DNA of 64,000 nucleotides from an uncultured Alphaproteobacteria bacterium (GTDB lineage: Bacteria > Pseudomonadota > Alphaproteobacteria > HIMB59 > GCA-002718135). The notes under the pieces were generated by a model. The model did no database searches and had not been told where the DNA came from. It worked only from the letters and a program-made list of their open reading frames with translations. Position numbers and translations under genes: made by a program. Positions 1 through 64,000 of this stretch are shown here, in pieces. The DNA lies in assembly GCA_902620285.1 (NCBI GenBank), contig CACNHT010000001.1, forward strand, positions 45,599 through 109,598. Reading direction: 5' to 3'. Positions within the stretch are counted from its first letter, which is position 1, and each line of letters starts with the position of its first letter.

Positions 1-545
1 ATTGCTCCTGACCTCCACCCCCTACCATCAATAACTTGTTCGTTTGCAAGAACTGTTTTGTCTACTGGATCCCAATTTACCTCTGCCTCTTTTTTATATG
101 CAAGCCCAGCCTTAAACATATCAATAAAAAATTTTTGTTCGTGCTTATAATAATCTGGGTGACAAGTTGCAATTTCTCTTTCCCAATCTAGAGATAGGCC
201 CATTTGTAAAAGCTGGCTTTTCATTGTTTTAATATTTTGATATGTCCATTTCTCAGGATGTTTTTTTTCTGTTAAAGCAGCATTTTCAGCAGGTAAACCA
301 AATGCATCCCAGCCCATTGGGTGTAAAACATTGTATCCTTTCATTTTTTTATACCTAGCCACTACATCGCCTAAAGTGTAATTTCTTACATGCCCCATGT
401 GAATTTTACCTGAAGGATAAGGAAACATCTCTAAAACATAATATTTTTCTTTGTTGATATCTTTTGATGTTCTAAAAACTTTTTTATCTGACCAGACCTT
501 CTGCCATTTTTTTTCTATTAATTTATGATTGTATCTTGATGACAC
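1..545 (-). CDS. leuS: Leucyl-tRNA synthetase, N-terminal part (runs off the window)
   Basis: Class I aminoacyl-tRNA synthetase that charges tRNA-Leu. About 181 N-terminal codons are visible, and the rest lies beyond base 1. I read the frame from the bases. It starts at a GTG (543-545), two bases after the stop of the upstream DUF3576 gene. The class I HIGH signature appears as HMGH at residues 49-52, within [15 protein letters not shown], followed by the LeuRS-typical [16 protein letters not shown]. The last readable segment, [15 protein letters not shown], is also LeuRS-like. Full-length family members are about 850 aa. The DUF3576-leuS order is common in alphaproteobacteria, and the 2-nt gap implies co-transcription. 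Confidence 0.96.
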
Positions 546-547
546 TT

Positions 548-1153
548 TTAACTTGATTGTAGTCTTAATTTTTTAGCTTTATTTAAAATAGCATTTTCAA
601 TTTTTTTATTGTTTTCTTTTTCAGTTTTTTTGTTAACCCAAATTTGATTATTAAACTCTTGACAAAAAGAGGTTACTTTAAGATTTTCTGTATTAAGAGA
701 TTTGCCAGAAATAAAAATATTAAGTTTACATCTTTCAGATTGATTTTCAGAAGTTGAATACCAGTCAGTTATTATGGTGCCACCAATTGGATCCGCGGAA
801 CTTAATGGCATAAAATTAATAGTTTCTAAAGCACCTCTCCATAAATATACATTAACAGGCATGCTTATGTTGCTTGTTGAACTTTCCTGACTGCTATTAT
901 TTCCTAATATACCATCAAAAGATAGTCCACCTTTACCTAACATACCACCCCCACTCTGTAATCGAGTTTCAGCATCTCTCATTGCAAGTTCCTTGTCAGT
1001 TGCAGAGTTAAACTTTGTCCCCGATTTATCTATTATAGCTTGTGTTGTTTGTGCTTTTGACCATAACTCTTTCATTTCCTCTTCACTTTTGTTGCTGTTA
1101 CAGGAAAACAAAAAGGTTAACAAAATTAAAATAGTCAAACGAAGAATAAACAT
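548..1153 (-). CDS. DUF3576 domain lipoprotein
   Basis: A 201-aa predicted lipoprotein. The N-terminal hydrophobic stretch ends in a lipobox-like LFSC with Cys18. The core, around residues 100-165 ([18 protein letters not shown], then [10 protein letters not shown], ending with a W near residue 171), matches my memory of the alphaproteobacterial DUF3576 family, whose molecular function is not established. It lies immediately upstream of leuS, as in many alphaproteobacteria, and probably shares its transcript. The start follows the porin terminator by about 40 nt, so the pair is probably transcribed from its own promoter in that gap, although I could not pick a convincing one. Confidence 0.85.
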
Positions 1154-1193
1154 TAATCACTAATTATTGTATTGCGAACAAAATGTAAAACAC

Positions 1194-1226
1194 AAAAAAA
1201 AACGGCACTAATTAAAGTGCCGTTTC
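1194..1226 (-). terminator. Intrinsic terminator of the porin gene
   Basis: On the minus strand a 9-bp perfect stem (AACGGCACT with AGTGCCGTT, arms at 1216-1224 and 1201-1209) is followed by an uninterrupted T run at 1202-1194. It lies about 20 bases after the porin stop codon. This is one of only four strong terminators in the window, all of them after probably abundant single-gene products. Confidence 0.9.
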
Positions 1227-1246
1227 TAAAGATATAATATCTTTTA

Positions 1247-2290
1247 TTAGAATGACATGTTTGCACCGATGTACCAAGCAGATCCATCAGTTGTATCATT
1301 TGCACCTTCGTCACTTGAATCAACATCAGTATAACCAAGGATTGCAGTAACACCAGAAGCAACAGCGTAAGAAACACTTGCATCAGTTACATCTTGTGAG
1401 TCAGTAGTTGTTCCTGGAGTTCCAAGAACACCGTCTTGTGATTCACCTGTAGTTAGACCAACATTAAATGTTAAGTCTCCAGTTACATATTTAACACCAA
1501 CTTTAACTACGTCACCAGCAACTTCGTTAGCTACTGTATCACCAGCAGTTGAATCACCATCAGCAAAACCAACAGCAACTGTTAAATCACCAGTTACAGC
1601 ACTTAGTCCTACATGAACACCACCTGGATCATTTGAGATCGCAGTAGCACCCGTTTTAGATCCGTCAGCAGCTGATAAACCAGCACCAATAGTAACAGCA
1701 GTATCACCAAGATCAGTTACATAAGTAGCACCAATCGCATAGTGACTGTCCACTCTGTAAGTAGCAGTAGCAGCTGCACCATTATCAGTTGAAGCTGAGA
1801 AAGACATTTTCAGACCATCAGCTAAGAAATCTGAAGCAGTATGATACTCAACACCAAATGCAGTTGATTCATTCATAAAGTCCAATCCTGTTGGAGCAGA
1901 GTTTGAAGATGTGATTGCTACACCCTCAGCACCAGCTGATCCAGGAATAGATACAGCATGTGAACCAGATGCGTTACCAGCATTTAGTACATCAAGTTTT
2001 GAACCGTCAGTAAATGCTAAAGTAAAACCAGCATCAAAATCTTCACCACCGTTTTCATCCATTACTTTAAAGCTAGATGAAATAGTCATACCACCGTCAG
2101 TAGTTTCAGATAATGAAACAGTAAAGTTGTTATCATTAATCTGTGCGTTAGTGCTTGTTCCGCTTGTTGGCGAATCAAACTCCATACCAGTTTGGTGGTT
2201 ACCACTCATAGTAGCTGTTACAGCTTCAGCAACTGAAGCAGCACCAAGCGTAGAAACTAGAGCAGTTCCCATTAATAGTTCTTTTTTCAT
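1247..2290 (-). CDS. Outer-membrane porin (alphaproteobacterial general porin type)
   Basis: A 347-aa beta-barrel porin for passive solute uptake through the outer membrane. It has a signal peptide (KKELLMGTALVSTLGAASV, cleavage after AEA near residue 23). Alternating amphipathic strands rich in G/T/S/D run throughout, and the C-terminal strand ends in aromatic Phe (SAWYIGANMSF), the usual barrel-assembly signal. A strong Shine-Dalgarno (AAAAGGAGT) lies 5 nt before the ATG and a strong terminator follows, so it is a self-contained unit. Base composition is visibly more GC-rich than its neighbours, with frequent GCA/GGT/ACA codons, which suggests high expression and strong codon selection rather than transfer. 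Substrate specificity cannot be read from the sequence. Confidence 0.9.
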   Translation of the reverse strand: MKKELLMGTALVSTLGAASVAEAVTATMSGNHQTGMEFDSPTSGTSTNAQINDNNFTVSLSETTDGGMTISSSFKVMDENGGEDFDAGFTLAFTDGSKLDVLNAGNASGSHAVSIPGSAGAEGVAITSSNSAPTGLDFMNESTAFGVEYHTASDFLADGLKMSFSASTDNGAAATATYRVDSHYAIGATYVTDLGDTAVTIGAGLSAADGSKTGATAISNDPGGVHVGLSAVTGDLTVAVGFADGDSTAGDTVANEVAGDVVKVGVKYVTGDLTFNVGLTTGESQDGVLGTPGTTTDSQDVTDASVSYAVASGVTAILGYTDVDSSDEGANDTTDGSAWYIGANMSF

Positions 2291-2445
2291 AATTACTCCT
2301 TTTGAGTTAATGAATATTCATTAAATACAGGCATCTTACCTATATTGAGGAAGTTAATATTTAAAAATTGAATAAATTACAAAAAAAGCATAATGATTTA
2401 TTATATTTTTTGAAACAATGTTGTTTTTTTACAACATTATACTTT

Positions 2446-3084
2446 ATGTTTAATATTAAAAAATACAATGAAATTAACGATTTTCTTAAAAAAAGCAGTA
2501 ATTCTGCCAAAATTGTCGCTATATCTAAAAATCATCCACTTAAAAGTGTGTTGGAGGCGATTAATGCCGGAGTATATATTTTTGGGGAAAATAGAGTTCA
2601 AGAAGCACAAGAAAAATTTCACAAACTTAAGCTGGATAATACAAAAATAGAACTTCACTTAACTGGGCCGCTACAATCAAATAAAGTAAAGACAGCAATT
2701 CAGCTTTTTGATGTTTTTCATACTTTAGATAGGGAAAAAATAGCAAGAGAGTTCTCAAAATATAGAGAATTACTAGTAAACAAGAAAATTTTTCTTCAGG
2801 TAAATACAGGAAAAGAAAAAACAAAAAGCGGTATTTTTCCAGAAGATACGAAAGATTTTTTGTTTTTTCTAAGGCAAGAAATGAAATTGCCCATTATAGG
2901 CTTGATGTGTATACCGCCGATAGATGATGACCCAGGATATCATTTTAAGAAATTAAAACTTCTTGCAAATGAAAATAAAATTAATGAATTAAGCATTGGA
3001 ATGAGTGATGACTATGAGAAAGCACTTCAGCTTAACCCCACATACATAAGGCTTGGAACAATTTTGTTTGGAAAAAGATCGTGA
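2446..3084 (+). CDS. YggS/PLPBP-family pyridoxal phosphate homeostasis protein
   Basis: A 212-aa single-domain alanine-racemase-fold protein that binds PLP and buffers the cellular PLP pool; the family has no firmly known catalytic activity. Family motifs seen: the PLP lysine in IVAISKNHP (K28), FGENRVQEAQEK, LTGPLQSNKVK, VNTGKEKTKSG, IGLMCIPP, IGMSDDYEKAL and RLGTILFGKR at the C-terminus. I chose the ATG at 2446. The frame is open back to 2368, but those 26 codons are low-complexity, contain an AATGTTGT/ACAACATT hairpin (about 2417-2438) and are absent from the family. It overlaps the next gene by GTGA. Confidence 0.9.
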   Translation: MFNIKKYNEINDFLKKSSNSAKIVAISKNHPLKSVLEAINAGVYIFGENRVQEAQEKFHKLKLDNTKIELHLTGPLQSNKVKTAIQLFDVFHTLDREKIAREFSKYRELLVNKKIFLQVNTGKEKTKSGIFPEDTKDFLFFLRQEMKLPIIGLMCIPPIDDDPGYHFKKLKLLANENKINELSIGMSDDYEKALQLNPTYIRLGTILFGKRS

Positions 3085-3674
3085 AAAACGGACTAAATAT
3101 ATTTTGTAACAACAATATTAAAAATTTTTTACCCTCGTTTCTTTCGGATTATGAGTTAACTATTATGAAATTAGATCAAATAAAAGATAATATACAAATA
3201 TCTCAAGCAAACATAATTATTATAACTAACAATGATATTGATCTTAGGGCCTGCGGCAAGTTAAGTGACAATTGTTTAATAATTTCAAATTTAAAAAACT
3301 TAAATTTTAATAATAAATCAAACATATTAAATAGCCCACTCTCTATAAATCACTTAAAAAATAGAATTGAGCATTTTGTTCAAAACTTAAAAGTTAAGTT
3401 TCATGATTTTTATATTTATAATGAAAAACTTATAAATCTTAATAATGATAATTTTTGCTACCTAACTAAAATAGAGCTTGAGATCTTAACTTATTTAATT
3501 AGGAAGAAAGAAACGAGTAAAAATTTTATTAAAGAAAATATTTTAAATATTAAATCAAATATGGAAACTAATTCTCTTGAAAGCCATCTTTCAAGAATAA
3601 GAAAAAAAATAAACACGATAAAAAGTAGAGTAAAAATTCAAACGAAAAATGAAAAGCTTTTAATCACGATTTAA
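3081..3674 (+). CDS. Orphan regulator: pseudo-receiver plus OmpR-type winged helix
   Basis: A 197-aa protein that starts at a GTG overlapping the yggS stop (GTGA), so the two are translationally coupled. Residues about 105-197 form an OmpR/PhoB-like winged-helix DNA-binding domain: LTKIELEILTYLIRKKE, then the recognition helix NSLESHLSRIRKKI, then a C-terminal hairpin. Residues 1-100 have the alternating beta/alpha pattern of a receiver domain. However, the strand that should carry the phosphoacceptor Asp reads IIIITNN, and the conserved K-P loop reads NSPLS, so phosphorylation looks impossible. It is probably a DNA-binding regulator with another control mode. No kinase is nearby. The stop overlaps the convergent lolA stop by 4 nt. 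Confidence 0.7.
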   Translation: MKNGLNIFCNNNIKNFLPSFLSDYELTIMKLDQIKDNIQISQANIIIITNNDIDLRACGKLSDNCLIISNLKNLNFNNKSNILNSPLSINHLKNRIEHFVQNLKVKFHDFYIYNEKLINLNNDNFCYLTKIELEILTYLIRKKETSKNFIKENILNIKSNMETNSLESHLSRIRKKINTIKSRVKIQTKNEKLLITI

Positions 3675-4267
3675 TTTAAAAAATTAGGGTTTATAAGTCT
3701 AAAAAATTTTTTATCAAAAACTTCATTGAAACTATGGTTATAAATTGACAGTTTAAGAATATCATCATTAATTACCACTTCTATTCCCCTTAATATCAAT
3801 GGTTGTTTTTCAAATAATACTCTTATGACAAAATTTTTTTCTTCATTATCAATTCCCTTTTTTTCTAATAATAGCTCATTATTTTTTACTTCTACTTTTC
3901 CATCTTCAAAAAAATAAGGGTTTCTAAATATGTCATAAAAGAACCAAGCATTAGTATTTTTTGGATCAAAAAACTCATCCTCTTCAAGCTCGTAATCATA
4001 ATACATCGCCTTATCTTTAGCTAAAATAATTAGAATTTTCGTTGGTAAAAAATACTCAGCCCTAACCCTTTTTTTACCTATGTATACCTTGCCTTCACTC
4101 AAGTTTTCTCCATCGCTCTGTATGAATGAAGCAGAAAAATCACTTAGCGAGCTTAAATAATTTAATGCCTTTGCTTTGTCTTCAGAAGCTGAATATGCCT
4201 TAGACGCAAAAAAATAAAAAACTATTATTAATATAAATAATAAATACTTTTCATTTTTTAAGAACAT
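3671..4267 (-). CDS. lolA: Outer-membrane lipoprotein carrier protein LolA
   Basis: A 198-aa periplasmic chaperone that carries lipoproteins from LolCDE to the outer membrane. The signal peptide is residues 1-27, ending SKAYSA. The family pattern follows: YLSSLSDFSASFIQSDGE, then GKVYIGKKRVRAEYFLPTK and LIILAKDKAMYYDYELEE, consistent with the half-barrel core of LolA. Sequence is divergent, and the symbol rests mainly on this pattern and on its position directly after ftsK, a conserved alphaproteobacterial order. Its start overlaps the ftsK 3' end by 17 nt. Confidence 0.85.
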   Translation of the reverse strand: MFLKNEKYLLFILIIVFYFFASKAYSASEDKAKALNYLSSLSDFSASFIQSDGENLSEGKVYIGKKRVRAEYFLPTKILIILAKDKAMYYDYELEEDEFFDPKNTNAWFFYDIFRNPYFFEDGKVEVKNNELLLEKKGIDNEEKNFVIRVLFEKQPLILRGIEVVINDDILKLSIYNHSFNEVFDKKFFRLINPNFLN

Positions 4268-6482
4268 GTCTTTTGCCCGCGTTATTTGCTTCGCTTATAA
4301 TTCCATCCTCTTCCATCTTTTCTACTATTCTTGCAGCTCTATTATAACCAATCTGAAGATATCTCTGAATATAGCTTGTTGAAACTTTTTGTTGTTTAAC
4401 AACAATATCAACTGCTTTACCATAAAGATCATCATTATTATTTGAAATTAAATCCTGTGAATTTGAAACACTTAAATCATCTTCTGATAATGATATTTCT
4501 TTCTTATAATCAAATGTAGCCTGTTGTTTTATATAACTAACAACTTTTTCAACCTCATTTTCCGACACAAAACCGCCATGCAATCTTTTTATTATACCGC
4601 CATTTTCTAAAAACAACATGTCACCACTGCCCAATAATTGTTCTGCACCCATTTCGTTAAGTATTGTCCTGCTATCAAATTTACTTGATACTTTATAACT
4701 TATACGACTAGGAAAATTTGCTTTTATTGTTCCTGTAATTACATCAACACTGGGTCTTTGTGTGGCTGTAATTAAGTGAATTCCAGATGCTCTTGCCATT
4801 TGTGCTAATCTTTGAACCAATGACTCAACTTCTTTTCCAGCCACCATCATCAAATCGGCCATTTCATCAATCACCACAACAATAAAAGGCATTTTTTCAA
4901 GAATAATTTCTTGTTTTTCAATAATTGGCATCCTTGTATCATCATCTATACCTGTTTGAACCTCTCTAAAAAGTTTTCTTCCAGACGAAATAGTTCTTAA
5001 AACTTTATCATTATAAGAATCTATATTTTTTACATTTAACGAGCTCATTAACTTATATCTATTTTCCATTTCTCTAACTACCCACTTAAGAGCAAATACA
5101 GCTTTCTTTGGATCAGTAACTACAGGTGTTAAAAGATGGGGAATATCTTCATAAATACTCAATTCTAACATTTTTGGATCAATTAATATCAGCTTGCATT
5201 CATTAGGTTTAAATTTGTAAAGTATGCTTAATATCATTGTATTAATACCCACGGATTTTCCCGAACCAGTTGTTCCTGCTATTAGCAGATGTGGCATTCG
5301 CTCTAAATTTGCGAAAATACTTTTTCCAGAAATATCTTTTCCCAATGCAAGAGTAAGGGAATCATTTTCAGTTTCAAATTCGTCTTCTTGAATTAAATCA
5401 CCAAATAAAACACTATCTCTTTTAGTATTTGGTATTTCGATACCCAAGCTTGTCTTACCAGGTTGAGTTGAAATTCTAGCAGAAATAGAAGACATTGCTC
5501 TAGCAATATCATCAGACAAACCTATTACTTTACTAGATTTTATTCCTGCATTTGGAATAAATTCAAATAAAGTTACAATTGGACCACTACTAAAACCAAC
5601 TATTTTTCCTTCAACACCATATTCAGACAGAGTTTTCTCTAACTTAATAGCTGAATCAGTGTTTATTTTTTCCAATTCTCTATTTTTATTATTTTTTAAA
5701 TTTGATTTCGAAAGTAGATTTTTAGATGGAAGGCTAAAACTAAAATTATCTAGCTCTAGTTGTTTATTAGGTTTTGGATTATTATTTTTTTTGCTTAAAT
5801 TAACATAATTTTTTTTCTTTATTGTTGGCTCACTTCTCAATGCTTTTTTTGTAATTTTTTTTGTAAAACTTATATATTTAAATAAACTAAATACAGAAAA
5901 TATAAATTTAAAATATTTAAAAAATTTTAAGAATGAAAAAAATTTATTTATCCAAGAAAAATTTATTCTAAAAGATAAAAATATTAAAACTACACCAAAT
6001 GTAAAAAGTAAAAAATTTATAATAAAATAAATAAAAATATTTTCTAGAAGATTTAAATTTATATTTGTAAATAAATCGAACAGGAACTGTGAAACTAAAC
6101 CTGTTTTTAGAAAGGTTATATCAACTGATTTTATGGAAAAATTAATAAGAATTATTCCCGCTAGGTTCGATAAAAATTTCAAAATTATAAACCTGCTAAG
6201 AATACCTAAAAGTAATTTACTACCTTCTAGTATTAAAAAAAACACCAATAAATAACTTAGTGTTCCAATGAAAATTAATGAATAACTTGATAAATAAGCA
6301 CCGAAAAAACCTATAAGATTTTCAATATTGCTGTCATTAATATTGTAGTTAAATTGATTAAAACCTGGATCATTTGCAGAGTATGAGTAAAGACTGGCAA
6401 AATAAATTAGTCCAAATCCAAATAAAACTATTCCTACTAAAAATTTAATAATAAAATTTCTAATTGAACCATACTTGAACAT
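4251..6482 (-). CDS. ftsK: DNA translocase FtsK
   Basis: A 743-aa septal DNA translocase that clears chromosome termini and activates XerCD at dif. The N-terminal part, about residues 1-205, holds four hydrophobic segments (FtsK 4TM). A short lysine/asparagine-rich linker (about 205-270) follows, then the motor with Walker A GTTGSGKS (about 400-408), Walker B IVVVIDEMADLMM (about 532-544) and ITATQRPSVDVITG. The C-terminal gamma winged helix (last about 60 residues, SYIQRYLQIGYNRAARIVEKM) recognises KOPS-type polarity sequences. It is shorter than E. coli FtsK because the linker is reduced, as in many alphaproteobacteria. Confidence 0.97.
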   Translation of the reverse strand: MFKYGSIRNFIIKFLVGIVLFGFGLIYFASLYSYSANDPGFNQFNYNINDSNIENLIGFFGAYLSSYSLIFIGTLSYLLVFFLILEGSKLLLGILSRFIILKFLSNLAGIILINFSIKSVDITFLKTGLVSQFLFDLFTNINLNLLENIFIYFIINFLLFTFGVVLIFLSFRINFSWINKFFSFLKFFKYFKFIFSVFSLFKYISFTKKITKKALRSEPTIKKKNYVNLSKKNNNPKPNKQLELDNFSFSLPSKNLLSKSNLKNNKNRELEKINTDSAIKLEKTLSEYGVEGKIVGFSSGPIVTLFEFIPNAGIKSSKVIGLSDDIARAMSSISARISTQPGKTSLGIEIPNTKRDSVLFGDLIQEDEFETENDSLTLALGKDISGKSIFANLERMPHLLIAGTTGSGKSVGINTMILSILYKFKPNECKLILIDPKMLELSIYEDIPHLLTPVVTDPKKAVFALKWVVREMENRYKLMSSLNVKNIDSYNDKVLRTISSGRKLFREVQTGIDDDTRMPIIEKQEIILEKMPFIVVVIDEMADLMMVAGKEVESLVQRLAQMARASGIHLITATQRPSVDVITGTIKANFPSRISYKVSSKFDSRTILNEMGAEQLLGSGDMLFLENGGIIKRLHGGFVSENEVEKVVSYIKQQATFDYKKEISLSEDDLSVSNSQDLISNNNDDLYGKAVDIVVKQQKVSTSYIQRYLQIGYNRAARIVEKMEEDGIISEANNAGKRHVLKK

Positions 6483-6529
6483 ATAGTTAGATTGTAATAC
6501 ATTTAGATTATGGTAATTCGAAGAAAATT

Positions 6530-7711
6530 ATGAAAGAAATTCAATCAAACATCAATATAATAGGAGGAGGTCTTATAGGGGCTGTTACAGCATATTCACT
6601 TTCTAAACTTGGCAATAAAGTAGTAGTTTTAGAGCAAAATGCTAAATTTAATCATAAAAATATTTTAGACAAAAGAACAACAGCAATTTCAGAGGGTACG
6701 AAAAAATTTCTTGAAGAAATAAATATTTGGAATGAAATTGGTAATTACGCAGAACCAATAAAGAATATCCAGATAATAGACAGAAATCAATCAAACAAAA
6801 TTTATTTTGACAACCAAAGAAGAAAATCCAATCTTGGATATATAGTAAAAAACGAATTTATACTTAATTGTTTGTATAAAAAATTACAAAAACAAAAAAA
6901 TGTAGAAATTTTTAATAATGTTTCTGTTAAAGACATTTTTTATAATGGCGATAGTATCACAACCAAGCAAAATAATTTCTATGTTAATGCAAATATTCTA
7001 TTTGCGTGTGATGGGAAAAATAGCCACATAAGAAAAATTTTTAAAACACCAATTTATAGAAAAGATTATAAAAAAAAAGCAATTGTAATAAATTTTTATC
7101 ACTCAAAGAATCACAATAACACCGCTTACGAGTTCTTCTTTAAAAACGGACCTCTTGCAATCCTACCAATGCAAAAAAATATAAATAATTTTCAGAGTTC
7201 CATAGTTTGGACAAACAGTAATGAATTTATAAACTCTTTACTTTCATTAGATGATAATAATATTATTTCCATTTTAAATGAAAAGATACAGGGATGTGTA
7301 GGTGAGATAAAAAAAATAATGAGCAAACAAACCTTTCCTTTAAGAGCTCATTTAAACTCTAAGTTTTATGAAAATAGAATTATTTATTTAGGAGACTCAG
7401 CCCACTCATTTCATCCAATTGCAGGACAAGGATGGAATCTAGGCATGCAAGATGTAGAAAGTATATATAATCTTGTTAAAAAATATAACTCTCTAGGTTT
7501 GGAATTAGGAGATGAAATATTTTGTAAAGAATTTCAGAAAGATAATTTTTTTAAAGCCTATAGACTGTATCAAATCACTGATAAAGTTGATAGTGTCTTT
7601 AAATTAGACAATACAATTTTTAATCATGCAAGGTTTGCAACTATCAATTTAATTGAGAAAAGTAAAAAATTAAAAAATCAGATAAGTGATTTTGCGATGG
7701 GTGTTAATTAA
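6530..7711 (+). CDS. UbiH/UbiF/COQ6-family FAD monooxygenase (ubiquinone ring hydroxylase)
   Basis: A 393-aa flavoprotein hydroxylase, expected to hydroxylate the ubiquinone precursor ring at the inner membrane. The N-terminal dinucleotide fold is INIIGGGLIGAVTAYSL (about 9-25) with the acidic end VVVLEQN. The second FAD motif IIYLGDSAHSFHPIAGQGWN, about residues 285-304, is typical of the family, followed by LGMQDVESI. Which ring position it acts on (C5, C6 or broad-range UbiL type) cannot be told from this gene alone. It is divergent from ftsK with a 47-nt gap, and its 3' end overlaps the convergent LON-domain gene by 8 nt. Confidence 0.85.
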   Translation: MKEIQSNINIIGGGLIGAVTAYSLSKLGNKVVVLEQNAKFNHKNILDKRTTAISEGTKKFLEEINIWNEIGNYAEPIKNIQIIDRNQSNKIYFDNQRRKSNLGYIVKNEFILNCLYKKLQKQKNVEIFNNVSVKDIFYNGDSITTKQNNFYVNANILFACDGKNSHIRKIFKTPIYRKDYKKKAIVINFYHSKNHNNTAYEFFFKNGPLAILPMQKNINNFQSSIVWTNSNEFINSLLSLDDNNIISILNEKIQGCVGEIKKIMSKQTFPLRAHLNSKFYENRIIYLGDSAHSFHPIAGQGWNLGMQDVESIYNLVKKYNSLGLELGDEIFCKEFQKDNFFKAYRLYQITDKVDSVFKLDNTIFNHARFATINLIEKSKKLKNQISDFAMGVN

Positions 7712-8297
7712 TAGTTTTTCTATTATTATCTTCAACTATCTCAAGTTCTAAAATTGAATGAAGTTTTTTATAAAAATCACTTAAATTTTTTGTTTCCAAA
7801 AGAGCCTGTTTTTCAATGTCGCTAAAAGGGGATATCATTGCTATAAACTTAATAATTTGATTAAAATCAATATTTTGAATTTCTTCTAAATTTAAGTTAA
7901 TTTTTTTGACTTTAATATATTGGCTATACTTATCTAAAAGATTATTTTTTTGTTTTTCATTTATAATGTTTTTATCTTCATCAAAATCTAACATTTCAGC
8001 TTTAACCAACCTAAACTTATATTTTTTTTCTAATTCTTTTTTAACTTTAAAACAATTAGTGCCCTGTAGACTAATTAAATATCGTCCGTCTGTTGTTTCA
8101 CTAAAACTATGAATTTTTCCAATACAACCAATATTATAGAGTTTATTTTTTTTATCAGATTGTATCATGCCTATGCACCTTTCCTTTGAGAGAGCGTAGT
8201 CCACCATTTCAAGATATCTCTTTTCAAATATATTCAGAGGCAAGCTTGTTCCAGGAAAAAGGACAGCACCGTTTAAGGGAAAGATAGGGATTTCCAT
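7704..8297 (-). CDS. LON peptidase substrate-binding (N) domain protein
   Basis: A 197-aa stand-alone Lon N-terminal domain without ATPase or protease. Family pattern: PIFPLNGAVLFPGTSLPLNI at residues 4-23, then FEKRYLEMVDYAL, IGMIQSDKKN, IGCIGKIHSFSETTDGRYLI and LVKAEML. Function is unknown beyond likely recognition of unfolded proteins. It sits one base after the thioredoxin-TPR gene, a conserved alphaproteobacterial pairing that suggests a protein quality-control unit. The small Trm112-like gene that often follows in relatives is not seen here. Confidence 0.9.
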   Translation of the reverse strand: MEIPIFPLNGAVLFPGTSLPLNIFEKRYLEMVDYALSKERCIGMIQSDKKNKLYNIGCIGKIHSFSETTDGRYLISLQGTNCFKVKKELEKKYKFRLVKAEMLDFDEDKNIINEKQKNNLLDKYSQYIKVKKINLNLEEIQNIDFNQIIKFIAMISPFSDIEKQALLETKNLSDFYKKLHSILELEIVEDNNRKTIN

Positions 8298-8298
8298 G

Positions 8299-9165
8299 TT
8301 ATGAAAACATTAATTGTGAAAGTTTCTTCCTATATTGAATAGTAACTTGATCAGCATTTCCAAGTACACTAAAAAATTCTACCATCTTATTTTTTATACT
8401 ATCTTTGTTTTTTGGATAATTTTTTAGAAGAATATCCATTCCATTTTCATATTCTTTCATTGAAAAATATTTATCTGATATTTCTAAAATTAAATCTATA
8501 TTATCTGGTTCACTCTCAAGCTTATCAAGTAACTCATTTATATTTGGTCCGGATGAATTATTTTTCACAATTTCCATCTTCTTTAAAACCTGTTTAATCT
8601 CATCCTCTTCTAGCACATCTTTTTCTAATGAATTAATGAACGCCTCAACCTCCTCAAACTGTTTAAGCTCGATCAAACACTCTAAATAAAAACAAATACC
8701 TTTGATTTCATCTGAGTTTTTAGAAATAAATTCTAGAAGAGTGTCTTTAGTTTCTTCAAACTTATTTTCAGCCATGGCTTTTTCTATTTCATTATAAAAT
8801 TCGGTGAAGTCTTCATTAATTTTAGATCCTAAGCATTTTTCAATAAATTCAATAATCTGGCCCTCAGGAATAACACCCTGAAATGCATTAACAATCTGTT
8901 TATTTTTGAATGCATAGACTGTAGGAATTGATTGAATTCTTAATTGCGCAGCAATTTGTTGATTTTCATCAATATTAATTTTTACTAAGGTGATTTTATC
9001 TCCTGATTTTGATATTATTTTTTCTAAAATTGGTGTTAATTGTTTACAAGGACCACACCAAGGAGCCCAAAAATCAACAACAATTAATTTACTTTCACTA
9101 GCTTCAATAACCTGATCATTAAACTCTGTTTCAGTAACATCTATTATATTTGAATTTTCACTCAT
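8299..9165 (-). CDS. Thioredoxin domain fused to TPR-like repeats (CnoX/YbbN type)
   Basis: A 288-aa co-chaperone-type protein. Residues 1-110 are a thioredoxin domain with an intact redox motif, WAPWCGPCKQL (Cys37 and Cys40), and the cis-Pro segment RIQSIPTVYAFKN. Residues 115-288 are helical repeats of tetratricopeptide type, as in CnoX/YbbN. Unlike E. coli CnoX (SQHC), the CXXC is complete, so redox activity is expected; alphaproteobacterial members commonly keep it. It overlaps proX by ATGA and precedes the LON-domain gene by 1 nt, giving a three-gene unit proX-trx/TPR-LON. Confidence 0.9.
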   Translation of the reverse strand: MSENSNIIDVTETEFNDQVIEASESKLIVVDFWAPWCGPCKQLTPILEKIISKSGDKITLVKINIDENQQIAAQLRIQSIPTVYAFKNKQIVNAFQGVIPEGQIIEFIEKCLGSKINEDFTEFYNEIEKAMAENKFEETKDTLLEFISKNSDEIKGICFYLECLIELKQFEEVEAFINSLEKDVLEEDEIKQVLKKMEIVKNNSSGPNINELLDKLESEPDNIDLILEISDKYFSMKEYENGMDILLKNYPKNKDSIKNKMVEFFSVLGNADQVTIQYRKKLSQLMFS

Positions 9166-9674
9166 AAAGATTTGACTATACTATAACTATCTAGAGAAAA
9201 AATATGAATTTTTTTATTATTTTCAAGGAGGAAGTTTATAAACCCTGATGTCTTTATACTTATAGTTGTGGTATTAATTAGGGGGTGAAAATTAATTATT
9301 TCACTGTTAAAAAGTTTTTCATCCAAGTAAAACTCAACAACATTATCTTTGTCATTAAGAAGCGCAAATGGTGAGACTGATCCTGGCTTTATGCCCAGAA
9401 ATTGTTCTAAATATTCAGCATTAGCAAATGATAAATTCTTAGCATCGATAGATTTAGAAAATTGCTTTAAATCAACCTTTGCATTTTCATCACAACTAAA
9501 AAGAAAAAAATTATTTTTTTTATTTTTTAAAAATAAATTTTTTGTATGTGCACCTTTAATTTCACCTCTTAGATTTTCAGAATCTTCAACTGTAAATAAA
9601 GGATCATGATCATGAATTTGAAATTCTTTATTTTTTACACTAAGTAATTCAAATAAATCTGTCTTTGTAAGCAT
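9162..9674 (-). CDS. proX: YbaK/ProX-type prolyl-tRNA editing deacylase
   Basis: A 170-aa trans-editing domain that hydrolyses mischarged Ala-tRNA(Pro). Family features seen: HDHDPLFTVEDSENLRGEIK near the N-terminus, GAHTKNLFLKNKKN with the conserved catalytic-type lysine, then the LGIKPGSVSPFALLND segment and FHPLINTTTISIKTSGFINF at the C-terminus. Length and motif order match the ProX (PrdX) subgroup better than YbaK/EbsC. It is first in the proX-thioredoxin/TPR-LON unit and diverges from the carotenoid operon with a 57-nt gap. Confidence 0.9.
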   Translation of the reverse strand: MLTKTDLFELLSVKNKEFQIHDHDPLFTVEDSENLRGEIKGAHTKNLFLKNKKNNFFLFSCDENAKVDLKQFSKSIDAKNLSFANAEYLEQFLGIKPGSVSPFALLNDKDNVVEFYLDEKLFNSEIINFHPLINTTTISIKTSGFINFLLENNKKIHIFSLDSYSIVKSL

Positions 9675-9731
9675 AAATAATATTATATTTATTAAGAAAT
9701 AAGGTATTTAAATACAATTACAAAATTAACA

Positions 9732-11207
9732 ATGGGAAAAAAAGCAGTAGTTATAGGAAGTGGTTTTGGGGGTATTGCGATTAGTTTAAGATTAAAAAAA
9801 TTGGGCTACGATACAACAATTATTGAAAAACTAGACGACCTTGGAGGAAGAGCAAGAGTTTTTGAAGTGAATGGATTTAAACATGATGCTGGACCAACAG
9901 TCATAACAGCACCATTTCTTTTTGATGAATTATTTAGTTTATTTGGAAAAAAAAGAGAAGATTATTTGAATTTTGTTCCTCTTGAACCCTGGTATAGATA
10001 TTATTTTCATGATGGTAAGACTTTTGATTATTGTTCTACAGTTGAAAAAACAAACAGTGAGATAAGTAAATTTGATAAAAGGGACATAAAAGGATATTCA
10101 AACCTTTTAAATCAATCAAAAAAAATATTTGATGTGGGTTTTACTAAACTAGCTGACAAACCATTCATTTCTTTTTTCAAAATGTTAGGCGTCATTCCCA
10201 ATTTAATTATTTTAAAAAGTTATTTCACAGTATCTCAACTTGTAAACAGCTATCTAAAAAACCCTTATCTTAGAAAAGCATTTTCAATTCACCCTCTTTT
10301 AGTTGGAGGTGATCCACATACAACAACATCAATTTATGCTTTAATTCATTATTTAGAAAGAAAATGGGGCGTGTTCTTTTGTATGGGTGGTACTGGTAAA
10401 ATTGTATCTGAGTTAAAAAAATTAATGGTTGATTCTGGTGTTAAAATTAAAACAAATACAGAAGCTAAAGAGTTTATTGTTGAAAAAAATAAGATTACAA
10501 AAATATTAACAAATAATGAAGAAATTACTGATCTAGACTTAGTTGTTTGCAATGCTGACCCACCAATGGTTTATTCCAATCTTTTAAAAAAACAAAATTT
10601 AAGCAGACCTGTATTAAAAGAAAAAAACTTATTGTATTCAATGGGGCTTTTTGTTCTTTTCTTTGGAACAAAAAAACAATACCATAAAGTTGCTCACCAT
10701 ACTATTTGGATGACTGAAAGATTTAAATCTTTACTTAATGATATATTTAAAAATAAAATTTTATCTGATGATTTCTCCTTATATATTCACAGGCCTACTG
10801 CAACAGACAAGTCATTTGCTCCAGATGGTTGTGATAGTTTTTACGTTTTATGCCCAGTACCTAATTTACAAGGCAAAATTGATTGGGATGTTGAATCAGA
10901 AAACCTTAAAAATAAGATAGTTAAAGAATTATCACAAACAATTATGCCAGATTTAGAAAAGAGTATTACAGATGTTTTTTGGATGAATCCTAAAGATTTT
11001 AAAAATGATTATAATTCTATGCACGGAGCCGGTTTTTCCATAGCTCCAATCTTTACACAATCAGCTTGGTTTAGATACCACAACAAGGATAAAAAAATTA
11101 AAAACCTATATTTTTCGGCGGCAGGTTCTCATCCAGGCGCTGGAATACCAGGAGTTCTTTCATCAGCTAAAGTTGTTGAAAACATAATTAAAGCTGAATT
11201 AAAATAA
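9732..11207 (+). CDS. crtI: Phytoene desaturase CrtI
   Basis: A 491-aa FAD-dependent desaturase converting phytoene to lycopene. The N-terminal FAD fold is VVIGSGFGGIAISLRL (residues about 6-21) with IIEKLDDLGGRA, then GFKHDAGPTVITAP, and the C-terminal bacterial-type CrtI signature GAGFSIAPIFTQSAWFR followed by LYFSAAGSHPGAGIPGV and a second flavin-contact region. It is first in a tight crtI-crtB-crtY-blh operon (2-nt gap, 14-nt overlap, 1-nt gap) whose end product is retinal. A TACAAT hexamer at 9713-9718 may be its -10 element. No crtE (GGPP synthase) is in the window. Confidence 0.97.
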   Translation: MGKKAVVIGSGFGGIAISLRLKKLGYDTTIIEKLDDLGGRARVFEVNGFKHDAGPTVITAPFLFDELFSLFGKKREDYLNFVPLEPWYRYYFHDGKTFDYCSTVEKTNSEISKFDKRDIKGYSNLLNQSKKIFDVGFTKLADKPFISFFKMLGVIPNLIILKSYFTVSQLVNSYLKNPYLRKAFSIHPLLVGGDPHTTTSIYALIHYLERKWGVFFCMGGTGKIVSELKKLMVDSGVKIKTNTEAKEFIVEKNKITKILTNNEEITDLDLVVCNADPPMVYSNLLKKQNLSRPVLKEKNLLYSMGLFVLFFGTKKQYHKVAHHTIWMTERFKSLLNDIFKNKILSDDFSLYIHRPTATDKSFAPDGCDSFYVLCPVPNLQGKIDWDVESENLKNKIVKELSQTIMPDLEKSITDVFWMNPKDFKNDYNSMHGAGFSIAPIFTQSAWFRYHNKDKKIKNLYFSAAGSHPGAGIPGVLSSAKVVENIIKAELK

Positions 11208-11209
11208 TA

Positions 11210-12091
11210 ATGATTGATTTAAAGCTCAATTCATCTGCTGACCTTAAAAAAGAGGGCAAAAGTTTTTACTGGGCAAGTTTTTTTTTACCAAAAAGTTACA
11301 AAAAAAATGCTGGGATTCTTTATTCAATTTGTAGATATTTTGATGATGTTGCTGATAAATATAGCGAAGATCAAACTATCTATCTCAAAAATTCAATTGA
11401 AGAAATAAGGACCAATAAAAATAATAAAGTAAATACTTTTTTACAAAAAAATGAAATTAACAATTTAATTTTTATAGATTTAATTGAGGGATTAATCTTG
11501 GATCAGAAAAAAATAAGAATTCAAAACAAGGAAGAACTTATAAAATACTCCTATCATGTTGCTGGCACTGTTGGATTAATGATGTCTAAAATTATAGGAG
11601 TAAAACATGAAAAGGCAGCACGATCCGCAATCGATTTAGGTATTGGAATGCAGTTAACAAATATAGCGAGAGATGTTTATGAAGACTCTAAAATGAAAAG
11701 AATATATTTACCTGCTAATTGGATACCTGGTATATCATTAAAAAATTTAACTGATCTTCATAACAAAAGTTTTGAAAAAGATGAAAGAATATCAAATGCA
11801 ATTCATGAAGTAATAGGACTTTCAGATAAGTTTTATGAAAATGGTTTTGCTGGTTTAAAATATATCCCAATATCTTCCAGATTAGGGATATTCATTGCGG
11901 CTAATATTTATAGAGCTATTGGTATAAAAATTAAATCTAATAAAAAAAAATATTTAAGAGAAAGGGTATATTTAAACTTATTAGAAAAATCTTTAATTAC
12001 ACTTAAATCAATTTTACTTTTTATTTTCATCCCTTTTATGAAATATCAGTATCAAAAAATTAGAGATAAACTCCCAAATGAAAATTTATAA
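11210..12091 (+). CDS. crtB: Phytoene synthase CrtB
   Basis: A 293-aa head-to-head prenyl synthase that condenses two GGPP to phytoene. The first aspartate-rich motif is YFDDVADKYSED (DDVAD at 45-49) and the second is LTNIARDVYEDSKMKRIYLP, near residues 149-168. Both are complete, so it should be active. It starts 2 nt after crtI and overlaps crtY by 14 nt, implying translational coupling. Membrane-associated through its substrate; no transmembrane segment is needed for this family. Confidence 0.97.
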   Translation: MIDLKLNSSADLKKEGKSFYWASFFLPKSYKKNAGILYSICRYFDDVADKYSEDQTIYLKNSIEEIRTNKNNKVNTFLQKNEINNLIFIDLIEGLILDQKKIRIQNKEELIKYSYHVAGTVGLMMSKIIGVKHEKAARSAIDLGIGMQLTNIARDVYEDSKMKRIYLPANWIPGISLKNLTDLHNKSFEKDERISNAIHEVIGLSDKFYENGFAGLKYIPISSRLGIFIAANIYRAIGIKIKSNKKKYLRERVYLNLLEKSLITLKSILLFIFIPFMKYQYQKIRDKLPNENL

Positions 12092-13160
12092 AGCTGCAAT
12101 AATTGGCTTAGGCCCTAGCGGTTTAGCTGTAAATAAAATTCTTTACGGAGATAGTAGTAAAGAAATCATTGCATTTGAAAGTGAAGATATAAACAAAAGA
12201 AATAATATTTTTGGTTTTTGGTTAACAGATTGGATGAAGCCATTTGAAAAAATTATTGAAAAAAAATGGTACAAATGGACTATTGGTAACAAAGATATTG
12301 AGGTAATGCATACAAGTTTAGATAAACCCTACTGTGTCACTAGTTTTAAAACTTGGAAAAAATTTTGCTTAGAAACAAAAAATAAATTAGAAATCATAAA
12401 CAAACAAGTTGTTCGATATTTTCCTGAACAAAATTATTTTAAAATAATCACTATAGATGACAAAATATATTACGCTGAAAATATATATGATTCACGATCA
12501 GCAAAAGAAAAAAAAGGTGAATTATTACAACATTTTTTTGGAATTAATATTACCGTAGCAGACAATACTTTTAATGAAGATAATTTAACCTTGATGCATT
12601 TTACGGAAGAAAATAATGTTTTACATTTTATGTATATCCTACCATTTAGTCACAATAAAGCGCTTGTTGAATCGACAGTCTTTTCAAAAGATGTTTTTCC
12701 CAGTTCCTGGTATAGAGAAAAAATAAATGATTACTTAAAAAAAAATAATATTACTAATTTTAAAGAAGAGAGTTCAGAAAAAGGAGTAATACCAATGTTT
12801 TTTGCAGAGGAGAAAAGATCAGTTAATTCTAATATCTTTAATATCGGTATTAGAGGAGGTGCATGTAAGACCTCTACTGGATATGCCTTTTCATTTCTTA
12901 TTAAGCAAATTCAGTTGTTAAAAAATTCAAAGAACAACCATGTAAATATCCATAATTTTTTAGAAAGAAAAATGGATAAGGTTTTTATTAATTTTTTAAA
13001 AAATAATAGAGAAGATGGAAGGTCATTTATCAAGCTCGCATCTAATCTAAATGGAGATGAATTCCAAAGTTTTATGATGGGTGAATCAAGTTTACTAACT
13101 AAGTTAAAAATTATAAATAGTATGCCCAAACTTCCTTTTATAAAAGAATTATTTAAATAA
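12078..13160 (+). CDS. crtY: Lycopene beta-cyclase CrtY
   Basis: A 360-aa flavin-dependent cyclase that forms the two beta rings of beta-carotene. The Rossmann start AAIIGLGPSGLAVNKIL is at residues 6-22. A central LMHFTEENNVLHFMYILPF segment and IGIRGGACKTSTGYAFSFL near residue 255-275 match the lycopene cyclase C-terminal pattern. It is slightly shorter than the roughly 380-aa enterobacterial CrtY. Start chosen at the ATG inside the crtB 3' end; the FAD fold would be lost with any later start. It follows crtB and precedes blh by 1 nt. Confidence 0.93.
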   Translation: MKIYKAAIIGLGPSGLAVNKILYGDSSKEIIAFESEDINKRNNIFGFWLTDWMKPFEKIIEKKWYKWTIGNKDIEVMHTSLDKPYCVTSFKTWKKFCLETKNKLEIINKQVVRYFPEQNYFKIITIDDKIYYAENIYDSRSAKEKKGELLQHFFGINITVADNTFNEDNLTLMHFTEENNVLHFMYILPFSHNKALVESTVFSKDVFPSSWYREKINDYLKKNNITNFKEESSEKGVIPMFFAEEKRSVNSNIFNIGIRGGACKTSTGYAFSFLIKQIQLLKNSKNNHVNIHNFLERKMDKVFINFLKNNREDGRSFIKLASNLNGDEFQSFMMGESSLLTKLKIINSMPKLPFIKELFK

Positions 13161-13161
13161 C

Positions 13162-13980
13162 ATGTTAGCCGACCTTACAATTTTAAATATTATTTCTTTT
13201 TTATTAATTTTTTTCATTGGTCTTCCCCATGGTTCATTTGATGGTGCGGTTGCCTCTTTAGTAGGTTTTAGTAACAGAATTCAATTTCTACAATTCATAT
13301 TTTATTACCTAATTTTATTTTTTCTAGTCATTCTATTTTGGTTATATTTTCCTATTATTGCACTAACGATTTTTATTATAATGACTATTGCTCATTTTGG
13401 ATTATGTGATTGGACAAATTTTAAAATAAATAAATATAAGTATTCTATAAGTTTTACTTATGGAATGACTATTATTTTTGGAATAATATTTTTCAACGAA
13501 GATCAATCTTTTTTGATATTTGAATATCTGACAAATAATAATATTTATTCAATCCAAAAATATTTTTTTATCCCATATTTTTTAACATTATTATCTATAA
13601 TATATTTTATTTATCTTTCCTTCTTTGAAAAGAAATTACGAAAAGGAATTATTGAGATTCTATTTCTTTTATTAATTTTTTATTTTTTTGATCCATTACT
13701 AAGCTTTGCAATATACTTCTGTTTTTTTCATACTTACAAACATTTAAAACATTTGATTAAAAATATTTATTTAAATTTAAAAAATAAAAAATTTGTGATT
13801 TACTCCACGATAATTTTTACAGTAATTTCTTGGATTGGGGGTTTAGGAATTGCTTACTATTTAATTCAGAATTTATCATTATATGAGTCAATATTAAAAG
13901 TAATTTTCATTGGACTTGCTGCTTTAACCCTTCCTCATATGTTACTTGTTGATATTGTCTACAGAAGAAGATTTAAATAA
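13162..13980 (+). CDS. blh: Brp/Blh-family beta-carotene 15,15'-dioxygenase
   Basis: A 272-aa integral membrane enzyme (about seven hydrophobic segments) that cleaves beta-carotene to two retinals, the chromophore of microbial rhodopsins. The conserved histidine motifs are present in order: IGLPHGSFDGAVA (about 20-32), TIAHFGLCDWTNF (about 75-87), YFCFFHTYKHLKH (about 190-202) and LTLPHMLLVDIVYR (about 253-266). It is the last gene of the carotenoid operon. A rhodopsin gene is not in the window, so this operon and the rhodopsin locus must be separate, unlike the linked arrangement in many marine bacteria. Confidence 0.95.
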   Translation: MLADLTILNIISFLLIFFIGLPHGSFDGAVASLVGFSNRIQFLQFIFYYLILFFLVILFWLYFPIIALTIFIIMTIAHFGLCDWTNFKINKYKYSISFTYGMTIIFGIIFFNEDQSFLIFEYLTNNNIYSIQKYFFIPYFLTLLSIIYFIYLSFFEKKLRKGIIEILFLLLIFYFFDPLLSFAIYFCFFHTYKHLKHLIKNIYLNLKNKKFVIYSTIIFTVISWIGGLGIAYYLIQNLSLYESILKVIFIGLAALTLPHMLLVDIVYRRRFK

Positions 13981-14034
13981 ATCGTTTTCTCAAATATTGA
14001 CTTATAAATTCAAAGTGGTAATTGTGTAATTTAT

Positions 14035-14109
14035 GCGGGCGTAGCTCAGGGGTAGAGCGCAACCTTGCCAAGGTTGAAGTCGAGGGTTCGAATCCCTTCG
14101 CCCGCTCCA
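14035..14109 (+). tRNA. tRNA-Gly (anticodon GCC)
   Basis: A complete cloverleaf. The acceptor arm GCGGGCG pairs with CGCCCGC (14099-14105). Anticodon stem CAACC/GGTTG encloses loop TTGCCAA with anticodon GCC. The T arm GAGGG-TTCGAAT-CCCTT is intact, discriminator T at 14106, and CCA is encoded at 14107-14109. A TTGACT hexamer at 13997-14002 may be its -35 element, but no clear -10 sits at the expected distance. The 3' 52 bases are repeated at 14811-14862 (see there), which suggests this tRNA served as an integration target. Confidence 0.97.
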
Positions 14110-14155
14110 AGAGATCCGCCAAATATTAGATCTTGCAGAGTTAGCGAAACGGACT

Positions 14156-14174
14156 CATCGACACTACATCGACA
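14156..14174 (+). repeat. 19-bp direct repeat, copy 1
   Basis: CATCGACACTACATCGACA, itself containing CATCGACA twice, recurs as CATCGACACTATATAGACA at 14714-14732 with two mismatches. The two copies flank the 142-aa gene and lie inside the tRNA-Gly repeats. Confidence 0.75.
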
Positions 14175-14281
14175 GAAATTATAACTTCTTTTAACACTTT
14201 ATATATGAGTAGTAATAGTTTTGGTTGTTCGATAGTAAATTTTGAAGAAAAGATTAAAAAAAAATAGACAAAGTTTAATCT

Positions 14282-14710
14282 ATGCTTGATAATAAATGTG
14301 TGGGTAAACTTTTTTATGTTGCGTTATTTATTTATTTAATAGCACCCTCTACACTTTTTGCACAAGACGATTTGTCTGGTAAGGGGATCTTCTGCTATAA
14401 AGAAGACGAGTCAAGTGCAAGAGCTATTGGTGTAGAGTTTAGCACTAAAACTCAAGCAATTATTTATTTAGAAGAAAATACTGATCCAAGAAAACAAATT
14501 TATACATCTTATAAAACTTCAGCTGAACAAGTTGTTATAAAGGATTTGTCAGGATATTATGAGATTTATGTTAATAGAAAAAATTTAACAGTTGAGACAT
14601 CGCGGCAGGGTTATTGGTTTGGAAAATTTTGTATTATTGTTGAGCCTAAAGAATTAGAAAATCTATTTATAAAAAGTTTTTCTAAGTTTAAACAGGGCAA
14701 CATTCTTTAA
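14282..14710 (+). CDS. Small secreted protein of unknown function
   Basis: 142 aa. I do not recognise a named family. A clear signal peptide (hydrophobic residues about 9-26, ending TLFAQ) predicts export, and the mature part is about 115 aa with two cysteines (Cys37 in GIFCYKED and one in KFCIIVEP) that could form a disulfide. Its pattern of short beta strands with YEIYVNRKNLTVET resembles small secreted orphans I associate with SAR11-type genomes, but that is an impression only. It stands alone between the tRNA-Gly repeats, flanked by the 19-bp direct repeats, so it may be cargo of an inserted element. It has ordinary local base composition. Confidence 0.7.
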   Translation: MLDNKCVGKLFYVALFIYLIAPSTLFAQDDLSGKGIFCYKEDESSARAIGVEFSTKTQAIIYLEENTDPRKQIYTSYKTSAEQVVIKDLSGYYEIYVNRKNLTVETSRQGYWFGKFCIIVEPKELENLFIKSFSKFKQGNIL

Positions 14711-14713
14711 GTC

Positions 14714-14732
14714 CATCGACACTATATAGACA
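14714..14732 (+). repeat. 19-bp direct repeat, copy 2
   Basis: CATCGACACTATATAGACA begins 4 nt after the stop of the secreted-protein gene and matches 14156-14174 at 17 of 19 positions, same orientation. Confidence 0.75.
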
Positions 14733-14810
14733 CTCAGCATAAAAAAAATAAAATAGACAGAATATTATGTTATATTTTTATAAGGATTATGGTGAGTAAG
14801 TTCGTACCTG

Positions 14811-14862
14811 GCAACCTTGCCAAGGTTGAAGTCGAGAATTCGAATCCCTTCGCCCGCTCCAA
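14811..14862 (+). repeat. Partial second copy of tRNA-Gly (3' half, att-like)
   Basis: These 52 bases match 14059-14110 except for GG to AA at 14837-14838. They cover the anticodon arm, variable region, T arm, acceptor 3' strand and CCA. The 5' half of a tRNA is missing (no GCGGGCG or D arm upstream), and the AA change breaks two T-stem pairs, so it is not a working tRNA. Best read as the far-side attachment site of an insertion into tRNA-Gly. Confidence 0.85.
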
Positions 14863-15045
14863 ATCCCAATTCCACCTTTATTTTTTAAAATCCATTTGCA
14901 ATTAAGTTGCAATGCAGTTTTACTATTTTGATCATTTAAAAATTAATATAGCAACTAAAGAATTTAATGATTGGGTACATCAAAAATAAATCCTATACTT
15001 TTAATACTTCCATAAATGATTGTTTTTTCTTCATCTTTATAACCA
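14863..15045. other. Non-coding or remnant stretch after the tRNA-Gly repeat
   Basis: Together with 14711-14862 this is the only gap over 300 bases without a confident gene. On the minus strand, 14972 to about 15067 is open in a frame one base off the FkbM methyltransferase and would extend its C-terminus by about 30 residues. On the plus strand a 38-codon frame (14789-14905) with an AAGGA upstream runs through the tRNA remnant. Neither is convincing as an independent gene. Confidence 0.5.
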
Positions 15046-15687
15046 TCAATACCATTCATAAAACCAATTTTCATATAAGTTTAAGCTCTTTAATTTGTTA
15101 ATTAACTTTTTGTGATCATTAACCCAAACTTGATTTTTAATAACTAGTTTTGAACCATCAGCACTTGGTATCTTCTTACCTTCTGGATTACCATGAGTTT
15201 CACAAATTACCATTTCAACCTTTTCTTTATTTTCAATAATTTTAGGCATAATTTCATATTCTGAACCTTCAACATCCAATTTTATTAAGTCTATTTTTTT
15301 GTGTTCACTTAAAATTGTTTTTATATCCAAGCATTTCACGGATATTTTTTTATTTATATCTATTCCATCCTTTTGCGGCTTTAGAGTCGATCTTTGGTTA
15401 TAATCAAAAATATTTTTAGCTTTTTTGTGGAAATATAAAAAAGATGTCCCAGTAAAATTTGAAACAGCAAAATTAAACACTTTAATCTTTGGATTATTTT
15501 TAAATCTATTTATCATATACTTGCAACAACTTATATTAGGTTCATAACAAATAATATTTGAATTAAATTTCTTAAATAACAAATCTGCTATATCTCCAAC
15601 ATTTGCTCCTATATCTAATATAATTGAATTACTATCAATGTGATTTAGATTTAATAACATTTCCTGATATTTTGATAAAATGTTCAT
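15046..15687 (-). CDS. FkbM-family SAM-dependent methyltransferase
   Basis: 213 aa. FkbM enzymes O-methylate sugars or polyketides. SAM-binding motif I is ILDIGANVGDIADLLF (residues about 24-39), motif II IICYEPNISCCKYM, and the family-typical DLIKLDVEGSEYEIM (about 140-154), followed by VEMVICETHGN. Its neighbours are a sulfotransferase and a glycosyltransferase, so the target is probably a surface glycan. The C-terminus looks abrupt (LYENWFYEWY then stop). A one-base shift near 15062 would continue the frame for about 30 more residues, so the end may be frameshifted. It is divergent from the sulfotransferase gene. Confidence 0.88.
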   Translation of the reverse strand: MNILSKYQEMLLNLNHIDSNSIILDIGANVGDIADLLFKKFNSNIICYEPNISCCKYMINRFKNNPKIKVFNFAVSNFTGTSFLYFHKKAKNIFDYNQRSTLKPQKDGIDINKKISVKCLDIKTILSEHKKIDLIKLDVEGSEYEIMPKIIENKEKVEMVICETHGNPEGKKIPSADGSKLVIKNQVWVNDHKKLINKLKSLNLYENWFYEWY

Positions 15688-15766
15688 AAGTAATCTACAT
15701 TTAAATAATTTATTAACAAATATATTCTATATACTAATTAAAATAATAAAATTTAAAAAATTTATA

Positions 15767-16618
15767 ATGAAGATTGATTTTAAATTTGTTCCAAGTTTTT
15801 CAACTTCTATTAATCCTAATTTTAAAAAATCCATTTTTTTTATGCATATACCTAAAAGTGGAGGAACAACAATAGATCATATTTTCATAAAATTATCAAA
15901 TATTCTAAAAAATTTTAATTTTATAAGATGTAAATATGATTCTGATACCAGCAAGATCAGATCATTTTCAAATCTTAACAATAACCCTAAACCGATATTT
16001 CTTTCTGGTCATTTAGATTATGATTTTACTGACAACCTTAAAAATTTTTTTAAATGTACAATTGTTAGAGAGCCAGTAAGTAGAGTAATTTCACATTATA
16101 AATTCAATATTTTTAAAATGAAGAAAACACCTCAAACGTATTCTTTTGAAAATTTTATTAATGACGAAGTTAATAGTAATAGAGATAATTTAATTACAAG
16201 ACATTTCTGTGGTCTTTTAAATAAAAATATTGAAATTTCTAATAATGACAAGAAAAATGCAATTAAAAATATTCATAATTTTGATAGTATTTCAACAATT
16301 GAAAATTGGGATAATTTTCTTTCTGATATCTTAACTGAATTTGGTTTGCCCTCAATTATATACTCTAAATTTCAACAACATAATTATGACTTTTCTTACC
16401 ATCCTAGTAAGAAAGATTTAGATTTGATTAAGGAAAACTTTGGATATGATATAGAATTTTATTCAAATGTATCTGAAAGAAAATATAATATTAAATTTAA
16501 AAGGACCCAAGAATATAACAAAGATATTTGTATTGTTTCACCATTTTTAAATGTTGAAAATAAATTATTTAGTGACGAAGAAGTTAAAAAATTATTAATA
16601 AAAAAAAATGAAATCTAA
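15767..16618 (+). CDS. Sulfotransferase (Sulfotransfer_2-like)
   Basis: 283 aa. Transfers sulfate from PAPS, probably to a carbohydrate. The 5'-phosphosulfate loop is FFMHIPKSGGTTIDHIF (residues about 23-39), and the 3'-phosphate motif is CTIVREPVSRVISHYKF (about 100-116). The frame is open from 15680, but those first 29 codons overlap the start of the divergent FkbM gene and are low-complexity, so I place the start at the ATG at 15767. The 3' end overlaps the glycosyltransferase gene by 11 nt. Part of the accessory glycan patch after tRNA-Gly. Confidence 0.85.
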   Translation: MKIDFKFVPSFSTSINPNFKKSIFFMHIPKSGGTTIDHIFIKLSNILKNFNFIRCKYDSDTSKIRSFSNLNNNPKPIFLSGHLDYDFTDNLKNFFKCTIVREPVSRVISHYKFNIFKMKKTPQTYSFENFINDEVNSNRDNLITRHFCGLLNKNIEISNNDKKNAIKNIHNFDSISTIENWDNFLSDILTEFGLPSIIYSKFQQHNYDFSYHPSKKDLDLIKENFGYDIEFYSNVSERKYNIKFKRTQEYNKDICIVSPFLNVENKLFSDEEVKKLLIKKNEI

Positions 16619-17336
16619 ATATTTAATTTTACAAATTGACATCGGTGAAGGAACCCAGTGGGGGAATACAAAAACAATTAATCCAATAAGAGAAATATTT
16701 ATTCCTTCAGTTAAAGAGTATTGTAAAAAATTTAATTATGATCACCAATTAATCACCAAAAGTATTTATGAGGAGAGAAATAAAGAATTTAATTTTTTAG
16801 AAACCAAAAAAAAACATTATTCTTTTGAAAGATATTTCCATTTCGAAAAAAATTATGAATTCATTATTTATCTTGATAACGACATATACATATATCCAGA
16901 TGCAAAAGAATTACCTAAAATTTCTGGTTTAATGAATGTTAAAGAACCTGAGGGAAACAGTTCAAAAATATTTAGAGAGGTTAACAATCTTGACGAGTCT
17001 TTCCCATATTTTAATTCTGGAGTAACATTTTGTGATAAAGAAACAGCGAAAAATCTATCAAATTATATGATATACAGATTAAAAAACAAAATTAGATCTA
17101 AAGGAAAGAATTCTGACAATATGCTATTAAATGAATTTATTATTGAAAATAAAAAAATATTTCAAGAACTGGGTCCAGAGTGGAACTATATGCCTCTTCT
17201 TCCAAATTGTAAAAGAATTAATGAGCCATATTTTTTTCATTTTGTTGGTATTCGAGGAAAAGAAATAATTAATAAACTTCAAGATAATAAAATACCAATT
17301 TTAGATTTTTTGAAAGAAATCAAAAAATTTAATTAA
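16608..17336 (+). CDS. Putative glycosyltransferase (GT-A fold, DxD)
   Basis: 242 aa. A nucleotide-sugar transferase-like protein: FIIYLDNDIYIYPDAKEL (residues about 85-102) has the D-x-D metal-binding motif at the end of a hydrophobic strand, and FPYFNSGVTFCDKETA has the NSG turn seen in GT8-like and GMA12/MNN10-like enzymes. A late segment YFFHFVGIRGKE resembles the HF/HY metal-ligand motif of those families. Donor and acceptor are unknown. Its ATG lies inside the sulfotransferase 3' end, so the two are probably co-translated and may act on the same glycan. Confidence 0.75.
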   Translation: MKSKYLILQIDIGEGTQWGNTKTINPIREIFIPSVKEYCKKFNYDHQLITKSIYEERNKEFNFLETKKKHYSFERYFHFEKNYEFIIYLDNDIYIYPDAKELPKISGLMNVKEPEGNSSKIFREVNNLDESFPYFNSGVTFCDKETAKNLSNYMIYRLKNKIRSKGKNSDNMLLNEFIIENKKIFQELGPEWNYMPLLPNCKRINEPYFFHFVGIRGKEIINKLQDNKIPILDFLKEIKKFN

Positions 17337-17355
17337 TAATTGTTATTATAAAAAT

Positions 17356-17958
17356 TTATTTAGTTTTCATACTTATTCTAATGTTAAAACTTATGACTAT
17401 TCTTTCATCTTTAGAAAGATTTTCATTAACAGAATGATCTAAATAACTTGGAAATAATACTAATGCACCCTCTTTAGGGCTTATACCGTTTACTTGAGCG
17501 TTTAATGAATTTGGTGTTGTAGCGTTTGGGTGAGAATAAATTGGCGCAGGTCTAGGGTCATAAAAAATAATATCACCAGAATTTTCTGGAGCTCTAACAT
17601 AATAAGCTCCACTTACAGTGCTATTCCCATGCTGATGTCGCAAGTTTGCTGAACCACCTGTATTTACAATTGCCCACATATTACTAATTTTAGCTATTTG
17701 TTTTTTTGTATCCCAATTCATATCAATCATTAATTGTTCAATATGCTTTGATATAAAAAAGATAAAATTTTGAGGTTCTTTTTCATTAAGATCAAAATCT
17801 CTAGAATGCCATCCCTTTATATTGCTCTTATTTATTCCAACTTGATCACTACTTTGTTGTTTTTTTATATATTCATAAATTTCCTCATTAATTTTCTTAT
17901 AATTATCAAGCTGTATAGTCCAAACAGGCGTGGGGAAAAAAAGATTTGGTTTAGTCAT
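17356..17958 (-). CDS. Putative 2OG-Fe(II) oxygenase (TIGR02466-like)
   Basis: 200 aa. Matches my recollection of the TIGR02466/2OG-Fe(II) oxygenase family, widespread in marine bacteria and phages. It begins LFFPTPVWTIQL, has LRHQHGNSTVSGAYYVRAP (about 106-124), GDIIFYDPRPAP, EGALVLFPSYLDHSVNEN with the second iron-ligand His, and ERIVISFNIRI with the arginine that would bind 2-oxoglutarate. Substrate unknown. It is convergent with the glycosyltransferase gene (19-nt gap). It may be part of the accessory patch between tRNA-Gly and purH. Confidence 0.8.
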   Translation of the reverse strand: MTKPNLFFPTPVWTIQLDNYKKINEEIYEYIKKQQSSDQVGINKSNIKGWHSRDFDLNEKEPQNFIFFISKHIEQLMIDMNWDTKKQIAKISNMWAIVNTGGSANLRHQHGNSTVSGAYYVRAPENSGDIIFYDPRPAPIYSHPNATTPNSLNAQVNGISPKEGALVLFPSYLDHSVNENLSKDERIVISFNIRISMKTK

Positions 17959-18033
17959 TATTTATATTTATAGTAATTTGTAGTGCCAGTAAACAAATCT
18001 AAATATTTACAGTAATAAAAAATAGTATTTAGT

Positions 18034-18177
18034 TTATTTAATATTAAAATATTTTTTTATTAGCATAACAGTTCTAATAATTCGTTGATGGTGTTTGTCA
18101 AAGTTTTTTCTTCCTGATACAATATGTGGATACTTTGAAATTAAATTCTTTACATATTTTGGCAGTTTTTTTTTCAA
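18034..18177 (-). CDS. Possible small basic protein following purH
   Basis: A 47-codon frame starting at a TTG that overlaps the purH stop (TTGA) and followed by an A9 run: reads KKKLPKYVKNLISKYPHIVS, then a basic tail with FDKHHQRIIRTVMLIKKYF. The composition is unlike random AT-rich sequence (P, H, R, G, Q present) and the coupling overlap favours a real gene. It is short and starts at TTG, and I do not recognise it. It could also be the tail of a decayed gene. Confidence 0.4.
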   Translation of the reverse strand: MKKKLPKYVKNLISKYPHIVSGRKNFDKHHQRIIRTVMLIKKYFNIK

Positions 18178-19091
18178 TGTTTGAATAGTCGATTTTTGAT
18201 AAAATAGAGAGATACTTTATTGTTGTTCGCAAAAGAAATTATTTTATCATCATTAATTGATCCATTTGGTTGAGCAACTGTATTACAACCATTTTTACTT
18301 AATAAATTAATGCTATCAGTAAAAGGGAAAAAGCCATCTGAGGCACATACATAAGGTTTATTTTTAAAGAAACTTTTTTTGTTTTTAATAGCGGATTTCA
18401 ATGCATCGACTCTATTAGTTTGTCCATGCCCTAGACCAAGAGTCTGTTTGTTATTTGCTAAAACCACAGCATTTGATTTTAAATGTTTAACTACTTTTAT
18501 TGAGAAAATTAAATCTTCTAGCACTTTTATTTTAGCACTTTTTTTTGAAGCCAATTTTAAAAAATTTTTATTTATAGGTTTCAAATCTCTAGATTGGTAA
18601 AGATCACCGAATAAAGTTGATTTATAATCTATAGTTTTTTTAACAATTTTTGGAGATTTCATTAAAATCAAGTTTTTCTTTGTTTTCAAAATATTTATAG
18701 AATCAACAGAAAATTCTGGAGCAACTACCATTTCAAAAAATTTTTTGCGAATATTTTTTGCCAACTCTAATTTTACTTTTCTATTTAAAAAAATTATTCC
18801 GCCAAAGGCACTTTTGCTATCACTTTCATAAGATTTTTTAAATGCCCTAGTTATATCTCCAGATGATGCTACACCACATGGATTTGTATGTTTCATTATT
18901 ATAGATGTCGGCTCATTAAACTCACTAATACATCTTATTCCACTATCAAGATCAAGAATATTATTATAACTTATTAATTTACCACTAATTTGATTACTAA
19001 AAATAGATTCTTTATCATGATTAATTATATAAGCATCTTGGTTTGGATTTTCTCCATACCTAAGTGTTTTTTTATTATATTTATTTTTCAT
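18174..19091 (-). CDS. purH: PurH C-terminal half: AICAR transformylase as a separate ORF
   Basis: 305 aa covering the whole AICAR formyltransferase domain, which adds formyl from 10-formyl-THF to AICAR in purine synthesis. Motifs: LRYGENPNQDAYI at 10-22, IIMKHTNPCGVASSG with the catalytic Lys-His pair, SKSAFGGIIF, NAVVLANNKQTLGLGHGQTN, CASDGFFPFTDSINLL and TVAQPNGSINDD. The C-terminus LYFIKNRLFKH corresponds to the usual VFTGVRHFRH end. Normally this is fused behind IMP cyclohydrolase. Here it has its own ATG, in the +1 frame and overlapping the upstream stop by 11 nt. There is no obvious Shine-Dalgarno, so expression probably relies on coupling. Confidence 0.93.
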   Translation of the reverse strand: MKNKYNKKTLRYGENPNQDAYIINHDKESIFSNQISGKLISYNNILDLDSGIRCISEFNEPTSIIMKHTNPCGVASSGDITRAFKKSYESDSKSAFGGIIFLNRKVKLELAKNIRKKFFEMVVAPEFSVDSINILKTKKNLILMKSPKIVKKTIDYKSTLFGDLYQSRDLKPINKNFLKLASKKSAKIKVLEDLIFSIKVVKHLKSNAVVLANNKQTLGLGHGQTNRVDALKSAIKNKKSFFKNKPYVCASDGFFPFTDSINLLSKNGCNTVAQPNGSINDDKIISFANNNKVSLYFIKNRLFKH

Positions 19092-19680
19092 TGAGCCAAT
19101 TGTAAATTATCTTATCATATTTAGAGGTTTCTTTAAAAACTTTTGAGCTCATTTTTTTTCTAAAGTAAAAATCTGTCTCACCATTGTTTTTTTCTAAATT
19201 TTTTATCAATTTTGAATAATCTTTAGGATTAATAATAGGTGTAATATATTTATAATTTTTACTTGCCGCACGAAGTAGAGATGGCCCACCAATATCTATC
19301 ATTTCAATTAAGTTTTTATTCTCTTTTTTATTTAAAAATTTTTTAAATGGATACAAATTAACAATCACAACATCAATTTTAGGAAAATCTAGAGATTCAA
19401 ACTGTTTTTTGTGAATTGGATCATTTCTAACGTATAGTAAAGAACTATAAATTAAAGGGTTTAAAGTTTTTACTCTACCCCCAAACATTTCTTTAAATTT
19501 TGTAAGCTTTGAAACATCAATACATTTAAAACCCATAGATCGAATTTTATCACCAGTAGATCCACTAGATATAAAATTAAAATTATATTTTTCCAAGTTA
19601 GAGCAAAGTTGCTTTAAGTTAGTTTTGTCAAATACTGAAATTAAAGCAAATTTTTTTTCTATATTTTTTCTAACGACCAT
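19081..19680 (-). CDS. purH: PurH N-terminal half: IMP cyclohydrolase as a separate ORF
   Basis: 199 aa covering the MGS-like IMP cyclohydrolase domain, the last step of de novo purine synthesis. Motifs: FALISVFDKTNLKQLC, FISSGSTGDKI, FKEMFGGRVKTLNP, VVIVNLYPF and EMIDIGGPSLLRAASKNYKY. The residues I recall as catalytic in the family (the Lys of RVKTL, Tyr of LYPF, Asp of MIDIGG, Lys of RAASKN) are present, but the usual His in KTLHP is Asn. It ends NWLNEK-stop just before the usual inter-domain linker. Its start overlaps the heparinase-like gene by 22 nt. The two halves total 504 aa, close to a normal fused PurH. Confidence 0.93.
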   Translation of the reverse strand: MVVRKNIEKKFALISVFDKTNLKQLCSNLEKYNFNFISSGSTGDKIRSMGFKCIDVSKLTKFKEMFGGRVKTLNPLIYSSLLYVRNDPIHKKQFESLDFPKIDVVIVNLYPFKKFLNKKENKNLIEMIDIGGPSLLRAASKNYKYITPIINPKDYSKLIKNLEKNNGETDFYFRKKMSSKVFKETSKYDKIIYNWLNEK

Positions 19681-21191
19681 TTTCTAATAACTTTTTTATC
19701 TGCAACTATACCCTTAATAACTATTTGTTTTGTTGGTTGTGTGAAATTATTATCAACTAATATACTATTTTCTACAATTAACTCCATATCACTTTTATAC
19801 AACCAAATATTATTTGTTTTTGTTTTTAAAATTATATTTTTTTTACTATTTGTAAAATTGTGTGTTATTCCCGCCGCTAAATGAAATCTTATATGATATA
19901 CAAATCTTCTATTAATATTTTTATAAGCAATAAAACTGTCTTCACCAATAATTTTGTTTTCTTTTTTATAAATTCTTAACTTCCTCTTAATTATTTTATT
20001 AAATTTATTTAAATATCCATTATGCGATCCCTCAAAGATCTCAAATTCTTCCTCTTTATCTCTTCTAAAAACAACAGATTGTGGGAATTTTTTATGTGGA
20101 TTACCTTCCTTAATCTCACTTATGTTAGTATTTTGTAAAACAATTGTAGAATGAGCAGCGCTGTATCGAAGATATTCTGGGTTTTTACCAAAACTTTCAG
20201 AAGCTCCACAATTACTGAATATTTTCTCTCCAAAACCACTTATTTCAATCGATAATGTTCCAGCGTTTAAGTTTGAACTAATTTTATTCCTATTTGGTTG
20301 AACAACGTCAAAAAATACTTTCTTATTTTTATCAGAATAGAAAGCAATACCATTACTTACATTTTCAAATTCTCTTATTTTTAAATAATTTTCCTTATTA
20401 ATAGAACTGTTTATATTTTTTGTGTAAAGATTATTAGATCCATTAAACAAAGGTATTGTGCCATCATGATGGAAGTACTGATTTAATATAGAGGTCATTT
20501 TTAATATTAAATTATCAAATACAGCTGATTCATTCATGTCAAAAAAGAGAAAAATATTTTTAATTTCATTCAAATTATTTATGAATTTAGTATGTTCTAA
20601 AATATTGTAACTTTTGTGCATCCCTAATTTATCAATTTGATTTTCAATAATATATTTTATGTAATCTATTCTTCTTTTATTAATTTTTTTTAATATAAAA
20701 GTTGATAATATGAATGCCACGATATCAAATGAACTGATTTCTGTGATTTTTTTTACTTTGAAGTCAAATTGTACATGTTGAATATGATTAAATATAATTA
20801 AATTTAATCTTTTTTTTTCTGACTGAACCGAAGATGAATTAATATATTCATAATTGTATAAAAGATTTATTAGTCGCCTAGAAGTTAAATCTTCAGACCA
20901 AGGAAAACCCAGTTTATTTTTATTAAGAACATACCAGCCAAATATGGAATTTTTTGATAATTTTATTCCTAGTGAACCCCCAAGTTTTTTTGAAAAGTTA
21001 AGAAAATCAAAACTATGTATATGGTTGTTTTTAATTGTATAAAAATTTTTTTTAAAAATAAATGATTTTACTTGTTTATAATTTGTGAAATCAATTTTTC
21101 TGAAATTTAAATCTAAATATGAAAGATTTGTTTTAGGTCTCAATTTCAAAATTATAAAAATAAAAAAAAATTTTCTTATTTTTAAAATCAT
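19659..21191 (-). CDS. Heparinase II/III-family protein
   Basis: 510 aa. The N-terminal alpha/alpha toroid region contains FGWYVLNKNKLGFPWSEDL and KSYNILEHTKFINNL. The C-terminal beta-sandwich part has the heparinase II/III signature FFDVVQPNRNKISSNLNAGT and EYLRYSAAHSTIVLQNTN, then FEGSHNGYLNKFNKIIKRKL. This subgroup sits between rsmB and purH across alphaproteobacteria, so it is a core gene and not necessarily a polysaccharide lyase; the true substrate is unknown to me. It overlaps both neighbours (22 nt with purH, 4 nt with rsmB). Confidence 0.88.
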   Translation of the reverse strand: MILKIRKFFFIFIILKLRPKTNLSYLDLNFRKIDFTNYKQVKSFIFKKNFYTIKNNHIHSFDFLNFSKKLGGSLGIKLSKNSIFGWYVLNKNKLGFPWSEDLTSRRLINLLYNYEYINSSSVQSEKKRLNLIIFNHIQHVQFDFKVKKITEISSFDIVAFILSTFILKKINKRRIDYIKYIIENQIDKLGMHKSYNILEHTKFINNLNEIKNIFLFFDMNESAVFDNLILKMTSILNQYFHHDGTIPLFNGSNNLYTKNINSSINKENYLKIREFENVSNGIAFYSDKNKKVFFDVVQPNRNKISSNLNAGTLSIEISGFGEKIFSNCGASESFGKNPEYLRYSAAHSTIVLQNTNISEIKEGNPHKKFPQSVVFRRDKEEEFEIFEGSHNGYLNKFNKIIKRKLRIYKKENKIIGEDSFIAYKNINRRFVYHIRFHLAAGITHNFTNSKKNIILKTKTNNIWLYKSDMELIVENSILVDNNFTQPTKQIVIKGIVADKKVIRKWSLEKI

Positions 21192-22456
21192 TTTATTTTC
21201 TTTAAATATGCTGCAAAATACCCGTCTATATTATAATTTGATACTGTATCTGGCATTGTAATTATATAATTATTTTTAATTAACTTTGTATGTTCCTTAT
21301 GCCTATAATTAGAACTAATTTTAAATAGTTCAAAATTATCATGATTTGTAAGAAAATTTTTTATTTGATCTAACGTTTCACACTTTAAAAACGAACATAC
21401 CATATAAAGTATTAAACCATTATTATTTAGCAATAATGAGGCTTTTTCTAACATTCGTTTTTGTATATTTATTAATTCTTTAAAATCTGGGCCTTTTGTT
21501 TTAAAAAAAATTTCCGGATTTCGCCTTATTGTACCTATAGATGAACATGGAGAGTCAACTATAATAAAATCATATTTTTTAAATTTATTTGATTTGATAA
21601 AATCCAAATTCATTATTTTGGCCTTAAAATTTAACCTATTTAAATTAGATTTGAGTAATTCTATCCTTTTTTTACTAATATCATTTAAATCAATATTAAA
21701 ATTTCTATTTAATATTTGGAAAGACTTGCCACCAGGAGCCGAACAAGCATCTAAAAAATTTTTATTTTCATATTTTGGAGGTAAAATGTGAAGTGGAAAA
21801 AAAGAAGAAAAATCTTGCACCCATAAATTTCCTAGCAAAAATGATCTTAATTTACTTATATCTTGTTTTTCTTCAACAAAACCAGAAATATCAGATGTTT
21901 TGATTATTTTTTTTTCAAAGGTATTTAAGTATTTCTTATCCTTAAAAACAACATGAAGGTCAGGTTCTTTATTATAATTTTCTAAGAAATTCTTTTTTTC
22001 AACATTAGTTAATGATTTTGTTTTGTTCCTAAACCACATAGGCAAGTCATCTAAATTAATTTTTGTCTCTTTTAGACTTATTTTATTTCTAGCGATTTTT
22101 TTTAATATAGCATTAATTAGACCATGATAAATTTTTAATTTTTTTGCAATTTCAACTGAACAATTAATAACTGCATATTCTTTAAAATCTAAGAAAACAA
22201 TTTGTGTGATAGCACTTTGAAGTAAAATCATTTCATGAACTTTTATTTTTTTTTTAACAAACTTATTTATTATTTTTAATGTATGAAGTTGAAACCTCAT
22301 TGTGGTTAAAGTTACGTTATATAAAAAAGCAATATCTTCCTTTTTATTATTTTTTATTCTTTTATTAATTAATCTGTTATTGAGTGTCTGGTTAAATTTA
22401 TAAATTGAATATAAAGTGTTATGAATATCCAGTCTTATTTTTTCACCCTTTACCAT
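21188..22456 (-). CDS. rsmB: 16S rRNA m5C methyltransferase RsmB
   Basis: 422 aa. Methylates C967 of 16S rRNA. The N-terminal NusB-like helical domain spans about residues 1-140, followed by the Rossmann methyltransferase. SAM motif I is FLDACSAPGGKSFQI, motif IV with the releasing/catalytic Cys is IIVDSPCSSIGTIRRNPEIF, and motif VI is LILYMVCSFLKCE with the second conserved Cys. It starts a tight rsmB-heparinase-purH run. Divergent from tdk (67-nt AT-rich gap). Confidence 0.93.
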   Translation of the reverse strand: MVKGEKIRLDIHNTLYSIYKFNQTLNNRLINKRIKNNKKEDIAFLYNVTLTTMRFQLHTLKIINKFVKKKIKVHEMILLQSAITQIVFLDFKEYAVINCSVEIAKKLKIYHGLINAILKKIARNKISLKETKINLDDLPMWFRNKTKSLTNVEKKNFLENYNKEPDLHVVFKDKKYLNTFEKKIIKTSDISGFVEEKQDISKLRSFLLGNLWVQDFSSFFPLHILPPKYENKNFLDACSAPGGKSFQILNRNFNIDLNDISKKRIELLKSNLNRLNFKAKIMNLDFIKSNKFKKYDFIIVDSPCSSIGTIRRNPEIFFKTKGPDFKELINIQKRMLEKASLLLNNNGLILYMVCSFLKCETLDQIKNFLTNHDNFELFKISSNYRHKEHTKLIKNNYIITMPDTVSNYNIDGYFAAYLKKIK

Positions 22457-22523
22457 TTAATAAATTAAATTATTTATTTAAATTAATTATATTAAATATA
22501 ACAAAAATAAAATATATTGAATT

Positions 22524-23075
22524 ATGCGTGGAAATTTAGAAACAATAGTGGGCGCCATGTTTGCTGGAAAAACAAGTGAGTTACTTAAAAGAATTCTTTG
22601 GGCTAAACATCAAAATAAGAAAATTATTGTAATAAAACCAAGTATAGATAACAGATATTCAAATGAGAAAATAATAACACATAATGATTTAAGTCATGAA
22701 TGTTACGCTATGACTAATTGGAAAAGAACTCTCGAAAAATTTAGTTTTCAGAAGAGTAATGTTGATATGGTTTTTTTGGATGAAATCCAATTTATGGATA
22801 CAGTTGATACTCTTAGTAATGTTGATATTATTTTAAACAATGGGATTGATGTAGTGTGTGCCGGTCTTGATCAGGATTCAAGAGGAAAACCATGGGAAAC
22901 CTCATCAATGTTATTAGGATTGTCAGATAAAATTGTAAAAATTTATGGCTTCTGTAATGTCTGTGGATTGGAAGCAACAAAAACTTTTAGGAAGACTGAA
23001 GGCGGTCAAAGAACTCAAGTTGGAGCTGCCAATATTTATGAACCGAGATGTTTAAAACATTGGGAGCCTAGATAA
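22524..23075 (+). CDS. tdk: Thymidine kinase (TK1 type)
   Basis: 183 aa. Salvage phosphorylation of thymidine. P-loop ETIVGAMFAGKTSELLKR with GAMFAGKT at 10-17, Walker B DMVFLDEIQFMD, and VVCAGLDQDSRGKPWE. The zinc-binding lid is CNVCG...CLKHW (Cys-Cys, Cys-His). It is convergent with acs, only 3 nt between stops. A TAAAAT element lies about 10 nt before the ATG. Confidence 0.95.
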   Translation: MRGNLETIVGAMFAGKTSELLKRILWAKHQNKKIIVIKPSIDNRYSNEKIITHNDLSHECYAMTNWKRTLEKFSFQKSNVDMVFLDEIQFMDTVDTLSNVDIILNNGIDVVCAGLDQDSRGKPWETSSMLLGLSDKIVKIYGFCNVCGLEATKTFRKTEGGQRTQVGAANIYEPRCLKHWEPR

Positions 23076-23078
23076 TAA

Positions 23079-25001
23079 TTATTTATTTTTTCTATCTACA
23101 ATTAAATTATCTACAACAGACGGATCGGCTAAGGTGGAGGTATCTCCTAAATTTTCAAATTCATTAGAAGCAATTTTTCTGAGTATTCTTCTCATTATTT
23201 TTCCAGATCTAGTTTTAGGCAATCCAGTTGTAATATGTATATAATCTGGAGTTGCAATTGGTCCAATTTTTTCTCTTATAGTTTTTTTTAACTCTGCAAT
23301 TAAGTTATTTGAAGTTTCTACTCCTGCTTTAAGAGATACATAACAATATAAGCCATTACCTTTTACTTCATGAGGATAGCCAACAACAGCAGCTTCAGAA
23401 ACATCTTTATGAGATACAAATGCGCTTTCTATTTCAGCAGTACCTAAATTGTGACCTGATACAATGATTACATCATCCACTCTACCTGTAATCCAATAAT
23501 AGCCATCCTTATCTCTTTTACACCCATCACCGGTAAAATATTTTCCATTAAATTGAGAAAAATAAGTATCAATGAATCTTTTATGATCGCCATACACAGT
23601 ACGCATTTGACCAGGCCATGACCTTTTCATACACAGCATTCCTTCACATTCACCTTCCAATTCTTTCCCTTCCTTATCAACAATACAGGGCTCTATACCA
23701 AAAAAAGGTTTTGATGCTGAGCCCGGTTTTAATTTTATGGCCCCAGTCTGAGGAGATATTAATATCCCGCCTGTTTCTGTTTGCCACCATGTATCAACAA
23801 TTGGACAATTTGAATTTCCTGGAACTTCAAAATACCACTTCCAGGCCTCTGGATTTATAGGTTCACCAACTGTTCCTAAGAGTTTTAATGATGATCTACT
23901 TGTCTTTGTAACATAATCATCACCTTCTCTCATTAATGCTCTAATTGCAGTTGGAGCTGTGTAAAATATATTTACTTTGTGCTTATCAACTATTTGCCAA
24001 AATCTAGAAAAGTCAGGATAATTTGGAACACCTTCAAACATTAAAGTTGTTGCTCCATTGGCAAGTGGCCCATAAATTATGTAACTATGACCAGTAATCC
24101 AACCTATGTCTGCAGTACACCAATATATATCTTCATCATTATAATTAAAAATATATTCATGCGTCATTGAAGCATAAACTATATACCCACCTGATGTATG
24201 CATAACACCTTTTGGTTTACCAGTTGATCCTGAGGTATACAAAATGAACAATGGATCTTCTGCATTTAAAATTTCTGGTTCACAACTACTATCAACTTCT
24301 TTTATAAGATCATCATAAAATAAATCTCTATCTGTTTTTAATTCTATTTCTTTGTTTGTTCTTTTAACAACTAAACATTTTTTAACATCAGGACATTTTT
24401 CTAGTGCTTTATCTGTTGTCAATTTTAATGGAATTGTTTTTCCTCCCCTAATTCCTTCATCTGCTGTCACTACATATTCAGATTTACAATCTTTAATTCT
24501 GCCAGCTATAGATTCTGCAGAAAAGCCCCCAAAAATAATTGAGTGCACAGCTCCAATTCTTGCACAAGCTAACATAATATAAGCTAACTCAGGTATCATC
24601 GTTAAGTATATTGTTACTCTATCACCTTTTTTTACACCAATTTTTTTAAGTACATTTGCTGCTTTTGATACATTTATTAATAGATCTTTGTAAGTTATTT
24701 GCTTTGTTTCATCGGGATCATCACCTTCCCAAATAATTGCAACTTTTTCTGGATTAGTTTTAACATGCCTATCTATACAATTATAGGATACATTAAGGTT
24801 ACCATCTTCAAACCATTTAATGTTTACTTCGTCTTTAGAATATTTTACATTTGAGATATTAGTAAATTTTTTAATCCAATCAATTCTGTCTGCTTGTTCA
24901 GACCAAAATTTATCGTTGTTTTGAATAGACTGATTATACATTGAAGAATATTTCTCTTCGTTAATCTTAGCATTTTTGAGCCATTGTTCTTTGATTTCCA
25001 T
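23079..25001 (-). CDS. acs: Acetyl-CoA synthetase
   Basis: 640 aa. Forms acetyl-CoA from acetate, ATP and CoA through acetyl-AMP. The AMP-binding loop is [17 protein letters not shown], substrate region [26 protein letters not shown], and the C-terminal [13 protein letters not shown] with the catalytic, acetylation-prone lysine. Length matches the bacterial AcsA family (about 645 aa). Complete at both ends. A single-gene unit between tdk and the EVE gene. Likely used to scavenge acetate and feed the glyoxylate/TCA routes together with acnA elsewhere in the window. Confidence 0.97.
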
Positions 25002-25054
25002 ATTAACAGAGTAATTCTAATTTATTTAAATATCAACAAGTAATTTTTTTTTAG

Positions 25055-25465
25055 CTAATTTGACATTTTAATAATTAAATCCCACTCGGTTTTTTTTATT
25101 GGCATCACTGATAGCCTACTTTGTTTAACCAGTGCAATATCTTTTAATTTGTTATTTTCTTTTATTTCATTAAGAGAGACAGGTTTTTTCAGTTTTTTTG
25201 TTGCTTTAACATCAACTACTACAAAACGTTCTGTTTTATCAGTAGGATCTTGATAATATTCTTTTACCACTTTAACAATACCAATAATACTTCTCTCTGA
25301 AACTGAGTGATAGAAAAAACATAAATCATTTTTTTTCATTTTTTTTAAATTATTCCTTGCCTGATAATTTCGGACTCCATCCCACATTGATGCACCTTCT
25401 TTAACTTGATTATCCCAAGACCAAGTTTCAGGCTCAGATTTTAAAAGCCAATAATTAATTTTCAT
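25055..25465 (-). CDS. EVE-domain protein
   Basis: 136 aa. EVE (PUA-like) domain thought to bind modified nucleobases or RNA: NYWLLKSEPETWSWDNQV at the N-terminus, then MWDGVRNYQARNNLKKMK, LCFFYHSVSERSIIGIVKVV, and C-terminal VKQSRLSVMPIKKTEWDLI. All of the family's conserved aromatic positions are visible. I use the ATG at 25465; the frame is open to 25513, but that extension overlaps the GSCFA gene and is not family-like. Cellular role not established. Confidence 0.9.
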   Translation of the reverse strand: MKINYWLLKSEPETWSWDNQVKEGASMWDGVRNYQARNNLKKMKKNDLCFFYHSVSERSIIGIVKVVKEYYQDPTDKTERFVVVDVKATKKLKKPVSLNEIKENNKLKDIALVKQSRLSVMPIKKTEWDLIIKMSN

Positions 25466-25490
25466 TTTTGTATTTTTATACAAAGAATTT

Positions 25491-26420
25491 TTATAAACAA
25501 TAATTTTGCTCAAAGATTTTCATTATAAAGGAGACATATTCATCCTTCATATGTCTATTGTCATCTTTAAAAGGATCAACTAAATAATCTTTGGTAATTT
25601 CATAAGATGGAAAGTAATAGATTTTATCGTCTCCTTTATATTTAGTTAATACATTATCAAGAGCGACTCTTAAAATTGACTTAGATATAGAGTTAGCTGT
25701 GATACAAGATTGGTTCCTAAATGTTGCCATTAATGGTATTGGAGATAAAGTAAAAATAATTTTAGCTAGAGGTAAATTTCTCTTGATAATTTTACAAATC
25801 TCATCAAGATTTCTTGAATTCTCATCTACTGTAGATAATTTAAATCCATGTTTTTTTTCATCAAATTCTGAAGTAGGTATTGCTTTCCAAAAAACTTGAT
25901 TATTTTCTTTGTTGTACCAAACCTCAGAAAGACCAACAGTTATTACAAATACATCTATTTGATTTAGCAATCTTAAGGTCTCATTTCTTATTTCTTCATC
26001 TTTTCTTGCAAAATCATCTGGTGAATAATACCAAGTATTTTGTTCTATATTTTTATTTTCAAAAGCCCATAATAATTGTTCCAAAACTGTAAACGTGTTA
26101 GCCATACCTTCTCCATACCTAATTATATGTGAGTTTAGACCATATTTTTTATTAAAAACTGAATAATTTTTTATCGATAAATATTCTGAAACACTTGAAG
26201 CAAAACAACTTCCAAAGGCAATAATTTTTTTATTTTTATCTATAAATGGTTTTTTTGGAGAATATCCTTTCAGGATATATTCTGAAATGAAATCATTTTG
26301 TTTAAAATGTTTTTTAGAAGGAATAAAATTACAGTTCTTACCTCTGAACCAATGACCACCAAATATTTGTTCATCATTTTTTGTTCTAACTCTAAAATTT
26401 TCTAATTTTTCATTCTTCAT
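25491..26420 (-). CDS. GSCFA-domain protein (SGNH-like, surface-glycan associated)
   Basis: 309 aa. The defining motif IIAFGSCFASSVSEYLSI is at about residues 66-83, with the nucleophile-position Ser. It continues IRYGEGMANTFTVLEQLLWA, then VFVITVGLSEVWYNKEN, and LSPIPLMATFRNQSCITANS. GSCFA proteins belong to the SGNH hydrolase fold and are often found in polysaccharide loci; substrate unknown. It follows a sulfotransferase gene by 28 nt in the same direction, suggesting the two act on the same glycan. Accessory insertion between the core genes tsaD and EVE. Confidence 0.85.
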   Translation of the reverse strand: MKNEKLENFRVRTKNDEQIFGGHWFRGKNCNFIPSKKHFKQNDFISEYILKGYSPKKPFIDKNKKIIAFGSCFASSVSEYLSIKNYSVFNKKYGLNSHIIRYGEGMANTFTVLEQLLWAFENKNIEQNTWYYSPDDFARKDEEIRNETLRLLNQIDVFVITVGLSEVWYNKENNQVFWKAIPTSEFDEKKHGFKLSTVDENSRNLDEICKIIKRNLPLAKIIFTLSPIPLMATFRNQSCITANSISKSILRVALDNVLTKYKGDDKIYYFPSYEITKDYLVDPFKDDNRHMKDEYVSFIMKIFEQNYCL

Positions 26421-26448
26421 ATGTAATTTTGAATATTTTAAACATTAA

Positions 26449-27102
26449 TTATAATAAATCTCCTATTAAGTCATAATCTGAAGAATAAATTTTCTTTAAT
26501 TTAGTTATTTGACTATTAGTCAAATCAATATTTCCAGCAAAACCACCTGTTTGAATTCTGGGAAATTCAATTTTATTTTGAAAAAAATTATTTACACCAT
26601 TTATAAAAATTTCCATATTAGAAATATTTGAAACTATTGTAAAATATTTTAAATCATCGCCTAGCCAGTAACTCTGAGGAAGAAAATGTCTATTATCAAA
26701 TAAGCTATTTTCTAATTTTTCAATTATTTCGTCTATATCTAAATTTTGGAAAGCAGCATCCTTGTGATATAAAATTCTATTCTTATACGCTGATACAAAT
26801 CTTTTTATTGGATCTCTTATAATACAGCATTTCTCATCGACATCTATTTTCTCAAAAGGTGTATAACTTGGTAGAAAGTTTACTAAATTAAAATTTTTAT
26901 CTAAATTTTTATATTTATCATCCTGATTAATTTTATATTCAGGCACCTTGTCACCAAGAAAATAATAATTTTTATCTATTTTTAAATGTTTTAAAAAAAA
27001 TAATTTAGCTGATGAGTTTGCATTTTTTGCCACTGGATAATATACAAGTTTTTTTTCAGTCTTTTTATTTTGAAAAATAGCATAAGTAATTTTTTTTTTC
27101 AC
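26449..27102 (-). CDS. Sulfotransferase-family protein
   Basis: 217 aa. PAPS-dependent sulfotransferase pattern: LVYYPVAKNANSSAKLFFLK (5'-phosphosulfate loop, with KNANSS in place of KSGTT) and KCCIIRDPIKRFVSAYKNRI (3'-phosphate motif), followed by FLPQSYWLG. Resembles Sulfotransfer_2 members acting on carbohydrates. It is distinct in sequence from the one at 15767. It sits 10 nt after tsaD and 28 nt before the GSCFA gene, so it may be co-transcribed with both. Confidence 0.82.
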   Translation of the reverse strand: MKKKITYAIFQNKKTEKKLVYYPVAKNANSSAKLFFLKHLKIDKNYYFLGDKVPEYKINQDDKYKNLDKNFNLVNFLPSYTPFEKIDVDEKCCIIRDPIKRFVSAYKNRILYHKDAAFQNLDIDEIIEKLENSLFDNRHFLPQSYWLGDDLKYFTIVSNISNMEIFINGVNNFFQNKIEFPRIQTGGFAGNIDLTNSQITKLKKIYSSDYDLIGDLL

Positions 27103-27112
27103 AGCACTTTTA

Positions 27113-28126
27113 TTAATTTAATTTATTATTCACCATCATTTTTGATTTTGGTTTAAAATATATGTCTTGTTTATTTATATTATAGTTTTTGTAGCACGCC
27201 CAAGCAATCATAGCAGCGTTATCAGTCATCATTTCTTTTAAGGGATAGTATATTTCAATATTTTTATTAATAAAAAAACTTTCTATTTTATTTTTTATAT
27301 ATTTATTATTTGATACACCCCCCACAACTGAAAGCGATTTTATATCTACATTAGTTGATTTTAACCTTTCTAATCCTTTTTCTATTTTTTCAATTAATAT
27401 TTCAGTAATATTTTTTTGAAATGATGCAGATAGATCTCTTACAAATTCTTTATCAATTCTATTTTTTTTTGTTAAAAGATTTATATGAGTTTTAATACCA
27501 GAAAACGAAAAATTAAAGTTTTTTTCTTTTATCAAAGGCTTTGGTAAAATAAATTTATTTTCGTTTCCATTTATTGCTTCTCTTTCAATTTCGCTACCAC
27601 CAGGATACGGCAATCCTATTAACTTTGCAGTTTTGTCAAAAGCCTCTCCAATTGCATCATCAAGACTTTCTCCCAATAGCTCTATTTCATTTTCACTTTT
27701 CATCAAATAAACATGAGTATGTCCTCCAGTTAAAAGCAATATGAGATTTGGAAATTTAATATTGTTATTAAAGCTTGTAGATAATATGTGTCCTTCAAGA
27801 TGATTAATTGGGATGAAAGGTTTGTTGAAAGAAATTGCTAAAGATTTAGCAAAAGTTGAACCAACTAATAAACTTCCTATAAGTCCCGGTCCACAGGTAG
27901 CAGTAAAAACATCTATTTCTTTTGGGTCTATTTTTTTATTATTAAATAAATCATTTGTTATAATTTGTATTTTTTCTAAATGCGATCTTGATGCTAACTC
28001 TGGAACAACACCACCATGCATTTTATGAATTTCCTGAGAAAAAGTAATATGTTCTACGATAGAGTTGTTTTTCATTAGACATATTGATGTTTCGTCACAC
28101 GAAGTTTCTGCTGCAAATACAAGCAT
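27113..28126 (-). CDS. tsaD: tRNA t6A37 threonylcarbamoyltransferase TsaD
   Basis: 337 aa. Transfers threonylcarbamoyl to A37 of ANN-decoding tRNAs with TsaB/E. ASKHA-fold motifs: VFAAETSCDETSICL at the N-terminus, HKMHGGVVPELASRSHLEKI, the metal-binding INHLEGHILS, LLTGGHTHVYLMK, GEAFDKTAKLIGLPYPGG, and SVVGGVSNNKYIKN. Complete and full length. Divergent from the mitofilin-like gene (45-nt gap). Confidence 0.96.
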   Translation of the reverse strand: MLVFAAETSCDETSICLMKNNSIVEHITFSQEIHKMHGGVVPELASRSHLEKIQIITNDLFNNKKIDPKEIDVFTATCGPGLIGSLLVGSTFAKSLAISFNKPFIPINHLEGHILSTSFNNNIKFPNLILLLTGGHTHVYLMKSENEIELLGESLDDAIGEAFDKTAKLIGLPYPGGSEIEREAINGNENKFILPKPLIKEKNFNFSFSGIKTHINLLTKKNRIDKEFVRDLSASFQKNITEILIEKIEKGLERLKSTNVDIKSLSVVGGVSNNKYIKNKIESFFINKNIEIYYPLKEMMTDNAAMIAWACYKNYNINKQDIYFKPKSKMMVNNKLN

Positions 28127-28171
28127 ATTTTTTTGGTATAGTATTTTACACTGTTAAACAACAAACTAATA

Positions 28172-29071
28172 ATGCTAAAAAAGGCTATGAAAAAAGTTTT
28201 TGATAGTTTTTATGTTTTTTCTAAATTTTCATTAAGCTTTATTCTTTTATTATGTGTTTTTTTCTTAATTTACCTTCTCTATACGAATTATCAAAATGAA
28301 GATGAGGTATCCAAACTAGAGATTGAACTAGAAAATGAACTTAGAGAAAATATTAATGAAAATTCTCAATTCATAAAAAATATATCTAAAGAAATACTAG
28401 AAACAAAAACAGCTTTAACAAATATAGAAAAACTTATTAAAGAAAATTCAAATAAAGAATCTAAAGTTGATTTGACGCCAATTAATGAAAGTATAGAATT
28501 ATTAAATAAAAATTTCAATTCTCTAAGTTATGAGATTTCTTCTATTAAAAATAAAAATATTGAAGATCAGTCCAATAGTAAACCTGAACTAGTAAATCAA
28601 TCAATCAATGAAGTAGTTGAGTTAATAAAAATTAAATACGAAAACAACATAGATTTTGATAGGGAACTGCAATACCTTGAAACAATTTTAGAAAATAACA
28701 AAAATCCTATTTTGGAAAAATTATCAATTCTAAAAAGAAATAAATACAAAGGTCATTTATTTTTAGAAGATCAATTTAATGATGAGGTTAATTTATATTT
28801 GAAGAATATTGTGAATAATAACAATAGTTTATTTAACGAAATTTTTTTACCCTACATAAACCTATCTCCCTCTTCAGAAAATATTATTTCAGATGAAAGA
28901 ATTTTAATATTAGAAGAAACTAAATTTTTTATTAAAAATAGAAACATTACCAAAGCTTATGACAGTATAAGCAAAATTGAAAACTATAATGTTTTTTTTA
29001 AAGTATCTTTGAATGAAATGAAAAATTATAATAATTTTATAACAGAAATATCAAAATTAATTAATGTATAG
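28172..29071 (+). CDS. Mitofilin-like inner-membrane protein (COG4223 type)
   Basis: 299 aa. One transmembrane helix (about residues 19-38) followed by a long charged coiled coil (about 45-130) and a helical C-terminal part rich in E/K/N, as in the alphaproteobacterial mitofilin-like proteins related to mitochondrial Mic60. Assignment rests on architecture and on its position directly before hemY. In many alphaproteobacteria hemC and hemD precede this pair; here they do not. It overlaps hemY by 8 nt. Confidence 0.7.
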   Translation: MLKKAMKKVFDSFYVFSKFSLSFILLLCVFFLIYLLYTNYQNEDEVSKLEIELENELRENINENSQFIKNISKEILETKTALTNIEKLIKENSNKESKVDLTPINESIELLNKNFNSLSYEISSIKNKNIEDQSNSKPELVNQSINEVVELIKIKYENNIDFDRELQYLETILENNKNPILEKLSILKRNKYKGHLFLEDQFNDEVNLYLKNIVNNNNSLFNEIFLPYINLSPSSENIISDERILILEETKFFIKNRNITKAYDSISKIENYNVFFKVSLNEMKNYNNFITEISKLINV

Positions 29072-30353
29072 ATTTTCAATTTTTGTACTGCAGTTATTGT
29101 TATTAATCATAACGCTCACTTTAATTTTTACTAATCCATTTATTGTATCCTTAGATATAGGAAATTTAAAATATTCTTTTTCTTCAAATTTATTTGCTGT
29201 TGTTTTTATATCTTTTATTTTCCTATTATATTTACTGTTTTATTTATTTTACCGATCAAGACTTTCACTTAGTAAATATTTCTTAAAAAATAAATATAAT
29301 AAAATTGAAAAAGGTTACTTACACTTTGTCGACGCAATGATAGCTGTTGCAAACAAAGACAACAAGACAGCTTTAAAATCACATAAAAAAATGGTTAGTT
29401 ATCTTAAAAATGATCCATCATTATCTCTGTTACTAAAGTCTGAAGTTTTAAAGATTGAAAAAAAATTTCCAGAATTAAACAATGTTTATGAAGATATGAT
29501 TAAATCAAAGAAAACTGAAACACTTGGATATAGAGGTTTAATGGAACAAAATTTAAGAAATCAAGATTATCACCATGCATTCTTATATGGAGAAAAATTA
29601 TTTTCAATAAATCCAAATATTGAAAAACTTTATGACACACTAATATTTATTGCTGCAAAAACAAAAAACTGGAATCAAATAATTTTATTATCAGATAAAG
29701 CTTTTTCAAATAAAATAATAAGTAAAAATGATTTAAATGAAAATAAATCAATAGGATTTTATGAGATAGCTAAAATAAAATATGATAGTGATATTAAGGA
29801 CTCTTTAAAAAATATTTTGAAAGCAGTAGACATGAAAAAAAATTTTCCTCCATATATAAAACTTCATTTGGAAATTACTGCTGCCTTAAATGACAAACGA
29901 AACCTTAAAAAATTAATCAAGAAATATTGGAGTTTAAATCCGAGTTCTTTACTTCGCATTATCATAATAAAAATACTTAATGATAATGATCTTACCGATA
30001 TAAAATTTATAAATGAAATAATTAAAAATAATGCTGGCGAAGAAGAATCCAAAAAACTTTTAATTTATTTTGCTATTAAAAATTTAAAATGGGATATTGC
30101 TAGGGATAATATTATTGGAATGATTGGCTCTAATCCTTCTAGGGATATCTGTTATTTAATGTCAGATATAGAACTTGGAGAAAATAATGATAAGCAAAAA
30201 AGTGATGCTTGGATAATGAGAGCTGAAAATGCTAAATTAGAAAATTGTTGGATATGTAGAATTACAAATCAGTCACAAGAAGAATGGAGCTCTTTATCTA
30301 ACTCTGGTAATTATAATTCTCTTGTTTGGTCGTCTCCAATGATGATAAGATAA
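29064..30353 (+). CDS. hemY: HemY-like TPR membrane protein
   Basis: 429 aa. The HemY N-terminal domain has two transmembrane helices (about 7-25 and 40-62), followed by TPR-like helical repeats. Despite the name, this family is not protoporphyrinogen oxidase; its role near heme genes is unclear. The C-terminal tail ENCWICRITNQSQEEWSSL ending LVWSSP aligns with the zinc-ribbon-like end of alphaproteobacterial HemY (W-x-C-x2-C ... W ... C-x2-C ... W), but most of the cysteines are gone, so metal binding there is doubtful. Confidence 0.8.
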   Translation: MYRFSIFVLQLLLLIITLTLIFTNPFIVSLDIGNLKYSFSSNLFAVVFISFIFLLYLLFYLFYRSRLSLSKYFLKNKYNKIEKGYLHFVDAMIAVANKDNKTALKSHKKMVSYLKNDPSLSLLLKSEVLKIEKKFPELNNVYEDMIKSKKTETLGYRGLMEQNLRNQDYHHAFLYGEKLFSINPNIEKLYDTLIFIAAKTKNWNQIILLSDKAFSNKIISKNDLNENKSIGFYEIAKIKYDSDIKDSLKNILKAVDMKKNFPPYIKLHLEITAALNDKRNLKKLIKKYWSLNPSSLLRIIIIKILNDNDLTDIKFINEIIKNNAGEEESKKLLIYFAIKNLKWDIARDNIIGMIGSNPSRDICYLMSDIELGENNDKQKSDAWIMRAENAKLENCWICRITNQSQEEWSSLSNSGNYNSLVWSSPMMIR

Positions 30354-30366
30354 AATAGCAATTGAT

Positions 30367-31062
30367 ATGAAATTAAATTTTTTTATAGGATATGATTCTA
30401 AAGAGGATATTGCATACAGAGTTTGTAAGTATTCACTTTTAAAGCGCACCAAAGCAGATGTAAATGTAATATCTTTAAAACTCGATGAGCTTATTGCTAA
30501 AAACTTATACACTAGAAGCATTGATCCTTTAGCATCTACACAATTTACTTATTCTAGGTTTTTAGTTCCAAAACTAACAAATTATGAAGGTTGGGCAGTT
30601 TTCTGTGACTGTGATTTTATTTTTTTAGGTGATGTATCCAACTTATTTAAAAATCTTGATGAAAATAAAGCTGTTTACTGCGTTAAGCATGACTATACAC
30701 CCAAAGAGAAACATAAAATGGATGGACAAAAACAAACAATATATCCAAGAAAAAATTGGTCTAGCTTTATTTTATATAATTGTTCTCATCCAAGTACAAA
30801 AAAACTCACTCTTGATAAAGTTAATAATGAAACAGGTGCATATCTACATCAATTTAAATGGTGTGAAGATGATGAAATTGGATCTTTAGACGAAAGATGG
30901 AATTGGTTAGAGGGATGGACTTCAGGCCACAATGAAGATAAACCCTACGCAGTTCATTATACTAGAGGAGGACCATGGTTTTCTGAATGGCAGGACGTTG
31001 AATTTGCAAAAGAATGGCTTACAGAAAGAGATGAATATCTCTCCAATAAATTTAAATCATAG
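30367..31062 (+). CDS. Putative glycosyltransferase (GT8-like)
   Basis: 231 aa. GT-A-type pattern: LNFFIGYDSKEDIAYRVCKY at the N-terminus, the D-x-D in VFCDCDFIFLGDVSNLFK (about 78-95), then SSFILYNCSHPSTKKL, LDERWNWLEGW and a late AVHYTRGGPWF with a metal-ligand-like His. The family is common in marine bacteria and phages; substrate unknown. It follows hemY by 13 nt and ends 11 nt inside the convergent TPR-glycosyltransferase gene. Confidence 0.75.
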   Translation: MKLNFFIGYDSKEDIAYRVCKYSLLKRTKADVNVISLKLDELIAKNLYTRSIDPLASTQFTYSRFLVPKLTNYEGWAVFCDCDFIFLGDVSNLFKNLDENKAVYCVKHDYTPKEKHKMDGQKQTIYPRKNWSSFILYNCSHPSTKKLTLDKVNNETGAYLHQFKWCEDDEIGSLDERWNWLEGWTSGHNEDKPYAVHYTRGGPWFSEWQDVEFAKEWLTERDEYLSNKFKS

Positions 31063-32842
31063 ATTTTAAATAATTTACTAAATTTGTAGATCCTTTTAAA
31101 AAAACCTCTCTTTCAATTAATTCCACAGAATTATACCAAGGTGTTTTATTATTCTTCTGATTCCAATAATGAAAAAGTGCATAGTTATCTGGTTTTATAA
31201 GTAATGTTTTTACTCCTAGACTGCCTGCTAGGTGAGCCGTACTATTGCTCACTGTTATAAAGATGTCTAGTGACTTTAAAAGTGAAGCTATACCGTCAAA
31301 ATCATTATAAAGATCTAAATCTTCTATATTCAGAAGTTCATTTTTTTTATTATTGAAATTATTAATTTCATCAGCAACATCACCGTATTGTAAATTAAAA
31401 ACATTACAATTTTGTAACTTAAATACGTCCTTAAAGTCATCTAACTCTAATGATTTGTCAGATGCGTATCTATTATTAAAACTTTTCCATGAAATTCCAA
31501 TATTATATTTATTTTCATATTTAGATAACTTACTTTGTATTTCTGTATATTTTTTTTGATCTATTTTTAGGAATGGTTCATCAAAAAAATTTTCTAATCT
31601 TTTACGATAATATTTACCCAAGCTTCCCGCATACAAAACATAATCAATTTTTTCTAATTCATAATCATCATTTGAAATACTTCCAAGTTCAACAAAACTA
31701 TTACTATATTTTGGAAACGATCTTTTAAATAAATCTAATAATCTTGGATCACATTCTATAGTAACATTTTCTAAAGTTTTTAGAAGATCACCATACATTG
31801 AGCCATAAAGAATTTCATCTCCAACACCCTGTTCTCTTACAACCAAAAATTTATTTTTAGAGTTATTTAAAATTTTTTTTCTAAATATTTTTTTATTTAA
31901 TCTTTCAATATTTTTATTCTTTTTAACAAATTCATTCAACTTTAGTCTTCCATCAAAATAATTCCAACCTTTTTCAAAATCATGATCTTTTAAATAAATA
32001 AATGACAATGTTTTTTGTATATCGCCATCATCTGGTTTTATCTTTAATGCTTTGAAACTATTATTTCTCGCATCTTCATTAATGCCTAAATCAAAAAAAG
32101 TTTTTGATAAATTATTATAAACATATGGATTGTTTGGATTTAAATTAATGGCTTTTTTATAATAATATATAGCTTTATCATTTTTTCCTTCTTCTCTATA
32201 AAAACCAGCAATATTATTTATAATATGGTAAGAATTTCCGTCTCTTTCTAATGCAAATAAAAAAAATTTTTCCGCATTTTTTGTGTCACGTTTCTCATGA
32301 TAAACTCTACCTAATGAATTTAGTGCGGATAAATTATTTGGATCAAATTCTAAGATATCATTAAAGATTTTTATAGCCATTTTATAATCTCTTTCAGCAA
32401 AGGAACACTGACCTAAAATATTAAGAGCAATTAAATCTTTACTATTTTTAATTAGATAATATTCACATATTTCACGAGAAATTTGAATATTGTTTAATTT
32501 TAAACATGCAAAAGCTTTATCTTTGTGAACGTTTTCAATTTGTTGAATTTTTAATATTTTATCTATTATATTTAATGCTTCGTAGTATTTTTCTTCCGAG
32601 AAAAAAATATTATAAAGATTAATCATAGCCTTTATATTTTTTTCAAACTTAATTAAATAATTGTAGTTAATCTTTGCCTCTTCATTTAAATTAAGTTTTT
32701 GCTGAATTACTGCCAAATTGTAACGTAATAAATTATCATCTTTATTTTTTTTAAAAATTTTTAATAATTCTCTGTAACTATCTAGCTTGTTCCCAGATTC
32801 AAACTTTCTAAGAAGACTATTAATTTGAAAATTTAAATTCAT
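31052..32842 (-). CDS. TPR protein with GT9/GT41-like glycosyltransferase C-terminus (copy 1)
   Basis: 596 aa. About residues 1-290 are tandem 34-residue TPR units, for example PNNLSALNSLGRVYHEKRDT and PNNPYVYNNLSKTFFDLGIN. About 310-596 resemble the C-terminal half of glycosyltransferase B folds: VVREQGVGDEILYGSMYGDL, NIGISWKSFN, NVFNLQYGDV and FITVSNSTAHLAGSLGV. This fusion is frequent in marine alphaproteobacteria and might glycosylate proteins or an envelope polymer, but the substrate is unknown. Paralogous to and overlapping (23 nt) the next gene upstream, which suggests tandem duplication. Confidence 0.82.
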   Translation of the reverse strand: MNLNFQINSLLRKFESGNKLDSYRELLKIFKKNKDDNLLRYNLAVIQQKLNLNEEAKINYNYLIKFEKNIKAMINLYNIFFSEEKYYEALNIIDKILKIQQIENVHKDKAFACLKLNNIQISREICEYYLIKNSKDLIALNILGQCSFAERDYKMAIKIFNDILEFDPNNLSALNSLGRVYHEKRDTKNAEKFFLFALERDGNSYHIINNIAGFYREEGKNDKAIYYYKKAINLNPNNPYVYNNLSKTFFDLGINEDARNNSFKALKIKPDDGDIQKTLSFIYLKDHDFEKGWNYFDGRLKLNEFVKKNKNIERLNKKIFRKKILNNSKNKFLVVREQGVGDEILYGSMYGDLLKTLENVTIECDPRLLDLFKRSFPKYSNSFVELGSISNDDYELEKIDYVLYAGSLGKYYRKRLENFFDEPFLKIDQKKYTEIQSKLSKYENKYNIGISWKSFNNRYASDKSLELDDFKDVFKLQNCNVFNLQYGDVADEINNFNNKKNELLNIEDLDLYNDFDGIASLLKSLDIFITVSNSTAHLAGSLGVKTLLIKPDNYALFHYWNQKNNKTPWYNSVELIEREVFLKGSTNLVNYLKSMI

Positions 32843-34625
32843 TTCCTTTTTCTAAAATATTATTGATTACATTAACTGTCTCATTAATTGTTTTTTCGAT
32901 TCCTAAAACTTTTATGTTTTTATACCAAATTGAAGAACCAGTTTGTGTATTCCAATAGTAATAAGTAGATGATTTTTTTGGGCAAATTAGTATTGTTGGT
33001 ATACCTAAGGCTCCAGCAAAATGTGCTGTTGAATTACTTACAGTAATAAATAAATCTAAATTTTTTAGCAATCCCATACATGACTCAATATCATTAAATA
33101 AATCTAAATCGCTAAACACTTCCAAGTATTTGTTTTGCTCAAATATATATTTTTTGTCTGAATCAATATCCCCATATTGTAAATTAATAATTAATCTGTT
33201 TTCCATAAACAATGGCTCAAAATCTTTAATCGATAATGATTTCAAACTACCATAAATATTTACAACACTTTTCCAAGATATACCTATTTTCAATTTATCT
33301 TTATGATTGTTTAGTTTTTCTCTGTAGTTATGAACAATATCTTCTCTTGCAGTTAAATAATGAATATAGTCAAAATCACTTTTATTTTTTCTGAAAAATT
33401 TGATTAAACTTCCTGCATATATAATTTTATTAAAATCAGATGCACTAGAGTTTTTTGAGTAATACCCATCTTCTACAAATATTTCTTTTCCAAATGATCG
33501 ATCAAAAATAGGTACTAATCTTTTATCGGCTTCTATTTTAAGATTTTTAAATTTATTTATAATATCAGGATATATTGAACTAAATAAAACTTCCTCACCT
33601 ATCCCTTGTTCTCTTAAAACAAGTAATTTGTCATCTTTATCAATAGTTAAATTTTTAAATAAATTATTTTTAATCAAATCAAAATTACTTAACTTATCTT
33701 TATTTTTTTCTATTAATAACCGTGAATCAAATAATTCCCAGGAGTCCTCAAAATTATTTATTTTTAATTGTAATGTACAATATGCATATATTAATTTGTA
33801 ATCATAGGGATTAATTTTTATTGCTCTATCATAGAATATTTTTGCTTCTTTTTCTTTACTATCTCTGCAGTAGCATATAGCTAAATTTGAAATTATTTCT
33901 TGATTATTTGGTTCTAAACTTAAAGCTTCATTATAATGTTTCACTGCACCAACAATATTATCTTGAAGGCTTAGAACATTAGCTAAATTCATTAGGGTTG
34001 ATACATTTTTTTTATCAAGGTCATAGGCGCTATCGAAGCTTTTTTTTGCTTCATCTAGTTTTTCTAACTCAAGTAAACAAGCGCCTAAATTATTGTAGCT
34101 ATCTATGTATCGATCATTTATTTTTAAAGCTGTATTAAAGAAATTTTTAGCTTCCTCAAAAAAATTATTTTTAAGATATATTAAGCCTTTAATATTGTAA
34201 CCAAAGTAATCGTCATCTTTTAAGTTTGAAATATTCTCAATGCATTTCTTTGCTTCAATATAATCTTTCTTTAAAAAATAAATGTAGGATTTGTCACGTA
34301 AAGCGTTATAATTTTTATTATCTTTTTCAAGTATAGAATTAATTTTTTCTAACGCCTGATCAAGCAAACCTTTTCTTAGAAGTAATTTATATAATTGAGA
34401 AAGGTATAAAATGTTATTTTTATCAATGAACAAAATTTTTTTTAAAGCATTAATAGATGTATCTATGTCACCAACTTTCATAGATATTTGATAGAATATA
34501 TTTTGAACGCTTATATTTTTATTATATTTTTCAGATAATTTTTTAATATCCTTTAAAGCAATTTCCTTATTTACATTTTTGAATGTATCAATAATTTTTT
34601 TAAGTTTATTTTCTAAGTTAGACAT
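32820..34625 (-). CDS. TPR protein with GT9/GT41-like glycosyltransferase C-terminus (copy 2)
   Basis: 601 aa with the ATG at 34625. Same architecture as its downstream paralogue: TPR repeats over about residues 1-290 (ALKINDRYIDSYNNLGACLL and similar), then VLREQGIGEEVLFSSIYPDI, GISWKSVVN, LIINLQYGDIDSD and FITVSNSTAHFAGALGIPT. The frame is open to 34703, but that would run through the Bax1 terminator. The ATG at 34625 follows that terminator's T run with no space, and there is no Shine-Dalgarno, so translation and transcription of this gene are puzzling (see findings). Confidence 0.82.
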   Translation of the reverse strand: MSNLENKLKKIIDTFKNVNKEIALKDIKKLSEKYNKNISVQNIFYQISMKVGDIDTSINALKKILFIDKNNILYLSQLYKLLLRKGLLDQALEKINSILEKDNKNYNALRDKSYIYFLKKDYIEAKKCIENISNLKDDDYFGYNIKGLIYLKNNFFEEAKNFFNTALKINDRYIDSYNNLGACLLELEKLDEAKKSFDSAYDLDKKNVSTLMNLANVLSLQDNIVGAVKHYNEALSLEPNNQEIISNLAICYCRDSKEKEAKIFYDRAIKINPYDYKLIYAYCTLQLKINNFEDSWELFDSRLLIEKNKDKLSNFDLIKNNLFKNLTIDKDDKLLVLREQGIGEEVLFSSIYPDIINKFKNLKIEADKRLVPIFDRSFGKEIFVEDGYYSKNSSASDFNKIIYAGSLIKFFRKNKSDFDYIHYLTAREDIVHNYREKLNNHKDKLKIGISWKSVVNIYGSLKSLSIKDFEPLFMENRLIINLQYGDIDSDKKYIFEQNKYLEVFSDLDLFNDIESCMGLLKNLDLFITVSNSTAHFAGALGIPTILICPKKSSTYYYWNTQTGSSIWYKNIKVLGIEKTINETVNVINNILEKGNEFKFSN

Positions 34626-34655
34626 AAAAAAAACCCAGTCTTTAAAAGACTGGGT
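34626..34655 (-). terminator. Intrinsic terminator after the Bax1-like gene
   Basis: Minus strand: stem ACCCAGTC/GACTGGGT (34648-34655 and 34633-34640), extendable by T/A pairs, followed by eight T at 34633-34626. It begins 32 nt after the Bax1 stop. The next base begins the ATG of the TPR-glycosyltransferase gene. Confidence 0.9.
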
Positions 34656-34686
34656 ATAATAAAAAGATATTTGGGTTTTAAAAGAA

Positions 34687-35436
34687 TTATCTTCTTTGAC
34701 CAAATAATTGTAGCAATAAAATGAATAAATTGATGAAGTCCAAATACAATTTTAATGCACCCATCAATGCTTTTTTTGATCCTATTTCTTCACTATCACC
34801 ACCATAATACATATTCTTTATGTTTTGTGTATCATATGCAGTCAAACCCACAAAAACTAAAACACCTACAACTGAAATTACAAAAGCCATAAGCCCTGAT
34901 TGGAAAAATATGTTTACTACACTTGCTATAATTACACCAATTAGGCCCATAAACAAAAAGCCACCCAGTTTAGTTAAATCTCTTTTAGTTGTGTATCCAT
35001 AAAGACTCATTGCACCAAAAGTACCAGCAGTTATAAAAAACACTCTTGCAATTGACTCTCCTGTAAATTGAATAAATATTGATGCCATTGATAAACCCAT
35101 TACCGAAGCAAAAATCCAAAATGTTATTTGAGCTGCAGAAGATGACATTTTATTTATTCTTGCACTTAAATAAAAAACAAAACCAAGAGGTGCAAGCATT
35201 ATAACCCATGCGAGGCCTGAGTTGAATAGCGTGTTACCAAGAGGGGTTAAAACAACACCTTGTGGTAAATAAGCCTCAACTGATGCTTTTCCAAAAAAAT
35301 AAGCAATGAAACCGGTAAGAACTAAACCTGTAGTCATATAATTGTAGACTTTAAGCATATACGCTCTTAAGCCTTCATCAATTACTGCCTGATCTACTGA
35401 TTTAGTATAAGATCGTTGATTAAAGTCTAAAGCCAT
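34687..35436 (-). CDS. Bax inhibitor-1 / YccA-family membrane protein
   Basis: 249 aa with about seven transmembrane helices. Family features: YMLKVYNYMTTGLVLTGFIA, ASIFIQFTGESIARVFFITA, FGAMSLYGYTTKRDL, VGLTAYDTQNIKNMYYG with the conserved Asp, and ALKLYLDFINLFILLLQLFG at the C-terminus with a second conserved Asp. The family includes pH-dependent calcium-leak channels and FtsH interactors; the bacterial role is not settled. A strong Shine-Dalgarno (AAAAGGAGA) and its own promoter and terminator suggest high, independent expression. Confidence 0.93.
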   Translation of the reverse strand: MALDFNQRSYTKSVDQAVIDEGLRAYMLKVYNYMTTGLVLTGFIAYFFGKASVEAYLPQGVVLTPLGNTLFNSGLAWVIMLAPLGFVFYLSARINKMSSSAAQITFWIFASVMGLSMASIFIQFTGESIARVFFITAGTFGAMSLYGYTTKRDLTKLGGFLFMGLIGVIIASVVNIFFQSGLMAFVISVVGVLVFVGLTAYDTQNIKNMYYGGDSEEIGSKKALMGALKLYLDFINLFILLLQLFGQRR

Positions 35437-35459
35437 AATTTCTCCTTTTAATTATTATT

Positions 35460-35487
35460 AATATCGCTATAAATCTGACAATTTCAA
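35460..35487 (-). promoter_or_regulatory. Promoter of the Bax1-like gene
   Basis: Minus strand: TTGAAA (35487-35482) and GATATT (35465-35460) separated by 16 bp, about 23 nt before the ATG, with a Shine-Dalgarno AAAAGGAG between. Sigma70-like by match only. Confidence 0.5.
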
Positions 35488-35503
35488 GGTATTTTGTTAA
35501 AAT
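35475..35503 (+). promoter_or_regulatory. Promoter abutting the first aldo-keto reductase start
   Basis: CTGACA (35475-35480) and TAAAAT (35498-35503) with a 17-bp spacer, each five of six to sigma70 consensus. The -10 ends 4 nt before the ATG at 35508, so transcription would begin at or inside the start codon, giving a leaderless mRNA. Confidence 0.5.
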
Positions 35504-35507
35504 TAGT

Positions 35508-36557
35508 ATGAAGTATAGAAAACTAGGGACCACAAATTTAGACGTAAGCGTTATTTGTCTCGGTACCATGACGTGGGGAGAACAAAACAATCAGGATGAT
35601 GGCTTTAATCAAATGGATTATGCTGTTGAAAGAGGAGTAAATTTTTTTGATACAGCTGAGGTTTATTCCATACCAACCAGAGCTGAAACGTATGGCAAAA
35701 CAGAGGAAATTATTGGAAATTGGTTTGCTCAAAATAATAAAAGAAAAGATGTAATTTTGGCAACTAAAATTTGTGCAAAAAGTGAAGGTAACAACTGGAT
35801 AAGAGATGGGGGGCCCAATCTCATTTTTGATAAAAAAAATATTAATGCTGCAATTGATGGTAGTCTTAAAAGATTAAAGACTGATTATATTGATTTATAC
35901 CAACTTCACGCACCAGAAAGAAAAGTTCCAAAGTTTGGAAAATTAGATTTTGAATATGACCCAGAGGACTCATGGGTTGAGTTAGAAGAAGTCTTATATT
36001 GTCTTAAAGATTTAGTTAAGCAAGGAAAAGTAAGGCACATAGGTGTATCTAATGAAACACCTTGGGGTGTTATGAAATATATGAAATTATCAGAAGAAAA
36101 AAATTTACCGCGCATGATGTCTATTCAAAATGTTTATAGTTTAGTAAATAGAATTTTTGACATCCATAATTCTGAAGTTTCAATTAGAGAAAATTGTGGT
36201 TTACTTGCTTATTCACCTTTAGCAGGAGGAAGATTAAGTGGAAAATATATTGGTGGAAAAAATCCACCTAATACAAGATTTACATTATGGGCTAATCGCT
36301 TTGATAGACACAATACGATGAGAGGAGAACATGCAATTGAGAAATATGTTAATCTTGCTAAGAAGCATGGCATAGCCCCATCTACATTTGCTAATGCTTT
36401 TGTGAATGATCGTCCTTTTGTAACTAGTAACATTATTGGGGCCACAACAATGGATCAGCTTAAAGAAAATATCGATAGTATTGATATAACCTTAACTAAT
36501 GATATTTTAAAGGAGATTGAAGACATTCATCTTTATGATCCAAACCCTTGCGTGTAA
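35508..36557 (+). CDS. Tas-like NADP(H)-dependent aldo-keto reductase, copy 1
   Basis: 349 aa, (beta/alpha)8 barrel. The AKR tetrad is present: Asp and Tyr in FFDTAEVYS, Lys in ILATKICA, His in DLYQLHAPERK. The cofactor segment SPLAGGRLSGKY, followed by NIIGATTMDQLKENI near the end, is typical of the Tas/YghZ-like group. Substrate unknown. It is the first of two tandem copies, 18 nt apart. No Shine-Dalgarno; a promoter sits directly at the ATG. Confidence 0.92.
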   Translation: MKYRKLGTTNLDVSVICLGTMTWGEQNNQDDGFNQMDYAVERGVNFFDTAEVYSIPTRAETYGKTEEIIGNWFAQNNKRKDVILATKICAKSEGNNWIRDGGPNLIFDKKNINAAIDGSLKRLKTDYIDLYQLHAPERKVPKFGKLDFEYDPEDSWVELEEVLYCLKDLVKQGKVRHIGVSNETPWGVMKYMKLSEEKNLPRMMSIQNVYSLVNRIFDIHNSEVSIRENCGLLAYSPLAGGRLSGKYIGGKNPPNTRFTLWANRFDRHNTMRGEHAIEKYVNLAKKHGIAPSTFANAFVNDRPFVTSNIIGATTMDQLKENIDSIDITLTNDILKEIEDIHLYDPNPCV

Positions 36558-36575
36558 AAATTATGAATTTAAAAA

Positions 36576-37628
36576 ATGAAATATAGAAAATTAGGCAATA
36601 CAGATATTGATGTAAGTGTCATTTGTTTAGGTACAATGACTTTTGGTGAACAAAATAGTCAACAAGATGGTTTCGATCAAATGGATTATGCTGTTGAAAG
36701 AGGAGTGAATTTTTTTGATACTGCAGAACTATACGCAGTCATGCCTAGAAAAGAAACTTATGGTAAAACTGAGGAGATAGTTGGTAATTGGTTTCAAGAA
36801 AAGAAAAACAGAGATAAAATAATTCTAGCCTCAAAAATAGCCTCTAAATCAGATGGTCTTGAGTGGATTAGAGAAGGATCAAAAAATCTTGGTTTTGATA
36901 AAAAAAATATGAATGCTGCAATAGATGCAAGTCTTAAAAGATTAAAGACTGATTATATTGATTTATACCAATTACATTGGCCTGAGAGAAAAGTTCCAAA
37001 ATTTGGAATTTTAGATTTTGAATACGATGCCAGTGATAATGATTGGACTACCGTTGAAGAAGTTTTATATAACTTAGACCAGCTTGTAAAAGCAGGAAAG
37101 GTTAGATATGTAGGTTTATCTAATGAGACACCTTGGGGTGTTATGAAATATCTTCAATTATCTAAAGAAAAAAATTTACCACGCATGATGTCTATCCAGA
37201 ATGTTTATAGTTTAGTAAATAGAATTTTTGACATCCATAATTCCGAAGTATCAATCAGAGAGAATTGTGGCTTACTAGCTTATTCACCTTTAGCAGGAGG
37301 AAGATTAAGTGGAAAATATATTGGAGGTAAAAATCCAAAAAAAGCAAGGTATACTCTTTGGCCAAGAAGATTTTCAAGACACCATACTGAAAGAGGTGAA
37401 CATGCTATTGAACAATATGTTAATCTTGCGCATAAACTTGGTATAGCTCCATCTACATTTGCCAATGCTTTTGTGAATGATCGTCCCTTTGTAACAAGCA
37501 ATATTATTGGAGCAACAACAATGGAACAACTTAAAGAAAACATCGATAGTATTGATATTACTTTATCTAAAGAAGTTTTAAAAGAGATTGAAGATATTCA
37601 TTTATCAGACCCAAACCCATGTGTTTAG
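36576..37628 (+). CDS. Tas-like NADP(H)-dependent aldo-keto reductase, copy 2
   Basis: 350 aa. Same tetrad as copy 1 (FFDTAELYA, ILASKIAS, DLYQLHWPERK). From EKNLPRMMSIQ to SGKYIGGKNP, 57 consecutive residues are identical to copy 1 while the N-terminal third differs at roughly every third position. This points to tandem duplication with later homogenisation of the centre. It ends 4 nt inside the convergent asnB gene. Likely co-transcribed with copy 1. Confidence 0.92.
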   Translation: MKYRKLGNTDIDVSVICLGTMTFGEQNSQQDGFDQMDYAVERGVNFFDTAELYAVMPRKETYGKTEEIVGNWFQEKKNRDKIILASKIASKSDGLEWIREGSKNLGFDKKNMNAAIDASLKRLKTDYIDLYQLHWPERKVPKFGILDFEYDASDNDWTTVEEVLYNLDQLVKAGKVRYVGLSNETPWGVMKYLQLSKEKNLPRMMSIQNVYSLVNRIFDIHNSEVSIRENCGLLAYSPLAGGRLSGKYIGGKNPKKARYTLWPRRFSRHHTERGEHAIEQYVNLAHKLGIAPSTFANAFVNDRPFVTSNIIGATTMEQLKENIDSIDITLSKEVLKEIEDIHLSDPNPCV

Positions 37629-39511
37629 CAGTTTAATAAATTATTTTTTTCTTCAACTTTTAAATTAATATCTATTGATTCATATTTTTTTTTGAAACCT
37701 TTTTTCATTAAATAATATTTACATAGCAACCATATTTTGTCTAAATTTTGTTTATTAATAAAATCATGATTAATATTTTTAAATTTAAAAATATTACTTT
37801 CTCTAAATTCATTTTCATTAATGGTTTCAGAAATTAATTTTATAGTATTTTCATCATAATTAACATTTTGAATATTTAGACCTTGTTTAAATTGTTGAGA
37901 ATACATTGTGTTAGGAAAATAATCTTTAAAAGCTTCTCTTAATATTGATTTTGTGAATCCCTTCTTTAGCTTATTAGAACTACTTAAAGCTAATCCAAAT
38001 AACCTTACATTATTATCTAAAAAAGGCATTCTAACTTCCACCGAATTTGACATTGATGCTCTATCCCACTTATTTAAAAAAAATTGAAACCAACCACAAT
38101 AAGACATTAAATAAGTAAAACATAATTCATAAGGAAAATTTTCTAAATCATCTAAATCATCATTAATAATTTGATTACTCCCATCAAAATTACCTATATG
38201 TAAATAGTTTCTAAAACCAAAATTTAAGTCCGGTGTTGCTCTAAAAGATATTGGAGCAATCTCCTGTTCACCTAAACCAAATAATCTTTTAAATTTATTT
38301 ATATTTTGAGTTTTGCCAAATTTATTTATTGTTTTAAAATTATTAGCAATACTATTATAAATATCTACAGATAATTCTGGTATCCATTGTGGATATCCTA
38401 AAAACTCATCTGCACCGTGACCATCTAGACTTACTCTAATACCTTTTTCTTTTTGTTTTTTATATAATTCAAATTGGATAAAGTATTCTTCTACTACTTC
38501 AAGAGATGAAACAAGATCCATTGTTTTATCTGCTGTCATTTTTTTAAAATTAACTATTTGGTAATTTCTTTTAAATTTTTTTGATAGTTGAACTGCATCA
38601 TCTTTAGTTTTCATTTCTTCATAATCCATTATAATTGGGTTTAGATCTAAATCATCCTTAACTAATTTTTCTTTTTTTTGTATTAAATTCATTAATGAAA
38701 AAATAGCGGAAGAATCCAAGCCACCACTTAGTGAAGTTCCAGTTTTAACATCGCTGTTTAATCTTAATTTAGTAGACTCATAGAGAAGATTAAAATAATC
38801 ATGAACATTTTCTCTAAACCCTGAATTGATTTTTGGTAAATTTTTAAGAGGATAGTCCCATCTAAGTATTTTTTTTTCTAAATTATTTAAATTTACTTTT
38901 AGATATCTTCCTTGTGTAAGTTGATTAATATTTTTAAATATTGTCTTAGAGCAATTATTAAGAGTAGAAAAGTTTATACCCAAATTATTATTATCAAATT
39001 CAATAGTATTTTCTAATGCGTAAAAGGCCTTTATTTCGGAACTGAATGCAAAAAAATTATTATTATCAAAAACATAACAAGGCTTATATCCAATACCATC
39101 TCTACAAATTATTACTTCATTATTCTTTTTGTCTAATATTGCAAAAGACCATTCTCCATTAAATTTTTGAAATGAATCAACACCCCATTCTTTATATGCA
39201 TTAAGAACAACCTCAGTATCTGAATTTGAATAAAATTTATATTTCTTAAGTATTAGTTCTTCTCTCAAAGTTTTATAATTATAAATTTCTCCATTATAAA
39301 TAATCCAATATCTCCCATCCACAGACATAGGTTGTGAGCCAAGATTTGACGTGTCGATGATAGACAACCTAGTATGACCAAGTAAAAGATTTTTATGATT
39401 AATGAAACCACGATCATCTGGCCCTCTATGATCTAAAAGCGCATTCATTTTTATGATTTTTGAAAAATCTGTTTTAGATTTTTTAAATATTATTCCATTA
39501 ATTCCGCACAT
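37625..39511 (-). CDS. asnB: Glutamine-hydrolysing asparagine synthetase
   Basis: 628 aa. The N-terminal Ntn glutaminase begins MCGINGIIF, with Cys2 as nucleophile, then LDHRGPDDRGF, LGHTRLSIIDTSNLGSQP and YNGEIYNYKTLREEL. The C-terminal synthetase ATP-binding loop is GTSLSGGLDSSAIFSL (about 250-265), then VSLDGHGADEFLGYP and NSVEVRMPFLDNNVRLF. Several AsnB-like enzymes instead amidate surface sugars or peptides, and its neighbour is a small-molecule kinase-like gene, so asparagine as product is likely but not certain. One-base overlap with that neighbour. Confidence 0.88.
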   Translation of the reverse strand: MCGINGIIFKKSKTDFSKIIKMNALLDHRGPDDRGFINHKNLLLGHTRLSIIDTSNLGSQPMSVDGRYWIIYNGEIYNYKTLREELILKKYKFYSNSDTEVVLNAYKEWGVDSFQKFNGEWSFAILDKKNNEVIICRDGIGYKPCYVFDNNNFFAFSSEIKAFYALENTIEFDNNNLGINFSTLNNCSKTIFKNINQLTQGRYLKVNLNNLEKKILRWDYPLKNLPKINSGFRENVHDYFNLLYESTKLRLNSDVKTGTSLSGGLDSSAIFSLMNLIQKKEKLVKDDLDLNPIIMDYEEMKTKDDAVQLSKKFKRNYQIVNFKKMTADKTMDLVSSLEVVEEYFIQFELYKKQKEKGIRVSLDGHGADEFLGYPQWIPELSVDIYNSIANNFKTINKFGKTQNINKFKRLFGLGEQEIAPISFRATPDLNFGFRNYLHIGNFDGSNQIINDDLDDLENFPYELCFTYLMSYCGWFQFFLNKWDRASMSNSVEVRMPFLDNNVRLFGLALSSSNKLKKGFTKSILREAFKDYFPNTMYSQQFKQGLNIQNVNYDENTIKLISETINENEFRESNIFKFKNINHDFINKQNLDKIWLLCKYYLMKKGFKKKYESIDINLKVEEKNNLLNC

Positions 39512-40386
39512 TATATTTTAATTCTTTCAAGTAGCATTCGCACATCTTCAATATAGCTTCTATCCCATAGATAAACATTTAATAGTGAATAATATAATTG
39601 ATAAATTGGCTCATATTCTAAATAATATTTATCAATCTTGATGTAATCATTGTATTTATCTAAAAAATTATCGTCTATAAAGTTTGGGTTAAACCATCTT
39701 AAATAAGATATTTCTAATTCATTATGACCATAAAAAGATCCTGGGTCAATTAAACCTGCAAACTTTTTGTTTTTAAAAAGTATATTTCCTTCCCATAAGT
39801 CGCCATGTAATAGTGATGACCTTGGATTGTTTGGAATAAAATTATCTATTTTTTTGATTAATAAATCAATTTTAGTGTTAATTGCTTTATCCATAGGTTT
39901 ATTTTTATTAACTAAATCAAAAATGTAATATAATCTCTTATGTAAATAGAACTCCTTCCAATTTTTTGACATTGAATTAATTTGTTTTAAACCACCAATC
40001 TGTGTGTCAAAACTAAAACCATAATTTGAACTATTCAATGAGTGAATAGAAACTATGGCATTTAAAAAATCATCGTTTGTTTGATTTGGTTGATCATTAT
40101 TATTATCTATAAATGTCATTATTAGAAATCTATCATTATGGTTAATAATGCTTGGAAAATAATTAAATTTTTTTTTATTAAAAAAAAGAAGGTTGTCTGT
40201 TTCAGATTTTATTGCATTAAATTTATCATTTTTTTTGTAATAATATTTAACAATAAACTCTTTTTTATCATCTGTGATAATTTTTAAACAATTAATACCA
40301 AAAGAATCTGATAATAACTTGCTATCTATAATTTTTTTATTATCTAAAAGTTCTTCAATTTCTAAAATGATATCTTGCTCAATCAT
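39511..40386 (-). CDS. Fructosamine kinase-family phosphotransferase
   Basis: 291 aa, aminoglycoside-phosphotransferase/protein-kinase-like fold. SLLHGDLWEGNILFKNKKFA carries the catalytic Asp (HGDLW-GN), then GLIDPGSFYGHNELEISYLR with the metal-binding Asp, which is the fructosamine-3-kinase pattern. The N-terminal lobe has FIVKYYYKKNDKF with the likely ATP lysine. It would phosphorylate glycated amines or a similar sugar-amine. Overlaps asnB by one base, and its start lies only 5 nt from the divergent DUF3429 start. Confidence 0.88.
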   Translation of the reverse strand: MIEQDIILEIEELLDNKKIIDSKLLSDSFGINCLKIITDDKKEFIVKYYYKKNDKFNAIKSETDNLLFFNKKKFNYFPSIINHNDRFLIMTFIDNNNDQPNQTNDDFLNAIVSIHSLNSSNYGFSFDTQIGGLKQINSMSKNWKEFYLHKRLYYIFDLVNKNKPMDKAINTKIDLLIKKIDNFIPNNPRSSLLHGDLWEGNILFKNKKFAGLIDPGSFYGHNELEISYLRWFNPNFIDDNFLDKYNDYIKIDKYYLEYEPIYQLYYSLLNVYLWDRSYIEDVRMLLERIKI

Positions 40387-40391
40387 ACCAC

Positions 40392-40823
40392 ATGTCCAAA
40401 AAAATTAATTTTCAATTTCTAATTTCCTATTTCGGATTAATACCATATGTTTTAACTTTTTTAGATAAATACTATTTTTTAACAGTTGAGGAAGAAGACC
40501 TGCTTAATTTTGTTACTTACTATAGTCTAATTATAATCGTTTTTATTGGATCAATAAACTGGGATTTAAAAAATAATCCACCCACTCACATAGTTGTATA
40601 CGGTTTTTTGCCAAGCTTATTTGCTGTAATAATTATTATATTAAATCTTTTTAATATAAATATTTTAATAATATTTATTTTAATAATTTTACTATTGCTA
40701 ACTCAGTTATTTTTCGACTATATTATTTTATTTGCAAATGAAACAAATAAAAAGGCATTTTACTATCTCAGACTACCTTTAACTGTTTTAATTATAATAT
40801 TTTTATTTCTTATTTTATTGTAA
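40392..40823 (+). CDS. DUF3429 membrane protein
   Basis: 143 aa with four to five hydrophobic helices. Starts FLISYFGLIPYVLTFLDKY, has TYYSLIIIVFIGSINWDLKN and ends with YYLRLPLTVLIIIFLF, matching the DUF3429 pattern (a glycine/proline start, an F-x-G-x-x-W helix and the L-R-x-x-L-T end). Function unknown. Both ends are compressed: 5 nt to the divergent start and a 14-nt convergent overlap with the asparaginase gene. Confidence 0.8.
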   Translation: MSKKINFQFLISYFGLIPYVLTFLDKYYFLTVEEEDLLNFVTYYSLIIIVFIGSINWDLKNNPPTHIVVYGFLPSLFAVIIIILNLFNINILIIFILIILLLLTQLFFDYIILFANETNKKAFYYLRLPLTVLIIIFLFLILL

Positions 40824-41805
40824 CGCTGATACGGCCAATATTTCTGCCTGCATGATTCTGTAGTTCAAATTTTTCTTTTTTTTCTAAGTATTTTAACTCT
40901 TGCTTTTTCATAATTTTTAATTTTTTAAAAATATTAAGTATAGAAATAGGAATCGCTCTTTCATTTCCATCTGTAATTTTAATTACCCCACTAATTTCTT
41001 TTTGAATATCAATAAATAAAAAAACACCTTCAGCTCCACTTTTACAAAATATTTTTCCCTTTGAGGCTTTCATAACTTTAGTATCAAAACTTGTAGTTCC
41101 TCCTATAAATTCAGGATTTTCTAAAACTGAATTAATCAAAGTTTTGACTTCTTCAGTATAATCATAACTATTTTTGTAACTTTTGATCAAATTATTTAAT
41201 GCCTTTGAAATAGATTTAATTTTAAATGAATATTGTGGTGCACTACAACCATCTAGAGAAAAATTTTGCTTTGATAATTTAGTTTCTGTAAATTTGTTGA
41301 AAACTTTTCTAATATTTTTTTGATGAGTGTGATTATAATCTAGATAGTTTTTGATACTCTGATTATTAATCAAACAACTTGATAACATAGCTAAGTGCTT
41401 TCCAGCACAATTATTATATAATTCGTTAAATTTTTCTCTAGAATATATTATTTTTTCAAAAGCTCTTTTATCTAGTGGTCCATGTATACCACATTGTAAA
41501 TTTATTGTTTTTAACTTTATTTTTGAAATCCATTTTTTTAATTCTCTTATATGAATTTTTTCTCCTTTGTGTGATGCACATGCTAAAGCTATATGTTTAT
41601 TATTTAATTTATAATTTTTTATGGCATTTGACATTGCAAAAGGAATAGCTTGAAATATTTTAATTGATGATCGAGGAAAAAAAAATTCATTATCATTATT
41701 TGTAGACAATAGATTTTTACCATGGACATTTGTTACTAAAGCTTTAACTTGGTGGGTACTTTCAACTTTCTTGCCCCTAATAAAATTTACGTGAATTTTA
41801 GTCAC
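40810..41805 (-). CDS. Asparaginase II-family protein (PF06089 type)
   Basis: 331 aa. Family features: VNFIRGKKVESTHQVKALV at the N-terminus, FFPRSSIKIFQAIPFAMSNA with the beta-lactamase-like SxxK-type segment, IALACASHKGEKIHIRELKKW, CGIHGPLDKRA, YNNCAGKHLAMLSSC, LDGCSAPQYSFKIKSI and IFCKSGAEGVFLFID. These match the Rhizobium-type L-asparaginase family. The presence of asnB nearby gives opposing asparagine reactions in one neighbourhood, though on separate transcripts. Ends 14 nt inside DUF3429. Confidence 0.88.
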   Translation of the reverse strand: MTKIHVNFIRGKKVESTHQVKALVTNVHGKNLLSTNNDNEFFFPRSSIKIFQAIPFAMSNAIKNYKLNNKHIALACASHKGEKIHIRELKKWISKIKLKTINLQCGIHGPLDKRAFEKIIYSREKFNELYNNCAGKHLAMLSSCLINNQSIKNYLDYNHTHQKNIRKVFNKFTETKLSKQNFSLDGCSAPQYSFKIKSISKALNNLIKSYKNSYDYTEEVKTLINSVLENPEFIGGTTSFDTKVMKASKGKIFCKSGAEGVFLFIDIQKEISGVIKITDGNERAIPISILNIFKKLKIMKKQELKYLEKKEKFELQNHAGRNIGRISVTIK

Positions 41806-41829
41806 GTATAATGTTATACAATAATGAAT

Positions 41830-42459
41830 TTATTTTTGCTTAAAAAAAGATTTAATAAATGTAAATAAATTTAGGAAAGATCCATACTTTCCAAAAAATA
41901 TTACGTCCTTTTCAGTAATACTTAAACAGACACAGCCTGTATCATTTGATGCTATAGGGGTATGTTTTATTTTTTGGTCATTTATCTGAATATCTCCCTT
42001 ATAGTATTCACCATATTCATCACAGAAACTGCCTTCTAAAACTAATATATACTCTTTTCCACCATGGGAGTGCAGTGGTACGGAAACTCCAGGATCCATT
42101 TTTATTAATTTTAATTCATCTTTATCATCAATAGATGCAGTAAATTCATTGAAACCTTTATAAACTTGTTTCCAATTTAGATTGTTTAGGTCTCCAAAAA
42201 AGTTGGTAACTGGATCCCTAAAATTTGATTCAGATTTAGGATTTTTACTATTAATGCAGTCTGTATATTTCAAGTTTTTAGTTGGAATGTTTTCATTATC
42301 CAATAGATTTTCACCCAACATATCTTCAAAAGTACTGCCAATTTTGGAGGCGTTTGAATTTAGTTGTAAATAAGTAGATGCGAATAGTGACTTTGCTGGA
42401 CCTAAAATTCCCGATGCAAAATCGAATATAAGCTGATTTTTAACTACTGTTCCGTTCAT
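41830..42459 (-). CDS. ChrR-like cupin anti-sigma factor lacking the zinc motif
   Basis: 209 aa, coupled to the ECF sigma gene by a 4-nt overlap. In Rhodobacter ChrR, an N-terminal zinc-binding anti-sigma domain holds RpoE and a C-terminal cupin is needed to sense singlet oxygen. Here the cupin ligands keep exact ChrR spacing: H130, H132, E136 and H166. The N-terminal helices align (DFASGILGPAKSLFASTYLQ), but the zinc motif H-x3-C-x2-C reads Y30, N34, A37, and no early His is present. The anti-sigma domain must therefore fold without this zinc or have changed function. Confidence 0.85.
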   Translation of the reverse strand: MNGTVVKNQLIFDFASGILGPAKSLFASTYLQLNSNASKIGSTFEDMLGENLLDNENIPTKNLKYTDCINSKNPKSESNFRDPVTNFFGDLNNLNWKQVYKGFNEFTASIDDKDELKLIKMDPGVSVPLHSHGGKEYILVLEGSFCDEYGEYYKGDIQINDQKIKHTPIASNDTGCVCLSITEKDVIFFGKYGSFLNLFTFIKSFFKQK

Positions 42460-42992
42460 CTTAAAAATCCCTGCATTTTCGTTAAAATATGTCTTATTCT
42501 AGATTTAACTGTGCCTAAAGGAATTTCAAGTTCATCTGCAATTTTTTTATGACTTTTATTTTCAAAAAAGTTCATTTTAATCATTATTTTCTGCTGTTCA
42601 TCGAGTTCATTATTTATCCTTTCTATTTGTTTTTTTGCTTCATTTTCTTCAAGAGGGTCAACTTCTCTATCTTGGTATAAAAATTCTCGTATATCTTCTT
42701 CTTTAAAATTTATTTTTGAATTTTTCCTGAAAAAGTCTATTTTTTTGTTTCTCGCAATAGTAAATATCCAGGTTGAAAGAGCTGATTTTCTAGAATCATA
42801 GAGGTTTGATTTTACCCAAACAGTACTTAAAACTTCCTGAGTTAATTCCTCAGAACTCTCAATTTTAATATTATTTTGAATAAAATAAGCATTTATTTTT
42901 GGAGCAAAAAAATCAAAGATTTCCGAAAAAGCCATTTCGTCGCGGTCAATTCGAATCCTTTTCATCAAGTTATCTAGGTATGATTTTTCCAT
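42456..42992 (-). CDS. rpoE: ECF sigma factor, RpoE/ChrR (ECF11) type
   Basis: 178 aa, two-domain ECF sigma. Region 2: FSEIFDFFAPKINAYFIQNN, then SSEELTQEVLSTVWVK and STWIFTIARNKKIDFFRK. Region 4: LDEQQKIMIKMNFFENKSHK and ADELEIPLGTVKSRIRH. Its pairing with a ChrR-like cupin protein places it in the alphaproteobacterial singlet-oxygen response group, which suits an organism with carotenoids and light exposure. I see no TGATC element in front of its own gene, so autoregulation is not evident. A TGATCC element does precede rpoH at 61601. Confidence 0.9.
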   Translation of the reverse strand: MEKSYLDNLMKRIRIDRDEMAFSEIFDFFAPKINAYFIQNNIKIESSEELTQEVLSTVWVKSNLYDSRKSALSTWIFTIARNKKIDFFRKNSKINFKEEDIREFLYQDREVDPLEENEAKKQIERINNELDEQQKIMIKMNFFENKSHKKIADELEIPLGTVKSRIRHILTKMQGFLR

Positions 42993-43061
42993 AATTTAAA
43001 AAGACTGCTTCATTGATTAAACACTCTTAACTAATTGCATAAGATATACTAAAAGAAGTAA

Positions 43062-43535
43062 TTGATGAAAATTTTTCTCAAGTTTTTAATAGTGCTATAT
43101 GTAGCACTTCCTAGTGCCCTGAATGCTTTAGAAGTAGGTAAATGGTCTTTTGAGAAGGCTGATGAGTATTGCTATATTGGCAGCTTAGCAAAAGAAACAG
43201 ATTTATCAAGCGATAAGAAAAGAGGAGACTTCTATGTTTTAGTTTATAAAAATATAGGCAATCCAGACACTGTAGTTCAAATAGAGGCTGGTTATAGTTA
43301 TAAAGTTCCCTCTGATATTATTATCAGTATAGATAGGGGAGAGTACAAATTTTATACAACTGAAGATTTGCCTACTGCTGCATGGACAGAAGAAGATTCA
43401 AAAGTAATTTTTGCTATGAAAAAAGGACTAGAGCTTAAGGTTACAGGTGAGTCTTCAAGGGGCACAATCACTAATGATACTTATACACTTAATGGATTTA
43501 CAGCAGCGTATAATCAGTTAATAAACGATTGTTAA
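43062..43535 (+). CDS. IalB-like secreted protein
   Basis: 157 aa. Signal peptide residues 1-22 (MMKIFLKFLIVLYVALPSAL, cleavage near NA/LE). The mature part resembles the invasion-associated locus B family of alphaproteobacteria: VGKWSFEKADEYCYIGSLAK, FYVLVYKNIGNPDTVVQIEA, IFAMKKGLELKVTGESSRGT, and a C-terminal Cys after FTAAYNQLINDC, likely disulfide-paired with the early Cys. Role outside pathogens unknown. Its stop is immediately followed by the argG ATG. Divergent from rpoE with a 69-nt gap; a TATACT hexamer about 12 nt before the ATG may be its -10. Confidence 0.75.
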   Translation: MMKIFLKFLIVLYVALPSALNALEVGKWSFEKADEYCYIGSLAKETDLSSDKKRGDFYVLVYKNIGNPDTVVQIEAGYSYKVPSDIIISIDRGEYKFYTTEDLPTAAWTEEDSKVIFAMKKGLELKVTGESSRGTITNDTYTLNGFTAAYNQLINDC

Positions 43536-44723
43536 ATGCCTAAGAAAATTGTTTTAGCTTACTCAGGCGGATTAGATACAAGTGTTATTCTCAAGTGGCT
43601 TCAAAATAAATATAAATGCCCCGTAGTTACTTTCACAGCAGATATTGGTCAAGGAGAAGAACTTTCACCGATTGAAACAAAAGCAAAAAACTTAGGTGTT
43701 GAAGAAATATTTATTGAAAATTTACAGGAAGAATTTGTTAGAGATTATGTTTTTCCAATGTTTAGAGCTAACGCTCTTTACGAGGGTACATACTTGTTAG
43801 GTACAGCTATAGCCAGACCCTTAATTGCAAAAAGGCAAATTGAAATAGCTAAAATTGTAGGAGCAGATGCTGTGGCGCATGGAGCTACTGGTAAAGGCAA
43901 TGATCAAGTTAGATTTGAACTTGGATACTATGCAAATAATCCTAAAATCGAAGTTATAGCACCTTGGCGAGATTGGGAATTCAATTCAAGAAATGATTTA
44001 TTAGATTATGCAGAAAAAAATCAGATAACAGTACCAAAAGATAAAATGGGTGAGCCTCCATTTAGTACAGATGCAAATCTTCTTCATACTTCTTCTGAAG
44101 GTAAACTTCTTGAAGATCCTTGGCTTGAACCACCTGAACATATCTTTTCTAGAACAAAATCCATTGAAGATACTCCAGATAAAGCAGATGATATAATAAT
44201 TACTTTTGAAAACGGCGACCCGGTTTCTATAAATGAAAAGAGACTAAAACCTCACGAAATTCTTACAAGACTAAATTCTATAGCTGGAAGTCACGGAGTA
44301 GGAAGAATAGATATTGTAGAAAATAGATTTGTTGGAATGAAATCAAGAGGGGTTTATGAAACACCAGGTGGAACAATATTATTAGATGCTAGAAGGGCGA
44401 TAGAAAGTATTACTTTAGATAAGGGAGAGGCACATATTAAAGATGAATTGATGCCAAAATATGCTGAAGTCATTTATAATGGTTTTTGGTTTTCTTCTGA
44501 GAGAAAATCAATGCAAAAATTGATAGATTCAATGTCACACAAAGTTAATGGTGATGTCAAAATTAAAATATTTAAAGGTAATGTAATTATATTGGGCAGA
44601 AGATCAAGCAACTCTCTGTATGACAATTCATTAGTTTCTTTTGATGAAGTAGGTGAGTATAATCAAAAGGATGCAGAAGGGTTTATTAAAATAAACTCAA
44701 TAAGACTCCGTAAAAATAATTAA
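43536..44723 (+). CDS. argG: Argininosuccinate synthase
   Basis: 395 aa. Joins citrulline and aspartate in arginine synthesis. ATP pyrophosphatase loop [19 protein letters not shown] (4-22), then [52 protein letters not shown] and [20 protein letters not shown]. Full length. Starts directly after the IalB-like stop with no gap, so it depends on that transcript. Confidence 0.97.
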
Positions 44724-44729
44724 TATTCT

Positions 44730-45581
44730 ATGGGTTACGGTGATGATTTACTTGTAACTACAATAGCAGCTAAAATTAAAAAGCAGTTTCCAGAAAGACA
44801 AATAGTCATTGGCATTGCAAAAAAAAATCATGCTTTCCATTCACCAATTTATGAGAATAATCCAAATATTGCAGACTGTAGAAATTTAGATAATAGTAAA
44901 CCTATTCATCTAATTGACTTCCATGAATTGAATAGACCTTATATAGATTACGAAAAAAGTATCCCAAATAATTATGTCTGGAGAAATTTCAAACCTAGCC
45001 CAGGTGAAATATTTCTTTCAGACCAAGAAAAAATTGAAGCAAAAAATATTATTTCTAAAGCTAAAAAATTTTGGAATGAAAATTATAATAAAAAATTTAG
45101 AAATATAATTTTTCTTGAAACTTCCTCAACAAAAATCAATGATGCACAATTCAGTTTTAAACATCAAAATAAAGATTGGGGTATTCAGAATTGGACAAGG
45201 TTAATAAACAAATTAAAGAATGATTATTTGATTATTCAATCTAAACATACTCAAACAAAAAAAGTTGAAGGTATATTTATACCTAAAGAAACAGATTTTA
45301 GACTTGCTTGTGCACTAATGAATGAAGTTGATTTTTATGTTGGCCCTGAGGGTGGTTTTGGGCATGTAGCAGCCGCATTAAATAAAAAAGCAGTTCTATA
45401 TTTTGGAGGATGGATATCACCAGATATAATTGGTTATGATTTTCATGAAAATATATATTACGAAGATAAACAATCACCATGTGGAGTAAAATTAAAACTT
45501 TGCGAACATTGTTCTAAAGCAAGAGAAGTGATAACAGTTGATCTTTTCTTAGAACGTATTTATAAAATTAGTTCTTCTTAG
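44730..45581 (+). CDS. GT9-like glycosyltransferase
   Basis: 283 aa. Heptosyltransferase-type GT-B enzyme: MGYGDDLLVTTIAAKIKKQF with the GxGDdL loop at the very N-terminus, FLETSSTK, DFRLACALMNEVDFYVGPEG followed by GGFGHVAAALNKKAVLYFGG. The C-terminal CGVKLKLCEHCSKAREVI has a three-cysteine cluster seen in a marine GT9 subgroup. A stop in the same frame 9 nt upstream fixes this ATG as the start. Acceptor unknown. Co-oriented with argG (6-nt gap) and convergent with folD (4-nt overlap). Confidence 0.8.
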   Translation: MGYGDDLLVTTIAAKIKKQFPERQIVIGIAKKNHAFHSPIYENNPNIADCRNLDNSKPIHLIDFHELNRPYIDYEKSIPNNYVWRNFKPSPGEIFLSDQEKIEAKNIISKAKKFWNENYNKKFRNIIFLETSSTKINDAQFSFKHQNKDWGIQNWTRLINKLKNDYLIIQSKHTQTKKVEGIFIPKETDFRLACALMNEVDFYVGPEGGFGHVAAALNKKAVLYFGGWISPDIIGYDFHENIYYEDKQSPCGVKLKLCEHCSKAREVITVDLFLERIYKISSS

Positions 45582-46456
45582 TCTAAAAATTTTAATTTGA
45601 ATGCTGCGGTTGTGTTTCTTAAAAGGCATGCAATTGTCATTGGTCCTACTCCTCCAGGTACTGGAGAAATTGCCCTTACTTTATTTTCCACGTCACTAAA
45701 CAAAACATCACCTACTAATTTTGATTTCTCTTCATTTATTTTGATTCTATTTATACCAACATCAATAATAATAGCTCCTTCTTTAACCCAATCTTTATTT
45801 ACAAACTCAGGTTTACCAATTGCTGCTATTAAAATATCAGCACTCTTGCAAATTCTCTCAATATTAATAGTTTTTGAATGAACTGTCGTAACAGTACAAG
45901 ACTCTTTTAATAATAATTGTGCCATAGGCTTTCCAACTATATTTGATCTTCCGATTACAACGGCATTTTTACCAGCTAAATTAATATTAAGTTCTCTTAG
46001 AAGTAATAAACAACCATAAGGAGTACATGGTATCATTAGACTTTCGTAATTCTTTTGGCTTATTGATAGTTTGCCGACATTTAAAGGATGAAATCCATCA
46101 GCATCTTTTTCTGGTGCTATACTATTTAAGACTACTTCTTCATTTATAGTTTTTGGTAAAGGAAGTTGGACGAGAATACCATTAACATCATCATTATTAT
46201 TTAATTGATTAATTAAATTGATCAAATTGTTTTGATTTGTGGTTTCTTCCAAGTGATGATCAATTACATTAATTCCAACTTCTTTTGCTGCTTTTGTTTT
46301 AGCTTTTACATATACACTACTTGCAGCAACATTTCCTACTTGTATAACTGCAAGTCCAGGTACACGATTAGATTTTTTCTTTATATTTTCAATTTCATTT
46401 TTTAATTGATCTTTTAATTTTTGTGCTATTTTTTTTCCATCTAATATATGTGGCAT
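45578..46456 (-). CDS. folD: Methylenetetrahydrofolate dehydrogenase/cyclohydrolase FolD
   Basis: 292 aa, bifunctional one-carbon enzyme supplying 10-formyl-THF, including for PurH. Motifs: VPGLAVIQVGNVAASSVYVK with the catalytic Y-x3-K, GILVQLPLPKTI, PEKDADGFHPLNVGKL, PCTPYGCLLLLRE, AVVIGRSNIVGKPMAQLLL and PVPGGVGPMTIACLLRNT. Full length. Last gene of a methyltransferase-yggT-folD run. Confidence 0.97.
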   Translation of the reverse strand: MPHILDGKKIAQKLKDQLKNEIENIKKKSNRVPGLAVIQVGNVAASSVYVKAKTKAAKEVGINVIDHHLEETTNQNNLINLINQLNNNDDVNGILVQLPLPKTINEEVVLNSIAPEKDADGFHPLNVGKLSISQKNYESLMIPCTPYGCLLLLRELNINLAGKNAVVIGRSNIVGKPMAQLLLKESCTVTTVHSKTINIERICKSADILIAAIGKPEFVNKDWVKEGAIIIDVGINRIKINEEKSKLVGDVLFSDVENKVRAISPVPGGVGPMTIACLLRNTTAAFKLKFLD

Positions 46457-46458
46457 AA

Positions 46459-46740
46459 TTATCTAGGCCAATATTCAATAAATAAACTTTTTAAAAACCA
46501 CAAACCAAGATAAACAACAATTGGAGATAAATCTACTGCACCAAAAGTAGGTAAGTATCTTCTTACAAAATTTAAACTTGGTTCACATAATCGATATAAA
46601 GCATCAAGGATACTATAAACAAATCTATTACCAGTATTGACTATATTAAAGTTTACTAACCAAGTTAAAATTATGTAAACTATAAGAACAAACTGAAATA
46701 AGTTTATAATTTGAATTATTAAATATAAAAGTGAGTTCAT
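46459..46740 (-). CDS. YggT-family membrane protein
   Basis: 93 aa with two transmembrane helices. FQFVLIVYIILTWLVNFNI, then FVYSILDALYRLCEPSLNFV and RRYLPTFGAVDLSPIVVYLG match the YggT repeat. Role unclear (osmotic or division-site related in other bacteria). It begins directly at the methyltransferase stop and lies 2 nt before folD. Confidence 0.9.
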   Translation of the reverse strand: MNSLLYLIIQIINLFQFVLIVYIILTWLVNFNIVNTGNRFVYSILDALYRLCEPSLNFVRRYLPTFGAVDLSPIVVYLGLWFLKSLFIEYWPR

Positions 46741-47400
46741 CTATAAATAGTCTTTGATCTTACATCCATATTCTAAAGGAATATGTTTTATTTTACCATC
46801 ATCTTTGGTAGTACATATACAAATTACTTTAACTTCTTTTTGAGTTTTTATTAAGGTTTCAATTTTATTAGACCACCAGACTGGTTTTTGAATATTTATA
46901 TGTGCATTTGAACCATCAGGTAATAGAGCGATCGCCTCATAACATGCTACATTTATAAAAATAAATTTTTTTGATATGTCAAAAAATCTTTCTAGTATCC
47001 AATCTATATCAGTTACAGGAATATGCTCTAAAACGTCTATGCAAATTGTCAAATCGAAATTTTCATTTTTTTCAAATTTTGAATATTTTTCATAACATGG
47101 ATCATAAAGTTTTATATCAATATTCCAAAATTTACTTAGAGGCGGAATGAATTTATTTCCAAGATTAAAACCATTCATATAAAAATTTCCTTTTCCACAA
47201 CCATAATCAATCATATTGAAAATATTTTCTTTTTTTATAATTTTTTTAATAATTTCAGCATATGCTAATGTGCTTTTTCCATCATATGCATCTTTTGGAT
47301 CTCTTTTTCTGCCATCAATTAAATGATAGCCATTTTTATGCATATCTTTGTAATATTCTAAATTTTTGTAATAATTTTCTGAAGGATTATTATTGGTCAT
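46741..47400 (-). CDS. Class I SAM-dependent methyltransferase, specificity unknown
   Basis: 219 aa. SAM motif I MIDYGCGKGNFYMNG (about 63-77), then IKLYDPCYEKYSKF, FDLTICIDVLEHIPVTDIDW (motif IV), and IFINVACYEAIALLPDGSNA followed by HINIQKPVWWSNKIE. The HINIQKPVWW segment resembles a marine/phage methyltransferase group, but I cannot name a substrate. Its ATG follows the T run of the upstream binding-protein terminator with no space, and no Shine-Dalgarno is visible. Confidence 0.78.
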   Translation of the reverse strand: MTNNNPSENYYKNLEYYKDMHKNGYHLIDGRKRDPKDAYDGKSTLAYAEIIKKIIKKENIFNMIDYGCGKGNFYMNGFNLGNKFIPPLSKFWNIDIKLYDPCYEKYSKFEKNENFDLTICIDVLEHIPVTDIDWILERFFDISKKFIFINVACYEAIALLPDGSNAHINIQKPVWWSNKIETLIKTQKEVKVICICTTKDDGKIKHIPLEYGCKIKDYL

Positions 47401-47428
47401 AAAAAAAGCGGTCTACCAAGACCGCTTT
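47401..47428 (-). terminator. Intrinsic terminator after the amino-acid binding protein
   Basis: Minus strand: perfect 10-bp stem AAAGCGGTCT/AGACCGCTTT (47428-47419 and 47414-47405) with a TGGT loop, and T run to 47401. The next base starts the ATG of the methyltransferase gene. Confidence 0.92.
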
Positions 47429-47448
47429 TAAATCAATTAATATCTTAA

Positions 47449-48282
47449 TTACATAGAAATATCTCTGCCAAACCACTGTTTAGTAATTTCAGCAGTAGTT
47501 CCGTCTTTAGACATTGCGGAGATTGCTGCATTCCACATATCTAGTATCTCTGTATCCTCTTTTCTTACAGCGCCACCGACTCCATCACCAAAGACACCAC
47601 CAGAGAATGTCGGACCAGTGAAAGCAACATTAACGCCAGCATCAGATTCCATATAATCAATTATTGACCCTACATCAGCAAGAACAGCATCACATCTTCC
47701 AGAAGCTAAATCTAAATTGTGATCATCAACTGTTTCATATAGCCTAACATCTACTGCGCCAGACATATGTTTTTCTAAAAAATTTTGATGAATTGTAGAC
47801 GATTGAACACATACGGTTTTACCATCCATTGCAGCAATTAGTTGTCCTATAGCAGCTTGCTCTTTTCCACCTGCATTATTAAGATTAACTTTAGCCATAC
47901 CTGCAATGTTTAAATTTGCCAAACCGCTATTTTTTAAAACAGCAAATCTCGCACCATCAGTCATATAACCAGTTGTAAAATTAACTTTTTCTTTTCTTTC
48001 TTCAGTAATAGACATTCCAGCAATAATAATGTCATATTTACCTTGAAGAAGAGCAGGAATAATACCATCCCAGTCTTGAGTCACCCATTCGCATGTAACG
48101 CCCATACGTTTACAAGCTTCGTTACCGAAATCTATTTCAGCACCTTCTAGTTCACCAGCTGAATTAAGATTATTCCATGGTGGATAAGCACCTTCTGTAC
48201 CAATTCTTATTGTTTGTGAATTTGCGATTGAAGCAACCCCAAAAATACCAATTGATAATAAGTATATTAAAATTTTTTTCAC
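47449..48282 (-). CDS. Periplasmic amino-acid-type ABC transporter binding protein
   Basis: 277 aa. Signal peptide residues 1-22 (ending ANS/QT). SBP family 3 pattern: IRIGTEGAYPPWNNLNSAGE, LEGAEIDFGNEACKRMG, WDGIIPALLQGKYDIIIAGM, SITEERKEKVNFTTGYMT, RCDAVLADVGSIIDYM and WFGRDISM at the end, closest to lysine/arginine/ornithine or octopine/nopaline binders. No permease or ATPase genes are adjacent, so it is detached from its transporter here. Starts at GTG with a strong Shine-Dalgarno (AAGGAGG) and ends at a strong terminator, consistent with abundant expression. Confidence 0.92.
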   Translation of the reverse strand: MKKILIYLLSIGIFGVASIANSQTIRIGTEGAYPPWNNLNSAGELEGAEIDFGNEACKRMGVTCEWVTQDWDGIIPALLQGKYDIIIAGMSITEERKEKVNFTTGYMTDGARFAVLKNSGLANLNIAGMAKVNLNNAGGKEQAAIGQLIAAMDGKTVCVQSSTIHQNFLEKHMSGAVDVRLYETVDDHNLDLASGRCDAVLADVGSIIDYMESDAGVNVAFTGPTFSGGVFGDGVGGAVRKEDTEILDMWNAAISAMSKDGTTAEITKQWFGRDISM

Positions 48283-48302
48283 GTTTCCTCCTTGAAGAAG
48301 TA

Positions 48303-48315
48303 TTTCTAAATTATA
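48303..48315 (-). promoter_or_regulatory. -10 element and start region of the binding-protein gene
   Basis: Minus strand TATAAT at 48315-48310, giving a predicted start near 48303 and a roughly 20-nt leader that holds AAGGAGG 4 nt before the GTG. No clear -35 hexamer at 16-18 bp. Confidence 0.5.
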
Positions 48316-48358
48316 CGAGAACCATATAAGCTAAATAGAAAAAAACAAAATAAATTGT

Positions 48359-48745
48359 TCAGATCTTCTTTCCTTTGGTCTTAATTAATACAAAAAACAA
48401 GCCAATTATTAGTAATATAAAAGGAAAACTCCAAAGAAAGATATTATTATAATTCATTAATGGTCTAAAAAGGATGTATTCACCATATCTTTCAACTAAA
48501 AATTTCTTAATATCTCCTTCACTTTCTCCTTCTTGCAACTTTTGTTTTACTATTTTTTTAATATCATTAGAGAATTCTGCATCAGAGTCGTAAATACTTT
48601 GATTTTGACAAGTCATGCATCGTAACTCTAAGGTTAATTTTTTTACTCTCTCATTGATATTTTCAGCTGAATGTATTTTAAAAGTAAAAAACACAAAACC
48701 TAAAATTATTATATATAAAACTTTAAAGAAGCGGCTCAATTTCAT
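48359..48745 (-). CDS. ccmH: Cytochrome c maturation protein CcmH (CcmL/CycL domain)
   Basis: 128 aa. Reduces apocytochrome c cysteines for heme attachment in the periplasm. Signal/anchor at residues 8-24, the redox motif LELRCMTCQNQSIYDSDAEF with Cys43 and Cys46, then FLVERYGEYILFRP and a C-terminal transmembrane helix. It lacks the TPR (CcmI) extension found in E. coli CcmH, and no ccmI gene follows. It overlaps ccmG by 23 nt and ends the ccmA-H operon. Confidence 0.95.
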   Translation of the reverse strand: MKLSRFFKVLYIIILGFVFFTFKIHSAENINERVKKLTLELRCMTCQNQSIYDSDAEFSNDIKKIVKQKLQEGESEGDIKKFLVERYGEYILFRPLMNYNNIFLWSFPFILLIIGLFFVLIKTKGKKI

Positions 48746-49247
48746 TTTCTAAAATATGCTTAGTAATAGGACCCATATATTTGTAGATAATCATACCATC
48801 CTCATTAATTAAATATGTTTCTGGCAGACCAAAAACACCAAATTCTAAAGCAATTAATCCATCAGAGTCTACGCCAACAAAATGATATGGATTTCCATCA
48901 TCTTCTAAATACTTTTTTGCATCTGAAGTTGGATCTTTGTGGTTAAATCCCAACAAATATAGTTCAGGATGTTTTTTACGTATTTCAAAAAAAAGTGGAT
49001 GTTCTATTTTACAAGGACTACACCAAGAAGCAAAAAAATTAATTAAGGTCTTTTTATTTTTTATATCTTTTGTTTTGATTTTATCCTTTGCGTTGTAAAG
49101 AGAACTACTTTCAAAAATAGGAACATCTTTATTTAAGAGCGCACTTGGTGGTTTACTTGGATCTTTACCACTTAATAAATAAACAAGTGAAAAAAGACAT
49201 ATTATTAAAAGTGTAATCAATGGTGTTAAAATAAATATTCTATTCAT
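48723..49247 (-). CDS. ccmG: Thiol:disulfide interchange protein CcmG/DsbE
   Basis: 174 aa. Membrane-anchored thioredoxin (helix 8-25) that reduces the CcmH/apocytochrome disulfide. Active site NFFASWCSPCKIEHPLFFEI with Cys76 and Cys79, family-specific HKDPTSDAKKYLEDDGNPYH, and cis-Pro GVFGLPETYLINEDG. Four-base ATGA overlap with ccmF. Confidence 0.96.
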   Translation of the reverse strand: MNRIFILTPLITLLIICLFSLVYLLSGKDPSKPPSALLNKDVPIFESSSLYNAKDKIKTKDIKNKKTLINFFASWCSPCKIEHPLFFEIRKKHPELYLLGFNHKDPTSDAKKYLEDDGNPYHFVGVDSDGLIALEFGVFGLPETYLINEDGMIIYKYMGPITKHILENEIEPLL

Positions 49248-51106
49248 CTTCTAGAAACTGCTATAAAACCTGAATACATCATTATTATCACTCCAAACCA
49301 TATAAAACTAACAAAAGGATTAATTAAAACTTTTACAAACCATTCATTATTTTTTTGATCACCGAGGATAAAATATATATCCTTATTCCATTGATGTAAA
49401 ATCCCAGCTTCAGACGTAATCATTTTAGAAACAGGATAATAATTTTTTCCAACTTCTATTTCTTTTAATTTATTTTTTTCAATATCAAACAAAAATTTTC
49501 CTCTTAAGGCTTGGAAATTAATCTGATTAGTTGTTTCTATTTTTTCAAACAAAACTGTTTTTCCATTTACTTTAAACTTATCTCCCTCAATAAGGTTAAA
49601 ATCTAGCTCGTTTTGAAAAACACTAGAACAAGTGATACCAACTATAGCAATACCAACCCCAATATGCGCTATATGAGGATTAATTATTTGGATAAACTTA
49701 ATAGAAAATTTAACTTTGTACGAAGAAAAGATAGCAATAATTGAGGCTAATATTATCCAAAAACCTAGAAGTAGTCCAACAAAGCCCCATGTATTAAAAT
49801 CTAAAAAATATGATTGAATTAAAACTAAAATACTTAATACGATAAACCCTAGTACATATTTTTTTGAATTTTGTATTTTATTCGTTTGCCAGGATAAAAT
49901 TGGTGCAATGCTCATTAATAAAAAACCAGGGATCATTATAGGAATTACAGTTGCATTAAAATAAGGGCCTCCAACTGATATTCTCTTATTATATAAAACC
50001 TCAATTATAATTGGGTATATGGTTCCTAAAAGAATAGTTAAGGTTGCTATAATCATTAAAATATTATTTATTACAAGTGCTGAAACCTTATTGATAAATA
50101 ACAAGTTTAAAGCGATTGATTTTTTTGGTTCTTTTAACAAGAAAACTAAAAAACCAAATCCAGTTATAATAAAAAAAATTAGTAATATAAATATGCCTCT
50201 GGATGCATCTGCAGCAAATGAATGTACACTTGTTAAGATTCCAGATCTTACTAAAAATGTTCCAAAAACACTTAATGAAAAGCATAGAATTGATAAAAAA
50301 ACTATCCACTTTTTAATAGCTTGCTCACCTCTTACCATCATGAGAGAATGGACTAATGCAAGTCCTGCAATCCAAGGCATCAGTGAAATATTTTCGACTG
50401 GATCCCAAAACCACCAACCGCCCCATCCTAATTCATAATATGCCCAATAAGAACCTAGAGCTATTCCACCAGTTAAAAAGGTCCAACTAATCAATGACCA
50501 TTTTTTTGCAACATAAAGCCATTCACCATCTGTATTTTGAAATAAACCTGCAATAGCAATACTGAATACTATAGAATAGCCAACGTAACCTGCATATAAA
50601 ATTGGTGGATGAACCGCCAAACCTGGATCTTGTAAAATTGGATTTAAACCCAAACCTTCATTTACTAAAATTGAATTAACTAGAAACGGATTTGATGTAA
50701 AGACGATAAAGAGACCAAATAAAATATGAAGAAAAGATTGAATAATTAATGTTAATCTTTGAAAATTTCTGTCTATATTTTTTGTAAAAGAAAAAAAGAA
50801 ACTAAAAACAGATAATATACATAGCCACAAAAGCATCGAACCTTCATGATTCCCCCAAGTACCTGAAATTTTATATATTAATGGTTTATTTGAGTGAGAG
50901 TTTTGAAATACATTATAATTAGAGAAATCAGACACCACGTAAGCATACATTAGTGAAAAAAAAGATAATAAAGTTAATAATGACGAAAAACGAATGAAAA
51001 AATTAAATTTCTGTTTTTGAAACTTAAAAATGTATCTAGATAAAATTAAATAAAAATTAATACCTATGGCAAAAACTAAACTTAAAAAACCAATTAATGA
51101 ACTCAT
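49244..51106 (-). CDS. ccmF: Heme lyase CcmF
   Basis: 620 aa with about 13-15 transmembrane helices. Holds heme and, with CcmH, attaches it to apocytochrome c. Hallmarks: KISGTWGNHEGSMLLWLCIL, the periplasmic WWD domain GWGGWWFWDPVENISLMPWI, and His-bearing loops NPILQDPGLAVHPPILYAG and SGILTSVHSFAADASRG. Length is slightly below the usual 640-660. Overlaps by ATGA at both ends. Confidence 0.97.
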   Translation of the reverse strand: MSSLIGFLSLVFAIGINFYLILSRYIFKFQKQKFNFFIRFSSLLTLLSFFSLMYAYVVSDFSNYNVFQNSHSNKPLIYKISGTWGNHEGSMLLWLCILSVFSFFFSFTKNIDRNFQRLTLIIQSFLHILFGLFIVFTSNPFLVNSILVNEGLGLNPILQDPGLAVHPPILYAGYVGYSIVFSIAIAGLFQNTDGEWLYVAKKWSLISWTFLTGGIALGSYWAYYELGWGGWWFWDPVENISLMPWIAGLALVHSLMMVRGEQAIKKWIVFLSILCFSLSVFGTFLVRSGILTSVHSFAADASRGIFILLIFFIITGFGFLVFLLKEPKKSIALNLLFINKVSALVINNILMIIATLTILLGTIYPIIIEVLYNKRISVGGPYFNATVIPIMIPGFLLMSIAPILSWQTNKIQNSKKYVLGFIVLSILVLIQSYFLDFNTWGFVGLLLGFWIILASIIAIFSSYKVKFSIKFIQIINPHIAHIGVGIAIVGITCSSVFQNELDFNLIEGDKFKVNGKTVLFEKIETTNQINFQALRGKFLFDIEKNKLKEIEVGKNYYPVSKMITSEAGILHQWNKDIYFILGDQKNNEWFVKVLINPFVSFIWFGVIIMMYSGFIAVSRR

Positions 51107-51543
51107 TTATATTTTTTATTCCAATAACCCGTATCTTTTAAACTTTCTTTTATTGATGCAGGCATATAATTTTCATCATGTTTTGCAAAAACATTTGTTG
51201 CATTAAAAACATCATTATTATCAAAAGATCCTTCTATGACTGCCCCTTGCCCTTCTCTAAACAAATCAGGAAGAATTCCATTATAAGAAACAAGTATCGA
51301 TGCCTTCTGATCTGTAATTCTAAAATTAAATGAACTTGATGAAATTTTATTGAAGCTGTCATTTTCTACAAAACCACCTATTCTAACTAATTTATTTATT
51401 GTGATATCTGACTTAATAATTTCAGAAGGCGTATAAAAATATGAAATATTTTCTCTGGTATTATATAAAATTAATAACACAGCGCTTAGTATTATGATTA
51501 AAGTAAGAATTATGAGGAGTAATCTTTGAAAACGCAGACTCAT
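51103..51543 (-). CDS. ccmE: Heme chaperone CcmE
   Basis: 146 aa. N-terminal anchor helix (about 8-26), OB-fold core with KLVRIGGFVENDSF and FREGQGAVIEGSFDNNDVF, and the covalent heme site AKHDENYMP with His122 and Tyr126 at the usual four-residue spacing. Carries heme from CcmABCD to CcmF. Its ATG overlaps the ccmD stop (ATGA). Confidence 0.96.
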   Translation of the reverse strand: MSLRFQRLLLIILTLIIILSAVLLILYNTRENISYFYTPSEIIKSDITINKLVRIGGFVENDSFNKISSSSFNFRITDQKASILVSYNGILPDLFREGQGAVIEGSFDNNDVFNATNVFAKHDENYMPASIKESLKDTGYWNKKYK

Positions 51544-51644
51544 TTATTTTTTATTCTTCTAAATTTTAGATAACTAATAGATAATAGGAAAAAAATTAAA
51601 AGAAAGGCCACAATATAAGAACCAAAAATATACCAAAAATACAT
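51540..51644 (-). CDS. ccmD: Heme exporter subunit CcmD
   Basis: A 34-aa protein I translated from the bases between ccmC and ccmE. It starts MYFWYIFGSYIVAF, continues as one hydrophobic helix, and ends in a basic tail (KFRRIKNK), the CcmD topology of one transmembrane helix with a cytoplasmic positive C-terminus. The Y/W-rich start and its position between ccmC and ccmE match ccmD elsewhere. Its TGA overlaps the ccmE ATG. CcmD releases holo-CcmE from CcmABC. Confidence 0.88.
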   Translation of the reverse strand: MYFWYIFGSYIVAFLLIFFLLSISYLKFRRIKNK

Positions 51645-51705
51645 AACTTCTAATAACAAAATTATTTAGGAATGATACTTAATCCAAAGGACTAAAAGTC
51701 ACAAA

Positions 51706-52404
51706 TTAACTTAAGTTAGATTTCCTTATAATTATCTCAGTTTTTATTCTTAAAATAGCTATAGTTATTCCAATCATCATAAATGCAATTGTCATAATAA
51801 TTAACGGCGTCATCATGGAAGGATCGATACTAGGTTTTGATAACTTACTTATGGTTGCGGTTTGATGTAAAGTGTTCCACCAATCCACAGAGAATTTAAC
51901 AATAGGTAGATTGATAGAGCCAACAAGCACAAATATTGCAACAACTTTTTCTCTGACAATTCTATTTTCAAAAGATAAATTCATAAAGATTATTATAAGA
52001 TAAATTACAAAAAGTATTGCTACAGAAGTTAAACGCGCATCCCACACCCACCAAGTTCCCCACATTGGTTTTCCCCATAGAGAACCACTTATTATACAAA
52101 TTAATGTAAAAACTGCTCCTATTGGAGCTATTGCTGAATTAATAATAAACCCAAAAGGTATTCTAAAAGCAAGTGCAGCAATACTATATAAAGTCATTAT
52201 TGCATAAGTTAGAAGTGCTAACCAAGCACTTGGAACGTGTACATACATTATCCGAACAGTTGATCCTTGTTGATAATCATTAGGTGAAAAATAAAAGGAA
52301 AATAACAATCCTAAAAAAAATAATACTATTGATGAAACTAATGCTGGTTTAAACAAATAATCAGCAACCTGATTAAATTTATTGGGATTAATTAAAAACA
52401 TCAT
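51706..52404 (-). CDS. ccmC: Heme exporter / CcmE heme-loading protein CcmC
   Basis: 232 aa with six transmembrane helices. WWD signature GKPMWGTWWVWDARLTSVAI, flanking heme-ligand histidines in MYVHVPSAWLALLTYA and WNTLHQTATISKLSKPSID. Loads heme onto CcmE. It follows the ccmB stop by one base; a 61-nt gap separates it from ccmD. Confidence 0.96.
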   Translation of the reverse strand: MMFLINPNKFNQVADYLFKPALVSSIVLFFLGLLFSFYFSPNDYQQGSTVRIMYVHVPSAWLALLTYAIMTLYSIAALAFRIPFGFIINSAIAPIGAVFTLICIISGSLWGKPMWGTWWVWDARLTSVAILFVIYLIIIFMNLSFENRIVREKVVAIFVLVGSINLPIVKFSVDWWNTLHQTATISKLSKPSIDPSMMTPLIIMTIAFMMIGITIAILRIKTEIIIRKSNLS

Positions 52405-52405
52405 A

Positions 52406-53078
52406 TTAATTATTTTCTAATGATAGTTTAAGACACAAACCACTTGCCCATGGATTTAAAGCAAAAACTATTAATAATATTCCAGATAATATATTTATTA
52501 GAGAATTAAAGTTTTCATCTATATTAATTATTCCAACTGAAAAAATAATTACTGGTATGCTGAATATCATAACTATAACACTTCCAAGCAAGAAGTTTCT
52601 TTGATTCATTAAATTCATTGACGATGAAATTGAGCCTAAGCATGATAGAATTAATGATCCTATAGCAAAACTAGTTAAAAGGTAGATAAGTTTTTCATTT
52701 GAAATATTTAGCAAAATACAAGCTATTGGAATGGATAGTAAAAAAGGTATCTGAACAAAGATAAAATGTGATACAGTTTTTAAAATAGAAATTAAACCAA
52801 AACTGAAACCGTTTAAATGCATAATTAATAAATTACCATTTTCAAAGTCTTCCTGATAAAATTTTCCTAGAGATAAAGTTGAGCTTAACAATAATAATGT
52901 CCATATTATTCCAACCCCTATAAGTGAAATTGTTTCCTTTTCTGGTCCAATAGAGAAAATAAATATAAATATTGATATGAAAAAAAAAATGATATTTGTT
53001 AAAATATCTTGAAATCCACTTAGGTTTAATTTGTATTCTCTATAATAAAAGAAAATTATTTTTTTTTAAAAAATTCAT
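52406..53078 (-). CDS. ccmB: Heme ABC exporter permease CcmB, interrupted by a one-base offset in an A9 run
   Basis: The in-frame ORF with its own ATG covers only 161 aa (52406-52891) and starts inside the family domain at MLSSTLSLGKFYQEDFENGN. Upstream codons in the same frame still read as CcmB (YREYKLNLSGFQDILTNI, then GPEKETISLIGVGIIWTLLL) back to a stop near 53066, with no start codon. An ATG at 53078-53076, 4 nt after the ccmA stop, opens MNFLKK and then hits a stop after nine A (53067-53059). Removing one A joins both parts into a normal 223-aa CcmB with six helices. So ccmB is frameshifted, rescued by slippage, or misread in sequencing. Confidence 0.88.
53059..53067 (-). other. A9 homopolymer in the ccmB 5' end (frame-offset site)
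   Basis: Nine consecutive A on the coding (minus) strand at codons 4-7 of ccmB. Eight A would keep the frame; nine put the ribosome at a TAA straight after the run. Confidence 0.9.
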
Positions 53079-53082
53079 TGTT

Positions 53083-53688
53083 TTATAAGTTAATTTCTTC
53101 TGTCACATAAATGCCTGGATTTTGATGAGAACTAAAAATTATAGAGCCTTCCTTAGCACAATGATCTTCAAAAGTTTGTTTCATTAATTCAATTGAATCT
53201 TCATCTAAATTTGAAAAAGGCTCATCTAAAATCCAAACCTTTTTATCTTCTATAATTAATCTTAAAAATTCTAATTTTTTGGTTTCTCCTAGAGACAAAG
53301 TTCCAACTTTTTGATTTACTTGGTTTTCTAATTTTAAGGTTTTTAGTGCAGTTTCAATTTGAGGATTATTAATATTTGATACAAAACATCTTCTCCAAAT
53401 ATATATGTTATCTTTGATTGTTAATTTTTTTAAGCTTGATGTTTTATCAGCTATATAAGTAACATGATTATAGAAATCATATAGATTATTCTTTAATACT
53501 TTCCCTTTCCAATAAATTGATCCAGTAGATGGTTCAATTATATTTATTATTGTTTTTAGTAATGTTGTTTTACCAGAACCATTTTTCCCTTTTAATATAG
53601 TGATGTTCCCAGACGAAAGAGATAGATTAATATTTTCGAATATTTTTTTATCTAATCTTTCTACTGATAAATCCTTACCAATTATCAT
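53083..53688 (-). CDS. ccmA: Heme exporter ATP-binding protein CcmA
   Basis: 201 aa ABC ATPase that drives holo-CcmE release. Walker A LKGKNGSGKTTLLKTI (GKNGSGKT at 34-41), signature GTLSLGETKKLEFLRLI, Walker B VWILDEPFSNLD, and switch His in IIFSSHQNPGI. First gene of ccmABCDEFGH. It begins about 40 nt after the histone-like gene's terminator. Confidence 0.95.
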   Translation of the reverse strand: MIIGKDLSVERLDKKIFENINLSLSSGNITILKGKNGSGKTTLLKTIINIIEPSTGSIYWKGKVLKNNLYDFYNHVTYIADKTSSLKKLTIKDNIYIWRRCFVSNINNPQIETALKTLKLENQVNQKVGTLSLGETKKLEFLRLIIEDKKVWILDEPFSNLDEDSIELMKQTFEDHCAKEGSIIFSSHQNPGIYVTEEINL

Positions 53689-53721
53689 TATTTAGATCTA
53701 AATACTTTCTAATTTAAAACA

Positions 53722-53750
53722 ATAAAAAAAACGGGGCATAACCCCGTTTT
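53722..53750 (-). terminator. Intrinsic terminator after the histone-like gene
   Basis: Minus strand stem AAACGGGG/CCCCGTTT (53749-53742 and 53736-53729) with T run to about 53724. A second hairpin AAGAAAACTTT/AAAGTTTTCTT (about 53776-53802) lies between it and the gene. Confidence 0.88.
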
Positions 53751-53817
53751 ATCTTTATGAAAAAGATAAGAAAAAGAAAACTTTAATTTAAAGTTTTCTT
53801 GAAAAATTGAAGTTTTT

Positions 53818-53994
53818 CTATCTTCTCTTTTTCTTCTTTTTAGCAGCTTTTTTCTTTTTCTTTTTAGGAGCTGCTTTTTTCTTTTTCTTAGGAGCAGCTT
53901 TTTTCTTTTTCTTTTTAGGAGCTGCTTTTTTCTTTTTCTTAGGAGCTGCTTTCTTTTTCTTCTTTGGAGCAGCTTTCTTTTTCTTCTTAGCCAT
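53818..53994 (-). CDS. 58-aa lysine-rich histone H1-like protein
   Basis: Starts MAKKKKKAAPKKKKKAAPKK and continues as the same 8-9 residue unit (K5-6-A-A-P) to a KKKKKRR end; 37 of 58 residues are Lys, 13 Ala, 5 Pro. It resembles bacterial H1-like tails, which bind DNA or RNA through charge and are intrinsically disordered. A consensus promoter, a strong Shine-Dalgarno (AAGGAG 7 nt before the ATG) and a terminator show it is a real, probably well-expressed gene. The frame opens 19 codons earlier, but that part is the leader. Codons vary between AAA and AAG, which keeps the tandem repeat from being perfect. Confidence 0.8.
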   Translation of the reverse strand: MAKKKKKAAPKKKKKAAPKKKKKAAPKKKKKKAAPKKKKKAAPKKKKKKAAKKKKKRR

Positions 53995-54021
53995 AAAATA
54001 CTCCTTGTATTTTGTTACCCC

Positions 54022-54084
54022 GGAGGAACCTCCCTCCATTATCACTTTCATGATAATTATAAAAGGCTAGGCATTTATTCCCAA
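54022..54084 (-). promoter_or_regulatory. Promoter and leader hairpin of the histone-like gene
   Basis: Minus strand TTGGGA (54084-54079) and TATAAT (54061-54056) with a 17-bp spacer. The predicted leader of about 55 nt contains GGAGG-TT-CCTCC (54033-54022), an inverted repeat that includes a second Shine-Dalgarno-like sequence. The remaining 54085-54287 between this and acnA is AT-rich; TATAAT at 54265-54270 may be the acnA -10, with no clear -35. Confidence 0.6.
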
Positions 54085-54287
54085 AACTTACGGTTAAAGT
54101 CAACAATATACCAATATATTAAAATTATCTGATCTAGATTTAAATTATAATAAATAAAATTTATAAAAAAAGTTTACGAACTTACTTTTATATTTTTTGG
54201 CTGAAAACATATAATAAATAAACATTTTACTATACAAAAATTTATCTTCATACTATTTAATTATTATAATTATTAATCATTTTTAGC

Positions 54288-56927
54288 ATGAAAAATATAA
54301 ATTCTTTTAATTCAGAACATGTCATTGAAATAAATGATCAAAAATTTAAATATTTTGATTTAAATAAAGCGGCTAAATACTTTGACTTTGATCTAAATAA
54401 AACACCAATTTCTTTAAAAATAATAATTGAAAATCTTCTTAGAAATGAAGATGGAGAGAATATTAATAAAGATATGATTTCCAAAGTTTTTAATTCTTTT
54501 AAAAATTTAAATAATAAAGATGAAAAAATTGAAATAGCTTTTTTCCCAACACGAGTTCTAATGCAAGACTTTACCGGAGTGCCTGCGGTTGCTGATCTTG
54601 CCGCAATGCGCAATGCATTGAAATTAAGAGGAATTGAGCCAAAAAAAATAAATCCTCTATCTAGAGTAGATCTAGTTATAGATCATTCTGTTATGGTAGA
54701 TAATTATAAAGATAATAATGCATTGAAAGAAAATGTCAGAAAAGAATTTGACAGAAATAAAGAAAGATATGAATTTCTAAAATGGGGACAAAGTTCATTT
54801 GATAACTTTTATCTAGTACCGCCAGGAGCAGGGATTTGCCATCAAGTAAATTTAGAAAATATAGCTAAGACCATATGGTTAAAGGAAATTGATAACCAAA
54901 ATTATTTATTTCCAGACTCAGTTGTGGGAACAGATAGTCATACAACAATGGTTAATTCACTCTCTGTTTTAGGATGGGGAGTTGGAGGAATAGAGGCAGA
55001 GGCGGCAATGCTAGGCCAAGCAATTTCTATGAATATCCCTGAGGTTATTGGTCTTGAACTTAAAGGATCACTGAAAGAAGGAATTACTGCAACTGATTTA
55101 GTTTTATGCATTACTAAAATTTTAAGAGATAAAGGAGTGGTTGGAAAGTTTGTAGAATTTTATGGAACGGGATTAAAGAATCTATCATTAGCTGATAGAG
55201 CAACAATTTCAAATATGGCACCAGAGTACGGAGCAACTTGTGGATTTTTTCCAACAGATGAAGAAACAATAAATTATCTAAAATTAACAGGTAAAGAAAA
55301 TGACCATCTTAATATTGTCAAAGAATATTCAAAAAAACAAACTCTTTGGGCAGATGAAAACTATGCTCCTGATTACAATGACAAAGTAATATTAGACTTA
55401 GACACGGTGGAACCAACTCTGGCTGGACCCAAAAGGCCTCAAGATAAAATTCTTTTAAAAGAAGTCCCAATTGAATTTAGTAAGATTGACAGTAATCAAA
55501 GTATTTATAAAAAATTAAATACAGGTGATATTGTAATTGCTGCAATTACGAGCTGTACAAATACATCTAATCCTAATGTAATGATAGCGGCAGGGTTAGT
55601 TGCTAAAAAGGCAATTGATTTAGGTTTAGTAGTTAAACCCTGGGTTAAGACAAGTTTAGCACCTGGAAGTAAAGTTGTTAGTGACTACCTTGATAAAGCT
55701 GGATTAACAAAATATCTTGATAATCTTGGTTTCAATACTGTTGGCTACGGCTGCACAACTTGTATTGGCAATTCTGGTCCTTTGGATGAATGGGTATCTG
55801 ATGAAATTAGAAAAAATAATCTAACTGTTTGCTCTGTTCTATCTGGAAATAGAAACTTTGAAGGAAGAGTTCACCAAGAAGTAAAAGCTAATTTTCTAGC
55901 TTCACCACCCCTTGTTGTTGCTTATGCTATTGCTGGTAATATTAATATAAACCTTACAACTGAATCTATTGGAAAATCTAAATTTGGTAAAGAAGTATTC
56001 TTAAAAGATTTATGGCCATCAAATTCAGAAATTAACGAGACACTCAGCTTATGTTTAACTCCTGAAATGTTTAAAGAAAGATATAGAGAAATTTACAAAG
56101 GTGATGAAAATTGGAAATTGATTAGCAATTCTAAAAATACAACATATGATTGGAATGATGCTAGCACTTATATAAAGCATCCACCTTTCTTTGACACAAA
56201 AAAAGAATTTGAACTAAAAGATATAAAACACGCAAGAATATTAGCATTATTAGGAGATAGTGTAACTACAGACCATATTTCTCCTGCTGGGAGTATTAAA
56301 GAAGATAGCCCTGCAGGTCTTTATTTAACAGATAGACAAATTAATTCTAAAAATTTTAATTCTTATGGATCAAGGCGTGGAAATCATGAAATTATGATGA
56401 GAGGCACTTTTGCCAACATAAGAATTAAAAACTTTATTTTAGATAACATCGAAGGTGGTTATACCAAATCTTTTCTCTCAAACAAACAAATGTCCATTTA
56501 TGATGCAGCTCAAGAGTATATAAAAAGCAACATTGATACAGTTATAATAGCTGGTAAAGAATATGGCACTGGTTCGTCTAGAGATTGGGCAGCTAAAGGC
56601 ACTAGGCTATTGGGTGTAAGAGCAGTAATTGCAGAGAGTTTCGAAAGAATTCACAGATCAAACTTAATTGGAATGGGAGTTTTACCTCTTGAGTTTATGA
56701 ATAATGAAAACAAAATTAATCTAAATATTATAGGTGAGGAATCTATATCTATATCTGGTCTTTCTGATCTAAAACCAGGAAAAATACTTAATTGTGAAAT
56801 TAACTCTGAAGAAAATAAAAATATAACCTTAAAGTGTAGAATAGATACTAATAAAGAACTTGAATATTATAAAGCCGGGGGAATTTTAAATTACGTTTTA
56901 AATGAAATAATCTCAGAAGCTGCATAA
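54288..56927 (+). CDS. acnA: Aconitate hydratase A
   Basis: 879 aa, monomeric [4Fe-4S] aconitase of the TCA cycle. Substrate and cluster motifs: RVLMQDFTGVPAVADLAAMR, VVGTDSHTTMVNSLSVLGWG, the first cluster Cys in IAAITSCTNTSNPNVMIAAG, and the remaining two in NTVGYGCTTCIGNSGPL. The swivel domain has LALLGDSVTTDHISPAGSI and IAGKEYGTGSSRDWAAKGTR. Full length. Followed by the helicase gene after 4 nt. Confidence 0.97.
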   Translation: MKNINSFNSEHVIEINDQKFKYFDLNKAAKYFDFDLNKTPISLKIIIENLLRNEDGENINKDMISKVFNSFKNLNNKDEKIEIAFFPTRVLMQDFTGVPAVADLAAMRNALKLRGIEPKKINPLSRVDLVIDHSVMVDNYKDNNALKENVRKEFDRNKERYEFLKWGQSSFDNFYLVPPGAGICHQVNLENIAKTIWLKEIDNQNYLFPDSVVGTDSHTTMVNSLSVLGWGVGGIEAEAAMLGQAISMNIPEVIGLELKGSLKEGITATDLVLCITKILRDKGVVGKFVEFYGTGLKNLSLADRATISNMAPEYGATCGFFPTDEETINYLKLTGKENDHLNIVKEYSKKQTLWADENYAPDYNDKVILDLDTVEPTLAGPKRPQDKILLKEVPIEFSKIDSNQSIYKKLNTGDIVIAAITSCTNTSNPNVMIAAGLVAKKAIDLGLVVKPWVKTSLAPGSKVVSDYLDKAGLTKYLDNLGFNTVGYGCTTCIGNSGPLDEWVSDEIRKNNLTVCSVLSGNRNFEGRVHQEVKANFLASPPLVVAYAIAGNININLTTESIGKSKFGKEVFLKDLWPSNSEINETLSLCLTPEMFKERYREIYKGDENWKLISNSKNTTYDWNDASTYIKHPPFFDTKKEFELKDIKHARILALLGDSVTTDHISPAGSIKEDSPAGLYLTDRQINSKNFNSYGSRRGNHEIMMRGTFANIRIKNFILDNIEGGYTKSFLSNKQMSIYDAAQEYIKSNIDTVIIAGKEYGTGSSRDWAAKGTRLLGVRAVIAESFERIHRSNLIGMGVLPLEFMNNENKINLNIIGEESISISGLSDLKPGKILNCEINSEENKNITLKCRIDTNKELEYYKAGGILNYVLNEIISEAA

Positions 56928-56931
56928 TTTT

Positions 56932-59481
56932 ATGTACAATGAACATGAAAATTTATTAGCTATACTTGGGCCTACTAATACCGGCAAAACTTATGCTGCA
57001 TTTGAAAAACTATTTTCATATTCTACAGGAATCTTTGGTTTTCCTTTAAGGTTACTTGCAAGAGAGAACTACGATAAAGCTATAAAAAAGGTTGGACTTA
57101 ATAAGGTAGCATTAATAACTGGTGAAGAAAAAATCTACCCAAAAGAAGCTAAATATTTTTTTTGCACTGTAGAATCAATGCCTAACAACATATCAGTAGA
57201 TTGTGTAATCATAGATGAGGTTCAACTATCAGCTGATTATGAAAGAGGGCATATTTTTACAGATAGAATTTTGAATTCAAAAGGGAATTTTCAAACTATT
57301 TTTTTAGGATCATTAAATATAGAAAATATATTAAGAAAAATTTATCCAAATATTGTAGTTGAAAAAAAAAATAGATTTTCCCAACTTACATTTTTAAGGA
57401 AACAAAATTTCTCAAAACTTGAACCCAGATCAGCGATAATTGCATTCAATATTAATAAAGTATATGAAATTGCTGAAAGTATTAGAACTCATAAAGGTGG
57501 TACTGCAGTTGTATTAGGATCACTTAGTCCAAGAACTAGAAATGCTCAAGTTGAAGTTTATGAAAATAAAAATGTAGACTATCTTGTTGCCACTGATGCT
57601 ATTGGTATGGGTTTGAATCTCAGTATCAATCATGTTAGCTTTTCATCACTAGAAAAATTTGATGGAAGATATAATCGTAATCTTGCCCCAAATGAATTAG
57701 GTCAAATTGCGGGTAGAGCTGGTAGATATAAACAAGATGGTAGTTTTAGTTATACTAAAGAAGCAGGTAATTTAGACCCATTAATTATTCAACAAATAGA
57801 AACGCACAACTTTGATAAAATTCAAAAAGTTTATTGGAGAAATAGTGATTTAAACTTCAATTCAATTGACTTATTATTATCTTCTTTAAAAAAATACCCC
57901 ATACAAAATTACTTTATTCATAAAAAAAATGCTTTGGATGAAATTAATCTACGTAATTTAATTAATGATCATCAAATAAAAAATTTACTTACTTCAAAAA
58001 AAAATTTAAAATTATTGTGGGATGTTTGTCAAATACCAGATTTTGAAAAACTATTTAATGATAATTACTTATTACTTCTAAAAGATATATACTTAATTTT
58101 AATTGAAAATGACTATAATATCCCTGAGGAATGGATAGATAAGAAAGTTACAAAGCTTAATAATTTTGAAGGAGGAATACCTGAATTATCAATCAAAATA
58201 TCACAAATAAGAACATGGACATACATATCGAATAATCATGATTGGGTAAAAAATACACATTACTGGAAAGAGAAAACTCAGCAAATTGAAAATGAATTAT
58301 CTGATCAACTACATACCAGTCTTACAAAAAAATTTATAGATCATTCTTCTAAATTTTTTATTGGAAACCAAAAATTCCAAAACATTCAAGATATTCTTGT
58401 AAAAAATAATAAAGAAATCCTTATAGACAACAGTAAATTTGGTATTATCAAAGGTTTTGATCTTATTGAGGATAAAAAAATATTTTCACAATCTCTTTTT
58501 TCGATTAGTAATATAAAAAAATCAGTAAGAAATATGATTAAAGAAAAAGTAGAAAATTTTTTAAATGCACCCACAGACTCAATTAGTTTTGGTGATATTA
58601 GTATATCTAAAATTAATGCTGATACATTTATTTATTGGGGGGATGAACCCGTTGGTAAATTAAAAAAAGGTAAATCAATATATAAACCGACAGCTGATTC
58701 CTTGAATTCTGAATATTTGTCTTCAGAAAATAAATTACTCATTTCCGCAAAATTACAAAAATGGTTAGACAATCAAATAAATGAAACACTTTACCCTCTT
58801 TTTAAAAACTTAGATGAAGATATAAATAAAGAAATAAGAGCCATTGCATACAATTGTTTTGAAAATTTTGGAAATTATCCCATTGAAAAATTTAAAACTA
58901 ACTTAAAGAAAATTTCACAAGAGAGTAAGTTTCAACTTTCAAAATTAGGAATTAGGATCGGAGCAAAATATTTTTTTATACCTAATTTATTGAAAAAAAA
59001 ACCCTTAGAATTTTGTGCTCTTTTATGGAAAACATTTTATCAAAACAACACCAATCATATTTTGCCCCTACCTTCTAATGGCAGAGTTTCTTTTACATCA
59101 GAAGTCAAAATGCCAGATAACTATTGGCAAGCTATTGGATATATTAATATTAATAATTTTATATTCAGAATAGATATTTTTGAAAAAATTTTTTTCCTTG
59201 CAAGGCAGAAACTTAAAAAGGGACCTTTCTTGGAATCAGCAGAACTCATGAATCCTATTGGATGTAATAGCAACCAACTTAGAGACATAATGAATTTTTG
59301 TGGTTATAAATATTTAACTATTTCTGATGAAAAAAAACTATTTTTTCTTCCTAATAAGAAAAATGAGAAAAATAAAAATATAACAAAAAAATCAAAGAAT
59401 AAAATAAATAATAAAATTGACAAAAATAAAATTAAAAGAGATCCTAATTCTCCCTTTGCAGTTTTAGAAAAACTTCTTTAA
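56932..59481 (+). CDS. Suv3/MgpS-like RNA helicase
   Basis: 849 aa superfamily 2 helicase of the alphaproteobacterial group related to mitochondrial Suv3. Walker A LLAILGPTNTGKTYAAFEKL (8-27), motif Ia GFPLRLLARENYDKA, motif II DCVIIDEVQLSADYERGH, motif V VDYLVATDAIGMGLNLSI, and motif VI NELGQIAGRAGRYKQDGSF. The long C-terminal part (about 400-800) is helical, ending in a basic low-complexity tail. A role in RNA turnover is likely from the family. In relatives an S4-domain RNA-binding gene follows; here a TerB-like gene does, then fdxA and carD. Confidence 0.9.
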   Translation: MYNEHENLLAILGPTNTGKTYAAFEKLFSYSTGIFGFPLRLLARENYDKAIKKVGLNKVALITGEEKIYPKEAKYFFCTVESMPNNISVDCVIIDEVQLSADYERGHIFTDRILNSKGNFQTIFLGSLNIENILRKIYPNIVVEKKNRFSQLTFLRKQNFSKLEPRSAIIAFNINKVYEIAESIRTHKGGTAVVLGSLSPRTRNAQVEVYENKNVDYLVATDAIGMGLNLSINHVSFSSLEKFDGRYNRNLAPNELGQIAGRAGRYKQDGSFSYTKEAGNLDPLIIQQIETHNFDKIQKVYWRNSDLNFNSIDLLLSSLKKYPIQNYFIHKKNALDEINLRNLINDHQIKNLLTSKKNLKLLWDVCQIPDFEKLFNDNYLLLLKDIYLILIENDYNIPEEWIDKKVTKLNNFEGGIPELSIKISQIRTWTYISNNHDWVKNTHYWKEKTQQIENELSDQLHTSLTKKFIDHSSKFFIGNQKFQNIQDILVKNNKEILIDNSKFGIIKGFDLIEDKKIFSQSLFSISNIKKSVRNMIKEKVENFLNAPTDSISFGDISISKINADTFIYWGDEPVGKLKKGKSIYKPTADSLNSEYLSSENKLLISAKLQKWLDNQINETLYPLFKNLDEDINKEIRAIAYNCFENFGNYPIEKFKTNLKKISQESKFQLSKLGIRIGAKYFFIPNLLKKKPLEFCALLWKTFYQNNTNHILPLPSNGRVSFTSEVKMPDNYWQAIGYININNFIFRIDIFEKIFFLARQKLKKGPFLESAELMNPIGCNSNQLRDIMNFCGYKYLTISDEKKLFFLPNKKNEKNKNITKKSKNKINNKIDKNKIKRDPNSPFAVLEKLL

Positions 59482-59501
59482 AAGTATTTTACAGGTAAAA
59501 A

Positions 59502-59948
59502 TTGATAAATTTATTAAAAAATATTTTAAGTAATCCTAGCGTTACAGAGGATAACAATAACAAAAATCTAGAATTACTTTGTGGTTTGATGATTGAGGCT
59601 GCATATACTGATGGTCAAATAGATGCTAATGAATTAAATAAAATTAAGTTAAGCTTGGTTAATGTATTTGCTGAGGACCCAAAAGAAGTTAATTTAGTTC
59701 TTGAAGAAGCTATAAAAAATAAAAATAATGCTAAATCTCTTCACTATTACACCTCATTTATTAATAAAAATTTTGATCAAGATAAAAAACTTCTTCTTAT
59801 TGAAACCTTATGGGAAATTGTTCTGTCTGATGGAGAGATACATGATTTTGAGTCAAATCTTTTAAGAAGACTTGCTGGATTGTTATACATTTCTGATGTA
59901 AATGCTGGAAATGCTAGAAAAAGAGCTCTAGATAAAAATCAAAATTAA
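59502..59948 (+). CDS. TerB-like helical protein
   Basis: 148 aa from a TTG start. All-helical: [20 protein letters not shown] and [20 protein letters not shown] carry the two paired acidic D-G-x-I motifs typical of TerB/tellurite-resistance-B-like domains, which may bind metal. Separate role from tellurite resistance is likely here, as it lies in the core helicase-fdxA-carD-rpoH cluster. 20 nt after the helicase and 1 nt before fdxA. Confidence 0.8.
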
Positions 59949-59949
59949 C

Positions 59950-60282
59950 ATGACCTACGTTGTTGATGAAAAATGTATAAAATGTAAACATATGGATTGT
60001 GTTGAGGTATGCCCAGTTGATTGCTTTTATGAAGGTGAAAACATGCTTGTTATACATCCAGACGAATGTATAGATTGCGGGGTTTGTGAGCCAGAGTGTC
60101 CAGTTGATGCAATATTACCAGATACAGAAGATAATATTGAAAAATGGGCTGAAATTAATCGAAAGTACTCAGAAATTTGGCCCAATATTAGTGAGAAAAA
60201 AGATCCCCCACCTGATGCAGAGGAATGGCAAAATGTAGAAGATAAATATAATAGGCACTTTAGTGAAAAACCAGGAAAATAG
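59950..60282 (+). CDS. fdxA: Ferredoxin FdxA (7Fe-8S type)
   Basis: 110 aa. Cluster motifs [20 protein letters not shown] near the N-terminus and [18 protein letters not shown], followed by the FdxA C-terminal extension [17 protein letters not shown] and [10 protein letters not shown]. The pattern C-x7-C-x3-C-P fits a [3Fe-4S] plus a [4Fe-4S] cluster. The carD ATG follows directly after its stop. Confidence 0.95.
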
Positions 60283-60786
60283 ATGAAAACAAAAAAAAAC
60301 TCTGAATTTAAAATAGGAGAAATTGTAGTTTATCCTAAACATGGTGTTGGTGAAATTACCAAGATAGAAAATTTAGAAATAGCAAATATTAAAACCAGTT
60401 TTTATGTTGTAAAAATGGAGCAATCAAAATTAACTATTAGAGTACCTCTTGAGAAAAAAGATGAAGTTGGATTAAGAAGAATATCATCTAAAAAAATCAT
60501 AGAAGAAGTTTATTCTACTTTAAAGCTTAAACCAAAAATACGAAGAATCATGTGGAGCAGAAGAGCACAAGAGTACGAAACTAAAATTTTTTCTGGTGAT
60601 CCAATAAAAATTTCTGAAGTTGTTAGAGATTTATTTAGAAAAAGTAGTCAAGCTGAGCAGTCATATAGTGAAAGACAAATGTTTCAAGTTGCAATTGAGC
60701 GTTTAGCAAGAGAAGTTGCGGCAGTTGAAAAAACTGATTATTTTCAGTCAACAGAAAAAATAGAACAAATATTGAATAAAAAATAA
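60283..60786 (+). CDS. carD: CarD/CdnL-family RNA polymerase-binding regulator
   Basis: 167 aa. N-terminal Tudor-like RNAP beta-binding domain: FKIGEIVVYPKHGVGEITKI and FYVVKMEQSKLTIRVPLEK. The C-terminal helical DNA-contact part has MWSRRAQEYETKIFSGDP and FQVAIERLAREVAAVE. Stabilises open promoter complexes. It sits in the conserved fdxA-carD order and just upstream of rpoH. Confidence 0.95.
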   Translation: MKTKKNSEFKIGEIVVYPKHGVGEITKIENLEIANIKTSFYVVKMEQSKLTIRVPLEKKDEVGLRRISSKKIIEEVYSTLKLKPKIRRIMWSRRAQEYETKIFSGDPIKISEVVRDLFRKSSQAEQSYSERQMFQVAIERLAREVAAVEKTDYFQSTEKIEQILNKK

Positions 60787-60790
60787 TATC

Positions 60791-61603
60791 TTGGATAACA
60801 TTAGTAATTTTGTAGAATTAAAAAAATCAAGCAAGATATGGGCCATAGGTTCTATTCATTCAAACTTAAAATCTTTTAGTTCAATAAAAAAATACATTTT
60901 AAAAAATTTTGAGGAAACTGATAAGCTAATTTTCTTAGGTAACGTAATCGGACTTGGAGATAATTCAAAAGAAACTTTAACTAGTGTTATTGATTTAAGA
61001 TTTAATCTAATGTCAAAATTTAAGCTTAAACCAGAATCAATCGTTTTTCTTCGAGGTGCTCAAGAAGAAATGTTTACTAAATTATTACAACTTCAGCTTG
61101 CACCAAATCCTGCTGAAATTATAGAATGGATGTTTGATCATGGAGTAAATAAAACCATCTCTTCATATGGCTTTTCAGTAAATGAATTAAAGAACATTGC
61201 TTCATCTGGAACAATGAATATTTCGAAATTTACATCAAATTTAAATAAGGTAGTACAAAATAACCCCGGACATACACAATATTTTTTGAATTTAAAACAT
61301 GCTGCGTATTCACATACAAAAAAAATATTATTTGTTAATAGAGGTGTTGATATTACTAGACCTCTATCAGCACAAAATGATTGTTTTTGGTGGGGTTTCC
61401 AAAACTTTTCTAGAATACAGAACCCTTATAAAACATTCTTGAAAATAGTAAGAGGTTACGAATCTGAACATTTAAATAAATTAGAAATTTCAAAAGACAG
61501 TGTGATTTGTACTTTATTTAAGCAACCTTTATCTAACAAAAGTATTTTGTGTGGTATTTTTACAGAAAATGGGGAAATTTTAGATATATTTGAAAATAAA
61601 TGA
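60791..61603 (+). CDS. Degenerate metallophosphatase-like protein (active-site residues lost)
   Basis: 270 aa from a TTG start 4 nt after carD. The fold pattern is calcineurin-like: KIWAIGSIHSNLKSF (15-29) aligns with G-D-x-H-G, KLIFLGNVIGLGDN (45-58) with G-D-x-x-D-R-G, IVFLRGAQEEMFTKL (84-98) with R-G-N-H-E, and ILFVNRGVD with the late F-V-H-x-G. The metal ligands are replaced (D21 to S, D51 to N, N90 to A, H91 to Q, late His to N); only His23 remains. It should be catalytically dead and may be a binding or regulatory protein. The rpoH promoter overlaps its stop. Confidence 0.6.
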   Translation: MDNISNFVELKKSSKIWAIGSIHSNLKSFSSIKKYILKNFEETDKLIFLGNVIGLGDNSKETLTSVIDLRFNLMSKFKLKPESIVFLRGAQEEMFTKLLQLQLAPNPAEIIEWMFDHGVNKTISSYGFSVNELKNIASSGTMNISKFTSNLNKVVQNNPGHTQYFLNLKHAAYSHTKKILFVNRGVDITRPLSAQNDCFWWGFQNFSRIQNPYKTFLKIVRGYESEHLNKLEISKDSVICTLFKQPLSNKSILCGIFTENGEILDIFENK

Positions 61604-61629
61604 TCCATTTTAATTATCATACGTATAAT
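61601..61629 (+). promoter_or_regulatory. rpoH promoter with an ECF-type -35 (TGATCC)
   Basis: TGATCC (61601-61606), 17 bp, TATAAT (61624-61629). TGATCC is the -35 I recall for alphaproteobacterial RpoE(ChrR) targets, and rpoH-type genes are among them. TATAAT also suits the housekeeping sigma. The -10 ends 5 nt before the rpoH ATG, implying a leaderless transcript. Confidence 0.5.
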
Positions 61630-61634
61630 TAGTT

Positions 61635-62501
61635 ATGAATGCTAAGAACTACTTCTTTTCAAACAATCTTATCGAGTTATCGAAAAAAGCAGCAATTCTT
61701 GAGAAAGATGAAGAATTCCGATTAATAAATGATTGGAGAGATAATAAAACTCCCAAATCTCTGCAAAAAATTCTCAATTCATACCTTCGGTTAGCTGTTT
61801 CATACGCAAGAAAATATACCAGTTATGGCTTACCAGTAGACGATTTAATCCACGAAGGAGTACTAGGAATAATGCATGCTTTAGAAAAGTTTGATACTTC
61901 AAAAGATTTTAGGTTGTCAACATACGCATCTTGGTGGATCAGGGCTTCTATACAGGATTATATATTAAAAAATTGGTCTGTAGTAAGAACTGGATCAACT
62001 GCATCTCAAAAAGCTCTTTTTTTTAATTTAAAAAAAATAAAACAACAAATAAATGATGTTTCAAGAGAATTTATGGGTCAAGAAGAATTAAATAAAGTAT
62101 CAACTATGCTTAATGTAAAATCAATTGAAGTACAAAATATGGAGTCCAGGCTTACAGGAGGAGATCTACATTTAAACCAAAAAGTTGACAATGAAACTGA
62201 AAATGATTTAATGAGTTTGCTTGCTGATGAACGTCAAAATCCGGAAGAATCTTTTGAAGATTTTAATGATAAAAACATAAAAAAAAATTATATCAATAAG
62301 GCAATAGACACCTTAAACGAAAGAGAGAAAACTATTATCAGACTAAGAAAATTTAGAGAAAGAAGCATAACTTTAGATGAATTAGGTCAGAAATTAAAGA
62401 TCAGTAAAGAAAGAGTTAGGCAAATAGAAACTAAAGCATTAGAGAAACTAAAGAAATCCCTACTAGAGATATCACAACAAAATAAAGAATTTTTTGTTTG
62501 A
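61635..62501 (+). CDS. rpoH: Heat-shock sigma factor RpoH
   Basis: 288 aa sigma-32. Region 2: LAVSYARKYTSYGLPVDDLI, DTSKDFRLSTYASWWIRASI; the RpoH-specific box TASQKALFFNLKKIKQQI; region 4: TLNEREKTIIRLRKFRERSI and ELGQKLKISKERVRQIETKA. Directs heat-shock and oxidative-stress genes. Start at the ATG 61635, directly behind a promoter that may respond to the RpoE-ChrR pair at 42 kb. Confidence 0.96.
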   Translation: MNAKNYFFSNNLIELSKKAAILEKDEEFRLINDWRDNKTPKSLQKILNSYLRLAVSYARKYTSYGLPVDDLIHEGVLGIMHALEKFDTSKDFRLSTYASWWIRASIQDYILKNWSVVRTGSTASQKALFFNLKKIKQQINDVSREFMGQEELNKVSTMLNVKSIEVQNMESRLTGGDLHLNQKVDNETENDLMSLLADERQNPEESFEDFNDKNIKKNYINKAIDTLNEREKTIIRLRKFRERSITLDELGQKLKISKERVRQIETKALEKLKKSLLEISQQNKEFFV

Positions 62502-62532
62502 TAGGTATACTAAATAATTATAAGATATTTTA

Positions 62533-63063
62533 ATGTCTAGGATAATTATCTCAGTAATTATTATTTTATTATCAAATAGTGCTATTGCTAATGGAACAAA
62601 TATTTTTGGAATTGGTATTTATGATATAAAATTTGATGGTTCTGAAAAAAATCAAGCAGTAGACTTTAGATATGAGTATAGAAGTGATACATCGCTACTT
62701 GATATCGGGCCAGAGGAAGATAACTTTTTCTTTTTAAAACCTTTGTTTGGTTTTGAATACACAAATGATGATGCTGCATATTTCTTAACTGGATTTTATT
62801 TTGAGGATAATTTAGGTGAACTTTTTCAAGGTAATAAAAGTAAATATTTTTTTACACCTAGTTTTGGTGCAGGTTTTTATAAAGATGGTTCAGGAAAGAA
62901 ACTTGGAAATGACATACAATTCAGAACATCATTAGAATTAAGCTATGAATTAAAAAACAATAATAGAATTGGAATTTCTTTTAGCCACATTTCAAATGCT
63001 AATTTAGGTGATAAAAATCCAGGAGTTGAAATTCTAAGCCTTTCTTATCATGTGCCTTATTAA
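62533..63063 (+). CDS. PagL-like lipid A 3-O-deacylase (acyloxyacyl hydrolase family)
   Basis: 176 aa outer-membrane beta-barrel enzyme. Signal peptide residues 1-19 (ending AIA/NG). The C-terminal signature GISFSHISNANLGDKNPGVE has the catalytic His-Ser pair of PagL (HxSN) and the Glu of NPGVE, and the barrel ends SLSYHVPY with terminal aromatic. It would trim an acyl chain from lipid A at the cell surface. It follows rpoH by 31 nt in the same direction and may respond to envelope stress. Confidence 0.82.
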   Translation: MSRIIISVIIILLSNSAIANGTNIFGIGIYDIKFDGSEKNQAVDFRYEYRSDTSLLDIGPEEDNFFFLKPLFGFEYTNDDAAYFLTGFYFEDNLGELFQGNKSKYFFTPSFGAGFYKDGSGKKLGNDIQFRTSLELSYELKNNNRIGISFSHISNANLGDKNPGVEILSLSYHVPY

Positions 63064-63068
63064 ATAAA

Positions 63069-64000
63069 TTAACTAAGTTTTTTTTCATTCACAAACTTTA
63101 TTAATAAATCTTCAATTAAATTAATTTTTTGATCTTTCATATAATCATTAATTTTAGATTTATAAATTTTGCTATGTGGAACAGAAAAAAAGATACTAAG
63201 TAGAGGACTTAGTAATCTAAATATTGATTCGACGGCTAATTTAGGTTTAATATACTCCAAATAGTTTTTAATTACATTCTCATCTATTAATTTATTTTTT
63301 TCTTTAAAAATTTTTTTATCAACTTCTTTTAATATAAAGGGATTATTTTTAATCAATCTTCCAACCATTACGCCATCAAATTCTTTCAATAGACTCTCTG
63401 CTTTATCAAGATTATCTATACCTCCATTTAAGATAAATGTTATGTTAGGAAATTTATTTTTTATTTTTTTAACAAAATCATATTTAAGAGGGGGTATTGT
63501 TCTGTTGGCTTGAGGGCTAATACCAGTTAAGATTGCATTTCTTGCATGTATATAAATAAATTTAATTCCAGTTTTTGACATTTCGTCTATAAATTCTTCA
63601 AAAAACTCATAATTTAATTCTCTACCTAATCCTAATCTACATTTTAAAGTAGATTCAATTTTATCATTTTGTAAAGCTTCTATACAATTTCTTACAAGTA
63701 TCTTATCTCTCATAAGACAGGCGCCAAAACTACCTTTTTGTACTGCTTTACTTGGACAACCAACATTCAAGTTAATCTCATCATAATTATAATCTATGGC
63801 TACCTGAGAAGCTTTTATTAAGTCATCAATTTCAGAACCGCCTACTTGAAGAGCAACAGGGTTATTAAAGTCATTATCAATAATATTATCCCTACTCTTC
63901 GAATAAATAAGTGACTTTGTTGCTATCATTTCACTAAATAAAAAACTATTCTTTGATAAAATTCTATAAAGTTTCCTGGCATATGGTGTGGTATATCCCA
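63069..64000 (-). CDS. dusA: tRNA-dihydrouridine synthase DusA, N-terminus beyond the window
   Basis: FMN-dependent reductase of U20 in tRNA. About 310 residues are visible. The frame continues past the internal Met at 63929 to the window edge, reading PYARKLYRILSKNSFLFSEM before ATKSLIYSK, as in DusA. FMN/substrate motifs: VALQVGGSEIDDLIKA, EINLNVGCPSKAVQKGSFGA with the catalytic Cys, LKCRLGLG, IYIHARNAILTGISP and ILNGGIDN, then GVMVGRLIKNNPF. Five nt from the convergent pagL-like stop. Confidence 0.93.
   Translation of the reverse strand, partial: GYTTPYARKLYRILSKNSFLFSEMIATKSLIYSKSRDNIIDNDFNNPVALQVGGSEIDDLIKASQVAIDYNYDEINLNVGCPSKAVQKGSFGACLMRDKILVRNCIEALQNDKIESTLKCRLGLGRELNYEFFEEFIDEMSKTGIKFIYIHARNAILTGISPQANRTIPPLKYDFVKKIKNKFPNITFILNGGIDNLDKAESLLKEFDGVMVGRLIKNNPFILKEVDKKIFKEKNKLIDENVIKNYLEYIKPKLAVESIFRLLSPLLSIFFSVPHSKIYKSKINDYMKDQKINLIEDLLIKFVNEKKLS

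Follow-up and report, generated by a model that had tools for sequence, protein, structure and literature searches.

How did a second copy of the 3′ half of a tRNA gene come to lie downstream of the first, and what is the DNA that separates them? This question is raised by a tRNA-Gly(GCC) gene in the window, as we call the whole stretch of 64,000 nucleotides that was analysed. The original prediction read the layout as a tRNA-targeted insertion that lacks an integrase, that is, either a mini cargo element or one end of a larger element that later lost its core. The evidence gathered here favours the mini cargo element. Most likely, the segment from 14110 to 14862 is an integrase-less, single-gene, CIME-like mobile unit at tRNA-Gly(GCC) that is moved in trans, although neither excision nor a helper nor a vehicle has been shown. 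It is also likely to be the tRNA-proximal member of a tandem array that acts as a gene-exchange hot spot throughout the genus. This genus is inferred to be SAR11/Pelagibacter from the relatives of the window and from the carotenoid genes and blh found upstream. The window genome comprises 1.38 Mb in 54 contigs and is 80% complete. The features on which the argument rests are collected in the table.

Table. Features at and around the tRNA-Gly locus of the window (positions are those of the whole stretch).
Feature	Position	Strand	Evidence	Remark
blh/BCD, beta-carotene 15,15'-dioxygenase	13162..13980	+	Pfam PF15461, E 1.3e-50	conserved left flank
intact tRNA-Gly(GCC)	14035..14109	+	ARAGORN; Rfam RF00005, 70.9 bits	integration target, left boundary of unit
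left core (attL)	14059..14110	+	52-bp repeat	tRNA 3′ half, anticodon stem to past CCA
left arm-type site pair CATCGACA-cta-CATCGACA	14156..14174	+	11-bp period	
cargo gene, 142-aa protein	14282..14710	+	ORF	signal-peptide-like N terminus
right arm-type site pair CATCGACAcTATATAGACA	14714..14732	+	17/19 vs left arm pair	
element-side sequence just before right core	14781..14810	+		common to other units' right ends
right core (attR)	14811..14862	+	50/52; anticodon stem-loop perfect	displaced tRNA 3′ half
left end of further, apparently older unit	14863..14925	+		left-end class of 38
2OG-Fe(II) oxygenase	17356..17958	-	Pfam PF13759	first gene of conserved right flank

The two cores form a direct repeat with a spacing of 752 bp, and the 52-bp copy with two mismatches that had been predicted was confirmed. 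The right core begins exactly at the anticodon stem, and the stem-loop CAACC-TTGCCAA-GGTTG is unaltered in it; the two mismatches change GG to AA and break the T stem. No tRNA was called at the second copy by ARAGORN or Rfam, and the sequence found there shares 6/24 identities with the tRNA 5′ half. Thus, a degraded tandem tRNA with a recognisable 5′ half, which would have refuted the prediction, was not found. In most arrays, identity starts from the anticodon stem, and on this basis strand exchange is presumed, but has not been shown, to occur in the anticodon loop TTGCCAA (14065-14071).

Between the two cores of the window there is a single ORF of at least 60 aa. The 30 bp that precede the right core are 24/30 identical to the flanks of copy 1 in L090, copy 1 in L064 and copy 2 in L058, whereas the best of 20,000 random 30-mers reached 18. 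Immediately beyond the right core, the left end of a further unit carries an arm pair, TTGCAATtaagTTGCAAT, at 14896-14913, and it appears to be the remnant of an older insertion, as inferred from its sequence. No further core copy lies between this end and the conserved right flank in the window region scanned. The stretch from 14110 to 14170 was also considered as the C-terminus of an integrase and rejected: it contains stops in relatives, is conserved as a DNA element end and has no Pfam match.

In addition to the cores, a pair of 19-bp direct repeats had been predicted within the segment. This pair was confirmed, and each of its two members is read as a pair of arm-type sites, one at either unit end, at 14156 and 14714, both built on CATCGACA. 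Paired repeats of such geometry are the arm-type sites of tyrosine integrases. The unit-end repeats are interpreted in the same way from their geometry, and no binding data exist. When up to two mismatches are allowed, the window motif CATCGACACTACATCGACA occurs at four places in 102 genomes, all of them beside a tRNA-Gly or a 3′ copy. Two of these are the ends of the window unit; the third adjoins the intact tRNA-Gly in G045, and the fourth adjoins a 3′-half copy in G088. The reversed control gave 0 matches in the same 102 genomes. Across the genus, left ends contain repeat pairs of about 8 bp with an 11-bp period, placed 20-80 bp inside the core. Pairs of 7/8 or better were observed in 60/81 representative left ends versus 42/380 internal controls. 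The right end of a unit often repeats its left-end pair (mean score 11.7 within a unit against 8.7 for cross pairs), and many arm specificities are found around one constant core.

Little can be said about the cargo of the window unit. The prediction of one signal-peptide protein between the copies holds insofar as the 142-aa product is signal-peptide-like by a simple hydropathy rule; its export is inferred only from sequence. It has no Pfam or PHROG match, and its structure is poorly predicted (pLDDT 43). A search for it elsewhere yielded one relative in 102 genomes, with 32% identity, and this protein is also cargo, inside a unit of the tRNA-Gly array of G058. Nothing close was found in public genomes and viral contigs, in scans sensitive to close relatives only.

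The window is one case of a layout that extends through the genus. A search of 102 genomes retrieved 80 tRNA-Gly loci, which together with the window gave 81 loci and 1.34 Mb to scan. One to five extra 3′-half copies are present in 64 of the 81, and they mark off 116 units of 479-13,788 bp, boundaries that can be read directly from the DNA. All copies lie on the same strand as the tRNA. At a threshold of at least 30/52 matches there were 207 forward and 0 reverse hits, which excludes a chance origin of the core repeat. No copy was found within 2 kb upstream of tRNA-Gly in the 81 loci. Because contig ends truncate some arrays, all these counts are minima. Thus, the picture of an isolated insertion has to be refined to that of one unit within a genus-wide tandem array.

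The order of the locus is fixed: blh, tRNA-Gly, variable island, 2OG-Fe(II) oxygenase, purH, a heparinase-like gene and rsmB. In most genomes, blh lies 0.8-0.9 kb upstream of tRNA-Gly. Flank order is nearly constant across genomes, and the island between the flanks varies from 0.8 to about 15 kb. At the lower extreme are the near-empty loci L060, L088 and L111, with about 0.8 kb from the tRNA to the first flank gene, and in L111 even this stretch opens with a unit-like left end. Unbroken synteny with the same segment in all related genomes would have refuted an insertion. Among relatives of the genus (no same-species strain was available), flanking synteny is conserved and the segment is polymorphic; this polymorphism and the arms at both ends support the predicted integrase-less mini cargo element. 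Of the repeats sought elsewhere, the 52-bp core recurs genus-wide at tRNA-Gly and the 19-bp motif is confined to the four places given above.

Outside the genus, G103, from another genus of the family, has a tRNA-Gly locus with a 12.8-kb unit. In this locus (L132, 282-13049), the 12.8-kb element carries an integrase and a Prim-Pol/AAA protein, both of which were tested, as well as a sugar ABC transporter and two glutathione-synthesis-like genes that were named from sequence reading only. In the listed rows of public genomes, exact multi-copy core matches belong to SAR11-type records only, and Sphingomonadales and others have a single core copy. Multi-unit arrays were seen only at Gly among the loci examined, other tRNAs not having been surveyed systematically. 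Three integrase-holding loci, at tRNA-Gln(TTG), tRNA-Leu(CAA) and tRNA-Arg(ACG) (L137, L138 and L139), were chosen because an integrase is present; each has a single perfect 3′ copy 5-10 kb away, and the tRNA-Leu(CAA) locus also contains a second complete tRNA.

Two further observations concern the locus itself. The second copies in L093, L108, L039 and L047 are near-complete tRNA-Gly genes (72-73 of 75) with the first 2-3 bases missing, which suggests that exchange can also occur in another register, close to the 5′ end of the tRNA. In the right flank, purH (IMP cyclohydrolase/AICAR transformylase; 18174-19680, minus strand, in the window) was compared among 59 related genomes: in 41 it is divided between two ORFs that overlap and differ in frame, and in the other 18 it occupies a single frame. 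In most split versions, the second ORF starts from an ATG located within the end of the first (W-x-N-E-K*). To judge by this arrangement, the split looks less like a sequencing error than like a clean fission of the gene in which translation of the two parts is coupled.

If the units are mobile, the same unit should be found in different surroundings, and this is the case. Unit clusters recur in up to 15 arrays and at array positions u0 to u3. For instance, a sulfotransferase unit of 1.26-1.6 kb is present in units of 15 arrays at varied positions, and a unit of 0.56-0.60 kb that encodes an 86-aa protein is present in those of 13, also at varied positions; the two are found in both relative orders. 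In 51 pairs, a sequence that stands directly behind the intact tRNA in one genome is preceded by a 3′-half copy in the other. In most of 15 chosen pairs, the units are 97.6-99.9% identical versus 70-79% for purH where it was measurable. Thus, units have been transferred between species. When the first and last cores of each array were compared, the last was the more diverged in 19 arrays and the less diverged in 6, with 8 ties (sign test p=0.015, Wilcoxon p=0.003); insertion of new units at the tRNA would be expected to produce such a gradient. Recurrence, shuffled order, interspecies transfer and distal decay are all shown by the sequences themselves. No duplicated unit was seen within any one array. 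Separately, in L067_u1 and L064_u3 the 86-aa unit seems to be joined to the sulfotransferase unit with no intervening core.

What the arrays carry is mostly simple. A single ORF of 80 aa or more is present in 35 of 42 representative units under 1.5 kb, and genes may lie in either orientation within units. By the hydropathy rule, 74/161 cargo ORFs of up to 260 aa are signal-peptide-like versus 7/29 in the window backbone (p=0.04, with a small background). Among the products of larger units are restriction-modification systems of types I, II and III, McrBC, a PDC-S11 candidate and nucleases of the PD-(D/E)XK and HNH types; there is an alternative-oxidase unit as well. In the arrays L106 (G039) and L084 (G019), a family of small secreted-looking proteins repeats within and between units, with 18 copies in 11 units.

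Where, then, does the recombinase come from? A full-length tyrosine integrase is encoded in 9 of the 116 units and in none of the 69 units of up to 1.5 kb. Catalytic motifs are intact in most of these enzymes, their activity being inferred from sequence alone, and for the two that were scanned the best PHROG match was PHROG_1, phage integrases. Larger elements carry primases too (Prim-Pol in L132, DUF5906 in L077). Three left-end classes contain units with and without an integrase alike, a sharing of ends that is shown directly: GTGTGACA (6 with, 9 without), CTCCGACA (1 and 2) and TGTCGA (1, which is L132, and 4). In L068_u1 and L070_u0, the integrase leader and about 15 first codons are kept before unrelated cargo begins; the remnant reads MAYIKKRKHKFSTT, against MAYIKKRKHKLSTS in the L132 integrase. 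N-terminal integrase fragments of 82-130 aa are retained in six units. Shared ends and integrase remnants together mean that the small units are most simply explained as products of deletion in which the ends required for mobilisation have been preserved.

For the window unit itself this history is less direct. No integrase unit with its exact arm motif was found, and its class relatives hold only integrase-start remnants (L064_u4 and L093_u2); no such remnant is present in the window unit. Neither the unit nor the rest of the 80% complete window genome contains a detectable tyrosine recombinase, so the unit is possibly stranded at present.

The proposed mechanism is as follows. A tyrosine integrase, provided in trans by a related complete element, would bind the arm-type repeats at both ends of a unit and carry out strand exchange within the anticodon-loop part of the tRNA gene. 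The 3′ half brought by the incoming unit would restore the tRNA, and the displaced 3′ half would mark the far end. Each insertion would take place at the intact tRNA and move earlier units farther away from it, from which a decay of cores with distance would follow. Arm binding, the point of exchange, action in trans, excision and a vehicle between cells are all inferred.

A search for such a vehicle gave no candidate. The core with arms, an array integrase and the commonest cargo were each sought in phage and viral contigs without success, and phage integrases remained below 60% identity. There were 11 core-like matches in phage records (80-90% identity), 0 of them from pelagiphage. One contig with an exact core, IMGVR_UViG_3300037419_002267 (L126), was rejected as a vehicle, being GC-rich, phage-like and non-SAR11. 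In this contig, an intact tRNA-Gly that is identical to the SAR11 tRNA-Gly over 77-78 bp directly follows a 409-aa integrase-like gene.

Other explanations have to be weighed against integrase-driven movement. Perhaps the main cause of reshuffling in the array is homologous (unequal) recombination between the 52-bp repeats, dependent on RecA, the units being old elements that no longer use an integrase. Perfect 52-bp direct repeats exist in many arrays, and with identical repeats homologous recombination could indeed shuffle or delete units too; most genomes lack an array-borne integrase, and the two fused units without an intervening core would also fit. Nevertheless, this explanation is unlikely. 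Arm pairs are kept at both ends, in many specificities that match within a unit; the same units lie both at the intact tRNA and farther out, with cores that decay distally; single units are near-identical across distant species; and the within-array duplicates are missing. Similarly, the second copy might be the scar of a larger integrative element, a prophage or an ICE, whose core was deleted and which left the 142-aa gene behind, as the other version of the original prediction had it. The integrase-start remnants in L064_u4 and L093_u2, which share the arm class of the window, speak for it, and the lineage does probably descend from integrase-bearing elements. However, the lost-core version fits less well and is considered improbable because the unit retains its two ends, each with its arm, and with 752 bp has a length that is usual for these arrays. 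In addition, the sole relative of the 142-aa protein is also cargo of a tRNA-Gly unit, and units of 0.5-1.4 kb recur intact across species, so that small size is a stable mobile state.

Two simpler explanations fare worse. A degenerate tandem tRNA-Gly from local duplication would find some support in the units elsewhere that end in near-complete tRNA copies (72-73 of 75), but it is practically ruled out for the window, where the copy lacks a 5′ half, arms are present at both ends and unique cargo lies between. An artefact of single-cell or metagenome assembly is conceivable, as many of the relatives are single amplified genomes, which are prone to chimeras. It is nonetheless very improbable, since the layout, conserved flanks included, is shared by dozens of independent assemblies, and near-identical units were recovered independently of one another.

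Integrase-less movement in trans is thus preferred, and systems that resemble it have been described. CIMEs retain att-like boundaries, have lost their integration genes and accrete in tandem at the end of a target gene, and such integrase-less accretion is known (PMC5704250). The window unit agrees with CIMEs in that attL and attR are kept and integration and transfer genes are absent, while its descent from an integrating element is suggested only by the remnants in relatives of its arm class, and its mobilisation by another element is inferred. Classical CIMEs, however, derive from ICEs or IMEs and move in cis with a neighbour (PMC5704250), whereas array units are mostly 0.5-1.5 kb, hold one gene and recur alone at varied positions in many species; the gene lists examined contained no conjugative partner. 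The ssrA islands of Dehalococcoides are likewise arranged in tandem downstream of an RNA gene, with 3′-end repeats, adaptive cargo and, in some cases, no integration module (PMC3146451). They rely on a serine recombinase and tmRNA, in contrast to the tyrosine integrases, tRNA-Gly, much smaller units and many arm specificities of the SAR11 array (PMC3146451).

The additive fGI-2 of Methylopumilus also belongs to streamlined plankton; its 20-bp tRNA-Lys 3′ repeats recur, with mostly unknown genes in units of 330 bp to 42 kb (PMC10872708). The criterion of an additive fGI, recurring 3′-end repeats of one tRNA with variable units between them, is met here. Nevertheless, the tRNA and the bacterial class are different (PMC10872708), and arm sites, integrase-bearing relatives and cross-species shuffling of units are not described in the fGI-2 section of that paper. 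Tycheposons had been named as a possible parallel as well. Tycheposons are tRNA-anchored cargo elements in marine plankton, and the large units with an integrase and a primase are similar to them in layout. They are described as elements of 4-200 kb that contain a tyrosine recombinase (PMC10872708), and the label was rejected for the window unit, which has no recombinase and, with 752 bp, is far too small. Variable regions of SAR11 have been described before, one of them 'flanked by tRNA genes' and with no attC found (Wilhelm 2007; PMC2217521), and a 2025 paper reports a transferred phn operon in Pelagibacterales that has tRNA genes and tyrosine recombinases next to it (PMC12416821). Thus, elements without an integrase are already known to accrete at an RNA gene, while the tRNA-Gly array in SAR11 appears to be unreported, no description of it having been found in the open-access literature searched.

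A bolder reading is that this locus is an integron-like gene-capture platform of SAR11, with the window unit as one cassette; at present it could as easily prove wrong as right. It would involve a common pool of one-gene cassettes with several arm specificities and one core, served by the trans-acting integrases of occasional autonomous elements. As in integrons, one-gene units stand in tandem with recombination sites between them, their order is reshuffled and the integrase is separate from the cassettes. In contrast to integrons, tRNA 3′ halves with arm repeats take the place of attC, there is no fixed integron integrase and genes lie in either orientation. If this reading is true, the platform would supply restriction systems, secreted proteins, sulfotransferases and an alternative oxidase across species.

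SAR11 are among the most abundant bacteria in the ocean, with tiny, streamlined genomes, few known mobile elements and a large, unexplained variation in gene content. The variety of arm motifs around a constant core would allow the recognition of integrase-less units by integrases acting in trans to be tested. The tRNA-Gly locus also makes gene-content variation in SAR11 countable in metagenomes and single cells and, as one easily typed locus with movement of units between species, it provides a concrete route for part of that variation.
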